From Crocinitomicaceae bacterium (lineage in GTDB: Bacteria; Bacteroidota; Bacteroidia; Flavobacteriales_D; Crocinitomicaceae): a DNA stretch of 55,355 nt. Shown piece by piece: positions 1 to 55,355 of the stretch. A program made the translations under genes and the position numbers. Position 1 is the first letter of the stretch. Each line of letters starts with the position of its first letter. The DNA is taken from NCBI GenBank assembly GCA_029252405.1, contig JAQXBM010000025.1, forward strand, positions 1-55,355, in the 5' to 3' direction. Below the pieces are notes generated by a model. That model saw only the letters and a program-made list of their open reading frames with translations, had not been told where the DNA came from and did not search any database.

Positions 1-68
1 TGAATCAATTGAGTGTGTTCAGTGAAAGTTTAGAAAATCAATTTTTAGAAATTATCAAGAAATCATGA
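1..68 (+). CDS. ABC transporter ATP-binding protein, C-terminal end (partial)
   Basis: An open frame enters from the left edge and ends at TGA 66-68. The visible tail reads NQLSVFSESLENQFLEIIKK followed by S, which resembles the last helix of ABC-2 type exporter ATPases (a pattern like ..SLEDLFLELT..). Its stop overlaps the start of the following permease in an ATGA arrangement, as expected for an ATPase-permease pair. No catalytic motif is inside the window, so the call rests on the short tail and on the neighbour. Confidence 0.6.
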   Translation, partial: NQLSVFSESLENQFLEIIKKS

Positions 69-850
69 GAGACCTAATTGCTATTGAATGGATGAAGCTG
101 CGAAGATTGGCTACCATGAAGGTAATTCTAATCATCTACGCTATCACCGTCCCACTAATCTATTTTAGTATTTCCTTTTTGAAGATGGGACCGATTCACG
201 TGATTCCAGATTCTGCCTACCAATTCCCCGATTGCTATAATTACGTCGCATACATAGCTTCGTGGTTCAACTTATTGATCGGTGTGATTATTATGGTGTT
301 TACGTCCAATGAAATCAAATACAAAACCCAGCGCCAAAACGTAATAGATGGATTGAGTAAGCGCGATGTCATTTTCGCAAAGTTCGCAATCGTATTTATT
401 TTCTCGGTTATCGTTACACTTTACACTGCCTTAGTCGGACTTGTTTTTGGTCTTATATACAGCGAAGATCCTTCACAAGTGTTCAATGGAATTGAGCAAA
501 TTGGAGCCTACTTCCTAACAACACTGGGATATTTGGCCTTTGCTTTCTTCTTCGCCAACGTTGTCCGTCTGCAGGCTTTGGCTATTATTTTATACATCTT
601 CTCGACGATTATTGAGAGCATTGTAGGATTTATTGTTGCGCAAGAATACTCACAATTCTTCCCACTTACGACGTTTAGTAATTTGATTCCATTTCCATGG
701 GAACCACCAATGCTAGCAGGAATGCAGCAACCTCAAAACATTCCTGAACAATTTATGATGGGGCAGGGATGGAGTGCTGTTTTTGCCGTTGGATACATAA
801 TTCTTTTCGTTTCGATCAGCTACTGGGTAATTAAGCGAAGAGATATTTAA
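65..850 (+). CDS. ABC-2 type transporter permease subunit
   Basis: A 261-residue integral membrane protein with about six hydrophobic segments (near residues 20-40, 65-80, 105-130, 148-165, 170-190 and 238-255). It opens with MRDLIAIEWMKLRRLATMK, the short amphipathic start typical of ABC-2 permeases that precedes the first membrane helix. It would form the membrane channel of an inner-membrane exporter powered by the upstream ATPase, with which it overlaps by 4 bp. The substrate cannot be read from the sequence. The start ATG at 65 is favoured by the ATGA coupling. Confidence 0.85.
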   Translation: MRDLIAIEWMKLRRLATMKVILIIYAITVPLIYFSISFLKMGPIHVIPDSAYQFPDCYNYVAYIASWFNLLIGVIIMVFTSNEIKYKTQRQNVIDGLSKRDVIFAKFAIVFIFSVIVTLYTALVGLVFGLIYSEDPSQVFNGIEQIGAYFLTTLGYLAFAFFFANVVRLQALAIILYIFSTIIESIVGFIVAQEYSQFFPLTTFSNLIPFPWEPPMLAGMQQPQNIPEQFMMGQGWSAVFAVGYIILFVSISYWVIKRRDI

Positions 851-953
851 TCCAATCAGTTGAACAGAAATTTTCAGTAAGTCATCGAAACTTTGTGGAG
901 TAGAAGATGATAGCAAAATTATTAGTTATATTTAGCCTCAAACAGAATAAGAA

Positions 954-1211
954 ATGGCGAGTAAAAGAGAAATAAAGAAAGCTGTTAAGGAAATGGTGTA
1001 CGACATCATGGACGAATGTGATTACCATGTGGTTAGCATGAACAAAAATGCTGATGCTGCTGAGAACCTGATGGACGAAGTAGTTGGGTATCACGAAATG
1101 ATGATGGCAAAAATTCGAGTAACGAAGGACAAAGCAGGATTTCGTGCGTTGCGCGCTCAACTTGAAGAAGATGCAAACAATTTTGTGAGCAAAATAAACG
1201 AATTGGCTTAG
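954..1211 (+). CDS. small conserved hypothetical protein, PspA neighbour
   Basis: An 85-residue acidic, almost entirely helical protein with no signal peptide or membrane segment. It opens MASKREIKKAVKEMVYDIMD. Short proteins of this kind, beginning with an SKR[ED][IL]KK motif, recur in Bacteroidota, but I know of no assigned function. It lies 38 bp upstream of the PspA-family gene on the same strand, so the two are probably co-transcribed. A partner role in the envelope-stress response is inference. A possible degenerate -7 element (TATATTTA) sits at 927-934, without a convincing -33 element. Confidence 0.8.
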   Translation: MASKREIKKAVKEMVYDIMDECDYHVVSMNKNADAAENLMDEVVGYHEMMMAKIRVTKDKAGFRALRAQLEEDANNFVSKINELA

Positions 1212-1249
1212 ATTAATTAATAACGAATAAACAACAAAAACGAACGAAT

Positions 1250-1963
1250 ATGTGGGCTTGGTTAAAACGACTATTTAGAATTGGAAAAGCGGAAGCGCAT
1301 TCTGCATTGGATAAATTGGAAGATCCAGTAAAAATGACGGAACAAGGAATCCGCGATTTAAAAGTAAACCTAGAGAAAGCAATGGTTGCCATGGCTGAAG
1401 TAAAAGCAATGGGAATTCGTTCGAAAAGCGAAGTAGAAGATTATGAAGCAAAAGCTGCTGATTATGAAACGAAAGCGATGTTATTGTTGAAGAAAGCCGC
1501 TGCAGGAGAAATGGATGCTGCGGAAGGTGACCGTTTGGCTGCAGAAGCACTTTTGAAAAAGAAAGAAAACGAAGATCACGCTGCATTGGCAAAGAAAAAC
1601 CAAGGGTACTACGAGTCGAATTCAAATAAGCTTAAAGGAAACATCGATGATCTGAAAAAGAACATTTCGAAGTACGAAAGCGAGTTGAAAACATTGAAAG
1701 CGCGTGCGAAAGTAAGCAAGGCTCAAAAAGAGATCAACAAAGATTTGGCGGGAATCGATTCAGATTCAACAGTATCAATGTTGGAGAAAATGAAAGAAAA
1801 AGTAGCGAAAGAAGAAGCATTGGCAGAATCTTACGGAGACTTGGCTTCAGAAAGCCGTTCATTGGACGAAGAGATCGAAGACGCTTTGGATTCATCATCA
1901 GCAGAGATTAAAGTGAAAACTGATTTGGATGCCTTGAAAGCGAAAATTGCCGCTGGAGAGTAA
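1250..1963 (+). CDS. PspA/IM30 family protein
   Basis: A 237-residue, highly charged coiled-coil protein of the PspA/IM30 (phage shock) family. It begins with a short amphipathic helix (MWAWLKRLFRIGKAEAHSAL), followed by the family region around DPVKMTEQGIRDLK and long Ala/Lys/Glu-rich helices to the end, the length expected of PspA. Proteins of this family polymerise on the inner membrane and help preserve its integrity under stress. No PspB/C or PspF partners are visible. A strong intrinsic terminator follows 20 bp after the stop, closing a two-gene unit with the small upstream gene. Confidence 0.88.
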   Translation: MWAWLKRLFRIGKAEAHSALDKLEDPVKMTEQGIRDLKVNLEKAMVAMAEVKAMGIRSKSEVEDYEAKAADYETKAMLLLKKAAAGEMDAAEGDRLAAEALLKKKENEDHAALAKKNQGYYESNSNKLKGNIDDLKKNISKYESELKTLKARAKVSKAQKEINKDLAGIDSDSTVSMLEKMKEKVAKEEALAESYGDLASESRSLDEEIEDALDSSSAEIKVKTDLDALKAKIAAGE

Positions 1964-1983
1964 TTCAATCTATAATACTTAAC

Positions 1984-2034
1984 GTCCCGATCCCGATCCC
2001 GATAACCTTCGGGTTGGATCGGGACTTTTTTTTT
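1984..2034 (+). terminator. intrinsic terminator with tandem CCCGAT repeats
   Basis: The left arm GTCCCGATCC (1984-1993) pairs with GGATCGGGAC (2016-2025), and an inner AACC-TTCG-GGTT hairpin (2004-2015) forms the tip. A run of nine T follows at 2026-2034. The left arm contains three tandem CCCGAT units, so several registers of pairing are possible. It ends transcription of the PspA unit but lies only four bases before the ATG of the next gene. Confidence 0.9.
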
Positions 2035-2038
2035 CACC

Positions 2039-3436
2039 ATGAAACTTACCACCAAACAAATTTTATTGCTTGCAGGACTAATTGCGTTCGCCGCGCTAAT
2101 GTTCGTAAAACTAGACTCAAAGGAGGATGAAATGCTTCTTCGCGCAAGTTCGCTTGGTGGTTTAATGGTTTTCTTTTGGTTCTTCGATGTACTGCCAATG
2201 TATGTGACAGCGATGTTGCCATTGGCACTGGGAGTTCCAATGGGATTGCTCGCTCCGGGAGATATCGCTGGCGCTTACGCCCACAAATTCATCTTTCTGT
2301 TCCTCGGTGGATTCATGCTCGCACTGGCAATGGAAAAGTGGAATGTACACAAGCAATTGGCGCAAACAATTATCGGACTCGTTGGTTCATCCAAATCTCG
2401 AATTTTATTAGGTTTCATGCTGAGTACAGGAATTCTCAGTATGTGGATTTCAAATACAGCAACTACCATTATGATGTTGCCAATGGTGTTGGCAGTAATT
2501 AAAAACTTGGACGATCAAGAGAACTCTCGTTTCCCACGATTTCTATTATTGTCCATTGCATATTCTGCCAGTATCGGAGGGATGGCGACTTTAGTGGGTT
2601 CGCCGCCCAACAGCATTATGGCGGGAGCATTAGAGCAGAACTACGGCATCGATATTTCCTTCGCCGATTGGATGAAGTACGGAATGCCATTGTCATTTAT
2701 TCTTTTGACCTTACTCTATTTCTACTTCCTTATTCAAATTCGAGGGGAAAAGAGTTCGGACAAGCTTCACATTGGTATTGAGAAAAAACCATGGACGTCG
2801 GATCAAATTCGAATTATCGTCCTTTTCATTGTGGTAGCCATTTTGTGGTCCACTCGCGGACTTGTACTCTCGTATTTCAAAGAGTACGGTATCGGTTTCT
2901 CATATGGTGATCAGCACATTGCAATTTTAGGAGCAATTATCATGTTCGCCATGCCGAGTAGCAAAGGCACCCCAATACTTGTTTGGGAAGATACGCCAAA
3001 GCTGCCTTGGGGAATTCTTTTGCTCTTCGGAGGAGGATTGGCCATGGCGAAAATGTTGGAGGTAAATGGAGTTATCAACGAAGTAGTGGACATGTTCGAG
3101 AACTTCAAAGATTTGAACATTGGGCTGCTGTTGTTCGTGATCGTCGCTATTGCAATTTTTGGAACAGAATTCATGTCCAACACGGCCTTGGTGAGTGTCT
3201 TCGTACCGATTATCGCTGCGTTTGCCATTAAAGCTGGATTCTCAGTAACTGAATTGTGTATTCCTCTAGCTCTTTCGGCAAGTTGTGCATTTATGTTGCC
3301 GATTGGAACGCCACCGAATGCCATTGTCTTTTCAGGAAGTGACCTCAAAATAAGGCAGATGGTGCAAACGGGTTTTGTCTTAAATGTGATGGCAATATTG
3401 ATTGTTGTGGTCTACGCCATGCTCTTCATTGACTAA
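2039..3436 (+). CDS. DASS/SLC13 family sodium-coupled anion symporter
   Basis: A 465-residue polytopic membrane protein of the divalent anion:Na+ symporter family. Both Ser-Asn-Thr signatures are present (SNT at residues 138-140 and 380-382), as are the paired loops LVGSPPNSIM (185-194) and PIGTPPNAIV (421-430) that line the substrate and sodium sites of this fold. It would import dicarboxylates, sulfate or a similar anion across the inner membrane; the substrate is not resolved. The N-terminal helix before residue 32 is conserved in the family, so the start at 2039 is kept although a terminator T-tract ends just before it. Its stop overlaps the convergent lipoprotein gene by 4 bp. Confidence 0.92.
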   Translation: MKLTTKQILLLAGLIAFAALMFVKLDSKEDEMLLRASSLGGLMVFFWFFDVLPMYVTAMLPLALGVPMGLLAPGDIAGAYAHKFIFLFLGGFMLALAMEKWNVHKQLAQTIIGLVGSSKSRILLGFMLSTGILSMWISNTATTIMMLPMVLAVIKNLDDQENSRFPRFLLLSIAYSASIGGMATLVGSPPNSIMAGALEQNYGIDISFADWMKYGMPLSFILLTLLYFYFLIQIRGEKSSDKLHIGIEKKPWTSDQIRIIVLFIVVAILWSTRGLVLSYFKEYGIGFSYGDQHIAILGAIIMFAMPSSKGTPILVWEDTPKLPWGILLLFGGGLAMAKMLEVNGVINEVVDMFENFKDLNIGLLLFVIVAIAIFGTEFMSNTALVSVFVPIIAAFAIKAGFSVTELCIPLALSASCAFMLPIGTPPNAIVFSGSDLKIRQMVQTGFVLNVMAILIVVVYAMLFID

Positions 3437-4137
3437 TCGAAGTACTCATATTTTCGGATAGACAAATTTTCAAGAAGTCCTGTTTCTTTGTCTACTAGAG
3501 CTATTCTTAGAGGATTTTCCTTGGAATCATAATCCTTATATGTCATCGACATTGTTTGCTTTACCTTTGTGATTTCGTCCGTGAAAGTGATCGTAGAGAT
3601 AAGACCTTTATCATCGATTACATTGACATAGGATTTGGCGTATAGGACAGAATCTCCATTAAAGTATTGGTACTTCCCTGACAAATCACGATAATTTGAA
3701 TTCAGTTTAGATGTTGATTCCATCCGAGAACCTGAAGCTAATTCTATCACTAGTTCATACTCGAGGTCGCTTTTCCAAGTATATATTCCTTTTTCAGTCG
3801 TATCCTTTGCGGCGTTTAGTTTGAAGTATGCTGATTTTCGATCATCTGTAAATTCGAAGAATGTTGTTTCAACTTCATTGTTGAGTTTTGGAATAATTGT
3901 TTCAACGGAAACAATGTTTCCCGTCTCATTGAAAGTCAAGGTTTTGATGTTGCTAATCTTTGATTCATCGATGACCCATTCACCGTTCTCTTGTTCCAAC
4001 CCAAAATAAGTCGTGGCGTGGATGGACTTCACAGCACCTTTGTAGCCGTATTCATTTAAATCGGTATTCGTTGGAGATTCCTCACAGCTTAAAAAAGTAA
4101 AGAATAGACCGGATAGAATTAGAAAACGAAACTTCAT
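3433..4137 (-). CDS. hypothetical lipoprotein
   Basis: A 234-residue protein starting MKFRFLILSGLFFTFLSCEE: a signal sequence with lipobox FLSC, so it should be lipidated and exported. I moved the start 13 codons inside the longest frame because the first residues there do not look like a signal peptide. The body has repeated beta-rich segments (GAVKSIHATTYFG, IVSVETI, SAYFKL, YDSKENPLR), resembling Bacteroidota proteins with antiparallel strand repeats, but I do not recognise a family. The stop codons of this gene and the convergent transporter overlap within 3433-3436. Confidence 0.75.
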   Translation of the reverse strand: MKFRFLILSGLFFTFLSCEESPTNTDLNEYGYKGAVKSIHATTYFGLEQENGEWVIDESKISNIKTLTFNETGNIVSVETIIPKLNNEVETTFFEFTDDRKSAYFKLNAAKDTTEKGIYTWKSDLEYELVIELASGSRMESTSKLNSNYRDLSGKYQYFNGDSVLYAKSYVNVIDDKGLISTITFTDEITKVKQTMSMTYKDYDSKENPLRIALVDKETGLLENLSIRKYEYFD

Positions 4138-4203
4138 GTATAAATGTATTGGTTGAGTCGAAGATAGAAAAATCATCCGTCCAACCGCTATATCGCCTGA
4201 AGT

Positions 4204-4677
4204 TTACTTCTCAGCTTCTTCCACAGTTTCGATTTGCTTCTGAAATTCTTCCAGTGTGATCCATGGTTTCAAGTAAGATTCACGAACTTTCACTTCATTG
4301 CTACTCAACGAGAGCTGGTACTTGCAGATCACATCAATGGAACCGCAGTCGTCCAAAGATATCGTTCCTATAATTGCTTGGTTTTCATAAAAAATGCGAT
4401 CTGGATTATTTCGACTTCTATCGTCAAGAGTCGCAGTAACACGACTGTAGCACTTGGTCATGAACAGATGCGGATTGCGCACTGTTAAGGACGCCGTAAT
4501 CGGATCTTTAACCTTTTCCTGTACACGTTTTTCAACGTCCTTGCGAGAAATTTCCTTTACGTCATCGGACCAACCAATATTCAAAAAATTGAAGCCAAGA
4601 TTGTTTTTACTGGCAAAACTTAAGGTTACCATTGATAAAATGATTCCCAATGCGATGTATTTCGTGTATTTTCTCAT
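4204..4677 (-). CDS. hypothetical exported protein
   Basis: A 157-residue protein with an N-terminal hydrophobic segment (MRKYTKYIALGIILSMVTLS), either a cleaved signal peptide or a membrane anchor. The mature part is charged and holds three cysteines (in TKCYS, LDDCG and VICKY) that could form disulfides in the periplasm. The C-terminus is an acidic helix. It overlaps the upstream DUF2306 gene by 4 bp (ATGA), so the two are translated from one message. I do not recognise a family. Confidence 0.7.
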   Translation of the reverse strand: MRKYTKYIALGIILSMVTLSFASKNNLGFNFLNIGWSDDVKEISRKDVEKRVQEKVKDPITASLTVRNPHLFMTKCYSRVTATLDDRSRNNPDRIFYENQAIIGTISLDDCGSIDVICKYQLSLSSNEVKVRESYLKPWITLEEFQKQIETVEEAEK

Positions 4678-5315
4678 GATGCTATGTTTAAAGTGTGAAA
4701 TCGTTTTTTGTTCAATTGGACCAGGATTTCACCAAGGAGCAAGTTGATGATCCATGGGACGTATGCGCTTAAAATAAACGTTGTGTCGTAATCGAAGTTG
4801 AAATAGCGTGAGGCGATAGGAGTGAAGAGGCGCAAGGTTACTCCCGACAATGTCATGGCGTAACTGCGAATCATCCAGTTGTAGTGTCCCTGCACGTCGC
4901 CTTTAATAATTCGTTGAAAGGCAATGTAAGTCGGTATCATCCATGCCATGGACATCAAAATAAATCCAATCGTAGCGAATTGTCCTCCTTCAGCAAAGAA
5001 CGCCAAATACAAGCCTGTTGGCCCGCTAATGAAGAGGATGGAGCCAATGTAAACTTTGCCCAAATGCTTGTGGAGTTTTCCTTTGAATGAAATGATTTTT
5101 GAAAAGAACAATGGAATCGCTACTAGCGTGACGATTGCACCAAAGAATAAATGCAAATAAAAGGCCCCTAACCAAATTTTATTTCCAATCATGGCTTGTT
5201 TCGAACCGAGAAATGACTTGGTCAAATCGAAGTCAAAATAACTCAAAGCAATTCCTGCTAGACATACTGCTAGAAAAATTACAACGAACCAACTGGTATA
5301 AAAAAGTGCTTTCAA
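4674..5315 (-). CDS. DUF2306-like integral membrane protein
   Basis: A 213-residue membrane protein with about six transmembrane segments. It has the pattern of the DUF2306 family: a KLHKHLGKVYI segment after the third helix and a GHYNWMIRSYAM segment before the fifth, similar to the conserved HR..GR and H..WM.R.YA positions. Function is unknown. The frame has no ATG near its beginning; an in-frame TAA lies a few codons upstream, so TTG at 5315 is the most likely start. It overlaps the following small exported-protein gene by 4 bp. Confidence 0.78.
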   Translation of the reverse strand: MKALFYTSWFVVIFLAVCLAGIALSYFDFDLTKSFLGSKQAMIGNKIWLGAFYLHLFFGAIVTLVAIPLFFSKIISFKGKLHKHLGKVYIGSILFISGPTGLYLAFFAEGGQFATIGFILMSMAWMIPTYIAFQRIIKGDVQGHYNWMIRSYAMTLSGVTLRLFTPIASRYFNFDYDTTFILSAYVPWIINLLLGEILVQLNKKRFHTLNIAS

Positions 5316-5487
5316 TGTTATCTGATTTCCCCTTTAAGTACAACAATGAAACCAAAAGGATCAAATTGGAATAATTCATCGTGAATTGTGATCAACTAAA
5401 TCGGCCTTGATATCAAAAAATCGATCAAAAATGGATACCTTTCACCTACAAATTCCTGCGAGGAATAAACGATTAAAATTGAATTGA

Positions 5488-6249
5488 ATGAGAGTACTTC
5501 TTTCGCCAGCGAAGGCATTAGATATGGACAAGGAAATTAACGCAACAAGTGCGACGGCGCCAATCTTCATGGAGAAAACCGAATCATTGGCTAAAAAGCT
5601 ATCGAAGTTTTCGTCTCGGAAAATTGGGAAGATGATGCATTTGTCGAAAGACCTTTCTGATTTAAATCATGAGCGCTACCAAACTTGGACTTCAGATTCA
5701 GAACTCAATGGAAATAACACCTACGCGATTGCCGCATTCAATGGGGAAGTCTACCGCGGATTTGATGCACCATCCTTATCGAAAGAGAAATTGATGGAGG
5801 CTCAAGGTAAAGTGCGAATCTTATCTGGTTTGTACGGTATTTTGAAACCGCTTGATGTCATTTATCCATATCGTTTGGAAATGGGGACGAAGTGGGCAGT
5901 GACGCCAAAAACAACTTCTCTTTACAAGTTTTGGGGATCGAAAATTGCGGATGCTTTGAATGAAGAGAACGAGGATGGTATTATCGTCAACCTTGCCTCA
6001 ACCGAATATTTCAAAGCTGTCGATAAAAAAGCATTAAAAGGAAGAATCATTACACCATCGTTCAAAGACCTCAAGAATGGGGAGTACAAAACGATTATGG
6101 TGTTTGCAAAACGCGCTCGAGGTTCAATGGCGAGGTATATCGTTGATCATTCAATCTCAAACCCTGAGGAAATCAAGGGATTTGACACGGACGGATATCG
6201 TTACGATGAGAATCTATCCACAGAAGACGATTGGGTGTTCACGCGTTAA
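5488..6249 (+). CDS. yaaA: YaaA family peroxide-stress protein (DUF328/UPF0246)
   Basis: A 253-residue cytoplasmic protein matching YaaA over its full usual length. Family signatures include the opening MRVLLSPAKALDM, the NGEVYRGFDA region, GLYGILKP, YRLEMGTKWA, NLASTEYFKAV and the TPSFKDLKNG segment. In Escherichia coli YaaA lowers intracellular unincorporated iron during hydrogen peroxide stress and binds DNA. It is transcribed alone on the plus strand, divergent from the DUF2306 gene, with 172 bp of shared upstream sequence in which I find no strong promoter match. Confidence 0.93.
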   Translation: MRVLLSPAKALDMDKEINATSATAPIFMEKTESLAKKLSKFSSRKIGKMMHLSKDLSDLNHERYQTWTSDSELNGNNTYAIAAFNGEVYRGFDAPSLSKEKLMEAQGKVRILSGLYGILKPLDVIYPYRLEMGTKWAVTPKTTSLYKFWGSKIADALNEENEDGIIVNLASTEYFKAVDKKALKGRIITPSFKDLKNGEYKTIMVFAKRARGSMARYIVDHSISNPEEIKGFDTDGYRYDENLSTEDDWVFTR

Positions 6250-6298
6250 TTGGCAAGAACTTTGATCCGATCGAATCGATAACTGTACAGTAAATTAT

Positions 6299-8203
6299 AT
6301 GATGAAATCGTTGAGTATCGGGTTGATTTTGATTTGGAGTTTGGTGGCTTGCTCTCAAGTGCCAACAGCCAATGCTCAGATTCAATCTTTCGATGATTTC
6401 AAGTCGCGCAGTTCACAGCCGCTTTATCAGAAATACGGTCAAGTGTCTGCTGTGAAAGTCGTTTTCGACAATAACACCAATAAGATTCATTTCTTATTTG
6501 CTTCGGAGTACACCTATCACCATGAATTCTGTGAAGAGGAATTGGGATATTTCAAATCTTTGAACGATTTCAACGAAGAGAACTACTCGGCAGACGAATC
6601 TAGACCATTTCTTTTGGGTAACATCAATTACTATCGATCGATCGACAAATTTGCGCTGGAGCTTGGCCCAACTGATCGCATGAATGTGAAGCATTTGGAG
6701 AAGTTATTCATGGCGATAAAGAATGATGTCTACTTCCAAGACAAGTTCTATTTGATGATGAGTACAGGGCATCTACTCAGCTTGAAGTCATCTTTGTCAA
6801 AAGATATTCCCTTGCTCACACCAGAAGATGTCTACGCGAATCAAACATATCAGCCATTATCAAAAAAGAGTAATTATGGAAGGGTAGTGATCATTCGAAA
6901 TTGGGAGGAACAAGCCAAGGATATTCGCTCAACCGACATTCTGTTATTGGAAGATATCCCACCTAGTTTTCCCTTGGTAGCTGGAGTAGTGGTGACTCAA
7001 TTCCAAACTCCGTTAAGTCACGTTTCTCTGCTCGGACAAAATCGTAAGATTCCCGTTTGTGCCTACACGAAGTTGTTTCAGAGCGAAGAATTATTGGCGT
7101 ATGCTGGAAAAATAGTCAAGTATACGGTCGAGCAGGATACTTTCCGATTGGAACTCGCGGACGTCACTTTGAATGGAATTCAAAGAAGCAAAAATCCAAT
7201 ACGGTTGAAGCTCGATTACAATTTGGATACGCTCATCGCAGTAGATTATCTCAGAGAAAGAAACAGTAAAAGTGTTGGGAACAAAGCCGCTAATTTCGGT
7301 TTGCTCTTGGATTATTCTGAAAAGATTGATTTTCAAACACCGGAATCTGCCTTTGCAATTCCATTCGCCTATTATAAAAAACATTCAGCAAGTGCAGGAA
7401 TTGATCCTTTGCTTGCGCAATTGTTGGAAAAAGACAACCTAGACCGAGAGCAAGCACTCATCGAAAGGGATTTGCAATTGATTCGGGATAAAATAATGAG
7501 CACGGCAGTTGATCCCATTTTGTTGGCAGATATCGAGAAAATGATTCTTCGCTTGGGAGATCACAGAAGGTTAAGATTCCGTTCATCAACCAATGCCGAG
7601 GACAGAGATGGTTTTTCTGGCGCAGGATTGTACAAGTCAAAAACAGGGGAGTTGTACAACGAAAGTAAACCCATTGATTTGGCGATTAAGAAAGTGTGGG
7701 CAAGCTTATGGTCTTACGGCGCATTCATGGAACGCGAGGCTTTCAATATTGATCACAGAACAGTGGCCATGGGAATTTTAGCCCATCGTTCCTTTCCAAA
7801 TGAAGAAGTGAATGGTGTGGCGATTACAACCAACTTATACCGCGATAATTACCTTGGATTTGTTGTCAATGCGCAATTAGGAAATGAAAACGTGGTTGAT
7901 CCAACGAATGGAATTACGTGCGATCAGTTTATCTGTTATCCGGATGAAAAAGTTTCGGGCTACGGCAGAAATGGAGGTAGCATCGATATCATTACTTATT
8001 CAAGCTTGAATGAAGGCCAGTTGGTGATGACCGATAAAGAAATCAAAAACTTGGCGAATGTTCTCGAGCGAGTGAAGCGTCAATATTTACGCAAGCACTA
8101 TACGGATAAATCCTATTTGAATTTTGGTTTGGATTTGGAGTTTAAGTTGGATGCTGAGACGCGGCAGTTGTATATCAAACAAATGCGCATTTTCAATAAT
8201 TGA
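6299..8203 (+). CDS. exported lipoprotein with PEP-synthase-like domains
   Basis: A 634-residue protein that combines an export signal (MMKSLSIGLILIWSLVACSQ, lipobox LVAC at Cys18) with domains of phosphotransfer enzymes. Residues about 205-260 resemble the swivelling phosphohistidine domain of PEP synthase/PPDK, with the His in TPLSHVSLLGQNRKIPV (His241). Residues about 325-630 resemble the ATP-grasp PEP/pyruvate-binding domain: VGNKAAN at 326, RFRSSTNAEDRDGFSGAGLY at 426-445 and a VVNAQLGNENVVDP segment near 522. The domain order is reversed relative to PEP synthase, and no PEP-binding barrel is present. A location outside the cytoplasm is odd for an ATP-using fold. The activity is unknown. 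Confidence 0.82.
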   Translation: MMKSLSIGLILIWSLVACSQVPTANAQIQSFDDFKSRSSQPLYQKYGQVSAVKVVFDNNTNKIHFLFASEYTYHHEFCEEELGYFKSLNDFNEENYSADESRPFLLGNINYYRSIDKFALELGPTDRMNVKHLEKLFMAIKNDVYFQDKFYLMMSTGHLLSLKSSLSKDIPLLTPEDVYANQTYQPLSKKSNYGRVVIIRNWEEQAKDIRSTDILLLEDIPPSFPLVAGVVVTQFQTPLSHVSLLGQNRKIPVCAYTKLFQSEELLAYAGKIVKYTVEQDTFRLELADVTLNGIQRSKNPIRLKLDYNLDTLIAVDYLRERNSKSVGNKAANFGLLLDYSEKIDFQTPESAFAIPFAYYKKHSASAGIDPLLAQLLEKDNLDREQALIERDLQLIRDKIMSTAVDPILLADIEKMILRLGDHRRLRFRSSTNAEDRDGFSGAGLYKSKTGELYNESKPIDLAIKKVWASLWSYGAFMEREAFNIDHRTVAMGILAHRSFPNEEVNGVAITTNLYRDNYLGFVVNAQLGNENVVDPTNGITCDQFICYPDEKVSGYGRNGGSIDIITYSSLNEGQLVMTDKEIKNLANVLERVKRQYLRKHYTDKSYLNFGLDLEFKLDAETRQLYIKQMRIFNN

Positions 8204-8217
8204 GAGGCCTTCCCGAG

Positions 8218-8592
8218 TTAATTCTTTTGATTCAATGCTAGAGTAAATTGCACATGATTATTCTGTCCCGAGTTAATTTCATGAATGACGCAATCTACTT
8301 CTGAATTCCCAGCACTGATGCACGTTGCATGACCATTCGCAGGGCAAGTGAATTCAACCGAAAAGGGTGATCCGACTCCCGTCAAAACAAATGTTCCGCT
8401 TACATCTTCGTTATACTGTGAGGTCATTGCTCCAATGACTCTTGATTGATATTGGTTGAGTATTTCTCCCTGCCTTGTCTCTAGATTTTTTATCCATGTA
8501 CTTGAGCCCATCAATGACGGTGACTGAATGGTAAAATTACCTTCTGTAAGATTCTCTACGTTTACCTCAATACTTCTAACTCCTTGATCCAT
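8218..8592 (-). CDS. small hypothetical protein downstream of subtilisin
   Basis: A 124-residue beta-rich protein without signal peptide, opening MDQGVRSIEVNVENLTEGNF. It alternates short strands with Gly/Ser/Asn turns and has three cysteines. The pattern (RSIEVNVENLT near the start, SGTFVLTG in the middle, then VEFTCP) is loosely like small beta-sandwich proteins such as aegerolysins or actinoporin-like folds; that resemblance is only an impression. It starts 26 bp after the subtilisin gene on the same strand and is probably co-transcribed with it. Confidence 0.65.
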   Translation of the reverse strand: MDQGVRSIEVNVENLTEGNFTIQSPSLMGSSTWIKNLETRQGEILNQYQSRVIGAMTSQYNEDVSGTFVLTGVGSPFSVEFTCPANGHATCISAGNSEVDCVIHEINSGQNNHVQFTLALNQKN

Positions 8593-8618
8593 ATGCTAAT
8601 TTTAGATGATGCCTTTTC

Positions 8619-10781
8619 TTACTTAACAATAAACTTCTGTTGTTCAACCTTTCCGTTCCGAACAATACGCGTGAAATACATTCCTGCTTTCAATTCTGAA
8701 ACAGAAATCAGTTGAGAAGAATCTGAATCCAAAACAACGGCTCCATTCATGTTCAACACTTTGATCGACGTAATTGATTCATCTTCCAATCCTTTCAAGG
8801 AAATAGACTCAGAAGCAGGATTTGGGTAAATCGTCCAATCCAAGTCTTGATGGAGTTCAACCGTTCCAACCACACCTAGTGCAGTCTGAACCGCCAAATA
8901 TGCGTTGATTTTTCCATGTCCCCAATTCACATCTCCTTCTGGAGGAAGAACTCCCGTATGATTGTCTTCTCGAGCTGTCTGAATGATAATATCTTTCACT
9001 TGAGCAGGAGTGAGTGTAGGGTTTGCATCTAAAATTAAGGCCACAACTCCAGCAACCACTGGCGAAGACATTGATGTTCCGCTCAATCGCGCAAAGTCGT
9101 AGGTTCTTCCTTGGAAGTCAACACTGGTAACTGTCGAATAAGCAGCATCCGTGAAGGAAGACATAGATGATGTCACTTGAATTCCAGGTGCGGAAATGTC
9201 TGGCTTGAGCGTATCGTTCATCAACGGTCCTGTGCTCGAGAAATTCGCGAGTGCTCCTCCAGCGAGAGTTCCACCGCCGGTATAGTAATTCGATGCATAA
9301 GCTGCAACTGTAATGGCGGTGTTCGAGCACGCTGGTGTGCCAATTCCGTTTTCCTCGTTCCCTGCTGTATATCCAGATCCCAATGAGGTAAATGGCATTC
9401 CCCAGTTCCCAACATCTGTCGTCAATTCGGTAACATTCCAGAAGTGCACAGATCCTGAAGCAGCCTGAGATTTCAGGACGATTTTATTTGAACCTGCAAC
9501 TCGTTTGACGCGCAACCTGGCTTGAGGTCGGCTATTTGTTGGGTATGCGGCATCACATGAAAGGTTGAAAAATACAGTATCCGTTCCCGCGACCAAAAAT
9601 GTGTCTATGTAGCCTGCAGTCGTCGCCGTTGAAAAGTACTGACTTTCCGCAAGAAGCGTATTTGATGAGTTCAATACTTTAAGTCCGATTGAAAATTCCT
9701 CTCCAGGTGTTCCCCAGGCATGAATACTTTGTCCCCAAAGCGAAGCTAGAGTAGGAGAGTAATAAAAATTGATACGTGTTAACAACGAATCATTTACAAA
9801 GTCCTTTTTGATGTGAAAGTTTTCTCCGCCATTGTTCCCAGCAGATGTAACGAACACAACACCGAGGTCAGAATAATAATCCAGTGCTTGACTTAGCAGC
9901 GATGTACCATCAATCGCTTGCATGTGATACAATCCCCAGCTCATGTTGACAACAAGGCGTTTTCCTTCAGCATCCGCTGAATTTTTCATCCATTCCCAAG
10001 AGTCAATAACTGCGCTTTCATCAACCAAAAATGTTGTAAACAAGAATTCTGATTCAAAAGCAATTCCTCGAAACTCCGTTCCAGCGCCACTTCCACCTGC
10101 AATTCCTGCAACATGAGAACCGTGCGTGGCATAAGAATAGATATTTGACGTATCTGATTCAGCGTTGATCAAATCGGTAGGTGTTGAGTATTCTGTTCCG
10201 TAGGAATATCCTGCCGGAGCTGGACCTGAGTTTTTGAATTGATCCCAAGCCGCTAGAATTCGTGAATTTGCAAGTAAAGTATCATAATAGTTAGGAGAAG
10301 TGTAATCAAATCCCCAATCTTGAACACCAATAATTACATCTTTTCCTGTATATCCTTCAGGTAAATTCGCTCCCATCCAAACGCTATCTGCGCGGACGTC
10401 AGCAGGAACTCTGTTCAACATTGGCTTAATTTTCCCGGCGATCTCGATGTACGAGAAGTTTTGATCCGATAAAACCGTCGTCAATTCGTTAATGGGACAT
10501 TTAAAACTGACGATATCGTTAATTTTCGCTCCCACCAAAAATCCTCTGCTTTCAAGATCAGATGTACTGAATTGTGCACCTATTTTGGCAAGGAAAGATA
10601 CATACTCCTCTCCATTGATGTTATTTACCGCAAAGCGATTTCTAATTTCATCATTAACCTGTCCATGAGATCGCGCGAACTCAGAAATTAAATGTTGAAC
10701 GTCGGCGCGTGTATTTCCGCTTGATTGAACTTGCGCAATTCCTGAAAAGGGAAGAAGAAGTAGTAATAATATGATTCTCAT
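8619..10781 (-). CDS. S8 subtilisin-like serine protease with T9SS type A sorting domain
   Basis: A 720-residue secreted protease. A signal peptide (MRIILLLLLLPFSGIAQ) is followed by a propeptide-like region and a subtilase domain. The catalytic triad is Asp155 (in VIIGVQDWGFDYTSP), His220 (HGSHVAGIAGG) and Ser570 (SGTSMSSPVVAG), with the oxyanion Asn316 in TSAGNNGG. An insertion of about 170 residues separates the Asn and Ser motifs and probably forms a beta-sandwich. Residues about 649-720 are a type IX sorting domain (WTIYPNPASESISLKG to the terminal KVEQQKFIVK), so the enzyme should reach the cell surface or medium through the T9SS. A small gene follows 26 bp downstream. Confidence 0.95.
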   Translation of the reverse strand: MRIILLLLLLPFSGIAQVQSSGNTRADVQHLISEFARSHGQVNDEIRNRFAVNNINGEEYVSFLAKIGAQFSTSDLESRGFLVGAKINDIVSFKCPINELTTVLSDQNFSYIEIAGKIKPMLNRVPADVRADSVWMGANLPEGYTGKDVIIGVQDWGFDYTSPNYYDTLLANSRILAAWDQFKNSGPAPAGYSYGTEYSTPTDLINAESDTSNIYSYATHGSHVAGIAGGSGAGTEFRGIAFESEFLFTTFLVDESAVIDSWEWMKNSADAEGKRLVVNMSWGLYHMQAIDGTSLLSQALDYYSDLGVVFVTSAGNNGGENFHIKKDFVNDSLLTRINFYYSPTLASLWGQSIHAWGTPGEEFSIGLKVLNSSNTLLAESQYFSTATTAGYIDTFLVAGTDTVFFNLSCDAAYPTNSRPQARLRVKRVAGSNKIVLKSQAASGSVHFWNVTELTTDVGNWGMPFTSLGSGYTAGNEENGIGTPACSNTAITVAAYASNYYTGGGTLAGGALANFSSTGPLMNDTLKPDISAPGIQVTSSMSSFTDAAYSTVTSVDFQGRTYDFARLSGTSMSSPVVAGVVALILDANPTLTPAQVKDIIIQTAREDNHTGVLPPEGDVNWGHGKINAYLAVQTALGVVGTVELHQDLDWTIYPNPASESISLKGLEDESITSIKVLNMNGAVVLDSDSSQLISVSELKAGMYFTRIVRNGKVEQQKFIVK

Positions 10782-10860
10782 AAGTCGAATGTATTTCGAA
10801 GTGCAAGTTACGGGAAAAGATTGGTGTAGTAAAGTGGATTCTTGGTCTGAAGAATGATTC

Positions 10861-11622
10861 TTAGTCCATTTTCCAAGTCTTGAGTTCAGTGCCTTCAGCG
10901 CTAACTTCTAAATAAGTGCAGTAATTGATCCACTCACCTAAATTGTAATAGGTAGATGATTCGTTTAGATTGATCTCGAGAGGAAGATGGCGATGTCCAA
11001 ACACGAAGGCATCAACATGTTCCTTTTCCAGCATTTCCTTGCAGAAAAGTACGAGCCATTCGTTTTCATCTCCCAAATACTTTTCGTCGTCATTTCCTGT
11101 TTTTGCACGACTCGATTGAGACGATTTAGCCGCCAACCAAATTCCGAAGTTAGGGTGCAGTCTCGCAAAGCACCATTGACAGAATCGATTAGCAAAGACT
11201 TTCTTGATGAATTTATAGCCACGGTCTCCAGGTCCCAAACCATCGCCATGACCAATGAAGAACTTCTTTCCGAAGAATTCGCGTGTGATGGGCTCGCGAT
11301 ATAACTCAACGCCTAACTCCTTTGGGAGGTAATCGAAAATCCACATGTCGTGATTCCCTGTGAAAACATGAATCGGAATGCCTTGATCGGTTAATTCGGC
11401 AATTTTACCTTGTAATCGAACAAAACCTTTTGGAATGGCACGCTTGTATTCGAACCAGAAATCAAAAATATCTCCAACGAGGTAAATTTCTTGAGCTGTA
11501 TCCTTGATATGATCTAACCAAGCGACAATCTTTTTCTCACGAACCAAGCTGGCTTCATACGATGGAGCGCCAAGATGAAAATCAGATGCGAAATAAATCC
11601 GCTTGTCAGAAGTTTCTGCCAT
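10861..11622 (-). CDS. lpxH: UDP-2,3-diacylglucosamine diphosphatase LpxH
   Basis: A 253-residue calcineurin-like metallophosphoesterase that hydrolyses UDP-2,3-diacylglucosamine to lipid X in lipid A synthesis, at the cytoplasmic face of the inner membrane. The metal-binding motifs are in order: D14-x-H16 (ASDFHLG), D51 (GDIFDFW), GNHD (89-92), GHGD (124-127) and GHRH (209-212). It is the last gene of an eight-gene minus-strand operon that also contains lpxK, so two lipid A steps are co-expressed. It begins 2 bp after the preceding thioredoxin-like gene. Confidence 0.93.
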   Translation of the reverse strand: MAETSDKRIYFASDFHLGAPSYEASLVREKKIVAWLDHIKDTAQEIYLVGDIFDFWFEYKRAIPKGFVRLQGKIAELTDQGIPIHVFTGNHDMWIFDYLPKELGVELYREPITREFFGKKFFIGHGDGLGPGDRGYKFIKKVFANRFCQWCFARLHPNFGIWLAAKSSQSSRAKTGNDDEKYLGDENEWLVLFCKEMLEKEHVDAFVFGHRHLPLEINLNESSTYYNLGEWINYCTYLEVSAEGTELKTWKMD

Positions 11623-11624
11623 TC

Positions 11625-12737
11625 TTAGTGCTCGAAGATGCGCTTTAGTTCAATTTCAAGTTGGTGTGCTCGAAGTTTCGTTTTGATGATGTTTCCTTCT
11701 TCGTCAATCAATACAGTGAAAGGAATTCCACGTACGTTGTACATTTTCGGAACACGACTTGACCAGAAATTAAGATCACTTACGTGATTCGGCCATGTCA
11801 ATCCATCTTTTTTGATCGCTGCGATCCATGAATCCCTGTTTTTATCCAAAGAAACACTCATAATGGTGAATCCGTCGTCTTTGTATTTGTTGTACAAAGC
11901 AACAACCGCTGGATTTTCTTTACGACAAGGTCCACACCATGATGCCCAGAAGTCGAGCAACACAACTTTTCCACGTAAGTCAGAAAGCTTCATCGTTGTT
12001 TCACCATCGATTTTCTTTTCTTCGAAATCTGGAGCTTCCTTTCCAGGAGCCAGAATATTGTTTTTCTCTTGAAGTTTCGTTTGCTCTTGCAATTCAACAG
12101 CAACTTGCTGAATCATTGGAGACTCAGGAAACGCCTTGATCAATTGGCTAGCCAGTGATTTGTACGTTGCGAAGTCTTGTTGAGGATTCACATCTCGGAA
12201 AGCAGGGTAGAGTGCCGCTGAATTTCCGTGACGAGCTACGAAATTGTTCTTTTGGCTCTTAAACTGATTGAATTTCGCAGACATTTCTCGGTTAATCGAA
12301 TCCGCTATCGCTGGATTAGCATTTATTGCCTGTCCAGCTTCGTTGCTTTGTCGTTGCCAATCAGATACCAATCTAAGGTATTCCACTAAATCACTCGATT
12401 CTTGAGAGTTAACAATGTTTAAGTACTGATCAAGATTCCGTCCATCACCGTACAACTTAATTTCACTTCCCTGTCTTAGAATGACCGGAATCCGCGTTCC
12501 ACCAATACGAACAACGTAGTAATTTGGTGCTGGAACCGTACCTTCCATCTCGAAATTTCCATCCTCATCGAGCGCCGCTCCAAAAAAGTCCTGGTAGTTC
12601 GATCCATCAACAGCTTGAGATACAAATATTGAGTCTTGTCCCGTTTTGAAAATCATTCCCGATAACTTAACATTTGTTACCTGAGCAAAGGAACTCGCAC
12701 TAAAGAATAATAGGAGTAGTAATGTTGAAAATTTCAT
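11625..12737 (-). CDS. periplasmic TlpA-like thioredoxin (DUF4369/AhpC-TSA)
   Basis: A 370-residue exported protein starting MKFSTLLLLLFFSASSFAQ; the longer frame beginning nine codons earlier runs into the preceding gene and lacks a signal-like start. An N-terminal beta-domain of DUF4369 type (about residues 20-120) and a helical linker precede a thioredoxin domain with the redox pair WCGPCRKENP (about residue 265) and the cis-Pro loop GIPFTVLID. It probably reduces periplasmic disulfides. It is a paralogue of the upstream gene, with 7 bp between them, and lacks that gene's lipobox. Confidence 0.9.
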   Translation of the reverse strand: MKFSTLLLLLFFSASSFAQVTNVKLSGMIFKTGQDSIFVSQAVDGSNYQDFFGAALDEDGNFEMEGTVPAPNYYVVRIGGTRIPVILRQGSEIKLYGDGRNLDQYLNIVNSQESSDLVEYLRLVSDWQRQSNEAGQAINANPAIADSINREMSAKFNQFKSQKNNFVARHGNSAALYPAFRDVNPQQDFATYKSLASQLIKAFPESPMIQQVAVELQEQTKLQEKNNILAPGKEAPDFEEKKIDGETTMKLSDLRGKVVLLDFWASWCGPCRKENPAVVALYNKYKDDGFTIMSVSLDKNRDSWIAAIKKDGLTWPNHVSDLNFWSSRVPKMYNVRGIPFTVLIDEEGNIIKTKLRAHQLEIELKRIFEH

Positions 12738-12744
12738 AGTTCTT

Positions 12745-13941
12745 TTATTTTGAGAAAATCTCATTCAATTTTTGTTCCAAAGCTGGTCCACGTAGTCCAA
12801 CGTCCACAATTTTTCCCTGCGGATCGACTAAAACAGTGTGTGGTATCCCTTGGATTTGGTAGGCTTGAACAACCGGAGAATCCCATCGTGATAAATCACT
12901 CACATGATTCGGCCAAACCAGACCATCCGAAGCAATTGCTCCAAGCCAAGCATCTTTGTTTTCATCTAAAGATACAGAATACACGGTAAAACCTTTGTCT
13001 TTATATTGATTGTATAATTTGATCACATTAGGATTCTCTCTACGACAAGGTCCACACCAAGACGCCCAAAAGTCAACCAAAACGTAGCTTCCACGTAGTG
13101 ATGAAAGTTTGTGGATTTCACCATTCGGTCTTGGTAACACGATATCAGGTGCTTGTTTTCCTGCTACTGCAGAATTCCCAAGGTGCTGATTGTACATCAT
13201 TTCAACCTGAGAAGTTTGTTGCGTCATCGCTTCCGCCATTTTTGCTCCCGGATATTCTTGCGCAAATGCATTCGCAACGCTTTTTAGAATGTCCAAGTTT
13301 TTTGGATCCCAATCATCAAAGCCCATTTGAGGTGTCAGAGCTGGAGATAGAACGATATTGTAAGGGTTAGCAGGATCTGCTGACATGACCTTTTTGGAGT
13401 ACGCGTCGATCGGTTTTTTGAGTTCAACGAATCTGCGCATTATTTCTTCATCAGGAACAGTTCCTTTCAATCCTTGCAATTTTTCTTGCTCTTCATGAAA
13501 TTTCGCGAAGATCGGTGTGTATCCAGTCATCGCTTCTGTCCAAGTACTTCCTTTAACAGTAGGCGAGTAGATGAATGTTTCTTTTGAGGCCTCCAAAGTG
13601 ATATTATCATCTGGCAACAAGGTCAATACGATCAATTCATCGCCTTTTTCACCAAGACGAAGCTGGTAAATTCCCATTCCAGGGATGTTTCCTTTCAAAT
13701 CAAATTTTCCGTATTCATCAATTTGAGTCGTTGCAATATTCACTGCTCCTCTTTGGGTTGTCGCCTCCAAGTACAAGTTTTGTCTTGCGGCTTGATCGAT
13801 TGTTCCCGAAATAGAGAAGTTGTCAGGAAGTTTCACCTCTTCCTCAATCGGATCGTCCTCCACATCTTCAACCACAGGCTCATCTCCACAAGAGAAGAGA
13901 AAAACGGAAAGAATAAAAACCCCAAATATGTTCTTTATCAT
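12745..13941 (-). CDS. TlpA-like thioredoxin lipoprotein (DUF4369/AhpC-TSA)
   Basis: A 398-residue lipoprotein with signal MIKNIFGVFILSVFLFSCGD (lipobox LFSC, Cys18) and an acidic tether of Glu/Asp. A DUF4369-like beta-domain (about residues 40-135) and a helical region are followed by a thioredoxin fold with WCGPCRRENP and GIPHTVLVD. Its architecture and many short motifs (LLDFWASWCGPC-like, WPNHVSDL, ESxDxNKD) recur in the next gene, so the two arose by tandem duplication. Here the product is membrane-tethered. The start overlaps the gatB stop by 4 bp. Confidence 0.92.
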   Translation of the reverse strand: MIKNIFGVFILSVFLFSCGDEPVVEDVEDDPIEEEVKLPDNFSISGTIDQAARQNLYLEATTQRGAVNIATTQIDEYGKFDLKGNIPGMGIYQLRLGEKGDELIVLTLLPDDNITLEASKETFIYSPTVKGSTWTEAMTGYTPIFAKFHEEQEKLQGLKGTVPDEEIMRRFVELKKPIDAYSKKVMSADPANPYNIVLSPALTPQMGFDDWDPKNLDILKSVANAFAQEYPGAKMAEAMTQQTSQVEMMYNQHLGNSAVAGKQAPDIVLPRPNGEIHKLSSLRGSYVLVDFWASWCGPCRRENPNVIKLYNQYKDKGFTVYSVSLDENKDAWLGAIASDGLVWPNHVSDLSRWDSPVVQAYQIQGIPHTVLVDPQGKIVDVGLRGPALEQKLNEIFSK

Positions 13942-15398
13942 AATTCGTCTAAAGTTTTACGCATCAATTGGTTGGCTGCTTTTGGATCAGCCTTTCCTTT
14001 TGACAAACGCATCAATTGTCCCATTAAGAAACCAACGAGTTGTTTTTCGCCATTCTTATAACGTTCAATCTCCTCTGGGTGTTGCTCAATTACATTGTGA
14101 ATAAATCCTAAAATTGAGTCCTCATTGGAATCTTGAATCAAATTCAATTCTTCCGCAATGGCTAGAGGCGTTTTCGACTGATCTTTCAACATTTCAGGGA
14201 AAAGCTTTTGTGAAGCAAGCGTGCTCGAGACTTTTCCTTCATCAATCAAAGCGATTAATGCAGCAAGGCTTTCTGTTGAAATTGGAAACTTGTCAATTTC
14301 CTGTCCAGTTGCATTTAAATATGATTTCACATCACCCATGATCCAGTTCGCAGCAGCTTTGTAGTTGCTTGTTTTCGAAATGAGATCTTCATAGAACAAC
14401 GCAATATCTTTTGAATCGGTCAAGTTGTAGGCATCGTAATCGGACAACTTCAACTCGTTTGTGTATTTCAAGAATAAATCACGCGGTAAGGCAGGCATTT
14501 CAGCTCTAACAGCGTCGATGGCATCCTCTTGAACTGTGATCGGTTGTAAATCTGGTTCAGGGAAATAACGGTAATCGTTCGCTGCTTCTTTCGAACGCAT
14601 TGAAAGCGTGCGATTTTTCAAAGCATCAAATGAGCGCGTTTCCTGATAGATTGTTTCGCCTTTTTCAACAGCTTCAATTTGACGTTCAATTTCAAACTCA
14701 ATGGCTTTTTGAACGTTTCGGATCGAGTTCATGTTTTTTACTTCGACTTTCGTCCCGAATTCTTCTGCACCTTTCAATCGAACGGAAATATTTGCATCAC
14801 AACGCATAGATCCTTCCTCCATGTTACCATCACAAATTTCCAGGTAGCGAACAAGCTTACGCACTTCAGTAACGAAATTGTATGCTTCGGTCGATGAGCG
14901 CAAGTCTGGTTCCGTTACAATCTCAAGAAGAGGTGTTCCCGCACGATTCAAATCTACCAGCGTGTCGTATACATCCATGTCGTGCATGCTCTTTCCAGCA
15001 TCTTCCTCCATGTGAATCCGCGTCAAGTTGATTTTCTTCTCAGCGCCTTCTTCATCTTTGATGAAAATATGTCCACCCGTGCAAATTGGCGTTAAATCCT
15101 GCGTGATTTGATATCCTTTCGGAAGGTCAGGGTAGAAGTAATTCTTACGAGCGAAGTACTGCGCTTCAGCAATATTCGAATTGAAAGCAAGTCCAAGGCG
15201 GATTGCATATTCGATCGTTTTTTTGTTCATCATTGGAAGCGTTCCCGGATGTCCAAGCGTAATTGCGCTTACATTCGTATTTGGAACAGCTCCATATTCG
15301 TTGACGTCATTGGAGTAAGCTTTTGTCTGCGTTAGCATTTGAGCGTGAATCTCCAATCCAATTACAACTTCATATTTTTCTCTCACCTCAGGTGTCAT
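13938..15398 (-). CDS. gatB: aspartyl/glutamyl-tRNA amidotransferase subunit B
   Basis: A 486-residue GatB, the tRNA-binding kinase subunit of GatCAB, which converts mischarged Glu-tRNA(Gln) or Asp-tRNA(Asn) to the amide form. Family landmarks are EVVIGLEIHAQMLTQTKAYS, GHPGTLPMMN, KNYFYPDLPKGYQITQ, LEIVTEPDL, EGSMRCDANISVR and DYRYFPEPDL. The C-terminal YqeY-like helical region ends NQLMRKTLDEL. gatA and gatC are not in the window. It sits between punA (2 bp gap) and a thioredoxin-like gene (4 bp overlap) inside the long operon. Confidence 0.97.
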   Translation of the reverse strand: MTPEVREKYEVVIGLEIHAQMLTQTKAYSNDVNEYGAVPNTNVSAITLGHPGTLPMMNKKTIEYAIRLGLAFNSNIAEAQYFARKNYFYPDLPKGYQITQDLTPICTGGHIFIKDEEGAEKKINLTRIHMEEDAGKSMHDMDVYDTLVDLNRAGTPLLEIVTEPDLRSSTEAYNFVTEVRKLVRYLEICDGNMEEGSMRCDANISVRLKGAEEFGTKVEVKNMNSIRNVQKAIEFEIERQIEAVEKGETIYQETRSFDALKNRTLSMRSKEAANDYRYFPEPDLQPITVQEDAIDAVRAEMPALPRDLFLKYTNELKLSDYDAYNLTDSKDIALFYEDLISKTSNYKAAANWIMGDVKSYLNATGQEIDKFPISTESLAALIALIDEGKVSSTLASQKLFPEMLKDQSKTPLAIAEELNLIQDSNEDSILGFIHNVIEQHPEEIERYKNGEKQLVGFLMGQLMRLSKGKADPKAANQLMRKTLDEL

Positions 15399-15400
15399 AC

Positions 15401-16219
15401 TTAAACTCTTGAAATCAATTCTTTCATGATCATTGTCATGCTTGGTTCAGTTTTGTTTGCCACAGCAATTACGTCTTCAACGCTCACTTCTTGAATTTTT
15501 CCAGGTACACCTAAATCAGTGATGATGGAAATTGCGAAGCAAGGAATATCCATGTGACGCGCAACGATTACTTCAGGAACGGTTGACATACCTACGGTAT
15601 CGGCTCCAATGGCACGAACGTAGCTGTATTCAGCTGGTGTTTCGAGCGTTGGTCCAGTTAATCCTGCGTAAACTCCTGTTTGCACTTTGACGTTGTTCTC
15701 ACCAGCAATTTCTTTCGCCAATGAAATCATCTTGTGATCATAAGGAGCACTCATATCTGGGAAGCGAGGCCCCAATTCATCAATGTTCTTTCCAATTAGT
15801 GGGTGAGCTGGGAAAAGGTTGATGTGATCTGTTTGGATCATGATATCACCAATTTCGAAATCAGGATTTACACCACCTGATGCATTACTTACGAACAAAC
15901 GTTCGATTCCCATGAATTTCATCACGCGAACAGGGAAAGTACATTCCTGCATAGTGTATCCTTCGTAGAAATGGAAACGTCCTTGCATCGCCACAACTTT
16001 CTTTCCTCCAAGTTCACCGAAAATTAATTTTCCAGTGTGACTTTGTACAGTTGAAAGTGGGAAGTGAGGGATGTCCTCATAAGCGATTTCATCGATAATA
16101 TTGATTTCGTTAACTAACCCACCGAGTCCTGTTCCAAGGATAATCCCGATTGTTGGTTCAACGTTTGTTCTTGTCTTAATGTAGCTGTGTGATTCTTTAA
16201 ACTTATCTAGTGTATTCAT
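15401..16219 (-). CDS. punA: purine-nucleoside phosphorylase
   Basis: A 272-residue trimeric-type purine nucleoside phosphorylase, which cleaves purine ribonucleosides with phosphate in the salvage pathway. Visible signatures are the phosphate loop GIILGTGLGG near residue 26, QGRFHFYEGY, VSNASGGVNPDFEIGD, GLTGPTLETPAE, the base-binding VGMSTVPEVIVARH and the closing ITDLG region. Length is normal. The start codon lies 17 bp inside the end of lpxK, indicating translational coupling in the operon. Confidence 0.93.
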   Translation of the reverse strand: MNTLDKFKESHSYIKTRTNVEPTIGIILGTGLGGLVNEINIIDEIAYEDIPHFPLSTVQSHTGKLIFGELGGKKVVAMQGRFHFYEGYTMQECTFPVRVMKFMGIERLFVSNASGGVNPDFEIGDIMIQTDHINLFPAHPLIGKNIDELGPRFPDMSAPYDHKMISLAKEIAGENNVKVQTGVYAGLTGPTLETPAEYSYVRAIGADTVGMSTVPEVIVARHMDIPCFAISIITDLGVPGKIQEVSVEDVIAVANKTEPSMTMIMKELISRV

Positions 16220-17231
16220 CTAAATGCGCGTTAAATTTGTCTTGATTCTTAATTGTTATTGATATCGGTTGATAGTGCCATTCAAAATTCGGGTCTAAAA
16301 CTTCATCAAATTGTTGCAATCTCATGTAGTCTTTTTCCGTCGTAATGATGATTTTGTTATTGCTTGCGAATGTACCAAATTTTTCATGAATTGCCTTGAT
16401 GTCGGCAGCACTATAATTGTGGTGATCTGGGAAAGCCATTAGCTCTACCGAGCATTTGTCCTTCCAGAAATTATGCAACGGAGTTGGATTTCCAATTCCT
16501 GTTACGATCAGGGCATGATCAATTTTTTCTGCTACCACTTTTTTATTGAATGGCACTAAATCGTTGTATTCAAGGGACGAGAAAAATATCTTCTCAGGAT
16601 CAAATTTCAGTTTCCCAATTATTCTTGATTTTTCTTCGCTAGAAATTGACTCTGGTGACTTGCTAACAACGATTAAATCTGCACGATTTTTACCCGATTT
16701 CCATTCGCGTAAATTTCCTGTCGGAAGCATGAAATCATCCGAGAAAAGATCGTTAAACGGCGTAATTAGAATAGATAAACCTGCGGAAACGGCTCTGTGT
16801 TGGAAAGCGTCATCCAAAATGATGAGCTCATTATCAGGCAATTTCTCAATGATGTGATCGACACCTAGCTTCCTTTTCTCCGCAAGAACAACATTGATCT
16901 CATCCGAATAACGTTGAACATATTGCAGGGGCTCATCACCAATTTCCGATGCCGTTGATTTGGTAGTTGCGATGACTAAGCCTGTTGTTTTACGCCCGTA
17001 ACCGCGACTGAGAGCAGACAATTGAACATCCTTTGATAGGAAGTGTTGAATCAGATAATCAACATGAGGTGTTTTTCCCGTTCCACCAACTGATAAATTC
17101 CCAACAGTAATAGACTTACCAGGGATTTTGTGGGATGTGAGAATGCCCCAATCGTAGGCTTTATTACGTAAGAAAGTAATAACACCGTAAAGCCAACTGA
17201 ATGGCAGAAGGAGCCAACGCAACGCTTTCAT
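16203..17231 (-). CDS. lpxK: tetraacyldisaccharide 4'-kinase
   Basis: A 342-residue LpxK that phosphorylates the 4' position of the lipid A precursor. It opens with an amphipathic membrane-associated helix (MKALRWLLLPFSWLYG) and has the P-loop GNLSVGGTGKTP (residues 45-56) and the family motif LDDAFQHRAV (about 138-147), followed by ALTGIGNP-like VTGIGNPTPL and FPDHHNYS. It shares the operon with lpxH seven genes' span downstream. It is preceded 6 bp upstream by the DUF4956 gene and overlaps punA by 17 bp. Confidence 0.95.
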   Translation of the reverse strand: MKALRWLLLPFSWLYGVITFLRNKAYDWGILTSHKIPGKSITVGNLSVGGTGKTPHVDYLIQHFLSKDVQLSALSRGYGRKTTGLVIATTKSTASEIGDEPLQYVQRYSDEINVVLAEKRKLGVDHIIEKLPDNELIILDDAFQHRAVSAGLSILITPFNDLFSDDFMLPTGNLREWKSGKNRADLIVVSKSPESISSEEKSRIIGKLKFDPEKIFFSSLEYNDLVPFNKKVVAEKIDHALIVTGIGNPTPLHNFWKDKCSVELMAFPDHHNYSAADIKAIHEKFGTFASNNKIIITTEKDYMRLQQFDEVLDPNFEWHYQPISITIKNQDKFNAHLDEYTR

Positions 17232-17237
17232 GTGGCG

Positions 17238-17897
17238 TTATCCGCTAAATTGAGAGAAGTTTTGGTCTTCTGAATAATAGTAGATTCGCACCTGTGCTGT
17301 ATCATCCAGAAAGTTGATTTTACCAACTTCAAAACGGTTGATTTGCAAGCCAGTTCTTTCTTGAAGATCGGCCATCATTTCCTCGTGTTTATCAGGAACA
17401 ATTAGATCAATTTTCTCGTAAACGATTGTCTTTCTTGTTTCGTGTTTGATCAGCCAAACGTATTCTAAACCGTATGTTATTGCTACAACAGAAAGGTTGA
17501 TTACTGCCATTTCAGCAACACTAATTTGCTTGGAAGCAAGCGAGTTCACAACACTAATACCAATCACCAAGAAGAGATAGGTCATTTCCTTTATCTCAAT
17601 GGCATCCGTTCTGTATCGAATAATTCCGAAGATGGCGAAGAGTCCCAGTCCCATCCCAGTATCGATATCGAGCTTTTTCAGTCCAAAACACAAGAAGAAG
17701 GTGATTAAACCAATCAAGTAATACGTGAACAAATAATCTTTTCGCTTCGCGATTGGGTAGTACAAATAACGAATCAAAATCGTCATGAAGACAATGTTGA
17801 TCACCAATCGAAGGAGTAAGGTATAAAAGTCGTTATCGAACCATTGAAGGTTGAACAATTCTTCAATAGTGGATTTGGTATCAAGACTAAGCAGCAT
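17238..17897 (-). CDS. DUF4956 membrane protein
   Basis: A 219-residue protein with four transmembrane helices (about residues 28-45, 55-70, 78-92 and 103-145) and a cytoplasmic C-terminal alpha/beta domain. The loop GLFAIFGIIRYRTDAIEIKEMTYLF is the characteristic segment of DUF4956. The family is repeatedly found beside VTC-type polyphosphate polymerase genes, and here it overlaps that gene by 11 bp. A role in handling or exporting the polymer is inference; the biochemical function is unknown. Confidence 0.88.
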   Translation of the reverse strand: MLLSLDTKSTIEELFNLQWFDNDFYTLLLRLVINIVFMTILIRYLYYPIAKRKDYLFTYYLIGLITFFLCFGLKKLDIDTGMGLGLFAIFGIIRYRTDAIEIKEMTYLFLVIGISVVNSLASKQISVAEMAVINLSVVAITYGLEYVWLIKHETRKTIVYEKIDLIVPDKHEEMMADLQERTGLQINRFEVGKINFLDDTAQVRIYYYSEDQNFSQFSG

Positions 17898-18657
17898 CTG
17901 GTTTTAGTTTATCAATTTTTAATACTTTTTTCTTAAATCGGTTGTATTTAACAGCTACATCTTGCGAAAGTTGCAGTATTCCAATACAATATTTACTCAA
18001 TCGAAAAGGTCGAATTTGTCGTTCCTTCATTAGCTGAAAGAAAGGTGATTTTCGGGAAACTTTCGCTTGTTTAAGTTCTGCGATGACAAGATAATCCAAA
18101 TCTGCGGTTTGCTCGTCTTTTCTGAAACTTAAATTTAGATCGATTGTTAATCGCTCATTAATGGTTTTTCCCACAAGCGTGATGCGTTGGTAGTTATTGA
18201 TAAGCGTCGGGATCAATTTATCGGTAAAGGATAAATCTACTGACTCATCAATGAATTGAACATGCTCCGTTGGTAGGGATTCATGAAGTTCATCCGAAGG
18301 AATCCGCATTTTGTTCGTTCTTCCTTTGTATTTGTGCTTGATTTCCAAAAAAGAGATGTCTGAATCCAAGTACTTTCTGTATCGAATTTTCACTCGGTTT
18401 AATCGCTTTTTGTGGTGATCATGATAGAAATCTAGCTCCTCATTGTCATAGTAAAGACTCTCGTAGGAGCACACACATTTATCCGCAATTTCAACAGCGT
18501 TGTAATGTTCATTTAACAAAGGGAGCACTTCAACAAGTTGATCGACGGTCATAACGAACTTCGTGTCTACGCGATTCATCAATTTCACATTATCCATATC
18601 ACCCAAACCAATTTTTGAGAAGGGTGCTATAAGTTGTTGGATGTGTGAAGCAGACAT
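17887..18657 (-). CDS. VTC-domain polyphosphate polymerase family protein
   Basis: A 256-residue soluble protein of the VTC/CYTH tunnel-fold family, known from the yeast Vtc4 polyphosphate polymerase. Typical elements are KLMNRVDTKFVM (residues 25-36), the strand with YESLYYDN, HHKKRLNRVKIRYRKY, FLEIKHKYKGRTNKMR and a late VIAELKQAK; the many basic residues face the tunnel that binds nucleotide and phosphate chains. It is the first gene of the long operon. The predicted promoter lies only five bases upstream of the ATG, so the mRNA may be leaderless, or translation may start at Met21. Confidence 0.88.
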   Translation of the reverse strand: MSASHIQQLIAPFSKIGLGDMDNVKLMNRVDTKFVMTVDQLVEVLPLLNEHYNAVEIADKCVCSYESLYYDNEELDFYHDHHKKRLNRVKIRYRKYLDSDISFLEIKHKYKGRTNKMRIPSDELHESLPTEHVQFIDESVDLSFTDKLIPTLINNYQRITLVGKTINERLTIDLNLSFRKDEQTADLDYLVIAELKQAKVSRKSPFFQLMKERQIRPFRLSKYCIGILQLSQDVAVKYNRFKKKVLKIDKLKPDAA

Positions 18658-18662
18658 TAAGC

Positions 18663-18692
18663 CAAAGTTAAACTATTGTTTCGTTCAGGCAA
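18663..18692 (-). promoter_or_regulatory. Bacteroidota-type promoter of the VTC-lpxH operon
   Basis: Read on the minus strand: TTG at 18692-18690, a 19-base spacer, then TAACTTTG at 18670-18663, an exact fit to the Bacteroidota consensus TTG-N19-TAnnTTTG. Transcription would start close to 18657, the first base of the VTC start codon. It would drive eight genes down to lpxH. Confidence 0.75.
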
Positions 18693-18784
18693 GAGTTTCG
18701 GAGGAAATTGCTTTCCCGTGGCAACATTCGTGCGTGAAATTATAGAGTAGCTTATTGGAGAGTAATCTTGCGATTTGTTCATAT

Positions 18785-19915
18785 TTAAATCAATCCTAAA
18801 CAAATCTTCATTCGGATAATTCGCTTAACAGATGCGTTAACATTTTCTGTAAAGGTCTCATCGGATGTGTACTTTTCGAGGATTGCTTTGTGTGCTTTTT
18901 CGGCATCTTTTGGCATCAGGATGATGTCACACCCAGCCGCAATTGCTTTAACGTCTGCGTTCGGGATTTTTACAACTCCACCCATTCCCATGGCATCAGT
19001 AACAATCAAACCTTTAAAGTTCAAACTGTCACGAAGCAAATCTTGGATGATCACTTTTGACGTTGTCGCTGGTAAACCATTCGTACTGTATTTCTTGTTG
19101 TTTTTAACGGCCAAATGTCCAACCATTACCGAAAGCACGCCATTCTCAATTAACGGCGGATAGTATTTTACTTCTTTCAGCTCCCCATCAATCATCTGTA
19201 AGGACTTGTGGGTATCTCCAGAAACTAGTCCGTGTCCTGGGAAGTGTTTAGCCGTTGCAATGATATTTTGAGCTTGAGTTTGTTGAATGAACACATCTGA
19301 ATAGGGAACAATGTTTTTAGGATCAGTTCCGAATCCTCGGTAACCGACTGTTTTATTTTTTGCTTGATCGACAACTGGAGAGAAATTGTAGTTGATTCCG
19401 ATATCATTCAAATCAGTCGAAATTGATTTTGTTGCCTCCAATACCTCTTCCTCCGAAGTAATCAAGTTTGCCTTTTTTACTGTTTTCGAACCAATGATTT
19501 TTCGATTGACCAACGATGGTTCTGCATCAGCAGAATAGAGGAAAGGCAGTTGTCCTAATCGCTCCACGCGCTGGTTGTATTCAGTAACCCAATCCGTGAA
19601 TTGCTGTTTTGTACCATTCAGCAAAAGGATTCCGCCGATGTAGTTGTTATCAATTAAATATTTGATTCTTTCTTCAGAATGTCCAAGCCGACCAGCTGCT
19701 GGCATAATCAACTGTGCAACTTTTGATTCACTGCTCATTGAGTTGAAAACACTGTCCACTTTTTCCGATAAGTCTTCGCGATCAGTGAGGAATGAATTCA
19801 AGTCGATAGGTCCCAAAACAACTTCAGGTTCACTCATTTCCATTTCGACAGGTTCTTGTCCGCAGGCTGAAAATAGCACGGACATCGCCAGGAACAATAA
19901 ATGTAGGTTTTTCAT
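18785..19915 (-). CDS. GH3 beta-N-acetylhexosaminidase, NagZ-like lipoprotein
   Basis: A 376-residue single-domain glycoside hydrolase family 3 enzyme with a lipoprotein signal (MKNLHLLFLAMSVLFSACGQ, Cys18). NagZ-type features are KHFPGHG (223-229), the Asp-His acid/base pair in GDTHKS (Asp234, His236) and the nucleophile Asp307 in IVTDAMGMGG. These enzymes remove GlcNAc from peptidoglycan or chitin fragments. The lipobox places this one in the periplasm or outer membrane, unlike the cytoplasmic NagZ of enterobacteria. It is monocistronic with its own promoter. Confidence 0.9.
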   Translation of the reverse strand: MKNLHLLFLAMSVLFSACGQEPVEMEMSEPEVVLGPIDLNSFLTDREDLSEKVDSVFNSMSSESKVAQLIMPAAGRLGHSEERIKYLIDNNYIGGILLLNGTKQQFTDWVTEYNQRVERLGQLPFLYSADAEPSLVNRKIIGSKTVKKANLITSEEEVLEATKSISTDLNDIGINYNFSPVVDQAKNKTVGYRGFGTDPKNIVPYSDVFIQQTQAQNIIATAKHFPGHGLVSGDTHKSLQMIDGELKEVKYYPPLIENGVLSVMVGHLAVKNNKKYSTNGLPATTSKVIIQDLLRDSLNFKGLIVTDAMGMGGVVKIPNADVKAIAAGCDIILMPKDAEKAHKAILEKYTSDETFTENVNASVKRIIRMKICLGLI

Positions 19916-19931
19916 ATCTCTAGTTCTAACG

Positions 19932-19965
19932 CAAAATTAGTTCCAAAGAATGCACGCTCGTGCAA
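19932..19965 (-). promoter_or_regulatory. promoter of the GH3 gene with inverted repeat
   Basis: On the minus strand TAATTTTG (19939-19932) matches TAnnTTTG exactly; a TTG lies at 19965-19963 with a 23-base spacer. A 6-bp inverted repeat TGCACG-CT-CGTGCA (19951-19964) covers the upstream part of the spacer and touches the -33 element, a plausible operator. The predicted start leaves a leader of about 10-12 bases. Confidence 0.55.
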
Positions 19966-20018
19966 GGAGTTGTTAAATTGTTCATGAACGATTGTCAATA
20001 AGTGGTGCTTTTTTGTTG

Positions 20019-20049
20019 TTTGAAAACCGAATAGGAATGATTATCTTTA
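20019..20049 (+). promoter_or_regulatory. promoter of the radC-wecB operon
   Basis: TTTG at 20019-20022, a 19-base spacer, then TATCTTTA at 20042-20049 (seven of eight positions of TAnnTTTG). Transcription would begin near 20055, giving a leader of about 16 bases before the radC ATG. Confidence 0.65.
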
Positions 20050-20070
20050 ATTAAACCTATAAATATTATT

Positions 20071-20757
20071 ATGCCTACCACTATCAAATCGATGCCGATT
20101 TTCGAGCGTCCGCGGGAAAAATTGTTGAATCGAGGACGAGATTCCATTTCAAACACGGAGTTAATAGCCTTGCTTATTGGATCAGGAACCAGAAGCCAAA
20201 GCGCCATTGAAATTGCTTCCACTATTTTACACGATTCGAATAATGACTTGCAGGAATTAGCACGCAAATCTATCGAGGACTTGAAGAAGTTTAAGGGGAT
20301 TGGTGATGCGAAAGCGATACTAATCTATGCGGCACTGGAGCTGGGAAGGAGAAAACCGTTAACAGAATCGGCGTCCACTCCACGCTTAACCTGTTCGAAG
20401 CACTGCTATGAATTTCTTTATCCCTATTTCGCAGACTTGTCTCACGAAGAATTTTATGCAGTTTTTGTCAATAGGAACAACAAGATTATCTCGGTTCGTC
20501 AAATTTCAAAAGGCGGACTCACTGGAACCGTTGCTGATGGGAAAGTGATTTTTCAAAAAGCACTGGAAGCGAAGGCGACAGGGATCGTTTTGGCACATAA
20601 TCATCCAAGTGGTGCGTCAGATCCAAGTCCAGCAGACATGCACCTCACAAAATCTCTTCAGAAATTCGGAACAATGATAGATTTACAAATTTTGGATCAT
20701 TTGATTATTACAGACAATAATTACTTTAGTTTTGCAGACGAAGGTATACTTGGATAA
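20071..20757 (+). CDS. radC: RadC family JAMM/MPN+ protein
   Basis: A 228-residue RadC. The N-terminal UPF0758 helical part contains a helix-hairpin-helix-like segment (LKKFKGIGDAKA), and the C-terminal JAMM domain has the zinc motif HNHPSGASDPSPAD (His176, His178, Asp189) with the upstream Glu in SHEEFY. Despite the historical name a DNA-repair role is not established. The TAA stop is immediately followed by the ATG of wecB with no gap, so it is the head of a five-gene unit. Confidence 0.94.
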   Translation: MPTTIKSMPIFERPREKLLNRGRDSISNTELIALLIGSGTRSQSAIEIASTILHDSNNDLQELARKSIEDLKKFKGIGDAKAILIYAALELGRRKPLTESASTPRLTCSKHCYEFLYPYFADLSHEEFYAVFVNRNNKIISVRQISKGGLTGTVADGKVIFQKALEAKATGIVLAHNHPSGASDPSPADMHLTKSLQKFGTMIDLQILDHLIITDNNYFSFADEGILG

Positions 20758-21915
20758 ATGAATCAACGAAAGAAAATTATCACGATTGTCGGGGCTCGAC
20801 CTCAAATTATCAAATCTTCTGCCATCAGCAGAGCAGTTCAAACGGTTTTTTCAGAGCAATTGGAGGAAATTATTGTTCATACTGGGCAGCATTACGACGA
20901 GAACATGTCAAAAGTGTTCTTTGAAGAAATGAACATTCCAACGCCAAACTACAATTTGCAGGTAGGAAGTGGCTCCCATGGTCAACAGACTGCACGCATG
21001 TTGGAAGGATTGGAAAAGATCTTTGTTGATGAAAAACCTGATGGAGTTGTAGTTTACGGTGATACGAACTCAACAATTGCTGGAGCTTTGGCGGCTGCGA
21101 AAATCTATATTCCTGTGATTCATATAGAAGCAGGATTGAGAAGTTTCAACAAAGCCATGCCTGAAGAACTGAATCGAATTTCGTGTGATCACATGTCAAC
21201 ACTGTTGTTCACTCCAACCGAAACCGGATTGACAAATCTTTCCAACGAAGGATTCAAAATGGATCACTCACCAAAGGCGACGATTGACTCTCCAAACGTT
21301 TATCACTGTGGTGATATCATGTACGATAACAGTTTGCACTTCTCAAAAGTGGCTGATCAGTTTTCGTCTGTCATGAAATCTGAAAACTTAACGCCGAATG
21401 AGTTCGTTTTGATGACAGTTCACAGAGATACGAATACGGACATTGCTGAGAATTTGGAAGCTATTTTCAGTGCGGTTGATCAACTATCGAAAGAACACAA
21501 TATGACTTTTGTTCTTCCTCTTCATCCTCGAACAAAGAGCAAATTGGAAACGCAATTGTCTTCTGAATTATACAAGCAAGTGATCGATTCAGAGTTGATC
21601 AAAGTAATTCCGCCGGTTGGCTTCATGGACATCATCGTCCTCGAAAAAAATGCGCGAATGGTCGTTACGGACAGTGGAGGATTGCAAAAAGAATCCTTTT
21701 TCTTCGAAAAACCATGCGTGATACTTCGTGAGCAAACAGAATGGACGGAAATCGTTGACAATGGAAACGCGATCTTAACAGGTGCAAATCACGATAAAAT
21801 AATTGCGGCATTCAACACGTTAATCGGAACAAAGGATTTTACTTATCCAACGTTTTATGGTGACGGAAAAGCAGCCGAGTTTATTTGCGGTAAAATCGTT
21901 GACGAAATTCAATAA
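20758..21915 (+). CDS. wecB: UDP-N-acetylglucosamine 2-epimerase (non-hydrolysing)
   Basis: A 385-residue GT-B fold epimerase converting UDP-GlcNAc to UDP-ManNAc for surface polysaccharide synthesis. Signatures are TIVGARPQIIKSSAISRAV at the start, HTGQHYDENMS, YGDTNSTIAGALAA, HIEAGLRS, EELNRISCDH, MTVHRDTN and the C-terminal VVTDSGGLQKES. It abuts radC upstream and the polysaccharide deacetylase-like gene downstream with zero-base gaps, which suggests translational coupling and a shared role in envelope glycans for the second and third genes. Confidence 0.95.
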   Translation: MNQRKKIITIVGARPQIIKSSAISRAVQTVFSEQLEEIIVHTGQHYDENMSKVFFEEMNIPTPNYNLQVGSGSHGQQTARMLEGLEKIFVDEKPDGVVVYGDTNSTIAGALAAAKIYIPVIHIEAGLRSFNKAMPEELNRISCDHMSTLLFTPTETGLTNLSNEGFKMDHSPKATIDSPNVYHCGDIMYDNSLHFSKVADQFSSVMKSENLTPNEFVLMTVHRDTNTDIAENLEAIFSAVDQLSKEHNMTFVLPLHPRTKSKLETQLSSELYKQVIDSELIKVIPPVGFMDIIVLEKNARMVVTDSGGLQKESFFFEKPCVILREQTEWTEIVDNGNAILTGANHDKIIAAFNTLIGTKDFTYPTFYGDGKAAEFICGKIVDEIQ

Positions 21916-23181
21916 ATGATACATATATATGTTGATCAGATATCGCCCCGAATAGAATACACTTTCGAGTTTATTTTCGGATCGCGCGGATTAACATATG
22001 CTTTAACGGAGGATAAGTCGGCGAAAGTTGACCTGAGATACTCAGTAGAATCAACGGAAGATTCCAATTCTATTCCCATCGCTTCGTTCATGTTGAGTGA
22101 TATTATAGAGAGGTTGAACGTGGGGTTCGCTGAATTTGGTGAGACTGATTGCTATTCTTTTGATTCAGTTGTTGATCCCGTTGCATCCATTTTCTTTTCA
22201 CTCTCTCGATACGAAGAATACAATTGCACAGAAGTCGATGAATATGGTAGATTTCCTTTGTCTAAATCAATTATTCCGAAAGAGTGGTTGATGAACTCAA
22301 TGTGTGATCGCTGGGCGGAAGAAATCATTTCTTTAATCGATCCAATTCTCATTCCTACCAGTGAAGACGTCAAGATGATTCCTTCATTTGACATTGACAA
22401 CACTTACGCCTACAAATTGAAATCGGGCAAACGAAAATGGATATCAATCCTAAAAGACCTTATTCGCTTCGATTTCAAGCGATTGAAAGAGAGGAACGAA
22501 GTATTAAGTGGCAAGATTTCTGATCCGTACGACACCTTTGACAAAATCAAATCCATCTGTAAACGCTTTCCAGAAACCAAAGTCTTTTGGTTGATCGGAA
22601 AATGGGGTAAAAAGGATCGCAACATTTCCATTCAGAATTCCGAACATCGAAAATTGATTCAATCATTGGGCGAGGAAGGAATTGCAATTGGATTGCACCC
22701 AAGCTTTGCATCTTTCAAAAGCAAAGCAACTATCCAAACCGAAAAGAACGAGTTGGAATCTGTTTGTGGTAAAGAGATTTCAAATTCTCGACAGCATTTT
22801 TTGAGGTTTCAGGTTTCTGAGACATTCAAAGATTTAGATGAAGTCGGATTTTCTCATGAATATTCAATGGGTTTCGCAGAGCACGTGGGATTTCGATCAG
22901 GTACAGCCAAACCGCATAAATGGTTCGATTTATCGAATAACAAAACAAGGAATTTGTTCATTCATCCATTTGCATACATGGATGGAACTCTTCGCGAGTA
23001 CATGAACCTCTCGATTGAAGAAAGCAAAGTGATGATTGATCAATTGTATAATGAGGTAAAACGCTACGGAGGTGATTTCATTTTCATTTGGCACAACGAA
23101 ACAATTGGTGATTACGGAAATTGGAAAGGGTGGAGCGACGTATTGGATTTCACATTATCTTTAGCAGATGAATCGAACTAG
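21916..23181 (+). CDS. polysaccharide deacetylase-like protein (DUF7033 type)
   Basis: A 421-residue protein without signal peptide. The N-terminal about 160 residues form the alpha/beta region found in front of Bacteroidota NodB-like proteins (IHIYVDQISPRIEYTFEFIF). The remainder resembles a carbohydrate esterase 4 barrel: SFDIDNTYAY (about 157) in the position of the first metal-binding strand, IGLHPSF with a candidate metal His (about 258) and a FIFIWHNETIGDYG C-terminal strand. It lies directly after wecB, so it probably acts on an intracellular glycan intermediate. The metal ligands were not checked structurally. Confidence 0.82.
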   Translation: MIHIYVDQISPRIEYTFEFIFGSRGLTYALTEDKSAKVDLRYSVESTEDSNSIPIASFMLSDIIERLNVGFAEFGETDCYSFDSVVDPVASIFFSLSRYEEYNCTEVDEYGRFPLSKSIIPKEWLMNSMCDRWAEEIISLIDPILIPTSEDVKMIPSFDIDNTYAYKLKSGKRKWISILKDLIRFDFKRLKERNEVLSGKISDPYDTFDKIKSICKRFPETKVFWLIGKWGKKDRNISIQNSEHRKLIQSLGEEGIAIGLHPSFASFKSKATIQTEKNELESVCGKEISNSRQHFLRFQVSETFKDLDEVGFSHEYSMGFAEHVGFRSGTAKPHKWFDLSNNKTRNLFIHPFAYMDGTLREYMNLSIEESKVMIDQLYNEVKRYGGDFIFIWHNETIGDYGNWKGWSDVLDFTLSLADESN

Positions 23182-23566
23182 CGTCATTACAGGAATCATT
23201 TTAATCGTAATTGCGATCATACTAGGAGCGTTTGGAGCACATGCTCTAAAGGAAAAACTGGAGCCTACCCAATTAAATTCTTTCGAAGTAGGAGTGAGGT
23301 ACCAAATGTACCACGGTTTAGCGCTATTGGCCATAGGGTTAGCTGCGAGTCAACTTAAATTCTCTTTGAAAGCATTCAATACCTTGATTATTGCTGGGGT
23401 AATTGCCTTTTGCTTTTCAATTTATTTCTTGGCAATTCAAGATCTGATTGGAGTAAAACTTTCCTTCCTCGGACCGATAACGCCAATTGGTGGTTCTGTA
23501 TTGATCATTGCGTGGATCATTCTACTGGTAAAATTCATACGGTCTAACCCAAAAGAATCAGCATGA
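23168..23566 (+). CDS. DUF423 membrane protein
   Basis: A 132-residue protein with four transmembrane helices and the DUF423 hallmarks: an AxxGAFGAHALK motif near residue 20, a VRYQMYHGLALL segment at about 43-54 and the SFLGPITPIGG loop near 98. The function of this small widely distributed family is unknown. Its start overlaps the deacetylase-like gene by 14 bp and its end overlaps the MBL gene by 4 bp. Confidence 0.92.
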   Translation: MNRTSVITGIILIVIAIILGAFGAHALKEKLEPTQLNSFEVGVRYQMYHGLALLAIGLAASQLKFSLKAFNTLIIAGVIAFCFSIYFLAIQDLIGVKLSFLGPITPIGGSVLIIAWIILLVKFIRSNPKESA

Positions 23567-24333
23567 AAATCACAATGCTCGGAACGGGGACTTCTCAAGG
23601 TGTGCCAGTAATAGCATGCGATTGCGAGGTGTGTTCTTCTTCAGACACAAAAGACAAGCGATTGCGCTGTTCCGTGTTGGTTTCAATTGGAGATGAGAAT
23701 TATTGCATTGACAGTGGCCCTGATTTCCGTCAGCAAATGCTTCGTGAGAATGTCAAAACGCTTTCAGGAATCATCTTTACGCATGAACATAAGGATCACG
23801 TTGCAGGATTGGATGACGTTCGCGCCTTCAATTTTAGAGAGAAAAAGGACATGAGCGTATATTGCGCCGCTCCAGTTGAGGAGGCATTGAGGCGAGAATT
23901 TCATTACGCGTTTGCTGAGAACAAATACCCTGGTGTTCCCAGTCTTCAAATAGTTCCAATCGATAAACGACAGTTTACTTTGCCGAATGGCACTGAAATC
24001 ATTCCGATCGAAGTGATGCATTACAAAATGCCCGTTCTTGGATTTAGAATTGGCAATTTCACCTACATCACGGATGCAAAGACGGTTTCTCAGGAAGAGA
24101 GAAAAAAGATCTACGGCAGTGAAATTTTGGTCGTAAACGCGCTTCGGATTAGTGAGCACATTTCTCATTTTAATTTGGAAGAAGCGTTAGCGTTCATTGA
24201 AGATATGAAACCGAAAAAAGCCTATTTAACGCATATTTCTCATTTGTTTGGCACGCACGAAGATATTTCTGCAATGCTCCCACCAAATGTTTATGCGGCC
24301 TACGATGGGCTAACATTTGAACTGAATTCGTAG
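23563..24333 (+). CDS. MBL-fold metallohydrolase, PhnP-like
   Basis: A 256-residue metallo-beta-lactamase-fold protein. The active-site motif is THEHKDH (His74, His76, Asp78, His79), with a later His in MHYKMP and a C-terminal LTHISH. The N-terminal GTGTSQGVPVIACDCEVC holds Cys19, Cys21 and Cys24, the structural zinc site of the PhnP group of cyclic phosphodiesterases. It is likely a phosphodiesterase acting on a nucleotide-like substrate, which cannot be specified. It is the last gene of the radC operon. Confidence 0.9.
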   Translation: MKITMLGTGTSQGVPVIACDCEVCSSSDTKDKRLRCSVLVSIGDENYCIDSGPDFRQQMLRENVKTLSGIIFTHEHKDHVAGLDDVRAFNFREKKDMSVYCAAPVEEALRREFHYAFAENKYPGVPSLQIVPIDKRQFTLPNGTEIIPIEVMHYKMPVLGFRIGNFTYITDAKTVSQEERKKIYGSEILVVNALRISEHISHFNLEEALAFIEDMKPKKAYLTHISHLFGTHEDISAMLPPNVYAAYDGLTFELNS

Positions 24334-24354
24334 TACCACGTTAGTATATTATTC

Positions 24355-24362
24355 TAAATTTG
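24355..24362 (+). promoter_or_regulatory. -7 promoter element of fabI
   Basis: TAAATTTG matches TAnnTTTG exactly, 19 bp before the fabI ATG. No TTG is found at the expected distance upstream, so this rests on the -7 element alone. Confidence 0.5.
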
Positions 24363-24381
24363 CACCTATAAAGAAAGAGAC

Positions 24382-25194
24382 ATGGCAAACAATTTATTAA
24401 AAGGAAAAAGAGGAATCATCTTTGGAGCACTTAATTCGCAATCAATTGCTTGGAAAGTAGCACAGCGAGCTCACGAAGAAGGAGCAACTTTTGTTTTGAC
24501 AAATGCACCAATCGCAATGCGAATGGGAGAAATCAATGAACTTGCGAAAGAAACAGGAAGTGAAGTAATTCCTGCGGATGCGACAAGCGTTGAAGATCTC
24601 GAAAATCTAGTTTCAAAGTCAATGGAGATTTTAGGAGGAAAACTTGATTTCGTTCTTCACTCGATTGGAATGTCTGTGAATGTTCGTAAAGGAAGAGATT
24701 ACACAAACGAGAACTACGATTGGACGATGAAAGGTCTTGACGTTTCAGCACTTTCTTTTCACAAAGTATTGCAAACAACGAAGAAATTGGACGCGGTGAA
24801 TGATTGGGGATCAATTGTAGCACTCAGTTACATTGCGGCTCAACGCGTTTTCCCAGATTACAACGATATGGCAGATAACAAGTCGTACTTGGAATCAATT
24901 GCGCGTAGTTTCGGTTACCATTATGGAGTTGATAACAAAGTTCGTGTAAATACGATCTCACAATCTCCAACTATGACCACTGCTGGTTCTGGAGTAAAAG
25001 GATTCAATGAATTCATCAACTTCTCTGAGCAAATGTCGCCATTGGGTAATGCATCAGCCTTGGCTTGTGCCGATTACTGTATCGCAATGTTCTCAGATTT
25101 GACGAAGTACGTTACCATGCAGAATTTGTATCACGATGGAGGATTCTCTAACACTGGAGTAACTCAAGCTGTGATAGACAAATTCGGTGAATAG
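24382..25194 (+). CDS. fabI: enoyl-[acyl-carrier-protein] reductase (NADH)
   Basis: A 270-residue short-chain dehydrogenase of the FabI type, catalysing the last step of each fatty-acid elongation cycle. The glycine-rich segment GKRGIIFGALNSQSIAW and the catalytic Tyr160-x6-Lys167 pair (in FPDYNDMADNK) are present, with VLHSIGM and NTISQSPTMTTA at the expected positions. The segment SYIAAQRVFPDYND parallels the E. coli enzyme. It is monocistronic, with its own -7 element upstream and a terminator downstream. Confidence 0.95.
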   Translation: MANNLLKGKRGIIFGALNSQSIAWKVAQRAHEEGATFVLTNAPIAMRMGEINELAKETGSEVIPADATSVEDLENLVSKSMEILGGKLDFVLHSIGMSVNVRKGRDYTNENYDWTMKGLDVSALSFHKVLQTTKKLDAVNDWGSIVALSYIAAQRVFPDYNDMADNKSYLESIARSFGYHYGVDNKVRVNTISQSPTMTTAGSGVKGFNEFINFSEQMSPLGNASALACADYCIAMFSDLTKYVTMQNLYHDGGFSNTGVTQAVIDKFGE

Positions 25195-25213
25195 GAATAG
25201 AAAATTTACTAGT

Positions 25214-25243
25214 AAAAGCGATTCAGAAATGGGTCGCTTTTTT
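25214..25243 (+). terminator. intrinsic terminator after fabI
   Basis: AAAAGCGA (25214-25221) pairs with TCGCTTTT (25234-25241) around a 12-base loop, and six T follow from 25238. It lies about 20 bp after the fabI stop. Confidence 0.85.
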
Positions 25244-25287
25244 CATTTTCTGTAAGTTGATTTTCCCGTTTGATAAAACAACTCCGC

Positions 25288-25295
25288 TATTTTTG
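25288..25295 (+). promoter_or_regulatory. -7 promoter element before the barrel-protein pair
   Basis: TATTTTTG fits TAnnTTTG exactly, 32 bp before the next ATG. A TTTG lies at 25269-25272, but the 15-base spacing is shorter than usual, so only the -7 element is claimed. Confidence 0.5.
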
Positions 25296-25327
25296 CGTTT
25301 AAAATTTATCAACCAATCCTAGAAGAA

Positions 25328-25942
25328 ATGAAGAACCTCCTTGTCCTTTTGGTGTTTGCACCTACTTTTTTGTTTTCACAAGAATTGAAGATCAAAAACT
25401 CTCGCGGGGGCCTGTTTTCACTCGGAACTCGAACTACGCTGAGTGCTTTCAATGGTCATGATAATGAATCTCCCGGCTTTGGAGTTGGCGGTCAATTTCG
25501 AGTTCAATTTGCAGGTCGCGTTAATTCTGATTGGTTTTTTGATTACATCACCAGCGATATTGATGATGTCGCGACAAGAACCGATTACCACATCGGCTGG
25601 AGCGTTTTGTATTATCTAACGGAGCAACCAGCTACTCGTTTGAGACCGTATTTAGCGGCTGGGCATTGTTTCGATTATACCGTTTTACAGGATAACATAA
25701 ATATCACGAATCGAAAGGAACGTTTTAGTTCAGCAGTTCAAGCAGGAGCAGGAGTTCACTTCAACTTAACTCCACGGTTGGATTTGTCTTTTGTCACGCA
25801 ATACATGCTTCACCTCGGGAATGAACTTCATGCAGATGTTCACGATGGGCAACTTGAGTTCCACCAAGAGGAGAGGACTAGTTTTGAAGGACATCTGTTG
25901 TTTCATTTGAGTATTAACTACAAAATTGCTGATTTATGGTAA
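25328..25942 (+). CDS. outer-membrane beta-barrel-like protein
   Basis: A 204-residue exported protein with signal peptide MKNLLVLLVFAPTFLFSQ. The mature part shows alternating amphipathic strands with Gly/Asn/Asp turns (FGVGGQFRVQFAGR, HIGWSVLYYLT, VQAGAGVHFNL, LDLSFVTQYML), and the chain ends in IADLW with a C-terminal aromatic residue, as typical of barrels assembled in the outer membrane. No ligand-binding feature is recognised. The next gene overlaps its end by 7 bp. Confidence 0.75.
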   Translation: MKNLLVLLVFAPTFLFSQELKIKNSRGGLFSLGTRTTLSAFNGHDNESPGFGVGGQFRVQFAGRVNSDWFFDYITSDIDDVATRTDYHIGWSVLYYLTEQPATRLRPYLAAGHCFDYTVLQDNINITNRKERFSSAVQAGAGVHFNLTPRLDLSFVTQYMLHLGNELHADVHDGQLEFHQEERTSFEGHLLFHLSINYKIADLW

Positions 25943-26493
25943 GTCGAATTTTATTCCTTTTGATGATTTCTATTGGAAATTTCAGCTCTGCGCAAGAAGA
26001 ATACATTCAGCCTGGATTATTGGCTGCGTCGATCACTTATTCGCCTTCAACAATGCTGAATTACAGTGACAATAATTTTTACGTAACAGGATTCGCCGAG
26101 TATTATGTAGACAAGAAGTTCAGTTTTAGAAGTGATACGTACGTGTTTTTAAACAGCCAGGAGGATATTTCGTCTGCAGTAATCAAAGATGGTGTTCGTT
26201 CTTACTTCGGATTGGCTTATCATCTGACCAAAGGAAATTGGGAAGGGAGCATTGGTTTTCAGCCTGGGTTGACAATTATGAATCAGTCCTTGACATTAAC
26301 TTCACCGCGGTTAATGCCTTCAGCAGCACTCAGAATCGGAACAGCATATTACGTTTGGAAGTATTTCAACTTCTTCGCTAATTTGACGTATACGCGATCC
26401 AAATTGATGTCTCCTTTTAACGGGTCGATATCAACAGACGAATTGATTTTTTCAGTAGGACTAGGATTTCAGATTCAGACGAAGAAGAATTAA
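25936..26493 (+). CDS. exported beta-barrel-like hypothetical protein
   Basis: A 185-residue exported protein with signal MVSRILFLLMISIGNFSSAQ. It has beta-strand periodicity (ITYSPSTMLNYS, FAEYYVDKKFSFRSD, NLTYTRSKLMS, LIFSVGLGFQIQ) like small outer-membrane barrels. It overlaps the preceding barrel-like gene and probably forms a functional pair with it. Its TAA stop shares the sequence TTAA (26490-26493) with the stop of the convergent ftsK gene. Confidence 0.72.
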   Translation: MVSRILFLLMISIGNFSSAQEEYIQPGLLAASITYSPSTMLNYSDNNFYVTGFAEYYVDKKFSFRSDTYVFLNSQEDISSAVIKDGVRSYFGLAYHLTKGNWEGSIGFQPGLTIMNQSLTLTSPRLMPSAALRIGTAYYVWKYFNFFANLTYTRSKLMSPFNGSISTDELIFSVGLGFQIQTKKN

Positions 26494-29030
26494 ACGAGCC
26501 CCTTGCTGGCAAGTAATTCCTCTAAAGAGTTTTCATCAGCATAGAGTACGTCTCTCGCTTTACTCCCTTTGAAAGGGCCGATAATTCCCATTCCTTCCAA
26601 CTGATCCACGATTCTTCCAGCTCGGTTGTATCCTAATTTCAATTTACGCTGAAGTAAACTTGCGGAACCTTGTTGGTGCATAACTACGATTCGTGCCGCA
26701 TCTGCGAAAAGGGCATCTAATTCATCTTTATCGACTCCGCCGCCTCCAGATTCGGCACTTTCACCAACATATTCAGGAAGTAGGAAAGCATCTGAATACC
26801 CTCGCTGATCTCCAATGTACGTACAAATCTCTTCAACTTCAGGAGTATCAACGAATCCACATTGAAGACGAACCATGTCCGACCCTGTACTGATTAGCAT
26901 ATCCCCACGTCCAATTAATTGGTCGGCTCCATTTCCATCAAGGATGGTTCTAGAGTCAATCTTCGAAAGTACACGGAATGCGATACGCGCCGGGAAGTTG
27001 GCTTTGATCATACCTGTTATTACGTTGACCGAAGGTCTTTGTGTAGCAACAATTAAGTGAATTCCGATGGCACGTGCCAACTGTGCAATACGCGCAATCG
27101 GGTGCTCAACTTCTTTACCAGCTGTCATGATCAAATCGGCGAACTCATCTATTAATACGACAATGTATGGCAAGAATTGATGTCCATTTTCAGGATTCAA
27201 TTTTCGTGCGATGAACTTAGCATTGTACTCTTTAATCGTTCGACATTGCGCTTTTTTCAATAGATCGTAGCGATCATCCATCTCGATACAGAGTGAGTTT
27301 AATGTGTTTACAACCTTGCTTACGTCAGTGATAATTGCGTCTTCTTCATCCGGAAGTTTCGCCAAGAAGTGACGTTCAATTCTATTGTAAAGTGTGAGCT
27401 CTACTTTTTTCGGATCAATCAACACGAATTTGACTTGAGCTGGGTGCTTTTTGTAAAGAATTGAGACTAGAATCGCGTTCAAACCAACCGATTTACCTTG
27501 ACCCGTTGCTCCCGCCACCAACAGGTGAGGCATTTTCGTAAGGTCGAAAGTGAATGTCTCGTTCGTAATCGTTTTCCCCATCACGACTGGCAATTCATAA
27601 TCGCTGTCTTGGAATTTTTTCGAGGCGATTAAGGAATGCATGCTCACCATATCGGGACTGCTATTCGGAACCTCAATACCAATGGTACCTTTTCCAGGAA
27701 TTGGCGCGATAATACGAATCCCGAGTGCTGCTAGACTCAAGGCGATGTCATCTTCTAAGTTTTTAATCTTGGAAATTCGCACTCCCGGAGCAGGAACGAT
27801 TTCATAAAGGGTAACCGTCGGTCCAACAGTTGCCATGATTTTAGAAATCTCAATCTTATAATTGGAAAGCGTTTCAACAATTTTGTTCTTGTTCGCTTCA
27901 AGTTCGCTTTTACTTACAGATGGTCCTTTACTTTCGTATTGCTTCAACAAATCAAGAGAAGGAAGAGCGTAGCTCGATAAGTCCAATTTCGGATCGTATT
28001 CGCCAAATTCTTCGACTTTTTCATTGACCTCTTCAGTTGTCAAAATTTCATCTTGATTTTCCGTTGCTACTTTCACGGAGAAATCGTCATCATCAGTGGA
28101 TTGCGCCAATTCCTCAACCTTTGCCTCAGGTTTCTCAATGCTCAGTTCTTCTCGTCCAGTAGCATCAATGACTTCCGAAATCAATTCGTTGTCTTGCTCT
28201 TCGGTGAAATCGACCACTTTCGCTTCTTGCTCTTCAATTTTTTCTTCTTCCTTGATGGTGTTGACAACAGCCAAATCATCTTCACTCAGAATTTGGTTTT
28301 CATCTGTATCCAATGTCGCTTCGGCTTCATCTGATTTTTTGAACCAAGCAATTATCTTTTTCAGATTAAAATTGAAAAGAATCAGGGCAAAGAGGTATCC
28401 AATGGCAATAATCAGGATGAGAGTCCCAAATTTCCCAAGCGTCAATTTGAACCAATCGTTGATCTGATAGCCAAACGTTCCACCAAGATAATTCACTTGA
28501 TTCGCAAAGAATCCGAAGAAAACACTCAACCATACAGTGGCAAGCACAACAGTTGAGAGCGTTTTGCGCAGCGGAAGTAATTCCGTTTTGAACAATAACT
28601 TGATTGATAACAGAAAAGTGAAAAGTGGAATCGCAAAGGACGAAATACCAAACCAACGAAAGACGAGTAGGTGAGAGATCCAAGCGCCAAATTTTCCCAG
28701 CCAGTTAGCTACTGGAACGGCACTTTCTTCAAACAAAAATTCAAAGAAACCTTTGTTGATCAATCGATTTTGATCTTCCTGCCATGTAAATAAATAAGAG
28801 AATATTGCGAGAAAAATGAAGAATGAAAAAATCAACAAACCAACACCAACACTGGTCTTTACCTTCTTTTGGTTGAAACGGTCTTTCAACTGTTGAAAAG
28901 GTGATTTCGTGGATTTTTTTGGTGCTTTTTTCTTACGAGTACGAGTGGAAGGCTTCGCTTTGGTTTTCGTCGCCTTCGTTGCCTTCTCGGCTTTTTCGTC
29001 TTTCGCTATATATTCGTTGTCTAATGCCAT
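26490..29030 (-). CDS. ftsK: DNA translocase FtsK/SpoIIIE
   Basis: An 846-residue septal DNA pump that clears and unlinks chromosome termini during division. After a Lys-rich cytoplasmic start come four transmembrane helices (about residues 60-80, 110-145, 158-175, 200-220) and a Glu/Asp-rich linker (230-345). The motor follows, with Walker A GATGQGKS (507-514), Walker B VVLIDE (about 624-629) and the ATQRPSVNVITG region. A C-terminal gamma winged-helix domain (about 781-840) would read KOPS-like sites. The linker is shorter than in E. coli. Confidence 0.96.
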   Translation of the reverse strand: MALDNEYIAKDEKAEKATKATKTKAKPSTRTRKKKAPKKSTKSPFQQLKDRFNQKKVKTSVGVGLLIFSFFIFLAIFSYLFTWQEDQNRLINKGFFEFLFEESAVPVANWLGKFGAWISHLLVFRWFGISSFAIPLFTFLLSIKLLFKTELLPLRKTLSTVVLATVWLSVFFGFFANQVNYLGGTFGYQINDWFKLTLGKFGTLILIIAIGYLFALILFNFNLKKIIAWFKKSDEAEATLDTDENQILSEDDLAVVNTIKEEEKIEEQEAKVVDFTEEQDNELISEVIDATGREELSIEKPEAKVEELAQSTDDDDFSVKVATENQDEILTTEEVNEKVEEFGEYDPKLDLSSYALPSLDLLKQYESKGPSVSKSELEANKNKIVETLSNYKIEISKIMATVGPTVTLYEIVPAPGVRISKIKNLEDDIALSLAALGIRIIAPIPGKGTIGIEVPNSSPDMVSMHSLIASKKFQDSDYELPVVMGKTITNETFTFDLTKMPHLLVAGATGQGKSVGLNAILVSILYKKHPAQVKFVLIDPKKVELTLYNRIERHFLAKLPDEEDAIITDVSKVVNTLNSLCIEMDDRYDLLKKAQCRTIKEYNAKFIARKLNPENGHQFLPYIVVLIDEFADLIMTAGKEVEHPIARIAQLARAIGIHLIVATQRPSVNVITGMIKANFPARIAFRVLSKIDSRTILDGNGADQLIGRGDMLISTGSDMVRLQCGFVDTPEVEEICTYIGDQRGYSDAFLLPEYVGESAESGGGGVDKDELDALFADAARIVVMHQQGSASLLQRKLKLGYNRAGRIVDQLEGMGIIGPFKGSKARDVLYADENSLEELLASKGLV

Positions 29031-29126
29031 TCTTGTAGCTATATCTCACGAAGATAGTTAGGAATCCTGCGCGCACGAGGGAGAATTCTAGTAAGTATAC
29101 ACAACGAAATGTTAGTTCTTAACTGA

Positions 29127-29822
29127 TCATTTTCCTTCTTTCGCTCCGTTTGCTTCAATCAACTTATCCATGAATTCATCAAAGCTAATTCGTTCAAAAT
29201 CAGAAGGGATTCCGAACAGGTCGTGCTCAGGTGTATATTCGCTGATTTTCACCAAGGTATAATCGAAAATTGCATCAGGAGTAATGACGCTGTATTTGGT
29301 AGGAATGCCGTTGATCTTCGGATACGCATTCACGATTTCAGATGAGTACCCTTTGAGGTATAAAAATTCGATCGGTTCTTCAAATTCTGGATGGGAGACA
29401 GTCAAACGTTTCATCTTTCTACCTAGCATTCGCGTCTTGCCGCATTTCTTATCAAAAACGAACTTGTCCATTTCCGAGGTCGTCGTGTCGCTGGCTTGCT
29501 TTTTCTTTTGACCTTCGGTTTCATCCATTTGAAGGGCGTACTTCCCAAATTCTGTTTCCAGCAAGAGGTATGACTTGTCGAGCGACATGTGTTTGATAGC
29601 AACTTGCTGACCGAAGCTCTGCGTGAAGTTTTCGATGCGTACAATTGTATCGTTTGTGTAAACGATCATTCTGTTGTCGGGAACTAAATCGCGTAAAGAA
29701 CTATCTCGAACGCTGATTTTATACTCAAGCATTCCCACGAAAGACTTGGTCTTTTTCGATTGGCTAAAACTGGCAAGTGGAAGTGCCAAAACGATTGTTA
29801 CTAAAAGAATAAAATTACGCAT
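29127..29822 (-). CDS. DUF4412-like exported protein
   Basis: A 231-residue exported protein starting MRNFILLVTIVLALPLASFS; I chose this ATG, 11 codons inside the longest frame, because it gives a clean signal peptide. The body has a lipid-carrier-like beta pattern (FVGMLEYKISVRDSS, NRMIVYTNDTIVRIENF, YLLLETEFGKYAL, KMKRLTVS), as in DUF4412-type proteins that resemble LolA/LolB folds. This assignment is from pattern only. It is transcribed alone, divergent from the arginase gene. Confidence 0.7.
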   Translation of the reverse strand: MRNFILLVTIVLALPLASFSQSKKTKSFVGMLEYKISVRDSSLRDLVPDNRMIVYTNDTIVRIENFTQSFGQQVAIKHMSLDKSYLLLETEFGKYALQMDETEGQKKKQASDTTTSEMDKFVFDKKCGKTRMLGRKMKRLTVSHPEFEEPIEFLYLKGYSSEIVNAYPKINGIPTKYSVITPDAIFDYTLVKISEYTPEHDLFGIPSDFERISFDEFMDKLIEANGAKEGK

Positions 29823-29924
29823 AGAAATGGGTTGTTTCTTGTTGAACGGAATCAAAGCCTTAAAGTTACTAATCTATTCTAGTGAAACACCCGTTTAATG
29901 TCGGATTTAGCATTCAAATTATAT

Positions 29925-29932
29925 TATTTTTG
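29925..29932 (+). promoter_or_regulatory. -7 promoter element of the arginase-argS unit
   Basis: TATTTTTG fits TAnnTTTG exactly and lies 18 bp before the arginase ATG. A clear -33 TTG at the usual spacing is missing. Confidence 0.5.
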
Positions 29933-29950
29933 CCCTAACAATCGAATCTT

Positions 29951-30901
29951 ATGAAGGAGTTACAATTAATCATTAATTCATCGGAAATTACAGCAGGAAC
30001 ACGCGGTTCTTCTTTGGGACCTGACGCTGTGATCACTGCCGCACGTAAAAAAGAGAATTATTTCTTTCGTGATCATCCAATAATGAGAATTGAAAACGAG
30101 AACCAAATGCTTGATACAGAGGTGAAATATCCTTTTGCGAAGCGAATTGAAGGTTTGGTGAAAGTTTACGAACGCATTTCGACGTCTGTGAAGTTGACCT
30201 TGGATAATGGGAAATTCCCTTACGTTCTAGCTTCTGATCACGGTTCAGCTGGTGGAACAATCGCTGGAATAAAAGCAGCTTACCCGAATAAACGTCTTGG
30301 AGTGATTTGGATTGATGCCCATGGAGATTTGCACACACCCTACACGACACCATCGGGGAACATGCATGGAATGCCGTTGGCAACAGCTTTGGGAGAAGAT
30401 AACTTGGAATGTCGATCGAATAATCCGCATGTGGATATTGTGGATCACTGGAACAGTCTCAAAAACACAGGACTTCAGGGTTCTAAACTCAATCCAGAAG
30501 ATTTGGTTTTTATTGGTGTTCGAGATACGGAGCCTCAAGAGGATGCAATCCTCGAAAGATTAAGTATTACCAATCATAGGGTTGAATCTGTTCGATCTGA
30601 AGGAGCTCAGGCAATCATCAATAAATGTTTGGATCAACTCTCTGACTGCGATATGATTTACGTCTCATTCGATGTAGATTCAATGGATCCAGATTTGACC
30701 TCATACGGAACAGGAACGCCAGTTGCAAATGGAATTACACCAGATGAAGCAAGGGATTTCTTGTGTGCATTTGGAGAAGAGGAGAAATTAGTATGCATGG
30801 AGTTCGTAGAAGTGAACCCGTGTTTGGATAATAAACAAAATAGAATGGCAGAAATCACGTTTGATTTGTTCGAAGCTGCTGCCAATTCAATCAAGAAATA
30901 A
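29951..30901 (+). CDS. arginase/ureohydrolase family protein
   Basis: A 316-residue ureohydrolase. The six binuclear manganese ligands can be identified: His97 (in SDHGSAGG), Asp122, His124 and Asp126 (DAHGD), and Asp241 and Asp243 (SFDVDSMDP). The first motif differs from the usual GGDHS. The family includes arginase, agmatinase and formiminoglutamase; Bacteroidota proteins of this type are usually called arginase, giving ornithine and urea from arginine, but the substrate is not fixed by the sequence. The TAA stop is directly followed by the argS ATG without a gap. Confidence 0.88.
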   Translation: MKELQLIINSSEITAGTRGSSLGPDAVITAARKKENYFFRDHPIMRIENENQMLDTEVKYPFAKRIEGLVKVYERISTSVKLTLDNGKFPYVLASDHGSAGGTIAGIKAAYPNKRLGVIWIDAHGDLHTPYTTPSGNMHGMPLATALGEDNLECRSNNPHVDIVDHWNSLKNTGLQGSKLNPEDLVFIGVRDTEPQEDAILERLSITNHRVESVRSEGAQAIINKCLDQLSDCDMIYVSFDVDSMDPDLTSYGTGTPVANGITPDEARDFLCAFGEEEKLVCMEFVEVNPCLDNKQNRMAEITFDLFEAAANSIKK

Positions 30902-32806
30902 ATGGAATCAACAATTAAAAAGGCGCTTTTAGAGAATTCGGAAGCACTTTTCGGAACGGCAATCGAGGAGAAATCGATTCAATTTCAAAAAACACGTAAA
31001 GATGTTGAAGGTGATTTGACATTGGTGACGTTTCCTTTCGTGAAAATCTTGCGCTGTTCGCCAGTAGATGCTGGAAACAAGATAGGAGCGTTTTTAACAG
31101 ATGCAATTGACGAAATTGATTCCTGCGAAGCGATCAACGGATTTTTGAACATCGTTTTGTCTGATGCGTATTGGATCAATAAGTTGGACCTTGTTTCAAA
31201 AGATACACGATTCGGATTTTCTGCTCCAGATTCAAAACCAACAGTAATGGTGGAGTATTCTTCACCGAATACCAACAAACCACTTCACTTAGGTCACCTT
31301 AGAAACAACTTCTTAGGGTATTCAGTTGCTGAAATTTTGAAGGCGAACGGTCACAAAGTTGTGAAAACGCAAATCATCAACGACCGTGGAATTCATATCT
31401 GTAAGAGCATGTTGGCTTGGGAACGTTTTTCTCCATTGGATGAAAGTGGCAAGCGCGAAACACCTGAGTCCACTGGGATGAAGGGCGATAAGCTCGTTGG
31501 TAAATACTACGTCATTTTCGATAAGGAGATGAACAGTGAGGCGAAGGAAATCATCAGTTCTTGGGAAGAAGGAAACTTTGATGGATTCGATGCAGATGTT
31601 GAAGCAGAGGTGAAGCGCTTAATTGCTTCCAAAGAAGGCAAAGACGAAAAAGCGATCAGCGGAATAGATTCAAAAATTAAAGAGATTGCCAAAAATCAGA
31701 CTTCTCTATTGAACGATGCGAAAGAAATGCTCGTGAAATGGGAGGGAAGAGATCCTCAAGTGTATTTGCTTTGGACGACCATGAACAGTTGGGTGTACGA
31801 CGGATTCGAAAAGACTTACGACATGATGGGCGTAGATTTCGACAAGTTGTACTACGAATCGGATACCTTCTTAATTGGTAAAGATTTGGTAGCTGAAGGT
31901 CTCTCAAAAGGTGTTTTCTACAAGAAAGAAGATAGCTCTGTTTGGGCCGATCTTGCGGATGAAGGAATTGATGATAAATTGGTGCTTCGTTCGGATGGTA
32001 CAGCGGTTTACATGACACAAGATGTAGGAACAGCGGTCGATCGTTACAAGGATTATCCAGATTTAGATGGAATCATCTACACAGTTGGAAATGAGCAAGA
32101 TCATCACTTCAAAGTGCTCTTTTTGATCTTGAAAAAACTTGGGTACGCTTGGGCGCACAATTGCTTCCATCTTTCTTATGGAATGGTTGAACTACCTAAA
32201 GGAATGGGACGAATGAAATCCCGTGAAGGAACCGTTGTCGATGCAGATGATTTGATGGAAGACATCATTGTTCAGGCTCAGGAAATGACACAGGAAAGAG
32301 GTCACATTGACGGCATGACGGATGAGCAGAAGCGTTCATTGTACGAATTGATTGGACTTGGAGGATTGAAATACTACTTATTGAAAGTTGATCCAAAGAA
32401 AAAATTGGTGTTCGATCCAGGTGAATCAATCGAATTGAATGGAAATACAGGACCATTCATTCAGTACGCACATGCGCGAATAAAGTCACTTTTGGCGAAA
32501 TCGGAAGAAGAATCTTCACTTGAAGGAGTTACGTCGTTCTTGCCAGAGGAGAAGTCAATTGTAAAGCAACTGGTTGAATTTGAGCAAGTAGTGAAGGACG
32601 CAGGGTCGAATCATTCTCCGGCGTTGATCGCGAACTATACCTACGAATTGGTGAAACAGTACAACCATTTCTACCAAAGCGTTACGATTTTGAAAGAAGA
32701 AAATACTCAATTGCGCGCAATGCGTCTGTTGTTGAGTGAGAATGTAGCCAAAGTGGTTTCCATGTCGATGGGGCTGCTAGGAGTTAACGTACCGGAAAGA
32801 ATGTAA
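30902..32806 (+). CDS. argS: arginyl-tRNA synthetase
   Basis: A 634-residue class I synthetase. It has an N-terminal Add-1 tRNA-recognition domain, the HIGH motif as HLGH (129-132) after VEYSSPNTNKP, a helical insertion rich in Glu/Lys (about 205-275), the KMSK-equivalent region GRMKSREGTVVDADDL and a C-terminal DALR anticodon-binding domain ending GLLGVNVPERM. It charges tRNA(Arg). It follows the arginase gene with no intervening base and precedes the DUF389 gene by 12 bp. Confidence 0.97.
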   Translation: MESTIKKALLENSEALFGTAIEEKSIQFQKTRKDVEGDLTLVTFPFVKILRCSPVDAGNKIGAFLTDAIDEIDSCEAINGFLNIVLSDAYWINKLDLVSKDTRFGFSAPDSKPTVMVEYSSPNTNKPLHLGHLRNNFLGYSVAEILKANGHKVVKTQIINDRGIHICKSMLAWERFSPLDESGKRETPESTGMKGDKLVGKYYVIFDKEMNSEAKEIISSWEEGNFDGFDADVEAEVKRLIASKEGKDEKAISGIDSKIKEIAKNQTSLLNDAKEMLVKWEGRDPQVYLLWTTMNSWVYDGFEKTYDMMGVDFDKLYYESDTFLIGKDLVAEGLSKGVFYKKEDSSVWADLADEGIDDKLVLRSDGTAVYMTQDVGTAVDRYKDYPDLDGIIYTVGNEQDHHFKVLFLILKKLGYAWAHNCFHLSYGMVELPKGMGRMKSREGTVVDADDLMEDIIVQAQEMTQERGHIDGMTDEQKRSLYELIGLGGLKYYLLKVDPKKKLVFDPGESIELNGNTGPFIQYAHARIKSLLAKSEEESSLEGVTSFLPEEKSIVKQLVEFEQVVKDAGSNHSPALIANYTYELVKQYNHFYQSVTILKEENTQLRAMRLLLSENVAKVVSMSMGLLGVNVPERM

Positions 32807-32818
32807 AGGGAATAGAGA

Positions 32819-34153
32819 ATGGAAGGGTACGAATGGATTAAGAAATTGTTCAACTTCATGCGATTGTCGTATGAAAAAGAGGAGAGTCAGTTGATTCACG
32901 ATTCGATTGAAAAAGCGATCGTTTTCCGCGGAACGAATTTTTGGATTCTCATCTTCGCGATTTTCATTGCCTCGGTGGGCTTGAACATGAATTCACCTGC
33001 AGTAGTCATCGGAGCCATGTTGATTTCACCACTAATGGGGCCGATCAACGGGGTTGGTTACAGTGTAGCAACTTACAATTTTGATCTACTCAAGCGTTCG
33101 CTTAAAAATTACAGTTTTGCTGTTTTAGGCGGATTGGTCGCTTCAACCTTATATTTCTACGTTTCGCCAATTCATGTAGAGCACTCAGAATTATTATCAA
33201 GAACGAGCCCAACAATTTACGACGTATTTATCGCGATGTTTGGTGGACTTGCAGGTATTGTGGCTATTTGCAGCAAGAATAAAGGGAATGTCATTCCTGG
33301 TGTAGCAATCGCCACAGCATTGATGCCACCACTTTGTACAGCTGGATTTGGGCTCGCCGAAGGAAACATGACGTTCTTCCTCGGAGCGATGTACCTTTTC
33401 TTGATCAACTCTGTCTTCATTGCACTTTCAGCGATGTTGGTTTCTCAGTTATTGAAACTTCCGAAGCGAAGCTTTTTACTTTCGCGTGAAATCAAAAACA
33501 CGAATATCCTTGTGGGGATTGTGATTTTATTGACGGTAATTCCCAGTGTTTACCTCGGAATCACATTGGTCAAGAAGGAGAAATTCATGAAGTCTGCTGA
33601 ATCCTTTGTATCAAAAATCGGCGATTGGGAAGGAAATTACCTCCTAAAAGATGAAGTGAATGGTGACCTAAGAACCATCAAATTGGCGTACGTTGGAAAC
33701 GAGATCGATAAGGAATCGCAAAAGCGTTTGGAGGAGAAAGCTAAGGACATGGGACTAGGCGATGCAAAGATTTATATTCAGCAAGGGTTTCAGTCGAACC
33801 TAGAGGAATCGGATCGTGACCACCAAAAACAATTAGATCGTCTTCAATCGGAGGTCGTAAATGTTCGCGAAACGATGAAGATCAATCAAGACAAACTCGA
33901 TAGCCTTGCAACGAAACCTCCACTCGGTAGAGATTTACTGAAGGAAATCAGTGCTATTTTACCTCAAATTAAAGGGTGTTCAATTTCCAATGAGCCATAT
34001 TTCACGGTAGATTCGGATGAGGACAAAACGATTCCAACTGTATATTTCACAATTGATGATGAAATATCAGAAAGTGAGAGAGAAGGGGTTGAACGCTGGT
34101 TAGCCCAAAAACTTGGGTGCGATTACGTCGTGTTGAATTTCCGTCGGATCTGA
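32819..34153 (+). CDS. DUF389 (TIGR00341-like) membrane protein
   Basis: A 444-residue protein whose N-terminal part (about residues 30-255) is the DUF389 membrane domain with six or so helices; the diagnostic segments are SPAVVIGAMLISPLMGPINGVG and VAIATALMPPLCTAGFG. The C-terminal half is soluble, charged and contains a coiled-coil (about 325-360) and an alpha/beta tail. A transport role has been suggested for the family but remains unknown. It is probably co-transcribed with argS. The convergent T9SS gene ends 7 bp beyond its stop. Confidence 0.9.
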   Translation: MEGYEWIKKLFNFMRLSYEKEESQLIHDSIEKAIVFRGTNFWILIFAIFIASVGLNMNSPAVVIGAMLISPLMGPINGVGYSVATYNFDLLKRSLKNYSFAVLGGLVASTLYFYVSPIHVEHSELLSRTSPTIYDVFIAMFGGLAGIVAICSKNKGNVIPGVAIATALMPPLCTAGFGLAEGNMTFFLGAMYLFLINSVFIALSAMLVSQLLKLPKRSFLLSREIKNTNILVGIVILLTVIPSVYLGITLVKKEKFMKSAESFVSKIGDWEGNYLLKDEVNGDLRTIKLAYVGNEIDKESQKRLEEKAKDMGLGDAKIYIQQGFQSNLEESDRDHQKQLDRLQSEVVNVRETMKINQDKLDSLATKPPLGRDLLKEISAILPQIKGCSISNEPYFTVDSDEDKTIPTVYFTIDDEISESEREGVERWLAQKLGCDYVVLNFRRI

Positions 34154-34160
34154 CTTTTCA

Positions 34161-36431
34161 CTAACGAATAACGTGAACGTAGCCTTCTAGGATATTTCCT
34201 TCATCGAAATAGGGGATTCCAACTCCTTGTTCATAATTGATGGTCAAACGGTAGAAATATACTCCATCAGCTAGCCCCTCGGCATCCCATGAATTGTCGT
34301 AATCTTCATTCTCGTAAACGACTTTGCCCCAACGATTCATAATGATCAGATGAGAACCTGGATACTGTTCGAGGTTTCTTACCACAAAAAGCTCATTAAT
34401 CTCGTCTCCGTTTGCTGTAATCACATTGGGAGTTACCGGTAGACAATGATTGCGGACCCAAATGGTATCCGAGAGGACGGTTTCGTCACAAGCATCCGTA
34501 ATTGCTACGACGTATGCTTGTATGAACCCTGGTGCTACTTGAGCTGTCGGAACATTCCCCAAATCAGGAGTCCATTGATAGGAATAAGGCTCAACACCTG
34601 AAGTCATGGTCACAAATAAATCAGCGTACTCTCCTGCTTGAGTACAAATCAATTGATCTTCGGCAAGCGATGTGATTTCTAAATATTGATAATCCTGAAT
34701 GTAGAGTGTATCGGTGACAGTTACTGTATCTCCGCACTCATTGTTGTTTACGATTGTGATTACAATGTCCTCCAAGAACTCAAGCGAACCATCAAGAATT
34801 GGGTCGATGAAAAGTGTATCCTCAATAATTCCCGCTGGAATCAAAAGGCTATCAGGAACGGTAGTGTAATCAACGCCATTTATAGCTACTCCAGAGACCG
34901 TCAAATAGAAAACAACATCTTGATTGAGTTGATCATCAGGCTTCGTTAGAATGAATTGACCAGATTTACATCCTTCGACAATTAAACTATCTCCTGAAGT
35001 CGAAAAAGCTTGAATTTCAGCTTCAAACTTGCTGAATCCTGAGAAATATCCTGCTGCTCCTCGTGCCCCAGAATTGGCAATCATGGCAACGTTGATGTTG
35101 TCATCGCTCCAAAAATTCACCGTTCCAACCATATTTGTCAACTTGTAAACTTCCCAATCAGTGTTTCCGGTAACAGGAACAGGCGCCACGGCGATTGGGG
35201 CTCCATCAACAAGTATTGTCGCGCCAACCTTTCCAATAATGTCGATTCCCGCAGGAAGGCCGTTGAAGGAATCAATAGTAGGTACAGTCACTTCCTTAAT
35301 TCCTGAACAGCCAAGCGGAGGAATGAAATTCAATCCTTGGGCATGAGATACGGTCGCCGAGCCATTCGTCGATTGATAAACATAGACTTCCGCACTCGAT
35401 TCAAGGTACATGATGTCATTTGCATCGTAGCTCGCTGCTGGGAAAATGTAAAATTCTCCTGCATTCAAAGTTGCTGTTGGCGTAGCGCTTCCATTCAGGA
35501 AAATGTCCGTGTTGTCGCTGTCTGCAATGACCGTAACGCGTTCGCATTCTTCTTCGAGAAAAGAGAAACGTTTCACAATGATATATTCAGTCCCGAGTAA
35601 TGTTGTCGGTACAATTTGATCTAGTCCGATATCTCGCGAAGCCGCAGCACTTGGTACATTGGATCCTCCGCACCACGATCCAGTATTCATAACGATCGGC
35701 AGGTCCGATTCAACCAGGACGCCATTCACAAGTGTGTCATTTCCTGTCGCTGAAATCTCGTCGAGGTGAGCACCAATAATGTACGATTCAAATTGATTGA
35801 GTGTCACCGTTATATCGTCTGAAGTATTTCCGGTCACCGGGGTTCCATTGAAGATAACTCCTTGTTTGAAATCCGAAAAAGTGATGGTGGTGTTATCTTC
35901 CATCGCCATAACGCTGATGATGTGAGTCTTTAAGGGACCATCTCCACCTCCAGATAGTTGAGTAAACAAATGTCCAGATCGAAAACGCGTTCCTTTCGCC
36001 CAAGATCCTTTGCTGGTCAGTGAGGTTCCCTGCGAGCCCGCGGAATGTCGAATATTAGCGAAAAATGGCTCGGATGAAGTACAGATGATGCCTTCATTTG
36101 GCAATACGGTATTTATTCCTGATTGATCAACAACTCCAGTTGCAGCGTAGGACGTCCCAAGGTTGATTTGAGCTTCGTTAGAAACAGAAATGGAAACTAC
36201 ACTAATCGGTGTTCCGTCTGCTTCAACGACAGTCACATCAATAGGAGCGACGCTGTTGGTTGAAAGAAAAAGGAAATGATCTCCGAGATTAGCCGCATCT
36301 CCAGATCGCGCGTAAAAAGGAGGAATGTAATGCACAGAATCGTATTGAGCAACGCTGCTGAATGAAGAAAGAAAGGCAAAAGCGAAAATAAAGAATCGCC
36401 ATTTTGAAGTATGTAGTAGTGCTCTTATCAT
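34161..36431 (-). CDS. T9SS type B cell-surface protein with IgGFc-binding-like region
   Basis: A 756-residue secreted protein starting MIRALLHTSKWRFFIFAFAF; the longer frame adds 24 residues before a clear signal peptide. Residues about 35-330 resemble the IgGFc-binding N-terminal domain (LSTNSVAPIDVTV, MAMEDNTTITFSD, VTVIADSDNTDIFLNG, YVYQSTNGSATVS). A Calx-beta-like stretch follows (GVDYTTVPDSLLIPAG), then PKD-like sequence. The last about 85 residues form a gliding-motility-type sorting domain (VITANGDEINELFVVRN, IMNRWGKVVYEN, LADGVYFYRL), so it is exported by T9SS and attached to the surface, possibly as an adhesin. Confidence 0.9.
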   Translation of the reverse strand: MIRALLHTSKWRFFIFAFAFLSSFSSVAQYDSVHYIPPFYARSGDAANLGDHFLFLSTNSVAPIDVTVVEADGTPISVVSISVSNEAQINLGTSYAATGVVDQSGINTVLPNEGIICTSSEPFFANIRHSAGSQGTSLTSKGSWAKGTRFRSGHLFTQLSGGGDGPLKTHIISVMAMEDNTTITFSDFKQGVIFNGTPVTGNTSDDITVTLNQFESYIIGAHLDEISATGNDTLVNGVLVESDLPIVMNTGSWCGGSNVPSAAASRDIGLDQIVPTTLLGTEYIIVKRFSFLEEECERVTVIADSDNTDIFLNGSATPTATLNAGEFYIFPAASYDANDIMYLESSAEVYVYQSTNGSATVSHAQGLNFIPPLGCSGIKEVTVPTIDSFNGLPAGIDIIGKVGATILVDGAPIAVAPVPVTGNTDWEVYKLTNMVGTVNFWSDDNINVAMIANSGARGAAGYFSGFSKFEAEIQAFSTSGDSLIVEGCKSGQFILTKPDDQLNQDVVFYLTVSGVAINGVDYTTVPDSLLIPAGIIEDTLFIDPILDGSLEFLEDIVITIVNNNECGDTVTVTDTLYIQDYQYLEITSLAEDQLICTQAGEYADLFVTMTSGVEPYSYQWTPDLGNVPTAQVAPGFIQAYVVAITDACDETVLSDTIWVRNHCLPVTPNVITANGDEINELFVVRNLEQYPGSHLIIMNRWGKVVYENEDYDNSWDAEGLADGVYFYRLTINYEQGVGIPYFDEGNILEGYVHVIR

Positions 36432-36570
36432 GGTTGGGTAGTTAAGTATGAAGTGCAAAATTTCATCAGAATTAAAAATTGACGAGAACTTCATTTCTAC
36501 CATAAAGAGACGAGAAAATTGAGCAGAAAGTTGTCAGAAAGAAATAGGAAAATTGCTACGTAAAAGAGAT

Positions 36571-36915
36571 TCAAGCAATACTTCGTCTTCGGCGTCTGTA
36601 GTACCACAACTTCAATACCAAAAACACGTTCAAAACAAAACTAAAGAAGAGAAGGGAATAGGTTCCAACCATGTTCCAGCGGTCATTTACGATTAATGCT
36701 GAAGACGGATCAGATGTACCAAAGAAGTCAAAAGCATACTTTGTACTAGGAGCGGGTTCGTTGTAACTTGGAATTTGGTCTGCAACAGATGGGTTTTTTT
36801 TCTTAAGGTTCTGAGTTCCAAAAGGTAGCTTGGAAATATCTTCAAAACCCATCTGCTGCGTCTGACCAAAAACCGAGACAAATAAAAAAAAGAAAAATGT
36901 CAAGGCTCGAAACAT
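36571..36915 (-). CDS. small exported/membrane protein with poly-Arg tail
   Basis: A 114-residue protein with signal peptide MFRALTFFFFLFVSVFGQ, a polar segment of about 60 residues, one transmembrane helix (about residues 83-105, MVGTYSLLFFSFVLNVFLVL) and a cytoplasmic end WYYRRRRRSIA. The positive-inside rule puts the polar segment in the periplasm. No family is recognised. It lies 139 bp downstream of the T9SS type B gene and 98 bp from maf, so it may be transcribed on its own. Confidence 0.72.
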   Translation of the reverse strand: MFRALTFFFFLFVSVFGQTQQMGFEDISKLPFGTQNLKKKNPSVADQIPSYNEPAPSTKYAFDFFGTSDPSSALIVNDRWNMVGTYSLLFFSFVLNVFLVLKLWYYRRRRRSIA

Positions 36916-37013
36916 ATATGAGTAGTATAGTTCGTATCAATAAGAACGCACCCAAAGTTTCAATGGTTGGAAAAAAGTTAAAAAAAAACAAGAAAATTTT
37001 CTATCTCGCTTGT

Positions 37014-37586
37014 CTAGAGGAATTTAGACTTTATTTTTCTGTATAGATCGTGGAGAGGAAGTCCCATCACATTGTAATAGCAGCCTTCAATTTTCGAAAC
37101 TCCGATGTACCCAATCCATTCTTGAATTCCGTACGATCCAGCTTTGTCCAAAGGTTGAAAAGTATCCACGTAGTGGTTGATTTCTTCAGTAGTCAATTCA
37201 CTAAAAAAGACCTTCGTTTTGGAAGAGAAAGTGTGTTGTTCATTGTTTGAAGTCAAGCACACTCCTGTAATTACTGTGTGCGTTTTTCCTGACAAATCAG
37301 CGATCATTCGTTTGGCAGCATCAGCATCAGTTGGTTTCCCGATTACTTTTCTATTGAGCACAACAATGGTATCGGAAGTAACGAGTATTTCATCTTCTGC
37401 TAGAGAATCCAACAGAGGTGAAGCCTTCAACTTCGCTAAAAACTCAGGAACTTCTGCTGCCGGTAAATCTTCTGGGTAGATTTCCTCAACTTCTTTCGTT
37501 CGAATTTCAACTGGAAACCCAAGTTCTTTGATGAGTGCTTGTCTTCTTGGCGATTTTGAACCAAGAACCAACTTAAAATTGGACAT
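37014..37586 (-). CDS. maf: Maf family nucleotide pyrophosphatase
   Basis: A 190-residue Maf/HAM1-fold nucleoside triphosphate pyrophosphatase that hydrolyses non-canonical or modified nucleotides. Signatures are LGSKSPRRQALIKELG (phosphate-binding loop, residues 8-23), VTSDTIVVLN with the catalytic Asp, GKPTDADAA and DKAGSYGIQEW near the end. The start overlaps the prenyltransferase gene by 14 bp; it closes the queE-porE-UbiA-maf operon. Confidence 0.94.
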   Translation of the reverse strand: MSNFKLVLGSKSPRRQALIKELGFPVEIRTKEVEEIYPEDLPAAEVPEFLAKLKASPLLDSLAEDEILVTSDTIVVLNRKVIGKPTDADAAKRMIADLSGKTHTVITGVCLTSNNEQHTFSSKTKVFFSELTTEEINHYVDTFQPLDKAGSYGIQEWIGYIGVSKIEGCYYNVMGLPLHDLYRKIKSKFL

Positions 37587-38535
37587 ATGTGCTAATTATT
37601 TTCCAATAAACGGGCGTGAGTAATCCAACCGTCATTGCCAGCTTAATACAATGATTGATTCTTCGATATTGCTTTTTTGAAGATGCTGTGATCGTCAATA
37701 CCAGCGCTGTTAAGATTACGACTGCAGCAATAATTCCAGGCAAAACAGTCATAAGTGTAAAGGCCTCAACCAAATAAATGAACAATCCAGCAGCACAGAT
37801 GGCCGTGAGTAAAATCAAACCGATTACCCATTTGCTTCTTTTCTCTCCCCAGACGATAGGAAGAGTCTTTGCACTGAGCTTATTATCGCCCTCGACATCT
37901 TCCAAATCCTTAACGATTTCTCGAGCGAAATTCAAGAGAAAAGCGAAAATGGCCAATCCCAAAGAAATGTACAAGATGATTAAAGGTGTACTTCCCTCTA
38001 AGTTGAAAGGAAACAACTTCATGTTGTACCATTCTGAGTTCGATAAGTTATGCTGATAAAAGAAAATTCCCACCAGAACTGGGACAAGCGCCGTCAGAGC
38101 CGCAATCAGTACATTTCCAATCAAGAATCGTCGTTTGAAATACATCGAGTAAAACCACAACACGTTGATCGAGAAGAGGTGGATGAACAAATACCAAAAT
38201 GAATCCATGATCCACGAGAGGTAAAGAGCAATACTGAATGCGATGAAATTGATCGTCCAGTGCATGAATATTGCCGTTCTCTTTTTGACGTGCTTAGTAA
38301 TAATTAAGCGGTCAGGCTTGTTCACGCGATCGGCACGTACATCAAAATAATCGTTGATGATGTTTCCTCCTGCTGCGATGATCACTGTTGAAAAAACTAG
38401 CCAGAAAAATGGCCAATCCGTCACGATGTAAGAGCAACTGCAGCCCTCCATTGGATCAAAATACCAACCCAAACCATACATCGTTAACGCGATGATGATC
38501 AAATTTAGTGGCCTGACTAAGCGGAGTAAGTGCAT
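37573..38535 (-). CDS. UbiA family prenyltransferase
   Basis: A 320-residue polytopic prenyltransferase with about nine transmembrane helices. The first Asp-rich motif is NDYFDVRADRVNKPDR (61-76), the second is in DLEDVEGDNKLSAKTLP (about 211-227); both coordinate Mg2+-prenyl diphosphate. Close relatives in Bacteroidota are annotated as geranylgeranylglycerol-phosphate geranylgeranyltransferase, but the acceptor cannot be told from sequence (menaquinone or another ring acceptor is possible). It overlaps porE by one base and maf by 14. Confidence 0.88.
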   Translation of the reverse strand: MHLLRLVRPLNLIIIALTMYGLGWYFDPMEGCSCSYIVTDWPFFWLVFSTVIIAAGGNIINDYFDVRADRVNKPDRLIITKHVKKRTAIFMHWTINFIAFSIALYLSWIMDSFWYLFIHLFSINVLWFYSMYFKRRFLIGNVLIAALTALVPVLVGIFFYQHNLSNSEWYNMKLFPFNLEGSTPLIILYISLGLAIFAFLLNFAREIVKDLEDVEGDNKLSAKTLPIVWGEKRSKWVIGLILLTAICAAGLFIYLVEAFTLMTVLPGIIAAVVILTALVLTITASSKKQYRRINHCIKLAMTVGLLTPVYWKIISTYVQF

Positions 38536-40562
38536 TATTTTTTAATCGTTTTGTATTCCGTTCTTCTGTTTGATTGATGCGCTGCCTCTTGTTCTTCTGT
38601 TGGAAGCTTTGCAATTTCCTCATCAGAAATTTTCGGTTGCGTTTCACCATATCCTTTGTAAGAAAGGCGATCAGCTTTAATTCCTTTTTCCACAAGATAC
38701 GTATAAACTGATTTCGCACGCGCCTCAGACAAAATTTGATTCTTTTGATCGTCACCACGTGTATCGGTGTGACCTCCGAGTTCAATGCTAATTGTTGCAT
38801 TCTTCTCAAGGAAGGCAACGAGTTTGTCCAACTCCACGAACGATTCTGGTCTCAAGGTCGATTTACTCAAATCAAAGAAGACATTTTCCAAAGAAACTGG
38901 CGTGTCAACATTTAATGGAACCATTGGAACATCCATGTGAATGGCATCTAATCCTTCAGGTTCAGTCATGTTGAAGTTTTTCGAGAAGAATAAGTAACCT
39001 GGATATTCAACGTTTAGCACATATTCGCGATTAACAGGAAGTGAAACCATGAATTCCCCTGTCAAGTTATCTGCTTCCGAGTAAACTACTTCCTCTCCAG
39101 TTTTGATGTCGATCAATTGGAATTTTCCAGGAATTGGTCGTCGCGTTGTGATGTCGTACACCATTCCTTCGAAGTAAAGAGTACGCGTTGGGCGCAGGTG
39201 TTCTGGCATCACGAAGTAATAAATATCCAAATCTCCGAACCCACCTTCACGGTTGGAAGCGAAAAAAGCAACTTCTCCTTCAGGGGAAACCATCAATGAG
39301 TTTTCATCATACGGCGTGTTGATTGGGTAGCCCAAGTTTACGGGGATTCCCCATGTTCCATCATCTTTCAATCGAGACATGAATAAATCGGATCCGCCCA
39401 TTCCAACGTGTCCGTGAGAAGCGAAGTACAATGTTTTACCATCAGGGTGAATCAAAACAGACTCTTCTTTCTTTGGTGAGTTGATGTAATCTGGCAAACG
39501 TTCAGGAGTTCCCCACGTACCATCTTCTTGGAGGTGGGTTGCATAAATATCCGAGTTTTCAGTAGCATTTCTGCCGCGGATTCCTCGAACAAAGTACATC
39601 GTTTTTCCATCAGAAGATAAAGACGGCTGCGATTCCCAATGGAATGAATTCACATTTCCAGGAAGGTTGATTGGATCACTCCATCGTGAACCCAATTTCT
39701 TCGTGTAAAATAGGTCACAACTACCTTTTCCCATTCTGTTTCCACCATAATCAATTCCTGTCATGTCCGGACAAGCAACGAATACAAGCGATCGCCCATC
39801 AGCGCCGAGAGTAGGAGCTCCCTCGTTGTTAACAGTGTTCACATTATCGGGCATGGCCACGGCCTTTCCCCAAATGTTTTTGCCGCTCAAGTTTGATACA
39901 AAGAAGTCCTCTTGTTCTTTAAACTTAGCGCGAACACGTCCATCTTCAATTCTTCTTGTGAACAGAATCGTTTTTCCATCAACGGTGATCGTTGGGAAAT
40001 ACTCTGGGTCGGCTGTGTTGATCCCAGGCCCGATGTTGATTGGATTGAAGTCAATAGGATTTTTTAATGCTTTTATCGCAAATTCACAACTAGCACGCAT
40101 GTCTTTTGCTTGCAGTACCAAGTCGATGTGTGCGTTTCTGTTGTTCATGAAAATATCGAAATTCTTGATCGCGTCTTCATATTGACCTGTTGCTTGTTGC
40201 AGATTGGCCAAATAGAAATTCGTGCTGTTCGAATAACTATGATTTGGTTTTATCTCCAAAGCTCGTTTGTAGTGATGAATCGCTTCATCGTAATCTTTCA
40301 AATATTCAGCGAACTCACCTGCAAACATATGCGCTTCAAGGAAATTAGAATCTTTAGACAGACTCTCATTCATGAGTTTTAGGCCTTCAGCGTAATTTGG
40401 TCCTCCATTAGAAGGGTCAACAGACATTCGCGGGGCTTCTTTACCTTTTTCGAAGAGCTTTATAGCTTTCTTATTTTTGGTTGAATAACCTCCAGAGCGC
40501 GGCTGAGCAGTGCTACAAGAAACTAGCGCTAAAAGAGAAATGGAGAGAAGAATGTATTTCAT
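38535..40562 (-). CDS. porE: PorE-like T9SS lipoprotein (TPR, PD40 propeller, OmpA domain)
   Basis: A 675-residue lipoprotein with signal MKYILLSISLLALVSCSTAQ (lipobox VSC). The order of domains is TPR-like helices (about 30-165), a WD40/PD40 beta-propeller (about 180-440, repeats such as GKTILFTRR, GRSLVFVAC, GKTMYFVRG, GKTLYFASHG, GEVAFFASNR), a carboxypeptidase regulatory-like domain (about 455-530) and an OmpA peptidoglycan-binding domain (about 560-675, with GGHTDTRGDD). This four-domain plan is that of PorE, which links the T9SS to peptidoglycan, although other Bacteroidota OmpA proteins share it. T9SS cargo genes occur nearby. Confidence 0.85.
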   Translation of the reverse strand: MKYILLSISLLALVSCSTAQPRSGGYSTKNKKAIKLFEKGKEAPRMSVDPSNGGPNYAEGLKLMNESLSKDSNFLEAHMFAGEFAEYLKDYDEAIHHYKRALEIKPNHSYSNSTNFYLANLQQATGQYEDAIKNFDIFMNNRNAHIDLVLQAKDMRASCEFAIKALKNPIDFNPINIGPGINTADPEYFPTITVDGKTILFTRRIEDGRVRAKFKEQEDFFVSNLSGKNIWGKAVAMPDNVNTVNNEGAPTLGADGRSLVFVACPDMTGIDYGGNRMGKGSCDLFYTKKLGSRWSDPINLPGNVNSFHWESQPSLSSDGKTMYFVRGIRGRNATENSDIYATHLQEDGTWGTPERLPDYINSPKKEESVLIHPDGKTLYFASHGHVGMGGSDLFMSRLKDDGTWGIPVNLGYPINTPYDENSLMVSPEGEVAFFASNREGGFGDLDIYYFVMPEHLRPTRTLYFEGMVYDITTRRPIPGKFQLIDIKTGEEVVYSEADNLTGEFMVSLPVNREYVLNVEYPGYLFFSKNFNMTEPEGLDAIHMDVPMVPLNVDTPVSLENVFFDLSKSTLRPESFVELDKLVAFLEKNATISIELGGHTDTRGDDQKNQILSEARAKSVYTYLVEKGIKADRLSYKGYGETQPKISDEEIAKLPTEEQEAAHQSNRRTEYKTIKK

Positions 40563-40564
40563 AT

Positions 40565-41188
40565 TTATGGAATATTCATGAATTTATGTGTCTGCAAAGA
40601 AACTTTCCATTGTGGGTGTTCCTTTACGTATTCAATGATTAAAGGCAAAAACCGTTCCTGTTTTGACCATTCTGGTTGAAGATAAAGCATACAATTTGAA
40701 GAAACTTTCTCAGCGTGAGTCTCGGCCCACTCAAAATCAGAGGGGTGACTAATCACCACTTTTAACTCATCGGCCTTATCGTAAGCTTCTGAACATGGAG
40801 CTTTGAATTTCTTCGGAGAGAAGCAATACCAATTCACATCGCCACTTAATTCGTAGCAACCTGATGTTTCAATGGCTGTTTCTATTCCTTTCGAATGCAA
40901 CTTGTTAATCAACGTTGTTAAATCATACATGGCTGGTTCGCCACCTGTGATAACGCAAAAGTCTGTTTTGGATACGATAACTTCCTCAACAATTTTATCC
41001 AAACTCATCAAAGGATGAATTTCTGAATCCCAACTTTCCTTTACATCGCACCAGACGCAGCCAACATCGCACCCAGCAATTCGTACAAAATATGCCGCGC
41101 GACCGCTGTGTTTACCTTCACCTTGGATCGTGTAAAAGTGCTCCATGATGGGTAATTCAACAGAACTGTTAACCTTGGAATGATTCAT
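40565..41188 (-). CDS. queE: 7-carboxy-7-deazaguanine synthase
   Basis: A 207-residue radical SAM enzyme that makes 7-carboxy-7-deazaguanine in queuosine biosynthesis. It has the substrate-side motif FYTIQGEGKHSGRAAYFVR and the cluster-binding C40-x3-C44-x2-C47 (AGCDVGCVWCD), followed by VITGGEPAMYDL and the C-terminal LYLQPEW. Length is usual. It is first in a minus-strand operon, 2 bp before porE; no other queuosine gene is in the window. Confidence 0.94.
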   Translation of the reverse strand: MNHSKVNSSVELPIMEHFYTIQGEGKHSGRAAYFVRIAGCDVGCVWCDVKESWDSEIHPLMSLDKIVEEVIVSKTDFCVITGGEPAMYDLTTLINKLHSKGIETAIETSGCYELSGDVNWYCFSPKKFKAPCSEAYDKADELKVVISHPSDFEWAETHAEKVSSNCMLYLQPEWSKQERFLPLIIEYVKEHPQWKVSLQTHKFMNIP

Positions 41189-41282
41189 TAATTTGATTTC
41201 GATGCTAATTTAAGTAAAGGTAGAGGAAATCTGAAAATGGCGTTGAAATTCTCAGTGAGATTTAGAAAGTTCCATTTTTCGA

Positions 41283-42179
41283 TTAAATTGGCTCCACATC
41301 ATCCAACTCATCGATGTGCAGTTCAATTTTTCCGGCACTATTTAAGGCAAAGTTTCGTTTGAACTTTACACCTTCTATCCATTGGTCGCCTGCAAAAGAG
41401 CGCTTTTCAATAACGTTCTGTGCGAAGGTCTCATCAAATGCCTCGACCATCACAATCAATTCTGCGTGGCGCTCACGGATTTGTTCGGCATTTAAACCAT
41501 GGAAAGGGGATTCCTCTGTGATTTTATGAACGATGGTCCACGTTAATGGGAAGAATTGAATGTAATCCAATTGTAAATCAATGTTGTGGAATGTTCTTTT
41601 ATCATCAACTGTATCAATCGCCAAAGTACATTTCACGCTCGCTTTTAAGAGAACAGAGTTCCGCTGGTTAACCATTTTGAACATAATCGCCTGACCATCT
41701 TCGAAATCTGTGAGAATTGCGTTTCGGGCGAAAGCAATCTTGCTCGAAGGTTTTGAAAATCGACCATAAAGCAAACCAGTTATGAGGGCGAAGTAGAGCA
41801 ATCCTAGAAATGCTTCAAAGGTTGAAATAATTCCAGCTACTGCTCCTACAGGTGCCAGAAATCCGTAACCGACTGTTGTAAAAGTCTGCACGGAAAAGAA
41901 AAAAGCATTCAGGAAATGATTGGATTTTGGGTTAATACCTGAAATATCTTCTACACCTCCAATCATGTAAAGCCCCGCGAAAATAATATTGATCAATAAA
42001 TAAGTGGAAATGGTCCACAAGAAAAAAGTAGTCCAACTAATTTCCGTCAGGTACTTGTATAAATCTCGAAAGGTGTGCATGCCTCCTGCACGCTGTATAT
42101 TGTAGCTTCCGTCCTCGTTAATCATACGAGAAACAGAACCATGTTTGGACCCTAATCCAGGATCTTTAGCTTTGCTCAT
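41283..42179 (-). CDS. inward-rectifier potassium channel (KirBac type)
   Basis: A 298-residue channel with a short N-terminal slide-helix region (HTFRDLYKYLTEISW), outer helix M1 (about 50-73), a pore loop with selectivity filter TTVGYG (101-106), inner helix M2 (about 112-140) and a cytoplasmic immunoglobulin-like domain (about 150-298) with RMVNQRNS-like FKMVNQRNS and LTWTIVHKI. This is the classic bacterial Kir architecture. The gene is preceded 23 bp upstream by a small helical protein gene on the same strand. Confidence 0.94.
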   Translation of the reverse strand: MSKAKDPGLGSKHGSVSRMINEDGSYNIQRAGGMHTFRDLYKYLTEISWTTFFLWTISTYLLINIIFAGLYMIGGVEDISGINPKSNHFLNAFFFSVQTFTTVGYGFLAPVGAVAGIISTFEAFLGLLYFALITGLLYGRFSKPSSKIAFARNAILTDFEDGQAIMFKMVNQRNSVLLKASVKCTLAIDTVDDKRTFHNIDLQLDYIQFFPLTWTIVHKITEESPFHGLNAEQIRERHAELIVMVEAFDETFAQNVIEKRSFAGDQWIEGVKFKRNFALNSAGKIELHIDELDDVEPI

Positions 42180-42202
42180 GATGTAAAAATACGAAGGACT
42201 GG

Positions 42203-42580
42203 CTAATTAGCGCTGACGAAATTCCACTTGTCGTTTAAACGTCTATGCTCCAAAATGAATCTTACGAGTTTCTTCTGGGCTTTTTTGTAGTTTCTTTCGC
42301 TTGTCGAGTTCGCGATTGAGTGGAATGAATCTTTGATGAGTTGAAGAATATTTGATCCGATAAGAATTTCAGATGTCTCTGGAGCAATGTGATAGCTCTG
42401 GTAAACAGCAATGATTTTTTGCTTATCCTGAATCTCCTTGATAGTTGGATCTTCAATACGCTGCAATTCATCAAGAAAGGGGAGGAGTCGAGAGCTTAGG
42501 TCGATGAAGTGCTTAAGAATAAGTAAAGCTTCATTTACATTATTGATCTCGGTAACTGATATTTGTACGGATTGTCTCAT
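42203..42580 (-). CDS. small helical hypothetical protein upstream of Kir channel
   Basis: A 125-residue cytoplasmic protein predicted almost entirely alpha-helical, without signal or membrane segment. It opens MRQSVQISVTEINNVNEALL and ends in a basic stretch (KKAQKKLVRFILEHRRLNDK). No family is recognised. It sits 23 bp before the potassium-channel gene in the same direction, so the two are probably co-transcribed. Confidence 0.7.
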   Translation of the reverse strand: MRQSVQISVTEINNVNEALLILKHFIDLSSRLLPFLDELQRIEDPTIKEIQDKQKIIAVYQSYHIAPETSEILIGSNILQLIKDSFHSIANSTSERNYKKAQKKLVRFILEHRRLNDKWNFVSAN

Positions 42581-42695
42581 CTTATTACTAAGACGATTCA
42601 GTTTTCGATGAAGTTGGTTAATTCATATTTTGAATGTTTAAAATGTAGTTCTCATCGAGTAAACGATTATTTTTTTCGAAGAAATGGTTTTTCGA

Positions 42696-42703
42696 TATAT
42701 TTG
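42696..42703 (+). promoter_or_regulatory. -7 promoter element of the T9SS protein / TonB receptor module
   Basis: TATATTTG matches TAnnTTTG exactly. Transcription would begin near 42709-42710, about 16 bases before ATG 42726, which supports that start over the ATGs farther upstream. A T-rich stretch but no clear TTG lies at the -33 position. Confidence 0.6.
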
Positions 42704-42725
42704 TACTAACCCTAAAATGGTTTAT

Positions 42726-43877
42726 ATGAAGAGAATTTTACTTTTATCGTTATCAGCAGTGCTTGCGGGTAACGTTTCTGCTCAAGGACAAATCGGAAAT
42801 TCCGATATGGAAAACTGGGAAGTAGTTGCAGGAAATGATGAAGAACCAGTTAACTGGAACAGTTTCTTAACTGCTCAAGGTTCGTTAACACAATTTGCAG
42901 CTAATCAGATTATGGAAACGGGGAACGTTCGACCTGGATCTACAGGATCTAGCAGCGCTAGAATTTGGACTAGAGATGCAGGTTTCAACGTGAAAGCAAA
43001 CGGTAACATGACGTGTGGACGCATTAACATGGGATCAATTACACCATCTAACACAGACAACCATAACATCTCACTAACAGCAGATCCTTTGTTTTCAGAG
43101 GCATTGACGGATACACCTGACTCTATTGTTTTCTGGGTAGAATACAATGCAGGAAACGGTGGGAGTCAAGCGCGTATGAAAGCGACGCTTCACGATGACT
43201 TTGATTATACTGATCCTGAAACAGGAACATCAGCTGATCACATTATGGCAACTGCTGAATTGAATTATTCACCAACGAATAATGTGTGGGTAAGAATGTC
43301 TGTTCCTTTTGTTTACTCAGGACCAGCAACAACAAATACATTCATCTTGGTGACTTTTGCTTCTAACTCAACTCCAGGTGGAGGAGACGTAGATGACGAA
43401 GTGTTTATTGATGATATTGAATTGATCTACAATTCTACTGGAGGACCTACTGATACAGATGGCGATGGTGTAACGGATACTGATGAAGCAACCGATACGA
43501 CTGATCCAAACGATTTGTGTTCTTTCGTATTGGCTTCTCAAACGGTTGCTCCAAGTGCAACTTGGGAGTCTACTGATTGTGATTTTGACGGTGTTTCAAA
43601 CGGACAAGAGCTTATAAACGGTTCAGATCCTTTGGTTTCTGTTACCACACTTGATCCAAATCACTTCACAGTAGTGGTTGACAACGATCTTAATTTGATC
43701 AACGTTTCTTCTGATGCGAACTTGGATGGATCTTATGCGATTTTCAATGCAACTGGTCAAAGAATTCAAACTGGAGCATTGGCTCAGTCAATTGAGATTG
43801 ATTTAACTTCTGGGATCTATTACTTCCGAATTGCAACGGCAGATAGAACTTATACTTACAAGATTTACAAGAAGTAA
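42726..43877 (+). CDS. T9SS type A secreted protein (PCMD-like, TSP type 3 repeats)
   Basis: A 383-residue secreted protein starting MKRILLLSLSAVLAGNVSAQ; the longer frame begins inside the promoter. Residues about 20-236 resemble the putative carbohydrate-metabolism (PCMD) beta-sandwich (DMENWEVV, WTRDAGFNVKANGNMTCGRI, DSIVFWVEYN, EVFIDDIELIYN). Calcium-binding thrombospondin type 3 repeats follow (DTDGDGVTDTDEATD, CDFDGVSNGQELINGSDPL). A type A sorting domain closes the chain (SYAIFNATGQRIQTG, SGIYYFRIATADRTYTYKI), without the usual YPNP start. A terminator separates it from the TonB receptor. Confidence 0.85.
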   Translation: MKRILLLSLSAVLAGNVSAQGQIGNSDMENWEVVAGNDEEPVNWNSFLTAQGSLTQFAANQIMETGNVRPGSTGSSSARIWTRDAGFNVKANGNMTCGRINMGSITPSNTDNHNISLTADPLFSEALTDTPDSIVFWVEYNAGNGGSQARMKATLHDDFDYTDPETGTSADHIMATAELNYSPTNNVWVRMSVPFVYSGPATTNTFILVTFASNSTPGGGDVDDEVFIDDIELIYNSTGGPTDTDGDGVTDTDEATDTTDPNDLCSFVLASQTVAPSATWESTDCDFDGVSNGQELINGSDPLVSVTTLDPNHFTVVVDNDLNLINVSSDANLDGSYAIFNATGQRIQTGALAQSIEIDLTSGIYYFRIATADRTYTYKIYKK

Positions 43878-43894
43878 AATAATACTATTTTTAG

Positions 43895-43934
43895 AAGCTG
43901 ATTCTGTCCTGTTTTGGATGAATCAGCTTTTTTT
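43895..43934 (+). terminator. intrinsic terminator abutting the TonB receptor start
   Basis: AAGCTGATTC (43895-43904) pairs perfectly with GAATCAGCTT (43920-43929) around a 15-base loop; T fills 43928-43934. The next base is the A of an in-frame ATG (43935) of the receptor gene. Confidence 0.88.
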
Positions 43935-43940
43935 ATGCCT

Positions 43941-46346
43941 ATGAAGACAATACTACTGGTGCTTGTTGGATTACTTTGCTCATTTGAGCTTTGGAGTCAA
44001 ACTGAAGGAACGATTAATGGTTTTGTAAAGGATGACAAGGGAAATCCCATTATTGATGCAGCCGTAATCTATAAGAAGGACATTACTCGTGGGGCGCTTG
44101 CCGACGAAAATGGTTTTTATGAAATGACGGTTCCTGCAGGTGAAGCATTGCTCATTTGCCGATATTCAGGGATGCTTCCAGATACAGTCTCCGTAACGGT
44201 TATCGCCGGAGGAACGCTGAGCAAAGACATTGTTCTTATGCCCATAGTAACCGATATTGAAGGTGTTGACGTCAAGGTAGGTAAGTTCGATAAGCCCCTA
44301 GAAGATCAAACGGTTTCAATGGAGATTATTCGACCTGAATTAATCGAGAACAAGAATACACGAAGCATAGAAACAGCTTTGGATCAAACTCCAGGACTGA
44401 ACATTTTAGATGGAGAGCCTCAAATTCGAGGAGGAAGCGGATTCACCTTCGGTGTAGGATCGAAAGTAGCAGTCATCGTTGATGATATGCCTATGCTTTC
44501 TGGTGATGCAGGCCGGCCTGAGTGGGGATTTATTCCTGTAGAAAACATTCATCAAATTGAGGTGATTAAGGGAGCTTCTTCAGTGCTTTCAGGAAGCTCA
44601 GCTTTATCTGGAGCAATTCACATTCGTACAGCTTACCCAGGATTGAAACCAAAAACGAAAGTGAATGCGTACACTGGACTTTACTCAAAACCAAGTGTTG
44701 AAGGAGCAGATTGGTGGACAGGAACACCGTTAATTTCAGGAGCGAACTTCTTACATTCTAGAAGAGTTGGGAACTTAGATGTTGTTCTTGGAGCTAATGT
44801 AAATTACGATCACGGATATATCGGACCTCCAGTTACTGATTCTTTGGTTGAACCCGATACAATCTCCAATTTCAACGAACAACAAATGGCATCCAAGCGT
44901 GCCCGTTTTAATTTCAACCTTCGGTACAGAGCAAAGAAATTTAAAGGATTGAGCTATGGAGTGAATGGAAATATCATGGTCGCACAATCAAACTTGGCCT
45001 TTGCCTGGTTGAACGATTCTTCTGGATTGTACCAAGCGTATCCTGGAGCAGTTTTCCTTCAAAATCAATTCATTTTCAATGTTGATCCATTTTTAAACTT
45101 CTTGACGGAAACAGATGGGAAACACCATTTTAGAATGCGTTTGCTTCATTCAGACAACGAAATGACGGCCAATCAATCGAATCGATCAACAACAATGTAC
45201 GGTGATTACATGTTCAAGAAATCGTATACAAGTTTGAAAGGATTTGATTTCATCGGTGGATTGACAGGGACTTACACGAGTTCGTTCGCCAATTTGTATT
45301 CGGGAGGTGGGAGTCCAAACAATGATATTCTGAATATCTCTGCGTATTCTCAAATTGAAAAGAAGTTCCAAAAGATCATTAACCTTTCTGTTGGAGGAAG
45401 ATTGGAGTATTTCCAACTAAATGACACAATCACTGCGATTAAGCCAGTTTTCAGAGCAGGGACAAGCATCAAGTTGTACCAAGCGACTTTCCTTAGAGCC
45501 TCGTATGGTCAGGGATATCGTTTCCCCACAATTACCGAACGTTTCATTCGAACGGGAGTAGGAAATTTTGGTGTATTCCCAAATCCAGATGTATTGCCTG
45601 AGAGCAGTTGGAATGCCGAAGTAGGAATCAAACAAGGAATTAAGCTTGGGAAGATAATGGGGTATTTTGATGTGGCGGCCTTTTGGCAAGAATATGAAAA
45701 TACCATTGAGTACCTATTTGGTTTTTGGGGAGATCCTGCGGTTGATCCAAATCAGCTGTTCGGATTTAAATTCGTGAATACAGGAAACTCAAGAGTTCTC
45801 GGCTTGGACGTCTCTTTTTCTGGGAAAGCGAAGATTGGAGAAAATGTTGATATGACCTTCATGACAGGTTACAACTACATCGTTCCTAAAACATTGAACC
45901 CTGATTACATCTACGCTGTTGATGAGTTGGGAAGAGATTACAGTTACAATTCAACTTCTTTGGATTCGACGTCGCAGATTCTCAAGTACCGATTCTTGCA
46001 CAACGTCAAAGGTGACTTCGAATTTACGATCAAAAAGCGTTTTTCAATTGGTTTTAGCGTGAAGTACTTCAGTAAAATTGTCAACATGGACGGTGTTATT
46101 GAAGAGTTCGAAATTGCAACTGTCGGACCCTTTGTTCAAAACATTCGCTACTTGGATTATTTCGCAGATCACCGATTTGGAAATTGGATATTCGACGCTC
46201 GTGTGTCATATAAAATCAACGAATTTCACAAGATCGCATTGATTAGCGCGAATATCACGAATCGCTCTTACTCGCTGAGACCACTGAAAATAGAGGCTCC
46301 GCGCACCATCATGCTTCAATACACATACAAACTCGATCGCAATTAG
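43941..46346 (+). CDS. TonB-dependent receptor with carboxypeptidase-like N-terminal domain
   Basis: An 801-residue outer-membrane receptor starting MKTILLVLVGLLCSFELWSQ (the ATG two codons earlier, at 43935, is equally possible). A CarboxypepD_reg-like domain (GTINGFVKDDKGNPIIDAAV) is followed by a plug domain (SIETALDQTPGLNILDGEPQ, IEVIKGASSVLSGSSALSG) and a 22-strand barrel. It lacks SusC features and is the size of siderophore, vitamin or metal receptors; the ligand is unknown. It follows a T9SS-secreted protein across a terminator, as the BtuB-like receptor does. Confidence 0.92.
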   Translation: MKTILLVLVGLLCSFELWSQTEGTINGFVKDDKGNPIIDAAVIYKKDITRGALADENGFYEMTVPAGEALLICRYSGMLPDTVSVTVIAGGTLSKDIVLMPIVTDIEGVDVKVGKFDKPLEDQTVSMEIIRPELIENKNTRSIETALDQTPGLNILDGEPQIRGGSGFTFGVGSKVAVIVDDMPMLSGDAGRPEWGFIPVENIHQIEVIKGASSVLSGSSALSGAIHIRTAYPGLKPKTKVNAYTGLYSKPSVEGADWWTGTPLISGANFLHSRRVGNLDVVLGANVNYDHGYIGPPVTDSLVEPDTISNFNEQQMASKRARFNFNLRYRAKKFKGLSYGVNGNIMVAQSNLAFAWLNDSSGLYQAYPGAVFLQNQFIFNVDPFLNFLTETDGKHHFRMRLLHSDNEMTANQSNRSTTMYGDYMFKKSYTSLKGFDFIGGLTGTYTSSFANLYSGGGSPNNDILNISAYSQIEKKFQKIINLSVGGRLEYFQLNDTITAIKPVFRAGTSIKLYQATFLRASYGQGYRFPTITERFIRTGVGNFGVFPNPDVLPESSWNAEVGIKQGIKLGKIMGYFDVAAFWQEYENTIEYLFGFWGDPAVDPNQLFGFKFVNTGNSRVLGLDVSFSGKAKIGENVDMTFMTGYNYIVPKTLNPDYIYAVDELGRDYSYNSTSLDSTSQILKYRFLHNVKGDFEFTIKKRFSIGFSVKYFSKIVNMDGVIEEFEIATVGPFVQNIRYLDYFADHRFGNWIFDARVSYKINEFHKIALISANITNRSYSLRPLKIEAPRTIMLQYTYKLDRN

Positions 46347-46366
46347 GACTATTCGAAAAGTCCATG

Positions 46367-46374
46367 TATCTTTG
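46367..46374 (+). promoter_or_regulatory. -7 promoter element of the B12 operon
   Basis: TATCTTTG matches TAnnTTTG exactly. The expected transcription start, near 46380, coincides with the 5' edge of the cobalamin riboswitch (46381). No clear -33 TTG is seen. A weak GGACT/AGTCC hairpin (46346-46363) lies just upstream. Confidence 0.6.
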
Positions 46375-46380
46375 CCGCGA

Positions 46381-46560
46381 CTTCAGGTATTCGTTTTCGG
46401 ACGAGTTTAAAAAGGAATCTGGTGTGAATCCAGAACTGTATCTGCAGCTGTAAGCGTTCAACGCTGAAATTATTACGTCACTGATCGTTACTCAACGATT
46501 GGGAAGGCAATTTCAGTAAGGCGCGAGTCAGAATACTTGCCAAGGTCATTGTTATTGAAG
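46381..46560 (+). promoter_or_regulatory. cobalamin (AdoCbl) riboswitch
   Basis: The stretch carries the conserved cobalamin-riboswitch core: AAAAAGGAA at about 46409-46417, GGTGTGAATCC (46421-46431), GCAGCTGTAAG (46444-46454), GGGAAGGC (46501-46508) and the B12 box AGTCAGAATACTTGCC (46526-46541). Supporting pairings are CTTCA (46381-46385) with TGAAG (46556-46560), GTATTC (46387-46392) with GAATAC (46531-46536), AGCGT/ACGCT at 46453-46465 and ATCGTT/AACGAT at 46484-46499. No T-tract terminator follows before the ATG at 46660, so control is probably at translation of the downstream gene. The remaining 46561-46659 holds the presumed expression platform. Confidence 0.93.
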
Positions 46561-46659
46561 ACTTCAGATTAAAGTCCGATATAGGTAATGTGCTTTGGTA
46601 CATGTCTTTTCGAATTTCAACTGATCTTCTTCATTTTTTAATTATTTAATAATAGTATT

Positions 46660-47637
46660 ATGAAGAAAATCTACACCTTGGTAGCAGCGTTTGCAGTCGC
46701 TGGAACAATAACTGCGCAAACAACAATTGATTTTGAAAACCACCCACTTGCTGGTGCAGAAACGCACGACAATGGGAATGATGGTGTTGGATCATTTGAT
46801 TTTGGAGGAACTACTTTCGATTACAGTTACAATGCAGCTGGTGGTTACTTCAGTGGATTCGCGATTTCAAACGAAACGGATGTGACCACTCCGGGTTATG
46901 CAAATCAGTATAGTTCTTACACTGCGAGTGGAGCAGGTGGATCTTCAAACTTTGCAATTTTCTACGATTTTTCAAACGGAGGAATCAACACTAACGATGG
47001 TACGGTCAAAATTGATAGTTTCGAACTGACAAATACGACCTATGCATACCTTTCCATGAGAGATGGTGATGGTTTTGCGAAGCAATTCGGATCGATATAC
47101 GCTGGAGATGGAACTACCGAAGACGGAACAAATGGTGAGGACTTTTTCTTTTTGAGAATTTACGGACAGAACTTTGACGAAACTGAAATCGACTCTATGG
47201 ACTTCTACTTAGCAGATTACCGCTTCGCTGATAGTACACAAGATTACATCATTGATGATTGGAATACAATCGATTTGACAGGATTCTCGTTTGACGTCGC
47301 GTCAGTCAGATTTAGCTTTGGATCATCCGATATGAGCGGTATTTATATCAATACACCAGCCTACATCGCGATCGACAATGTTTCAACGCAAACTGTTGGA
47401 GGATTAAAGCCTCAATTAGCTGATAACTATGAAATGTACCCGAATCCAGTTCAAGATGTATTGACGATTAACGGAGGTCGCGGTGAAGTTCGAATTACGA
47501 ACGCTTTTGGTCAAGTTATTCTTACGCAAACACACGATGAAATCAGTGATATTGATGTTCGAGATTTTGCTTCTGGTGTGTATTTCGTCACATTGATTGA
47601 CGATACTGGAATTCGTACAAAACAGCTCATTAAATAA
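46660..47637 (+). CDS. BtuH-like DUF4465 protein with T9SS type A sorting domain
   Basis: A 325-residue secreted protein: signal peptide (MKKIYTLVAAFAVAGTITAQ), DUF4465 domain (about 21-245; DYSYNAAGGYFSGFAISNET, GYANQYSSYT, TTYAYLSMRDGDGFAKQFG, DFYLADYRF, YIAIDNV) and a C-terminal sorting domain (YEMYPNPVQDVLTING to the terminal TKQLIK). DUF4465 proteins include the surface B12-binding BtuH group of Bacteroides. The riboswitch directly upstream and the BtuB/BtuG-like genes downstream support cobalamin binding. Known BtuH proteins are lipoproteins; this one should instead be anchored or released through T9SS. Confidence 0.88.
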   Translation: MKKIYTLVAAFAVAGTITAQTTIDFENHPLAGAETHDNGNDGVGSFDFGGTTFDYSYNAAGGYFSGFAISNETDVTTPGYANQYSSYTASGAGGSSNFAIFYDFSNGGINTNDGTVKIDSFELTNTTYAYLSMRDGDGFAKQFGSIYAGDGTTEDGTNGEDFFFLRIYGQNFDETEIDSMDFYLADYRFADSTQDYIIDDWNTIDLTGFSFDVASVRFSFGSSDMSGIYINTPAYIAIDNVSTQTVGGLKPQLADNYEMYPNPVQDVLTINGGRGEVRITNAFGQVILTQTHDEISDIDVRDFASGVYFVTLIDDTGIRTKQLIK

Positions 47638-47645
47638 TATGGAAT

Positions 47646-47671
47646 AAAGGATGTTTCGGCATCCTTTTTTT
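47646..47671 (+). terminator. internal terminator hairpin abutting btuB
   Basis: AAAGGATG (47646-47653) pairs with CATCCTTT (47660-47667) across a TTTCGG loop, and T runs from 47665 to 47671. The next base is the A of the btuB ATG. It lies 8 bp after the btuH-like stop, inside the B12 operon, and could attenuate receptor expression. Confidence 0.85.
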
Positions 47672-49696
47672 ATGCGCTCAATTCTTCTCATATCGATTTT
47701 ATCCTGCTCTTGGTCTTTTGGTCAAGATACGACGACTAGAAAAACTGTTGAAGCACCGCTTCTTGAGCTACGAGCCGTTGAGGTGATCGATGTTATTGAC
47801 ATTCGGCGCATCGTTCCAAGGTATTCAATTCTCACGACACAGCAAATTCAAGAAATGCAGGCCGACGACGTCGGTGATATCATGCAGAAGATTCAAGGCG
47901 TAAATTTGAAGTCTTATGGTGGTTTAGGTGGATTGAAAACGATCTCCGTTCGTAGCCTTGGAAGTCAGCATTCTGCCATTTCAGTGGATGGTTTTGCCCT
48001 GCAGAATAGTCAAACTGGGCAAGTGAATCTGGCACAACTTCAAACGAATAACATTGAATACATCTCAACAGGAGTGGGGGAGTACGCTGGATATCTTATT
48101 CCAGTATCATCTCAAATTGCGGGAAATAATGTTGCCGTACAGACTTTCGAGATGAGTAGATTGCCTTATGGCGATAGTCTTCAAGTAAGAGTGAACATGC
48201 GACTTGGATCTTTCGGACAAATCAGCGGGTACGCTTCGGCGAAGGTGAAAATCAAAAAAGGGTTTGTGAGCGGTTTTGGGAATTATCGAACAGCGAATGG
48301 ATTGTACCCCTATGAAATCGCTAATGGTACTAACACCGAAGCATTCGTTCGTGACAATAACGATTATCAAGATCACTATTATGGCGGAGTTGCGGGCTAC
48401 GAGTTCAAGAATAACAACCAAGTTCGCATACGTTATAGAGGTTCGAAAATCGATCAAGGGCTTCCAGGGGCAGTCATTTTGTATAACAACACCGCTGATG
48501 AACGGCTTGCAACTAATGATCAATTATTGACAGCTGATTACAGATTCCAAATAGGCGATAATTTAAGATTACGTGCTTATACAAATGGGAATATTAACTC
48601 GATGCGTTATCTAGACCCGACGTATTTCAACAATGCAGGTGAGGTTGATGTGACGTATCTGAATCGAAATTTAAACACCGGACTCGTTGCTGAAGGCCTC
48701 ATTGAAAAAGACGGTAAACCCAGGTACGGCAGGGCTTACTATTTTGGAGCAGAAAGCGGGTTGAGTGACTTACAAAGTTCAGACAGTACCTTCTCGAATC
48801 CTTTACGTCAACAAGTTTCCGCTATTGTCGGAACGAGATTAGATTTCGGGAAGATCAAAATCAGAGGTCATGTTTCTGGACAGTACGTCAACGAATCGAA
48901 TAATGATGACACTGGAGGAAAGGACGTAATCGCGGTGAACCCATATCTTTCGTTGGAATCGAAAGAGTCACGACGATACTATGGACGACATCGCGTTTGG
49001 TACCGTAATTCGCTACGTGTGCCAACGTTCAATGAATTGTATTACAACAATATCGGCAACAACGAACTCAATCCTGAGCGAGCGAATCAATTTGGATACA
49101 ATTTCGCAATTATTCCACTGGATCGACCAGGAAGACTGGTTACCATTAAAGCAGCGGGATATTTTAACCGTATTACCGACAAGATTGTGGCAATCCCGAC
49201 ACAAAACTTGTTCACCTGGTCTATTCAGAATGTGGGCATTGTCAATGCATTTGGTGGGGAAGTGAGCGCGGATGTGCGTTTGGCTTTAGGAAAAAATAGA
49301 AAATTGATCCTCGCGTCAATGGCCAATTATTCTTTCCAAAGGTCTATTGACATGACAGATCGGAATCATCCAACTTACAAACATCAAATTGCATACATCC
49401 CCATGCATACAGGAAATTTCGACATTTCGTTGACCTATAAAAAAGCAGGAGGAAAAGTCAGTAATTATCTGATTTCGAAGCGATATTCACTCAACCAAAA
49501 TATACCGACCAATGAAATTGATGGCTTCGCTATTACAGATTTCAGTTTGTTCTATAATTTTGAATTCAATCAGAAGCAGACTTTGCGCGTTCAATGTCAA
49601 GTAAAAAATGCATTCAACAGATCGTATTCGTATATTCGTTCTTTCATAATGCCGGGTAGAAATTATTTAATATCAATCAATTATGCGTTTAATTAG
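47672..49696 (+). CDS. btuB: TonB-dependent receptor, probable cobalamin transporter BtuB
   Basis: A 674-residue outer-membrane receptor starting MRSILLISILSCSWSFGQ; the longer frame begins inside the terminator hairpin. A short N-terminal extension leads to a plug domain (ADDVGDIMQKIQGVNLKSYG, ISVRSLGSQHSAISVDGFAL, IEYISTGVGEYAG) and a barrel that ends in YLISINYAFN with a terminal aromatic-rich strand. Its place behind a B12 riboswitch, between DUF4465 and BtuG-like genes, makes cobalamin the likely ligand. The inner-membrane BtuCDF transporter is not in the window. It overlaps the following gene by 14 bp. Confidence 0.88.
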   Translation: MRSILLISILSCSWSFGQDTTTRKTVEAPLLELRAVEVIDVIDIRRIVPRYSILTTQQIQEMQADDVGDIMQKIQGVNLKSYGGLGGLKTISVRSLGSQHSAISVDGFALQNSQTGQVNLAQLQTNNIEYISTGVGEYAGYLIPVSSQIAGNNVAVQTFEMSRLPYGDSLQVRVNMRLGSFGQISGYASAKVKIKKGFVSGFGNYRTANGLYPYEIANGTNTEAFVRDNNDYQDHYYGGVAGYEFKNNNQVRIRYRGSKIDQGLPGAVILYNNTADERLATNDQLLTADYRFQIGDNLRLRAYTNGNINSMRYLDPTYFNNAGEVDVTYLNRNLNTGLVAEGLIEKDGKPRYGRAYYFGAESGLSDLQSSDSTFSNPLRQQVSAIVGTRLDFGKIKIRGHVSGQYVNESNNDDTGGKDVIAVNPYLSLESKESRRYYGRHRVWYRNSLRVPTFNELYYNNIGNNELNPERANQFGYNFAIIPLDRPGRLVTIKAAGYFNRITDKIVAIPTQNLFTWSIQNVGIVNAFGGEVSADVRLALGKNRKLILASMANYSFQRSIDMTDRNHPTYKHQIAYIPMHTGNFDISLTYKKAGGKVSNYLISKRYSLNQNIPTNEIDGFAITDFSLFYNFEFNQKQTLRVQCQVKNAFNRSYSYIRSFIMPGRNYLISINYAFN

Positions 49697-50738
49697 TGCT
49701 CTAATCTTGCTCTCATTGGTATTCGTCTCTTGTAAAAAGGACGACCCAACAGTTGAGGATAATATTCCTCTGAATAATGGAATGATGGTGCTGTGCGAAG
49801 GTTTGTATCAACAGAACAATTCCTCGCTTTCTTTTGTGAACTTCAACAGTAATCAAACGATCGACAATTTTTTCTTGTCCACTTCTGATCGAGCTTTGGG
49901 GGATACTGGTAACGATATTAAGCGCTATGGAGGAAAGGTGTACGCAATCATCAATGGATCAAGCACGGTTGAAGTGATTTCCGGAATTACGGGTATTTCT
50001 ATCAAGCAAATCCCAATGGTGGAAGGCGGAGTGGCTAAACAACCGCGCTCAGTAACGTTTTATGAAGACAAGATTCTCGTTTCATGTCACGATGGATTTG
50101 TGGATGTCATTGATACGACCTCTTTGGAAGTCGAGCAACGCATTCAAGTAGGAAGCAATCCTGAAGGGCTGGCGGTATCGAACGATATGCTGTTTGTCGC
50201 GAATTCTGGAGGTTTGAATTTCCCGAACTACGATTCTACGGTTTCTGTAATTAATCTATCTACATTCACGGAGGAATTGAAAATAACAGTGGGAATCAAT
50301 CCAGTTGGGGTCGAGGTCGACGCGGAAGGTGATATTTACGTCATCACAAGAGGAGATTTTGGCACAACCCCATCTCGATTGAATAAGATAAATCCAACTT
50401 CATATTCTGTTACCCAATTCGGATTTAACGCATCGAGTATTACGCCAATGTCAGATAATTTCTTCTTAATAGGATACGCTGATCTCAGTACTGGAGACAA
50501 TCAGGTTGGGTTATTTAACACTTCTGGAGATGTATTGACCAATCCGACATACATTGATATGAGTGCGATCCAAACTTTGTATGGAATCACTTATCACCCC
50601 GGATTAAATAAGATATTTATTTCAGACGCGAAGGATTTCGTTACAACGGGAGATGTATTTGAATTTAGTGGAAATGGAATTTTTGAGAATAGTTATCAAG
50701 TAGGATTGAATCCTTCAAAAGTTGTTTTCTATGACTGA
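49683..50738 (+). CDS. btuG: BtuG-like YncE-type beta-propeller lipoprotein
   Basis: A 351-residue lipoprotein with signal MRLISALILLSLVFVSCKKD (lipobox VSC, Cys17). Its repeats (VYAIINGSSTVEVIS, ILVSCHDGFVDVIDTTSLE, NPEGLAVSNDMLFVANSGG, STVSVINLSTFT, NPVGVEVDAEGDIYVITRG, KIFISDAKD) form a seven-bladed propeller like BtuG, the surface protein that captures B12 with very high affinity and lids BtuB in Bacteroides. Position after btuB with a 14-bp overlap, under the riboswitch, supports this. Other YncE/DUF5074 proteins look similar, so identity rests on context. Confidence 0.85.
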   Translation: MRLISALILLSLVFVSCKKDDPTVEDNIPLNNGMMVLCEGLYQQNNSSLSFVNFNSNQTIDNFFLSTSDRALGDTGNDIKRYGGKVYAIINGSSTVEVISGITGISIKQIPMVEGGVAKQPRSVTFYEDKILVSCHDGFVDVIDTTSLEVEQRIQVGSNPEGLAVSNDMLFVANSGGLNFPNYDSTVSVINLSTFTEELKITVGINPVGVEVDAEGDIYVITRGDFGTTPSRLNKINPTSYSVTQFGFNASSITPMSDNFFLIGYADLSTGDNQVGLFNTSGDVLTNPTYIDMSAIQTLYGITYHPGLNKIFISDAKDFVTTGDVFEFSGNGIFENSYQVGLNPSKVVFYD

Positions 50739-51312
50739 TTTTTTGTCCGATGAATTTTGGAACAATCGATACGTGGATGGAAACACGGGTTGGGATTTGG
50801 GAGAAATTTCTCCACCGATCAAGGCTTACGTTGATCAATTAGAAAATAAGGAGTTGAAAATTTTGATTCCGGGCGCAGGAAATGGGCACGAGGTTTCTTA
50901 CTTATTTGATCAAGGATTTAGAAATGTTCACGTTCTCGATTTTGCTCCATTGGCGATGCAAACTTTTTTAGAAAGAAATCCAGAATTCCCAACTTCTCAA
51001 GCTCACACAGCGAATTTTTTTGATTTTGAGGGAGCTTTTGATTTGATCATTGAGCAAACGCTATTTTGTGCGATAGATCCATGTTTACGTTCAAGCTATG
51101 CCGAGCAATCAGCGTCTTTACTTCGTAATGGAGGGAAATTAGTTGGAGTTTTATTCAATAGAGAATTTGACGGTGGTCCACCATTTGGAGGATCAAAATC
51201 AGATTATGTCGATCAATTCAAGCCGTTCTTTTCAGAAGTATCAATGGAAGAATGTTACAATTCAATTGGGCCAAGACAAGGAAACGAATTATTCATTCGA
51301 TTGACGAAATAA
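50731..51312 (+). CDS. SAM-dependent methyltransferase, TPMT family
   Basis: A 193-residue methyltransferase. It has the thiopurine-methyltransferase-like opening FWNNRYVDGNTGWDLGEISP, the SAM-binding motif ILIPGAGNGHEVSYL (about 45-59), VLDFAPLAM and the EQTLFCAIDP segment. The ATG at 50731 is preferred to a TTG three codons earlier; it overlaps the btuG-like gene by 8 bp, so it is probably translated from the B12-regulated message. The substrate is unknown; this family methylates thiols, halides and metalloids. Its stop abuts that of the convergent gene with no spacer. Confidence 0.88.
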   Translation: MTDFLSDEFWNNRYVDGNTGWDLGEISPPIKAYVDQLENKELKILIPGAGNGHEVSYLFDQGFRNVHVLDFAPLAMQTFLERNPEFPTSQAHTANFFDFEGAFDLIIEQTLFCAIDPCLRSSYAEQSASLLRNGGKLVGVLFNREFDGGPPFGGSKSDYVDQFKPFFSEVSMEECYNSIGPRQGNELFIRLTK

Positions 51313-52008
51313 TTAGCGTCCACCTTTTTGTTTGTGACGTTTTCCGCCTTTGTGAATCCACTTGTTTTTGCGTTTCTTGAAACTACTATTCGAATCTTTT
51401 TTGCCGCCTTTAGTTCTAAGAACTAGTCCAGCTGAGTGATGTAAGTAGTTTTCAGGTGTATTCCAGAATCCAGGGAAAACTCCCAATTTCGCTGTGCTAT
51501 TCAAGCGAATTCCAAATCCTTTGTAAATCCAAAAGTTAACTCCGCCACCAATATTCACTGTGGGAGCGTGAGTTGCTGCACCTTCTTGGCGATAAGTGTA
51601 TCCCAATCCAGCTACAAGATATGGATCGATCCATTTAGCGCTTGGAGCATACAATTGAGAGAAACTGTATTTCACGTTAGCATCAAAATTGAAGAACGTC
51701 CCTTGGAAATTTGTGGAGTCATTGATCAATTTCCCCAGTTTATACTTTGTGTAGGTTGCTCCAAATTCCATGCTCCAACCATATTTGAAGTAGCGATCAA
51801 CCGTTAAAGTAGTCGGGTAAGGAAGGATATTCCATGAATTACTGACATCGAAAAGGTTTCCAAATTTATTGCCGTTGTCGTCTATTGCTGACCAACTTAC
51901 GCCGAACATCCATTTGTAAGGTTTGTAGTTTCCAACAGTCTTGTACGGCTGAGCGCTAGCCGTTTGCGCGACAAGGACGAAGATTAAAATCGAAAGGAAT
52001 TGTTTCAT
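51313..52008 (-). CDS. outer-membrane beta-barrel protein with basic C-terminal tail
   Basis: A 231-residue exported protein with signal MKQFLSILIFVLVAQTASAQ and strand-turn repeats typical of OmpW/OprF-sized barrels (KWMFGVSWSAID, MEFGATYTKYKLG, PYLVAGLGYTYRQ, VNIGGGVNFWIYKGFGIRL). After the strand HHSAGLVLRTKGG comes a tail of about 30 residues rich in Lys and Arg (KKRKNKWIHKGGKRHKQKGG). The usual terminal aromatic residue is therefore internal. Function is unknown. It is transcribed alone. Confidence 0.8.
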   Translation of the reverse strand: MKQFLSILIFVLVAQTASAQPYKTVGNYKPYKWMFGVSWSAIDDNGNKFGNLFDVSNSWNILPYPTTLTVDRYFKYGWSMEFGATYTKYKLGKLINDSTNFQGTFFNFDANVKYSFSQLYAPSAKWIDPYLVAGLGYTYRQEGAATHAPTVNIGGGVNFWIYKGFGIRLNSTAKLGVFPGFWNTPENYLHHSAGLVLRTKGGKKDSNSSFKKRKNKWIHKGGKRHKQKGGR

Positions 52009-52024
52009 ATTTTTGGCAATACAT

Positions 52025-52032
52025 CAAATATA
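52025..52032 (-). promoter_or_regulatory. -7 promoter element of the barrel-protein gene
   Basis: On the minus strand TATATTTG fits TAnnTTTG exactly, 16 bp before the ATG at 52008. No TTG lies at the standard spacing. Confidence 0.45.
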
Positions 52033-52060
52033 AGTGAAAATGGACTAAATAGTCACACAA

Positions 52061-52657
52061 TTAATGGCCGAACGGCGTCTTTTCCCCTGCAAGAATTCGA
52101 ACATTTAGTGTATTCGCTTCCGGTGGGATAGGGCATGAATACCGATGTGAATAGGCACAATAAGGGTTGTAGGCCAAATTGAAATCCACCAAAAGCTTTT
52201 TCTTTTTTGGGATCTTGACGTCTAAATAACGACCTCCGCCATATGTCTCCAGCCTTGAGGTTTTGTCTCTAAATGGGATGAACAAATGATCTTTGTATTC
52301 CTTCTCCTTTCGAAGAGCGAGATTTTGGTACACTTCTACGGTGTGCAGGGAATCATTAATCGTAAATTCGATATAGCCATACTTCCGATAAATTGGTCGT
52401 CTTTCAGTTGAAGTTGGCATTTCAAACTTCTTGCCTTTTTTCTTGAAGAATTTCGCTTCTATTTGAAAGGTTGAATCAAAATCAAAGTAATCTAAGCCTT
52501 CAAACTCAGCAATTTCCTCAGGTTTCAAATATCCATTTACAGAGTCCTTCATCTTTTCAGCATGATGCTCGCGTTTCTCAAGAATTTCAGATTTTGATAA
52601 TTGACCGAAGCTGACAGAAGATATCAGCAATGCAAAAAGGATACTAGTAATTTTCAT
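52061..52657 (-). CDS. DUF1684 protein
   Basis: A 198-residue exported protein with signal peptide MKITSILFALLISSVSFGQ. The DUF1684 signatures are present: YFDFDSTFQIEAKF, PIYRKYGYIEFTIND, LFIPFRDKTS, ETYGGGRYLDV and, near the C-terminus, DFNLAYNPYCAYSHRYSCPIPP, whose conserved Asn-Pro-x-Cys-Ala-Tyr block suggests a binding or catalytic site. Function of the family is not established. It overlaps yggS by 4 bp and is last in the serA operon. Confidence 0.9.
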   Translation of the reverse strand: MKITSILFALLISSVSFGQLSKSEILEKREHHAEKMKDSVNGYLKPEEIAEFEGLDYFDFDSTFQIEAKFFKKKGKKFEMPTSTERRPIYRKYGYIEFTINDSLHTVEVYQNLALRKEKEYKDHLFIPFRDKTSRLETYGGGRYLDVKIPKKKKLLVDFNLAYNPYCAYSHRYSCPIPPEANTLNVRILAGEKTPFGH

Positions 52658-53313
52658 CGTGCTCCAAAGATAGAACTTCCCAAGCGAATCATCGTGCTGC
52701 CTTCTTCAATTGCAATTTTGTAATCTCCAGACATTCCCATTGAGAGGTGTTCAAATGCATCATTGAATTTGAAAAAGTGACTTTTCAGCACGTTGAAATA
52801 ATTTTCCAATGTTCTGAACTCATCTCGAACTTGTTCATGATCGTTCGTAAATGTTGCCATTCCCATTACTCCTACAATTGAAATGTTCTGAAGTTCAACG
52901 AATTCATTTGAAGAGAGAATCTCTTGTGCTTCTTCTAAACTTAGACCGTACTTCGATTCTTCCTCAGCAATGTGAAATTGGAGTAAACAGGAGATCGTTC
53001 GATCATTTTTGAGCGCTTGTTTGTTGATCTCTCTCAATAATTTCATGCTATCGACTGCGTGAATCATAGAAACAAAGGGAGCAAGGTTTTTCACCTTCTT
53101 CGATTGTAGATGTCCGATAAAATGCCATTCTATGTCTTTTGGAAGTTCCTCGTGTTTGTCGACTAATTCCTGAACTCTGTTTTCACCAAAAACGCGTTGT
53201 CCAGCATAGTAAGCCGCTTGGATATCCTCTGACGGTTTGGTTTTAGAAACAGCAACAAGCTGAACATCAGCAGGGATTTCGGATTTTATTTTTGAAAGTG
53301 CTTCTGCAATCAT
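52654..53313 (-). CDS. yggS: YggS family pyridoxal-phosphate homeostasis protein
   Basis: A 219-residue PLP-binding protein of alanine-racemase N-terminal fold that helps keep the free PLP pool and amino-acid balance. The PLP lysine is Lys24 in VAVSKTKPSEDI; other family motifs are VFGENRVQELVDK, EWHFIGHLQSKKVK, SKYGLSLEEA, GVMGMATFTND and LSMGMSGDYKIAIEEGSTMIRLGS split over 205 residues. It overlaps the DUF1015 gene by 4 bp upstream and DUF1684 by 4 bp downstream. Confidence 0.94.
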   Translation of the reverse strand: MIAEALSKIKSEIPADVQLVAVSKTKPSEDIQAAYYAGQRVFGENRVQELVDKHEELPKDIEWHFIGHLQSKKVKNLAPFVSMIHAVDSMKLLREINKQALKNDRTISCLLQFHIAEEESKYGLSLEEAQEILSSNEFVELQNISIVGVMGMATFTNDHEQVRDEFRTLENYFNVLKSHFFKFNDAFEHLSMGMSGDYKIAIEEGSTMIRLGSSIFGAR

Positions 53314-54542
53314 TCGTTGATGTTGTAAATGGTCAATCCGCTTCGAAGCTTAGGTTCAACCCAAGTCGATTTCGGAGGCATAATCATTTGATTGTCGGCT
53401 ACCCGCTTCACTTGATCCATTGTTGCAGGGTAGAGGACGAAAGCAATTGGGTATTTCCCCGAATCTACTTTTTCCACAAGCTTCGAAATCGGTTCCGCTC
53501 CGCTCATGAACGAGATGTTCTTATCAGATTTCAAGTCATGAATTCCGAGAATCGGCGATAGCACATAATTCGTGAGGATTTCAGCGTCGAGACAATGCAC
53601 AGGGTGAGAATCATCAATGATTTCAGGTTTGCAGTTCAGTTCGTACCATTCACCTTCTAAGCACATGCAAAACTCATGATTAGCCGCCGGTTTGTGCTTT
53701 TTCGGCGTTTTTTTAACTTCGAACTTTTCAGAAATCAATTCCAGGATTTTTTCAGAAGAAAGACCGTTCAAGGTTTTAACTAATCGGTTGAACTCCAGAA
53801 TATCCAGTTGAGATTCATCAATGATATAAGCGAGAAAGGCCTTTTCATTTCCAAATTCAGAGCCCAATTCCTTTCGCTGTTCACTTAATCGAACTGAAGA
53901 AGCAGAGCGGTGATGTCCGTCAGCAATATACAGTTCACTTAAATTGTCGAAAGCTACTGTGATTAACTCTGTTTCAGATGGCGATAGTTTCCATAGCTCG
54001 TGCGTTGCGAGATCCGTTGTTGTGAATTCGTACTCAGCCCGAACAGTGGTGATCAAATTCAATGAATTCTCGATTTCTTTGGATGATTTGTGAGCCAATA
54101 AAACAGGTTCAGCATTGTATCCAACAACATCCAGGTACTCGGTAAACATTTCCTCTCGTGAAGTTAATGTTGCCTCGTGCTTTTTGATCGAGTCATTGAT
54201 ATATTCATCTACACTTGCACCGCAAACGATTCCTGTAAAAACATGCCCAGGCTTCGATTGTCGATAAATGTAAAGAGATGGCGATTCATCTTGAATCAAA
54301 ATTCCCTTTTCTATAAACTCTTCGTATCGCTTCGAAACGAGTTCAAATCGACCTACAGTGTTCCCTTTCGTTGTTGCAGTGTTCCCAAATTCTGGGTTGA
54401 TAATGTGCAAAAACGTAAAAGGGTTATCTTCAAGTTTGGCCTCCAGAACATTCTTTTTATAAGAATAAAATGGACGAGCCGCAACAAGATGAACTTTATC
54501 GCGGATCGGGCGAATTGCTCGAAATGGATGAATTTTCGCCAT
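53310..54542 (-). CDS. DUF1015 protein
   Basis: A 410-residue cytoplasmic protein of the DUF1015 family, recognised from MAKIHPFRAIRPIRDKVHLV at the start, FLHIINPEF, the IADGHHRSASSVRLSEQR motif (about residues 209-226) and the closing LVEKVDSGKYPIAFVLYPATM and MPPKSTWVEPKLRSGL. It lies 8 bp after serA; this linkage is common in Bacteroidota and other phyla and suggests a role linked to serine metabolism, but I cannot state the reaction. It overlaps yggS by 4 bp. Confidence 0.92.
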   Translation of the reverse strand: MAKIHPFRAIRPIRDKVHLVAARPFYSYKKNVLEAKLEDNPFTFLHIINPEFGNTATTKGNTVGRFELVSKRYEEFIEKGILIQDESPSLYIYRQSKPGHVFTGIVCGASVDEYINDSIKKHEATLTSREEMFTEYLDVVGYNAEPVLLAHKSSKEIENSLNLITTVRAEYEFTTTDLATHELWKLSPSETELITVAFDNLSELYIADGHHRSASSVRLSEQRKELGSEFGNEKAFLAYIIDESQLDILEFNRLVKTLNGLSSEKILELISEKFEVKKTPKKHKPAANHEFCMCLEGEWYELNCKPEIIDDSHPVHCLDAEILTNYVLSPILGIHDLKSDKNISFMSGAEPISKLVEKVDSGKYPIAFVLYPATMDQVKRVADNQMIMPPKSTWVEPKLRSGLTIYNINE

Positions 54543-54550
54543 CTTATATT

Positions 54551-55355
54551 TTAGATGGAGAGGACTCCAAATTTATCAACAATTGAGCTTGCGAGTTCCG
54601 TTCCAATTCGATCTTGCGCTTCCAATGTTGCAGCACCGATATGTGGCGTGCAGGCAATTTTTGGATGATTGAGCAAGTCCTTTCTTGGATTCGGTTCATT
54701 TTCGAAAACATCTAGTGCTACCGCAGCAATTTTACCTGATTCCAAAGCGACTAACAATGCATCTTCATCAATAACACCTCCGCGAGCGGCATTTACAATT
54801 CGAACTCCATCTTTCATGGATTCAAATTCCTTAGCTCCGAAAACGGCAGAACCATCATCTTGCTTAGGAACATGAACCGAGATGAAATCAGCCTTAGAAA
54901 TTCCTTCAGTTAAATTATCGGTTGGAGTGATATCAACGCTAGCAGAAACTCCATTGCCAAGATTCAATGCAATAGTTTGAGTTTCTTTGATGAAGCTATC
55001 TACAGCGACAACATTCATTCCGCATCCAATAGCATAAGAAGCCAGGCTTTGACCGATACGTCCGAATCCAACAATTGCTATTGTTTTTCCTCGTAACTCA
55101 ACTCCTTTAGCGTATTTCTTTTTGAGCACTTTGAACTCACCAGTTTCCATGTTTTTGTATGAATCGTGAAGAGAACGAGAAATCGCTGTTAAATGTCCAA
55201 GAACCAATTCAGCTACAGATTGCGAAGAAGCTGCAGGCGTATTGATTACAGTTCTACCTATGCTTCGTGCATATGCAACATCAATGTTGTCCATTCCAAC
55301 ACCACCACGTCCAATCAATTGAAGGCCTTGGCAAGCATCAATCATATCTTTCCTG
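54551..55355 (-). CDS. serA: D-3-phosphoglycerate dehydrogenase (partial, N-terminus beyond window)
   Basis: The frame continues through the right edge: the three codons before the first internal Met encode RKD, in agreement with the family, so the true start lies outside. The visible 267 residues contain GRGGVGMDNIDV, the NAD-binding VGFGRIGQSLASYAIG with a following Asp in VVAVDS, HVPKQDD, NAARGGVIDEDAL and the catalytic His region HIGAATLEAQDRIG. The protein ends soon after, so it is the short form without an ACT regulatory domain. It catalyses the first step of serine synthesis and leads the operon with DUF1015 and yggS. Confidence 0.93.
   Translation of the reverse strand, partial: RKDMIDACQGLQLIGRGGVGMDNIDVAYARSIGRTVINTPAASSQSVAELVLGHLTAISRSLHDSYKNMETGEFKVLKKKYAKGVELRGKTIAIVGFGRIGQSLASYAIGCGMNVVAVDSFIKETQTIALNLGNGVSASVDITPTDNLTEGISKADFISVHVPKQDDGSAVFGAKEFESMKDGVRIVNAARGGVIDEDALLVALESGKIAAVALDVFENEPNPRKDLLNHPKIACTPHIGAATLEAQDRIGTELASSIVDKFGVLSI

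Follow-up and report, generated by a model that had tools for sequence, protein, structure and literature searches.

The window (the whole 55,355-nucleotide stretch of DNA analysed here) carries, with a probability of about 0.8, a vitamin B12 scavenging locus of a Fluviicola relative in which a riboswitch controls a BtuJ-type capture protein exported by the type IX secretion system (T9SS). The novelty lies in the secretion tag, the B12-binding family itself being already known. The riboswitch, the protein domains, the fold, the B12-site residues, a sortase gene and a conserved gene order were computed, and the following features were located.

46367..46558, + strand: cobalamin riboswitch aptamer (Rfam RF00174, model positions 1-189)
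46367..46374, + strand: TATCTTTG, -7-like promoter element coinciding with the start of the Rfam match
46560..46576, + strand: hairpin GACTTCAGATTAAAGTC, immediately 3' of the aptamer
46660..47637, + strand: BtuJ-type (DUF4465) capture protein of 325 aa, ending in a T9SS tail
46660..46719, + strand: signal peptide of the capture protein, SPI type by eye from the translation, no cysteine
47434..47634, + strand: T9SS type A C-terminal sorting domain (residues 259-325)
47646..47667, + strand: intrinsic terminator-like hairpin and T run between the capture gene and btuB (stem search)
47672..49696, + strand: btuB, TonB-dependent B12 transporter (ORF listed from 47651)
49683..50738, + strand: btuG, beta-propeller surface lipoprotein, overlapping the 3' end of btuB
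50731..51312, + strand: TPMT-like methyltransferase gene (from ATG), overlapping the btuG stop

The first-pass annotation had placed a full cobalamin riboswitch ahead of the DUF4465 gene, and the search of the leader with the Rfam cobalamin model bore this out (97.2 bits, gathering score 31.5). This is the sole cobalamin riboswitch found in the whole genome, and a riboswitch likewise lies upstream of the DUF4465 gene in all 59 of 59 other loci of the window's family. We take TATCTTTG to be similar to the Bacteroidetes -7 promoter consensus TAnnTTTG; its positions T5, T6 and G8 are conserved at 90% or more among 27 aligned riboswitches, and no -33 element was evident upstream of it. Within the expression platform, the hairpin GACTTCAGATTAAAGTC is presumably P13, which carries the kissing loop. 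Its motif was present in 53 of the 104 leaders examined, 95-147 nt ahead of the start codon, and several of the remaining 51 (12 of which were inspected) carry GCTTTCGGGATAAAAGC-type stems at the equivalent place. A model in which the 5' strand of P1 recurs in the leader to form an alternative helix was rejected, since the longest shared word averaged 6.41 in 41 loci versus 6.35 in mispaired loci. The window leader folded alone did no better than shuffles (z -1.11). Scarcity of B12 would permit expression through this riboswitch. The BtuJ operons of B. thetaiotaomicron are also mostly under cobalamin riboswitches, according to PMC12751083.

The earlier assignment of the capture protein to DUF4465 was supported by a PF14717 score of 150.7 bits (cut-off 25 bits). 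Its structural model (pLDDT 92.6) was matched by Foldseek to 9hmu, 9qpm, 9fct and 9i2l with TMt values of 0.62-0.79, the E values being 1.4e-15 for D5EK51-B12 (9hmu) and 2.8e-14 for BtuJ1 (9fct). The name BtuH, under which the protein had first been described, was wrong: DUF4465 chains and, over the tail, other chains were matched, whereas 8blw_B, the BtuG-BtuH fusion chain in the same library, was absent among the matches with E up to 1. BtuH of B. thetaiotaomicron (BT_1488, BT_1956) is likewise a B12-binding accessory protein from a similar kind of locus; however, it is encoded by separate genes and belongs to another family than the window protein, the IPR027828 (DUF4465) proteins BtuJ1 and BtuJ2 being BT_1491 and BT_1957 (PMC12751083). 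BtuJ1 and BtuJ2 (PDB 9FCT, 9I2L) resemble the window protein in fold, in five B12-site residues and in having operons with btuB and btuG, but they are predicted lipoproteins, whereas the window protein has no lipobox and ends in a T9SS type A tail. Eight viral stretches fitted a pattern for relatives of the capture protein, and none was confirmed.

The BtuB and BtuG members of the formerly proposed BtuH-BtuB-BtuG set were upheld, while the place of BtuH is taken by the BtuJ-type protein. The TonB receptor was identified as BtuB, with B. theta BtuB1 as its nearest solved relative (8blw_A, E 1.5e-68), at 72.5 bits (E 2.7e-20) against NCBIfam TIGR01779, under the cut-off of 599.7. Its start is more likely ATG 47672, opening the signal-peptide-like MRSILLISIL, than 47651, because the latter falls within the terminator-like stem 47646-47667. 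Similarly, the propeller lipoprotein was recognized as BtuG (8blw_B, E 1.7e-60; PF16819, 38.3 bits), and its N-terminus LVFVSCKKDD contains the lipobox cysteine (FVSC, residues 14-17). The two chains of the BtuB1 complex (PDB 8BLW) are thus the nearest solved relatives of both proteins, but the match to 8blw_B stops at residue 375 of 663, so that the window BtuG is without the extra C-terminal part, which is the BtuH part according to the BtuGH fusion account (PMC12751083). Since the TPMT-like gene (PF05724, 82.7 bits) overlaps the btuG stop, the unit probably extends beyond 50738, and both genes are likely to share a transcript; this gene was found downstream in 12/12 other loci of the genus (5.5 kb flank) and in 16/56 of the family. 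The upstream TonB receptor (43914-46346), which ends 20 nt ahead of the riboswitch, was considered as a member of the unit and rejected; its best scores were to haem-type receptors, none of them over the cut-off.

The case for export rests on both ends of the capture protein. Because its N-terminus MKKIYTLVAAFAVAGTITAQ contains no cysteine (residues 1-25), it is without a lipobox; at least 90% of the 92 proteins aligned share residue Q20 of the signal peptide. At the C-terminus, the sorting domain noted in the first-pass annotation in place of a lipobox was confirmed (TIGR04183, 48.4 bits, cut-off 23 bits; Por_Secre_tail PF18962, 45.6 bits), and Foldseek matched this part to the CTDs of mirolase (8qb1, rmsd 1.6) and NucA (8glk). 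The genome encodes a PorU sortase (NF033707, 1221.8 bits), as expected for type A cargo, like the Sec-type signal judged by eye and the TIGR04183 domain. It also holds at least 150 TIGR04183 places, the capture protein included (150/282 candidates scored). The protein would pass the inner membrane via Sec and the outer membrane via T9SS, guided by the type A CTD, which PorU would then cut off. Type A cargo is often LPS-attached after PorU cleavage, and the predicted fate outside is to be held by LPS, carried on vesicles or released. No account of T9SS export of the DUF4465 family was found in the literature, and neither T9SS nor type IX occurs in the body text of PMC13398666, PMC12751083 or PMC8941943.

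The capture gene is followed by the terminator-like hairpin, which may lead to its product being made in excess. Seven terminator-like sites were counted in the 5.1 kb region versus 3.7 +/- 1.7 in shuffles, and equivalents of the hairpin with changed stems occur in the nearest relatives G276, G236 and G244. Among the 63 loci of the family, 9, counting that of the window, had a terminator between the capture gene and btuB, versus 40 of 1260 shuffles; near the btuB/btuG junction there was one in 0 of 60 by the same criteria. With 9/63 loci, a family-wide rule was rejected, and the terminator is at most a trait that the window shares with its closest relatives and certain other loci.

Haemophores are exported capture proteins that supply a TonB-dependent receptor. 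The window protein is likewise predicted to be exported and to serve such a receptor, but its ligand and fold are different. A free B12 carrier of this kind (a 'vitaminophore') shared among cells, instead of a surface-bound partner of BtuG, would be consistent with the missing lipobox, the type A tail and excess production ahead of a terminator. B. theta BtuJ lipoproteins are enriched on vesicles, and of the vesicles tested there, only those with BtuJ1 or BtuJ2 delivered B12 to cells (PMC12751083). However, the frequent retention of type A cargo on LPS speaks against free carriage, and the sequence decides neither release nor attachment; we consider this alternative unlikely. The wider proposal that Flavobacteria release a soluble T9SS-secreted B12 binder in excess, often with a second T9SS-tailed partner, and that other phyla use a PEP-CTERM tag, so that one capture domain is re-tagged according to the surface export system of the host, is put forward only tentatively and is itself rather doubtful.

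The reading of an exported BtuJ-type protein that captures B12 itself is supported by the binding site. Residues Y97, Y146, N241, T242 and Y245 of BtuJ1, common to BtuJ1 and BtuJ2 (PMC12751083, where the Asn pair is printed as Asn291/Asn241; position 241 of the 9fct chain is Asn), are identical to Y80, Y128, N231, T232 and Y235 of the capture protein, and the NTPAY-type HI loop is present as INTPAY. By contrast, BtuJ1 Trp78, a lower-ligand contact, has no clear counterpart and aligns with G61 by hand count. This unlike lower-ligand side of the pocket, along with the variability of the lower-ligand loops in the family (PMC13398666), would be compatible with a preference for another corrinoid or tetrapyrrole under a riboswitch that still senses cobalamin. 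Such a preference is improbable given the five identical residues and the binding of cobalamin by eight diverse DUF4465 members, one of them from Fluviicola taffensis (PMC13398666, published in 2026). B12 binding has been published for these relatives and is predicted for the capture protein.

Outside the cell, the exported protein would bind a cobamide and may deliver it to BtuG, the lid of BtuB. TonB-dependent import through BtuB would then supply MetH and methylmalonyl-CoA mutase, B12-dependent enzymes whose genes (MetH-type in the former case) are present in the window genome. CbiC, the single marker family used for corrin synthesis, gave no match there. Later uptake is tentatively assigned to a lipoprotein and FecCD pair at C86, for which no solved relative was found and another ligand is conceivable.

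The T9SS-tailed form is the usual DUF4465 form in the order and not a rare one: the 95 frames surveyed comprised 88 tailed proteins, 4 lipoproteins and 3 cut or broken frames. TIGR04183 was found in 92/92 proteins picked for a long C-terminal tail and in 0/9 tail-less proteins with a lipobox cysteine; these counts omit G135 and G108 (cut at contig ends), G270 C11 (broken frame), G373 and G310 (long frames, matched only weakly and in part) and G604 (below cut-off). Of the 72 genomes with the tailed form in the PorU test, 71 had PorU over the cut-off, G208 being the exception; the test covered 80 of 102 genomes, the 22 dropped all having a completeness of 93 or less. At family loci with sufficient flank, btuB lay 3' of the DUF4465 gene in 60/60 other cases and btuG in 58/58. 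DUF4465 members other than lipoproteins were termed periplasmic in the 2026 paper (PMC13398666), but a periplasmic protein whose CTD is no working sorting signal is very improbable here in view of the TIGR04183 domain in all 92 tailed members, its structural match to solved T9SS CTDs, the sortase in nearly all tailed genomes tested and the many TIGR04183 places in the window genome.

Export by T9SS, as preferred here, can be related to a protein with a B12-binding assay. The DUF4465 protein Fluta (F2I9N3) of F. taffensis bound B12 in vitro (PMC13398666); since the construct was recombinant and signal-truncated, it carries no information on export, on which, as regards T9SS, that paper is silent. 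The genome that we take to be F. taffensis, in the window's family, contains a single DUF4465 frame, with the same T9SS tail, riboswitch, btuB and btuG, and F2I9N3 was equated with it via this single copy and not via sequence. Localisation and cross-feeding could be tested directly in cultured F. taffensis. B12 is traded and contested in most communities, and the DUF4465 capture proteins described in the literature found are lipid-anchored or presumed periplasmic. As a lineage rule, the T9SS-tagged form suggests that B12 capture may extend past the membrane, and it alters the annotation of the non-lipoprotein part of the family.

Loss of T9SS was rejected as the cause of the lipoprotein forms in genus g14 of the window's family, as all four such genomes retain PorU; the presence of T9SS does not, therefore, impose the tailed form. 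A possible swap of anchors was examined with trees. In a quick tree of 156 domains, the four g14 lipoprotein members, flagged for deviating letter composition, were nested among tailed ones (SH-aLRT 95). In a more careful analysis, a 61-row tree from which the two longest lipoprotein rows had been omitted, the lipoprotein rows came out as one group in 0% of 200 bootstrap trees, although the AU test did not reject a single lipoprotein clade (p 0.391). A lipoprotein form may have been acquired by transfer.

A second T9SS-tailed protein of B12 loci, protein K, gave no useful match in the fold search apart from its T9SS tail. K and DUF4465 lie within one frame in six records, and the four fused frames in which K comes first are all under Planctomycetes names.

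The window locus is, soundly in our judgement, a conserved form of a B12 capture system that is already known, the form itself being unreported as far as we searched. Its features, beginning with the riboswitch, are as follows:
46367-46558, cobalamin riboswitch (RF00174, 97.2 bits, full length)
46560-46576, conserved hairpin after the aptamer
46660-47637, DUF4465 gene downstream of the riboswitch (DUF4465 domain, 150.7 bits)
47646-47667, terminator-like hairpin immediately behind the capture gene
50731-51312, TPMT-like methyltransferase gene, overlapping the btuG stop

The full cobalamin riboswitch that the first-pass annotation had placed ahead of the operon was thus recovered by the covariance model, and the search of the 4.28 Mb genome yielded no further one. 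A riboswitch lies upstream of the DUF4465 gene in all 59 loci of the window's family having 400 nt upstream (29 identified via Rfam listing or pattern, 30 via Rfam scans) and in 28 of 30 loci of the order's other families, where genomes G023 and G036 showed none within 1.5 kb upstream. One motif of the post-aptamer hairpin covers 53/104 leaders, and other families show different stems; the hairpin in the window probably forms the kissing loop of this riboswitch.

The search for a DUF4465 domain in the first protein, as had been proposed, was positive, and the name BtuH given to it was ruled out, since the accessible part of PMC12751083 gives the names BtuJ1 and BtuJ2 to the DUF4465 proteins of B. 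theta and uses BtuH for a separate gene pair. TIGR04183, the model for the T9SS type A sorting domain, hits the last 67 residues of the window protein at 48.4 bits (cut-off 23), and the signal peptide contains no cysteine, confirming a T9SS tail in place of a lipobox. In the AlphaFold model (pLDDT 92.6), domain 1 structurally matches D5EK51-B12 (9hmu), BtuJ1 (9qpm, 9fct) and BtuJ2 (9i2l), whose fold it is predicted to share, and domain 2 matches the solved T9SS tails of mirolase (8qb1), NucA (8glk, E 0.008) and RgpB (7pq4, E 0.011). The same accessible text, where the asparagine pair seems to be printed in swapped order, describes BtuJ1 Y97, Y146, N241, T242 and Y245 as hydrogen-bonding or tyrosine-halo residues common to BtuJ2. 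They align with window Y80, Y128, N231, T232 and Y235, all five identical, whereas Trp78 of BtuJ1 has no clear counterpart. Of 92 aligned tailed proteins, the window's included (alignment A1), 84 have Tyr at position 128; at position 235, 81 have Tyr and 11 have Phe.

DUF4465 is present in 95/299 genomes of the order and, in a phylum sample, in 11/395 (nine above cut-off). A census of 95 frames from 94 order genomes, excluding the window's, revealed a tail of at least 75 residues in 88 (two of them cut at the 5' end), the remainder being four lipoproteins, all from one genus (g14), two frames cut by contig ends and one broken frame. TIGR04183 matched all 92 tailed proteins (88 from the order, three class-level and the window's) and none of nine members that lack the tail and have a lipobox cysteine. 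The T9SS sortase PorU was above cut-off in 71 of the 72 tailed genomes tested and in 5/8 lipoprotein-type genomes, all four g14 genomes among them.

From a genome-contig scan with at least 539 relatives, the best 80 were considered, a set that overlaps the survey and favours sequences close to the window's. Of these, 56 were grouped as Bacteroidota, one of them a record titled Glaciecola that we took as G130 of the window's family, and TIGR04183 matched 55; the sole miss is probably L214, whose frame ends within the tail. L216, whose frame runs off the contig, was left out of the tail scans. For the remaining 23, whose titles name other phyla in 20 cases and just an uncultured bacterium in three, no TIGR04183 match was listed; the PEP-CTERM protein family NF038120 matched 13, the general PEP-CTERM domain TIGR02595 nine (E <=0.01), the Pfam PEP-CTERM motif ten and a dockerin model three. 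From these matches, the DUF4465 domain occurs with three kinds of surface tag. Records from Cyanobacteria, Planctomycetes and beta-proteobacteria (L183, L188, L191, L196, L204, L219 and others) encode DUF4465 proteins ending in PEP-CTERM-like tails, and L124 (3656-5287, +) encodes a 544-residue protein with two tandem DUF4465 domains and one T9SS tail.

The binding function of the family is already published: the accessible part of PMC13398666 reports eight B12-binding DUF4465 proteins, one from Fluviicola taffensis, and describes the family as >70% predicted lipoproteins, the rest having periplasmic targeting signals. The terms T9SS, type IX and sorting do not occur in its main text, nor do T9SS and type IX in the accessible part of PMC8941943; PMC12578637, as far as accessible, names T9SS in other connections. 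No title or abstract opening listed for the accessible literature on DUF4465 and on T9SS with cobalamin or BtuB described T9SS export of such capture proteins, and no paper was found linking PEP-CTERM with cobalamin and BtuB. The genome taken as F. taffensis, which belongs to the window's family, has one DUF4465 match, a 315-residue protein in A1 and hence TIGR04183-positive; the published F. taffensis B12-binding protein is therefore very probably T9SS-tailed.

The assignment of the TonB receptor and propeller to BtuB and BtuG held, their nearest solved relatives being the B. theta BtuB1 chain of 8BLW (E 1.5e-68) and its propeller partner chain (E 1.7e-60). Across the 62 other loci of the window's family, btuB follows in the same orientation, no more than 3 kb away, in 60/60 with 1.5 kb downstream, and btuG follows in 58/58 with 3 kb; in the order's other families, relatives of the window BtuB and BtuG occur in 12/28 and 14/26 loci, respectively. 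The TPMT-like gene is downstream in all 12 other genus loci with enough flank. Terminator-like sites in the region number seven, vs 3.7 +/- 1.7 in shuffles. Hairpins equivalent to that behind the capture gene, with other stem sequences, are present in the three nearest relatives (G276, G236, G244), and a terminator-like hairpin occurs in 9/63 family loci, hence is no family-wide rule. We propose that low B12 would lead to expression of the unit, the hairpin yielding more capture protein than transporter, and that the capture protein would be exported by Sec and then T9SS, bind B12 outside the cell and pass it to BtuG and BtuB for import.

Among the best 80 of at least 539 relatives, the closest records that bear a name are MAGs of Flavobacteriales and Fluviicola, with 79% identity across the domain. 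The host genome contains PorU, at least 150 T9SS-tail places listed from 282 candidates, and MetH-type, methylmalonyl-CoA mutase and MeaB-mutase fusion-type genes. It gave no match to CbiC in a search positive in 7/14 control genomes, so the host probably cannot make the corrin ring. A T9SS-tailed protein with a TSP3 repeat (42684-43877) is encoded upstream of a haem-type TonB receptor (43914-46346).

A second T9SS-tailed protein, here named protein K, has about 240 residues plus the tail and an uncharacterised main domain, for which Pfam gave no match; sequence searches brought up no solved relative and fold searches none that was convincing. Two examples are:
L070:11262-12224, + strand, protein K
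L238:1273-2235, - strand, protein K of the window genome, T9SS tail 51 bits

Relatives of K were found in 115/186 DUF4465 loci searched (some duplicates) and in 47/56 family loci with 5.5 kb downstream; in the window genome, K is unlinked from the B12 locus. Six records carry K and DUF4465 in one frame, K first in L198, L199, L216 and L224, all titled Planctomycetes, and DUF4465 first in L180 and L197. TIGR04183 matched 55/59 K members and the LIC_13355 lipoprotein family six; in some other phyla, K proteins have, by eye, PEP-CTERM-like tails.
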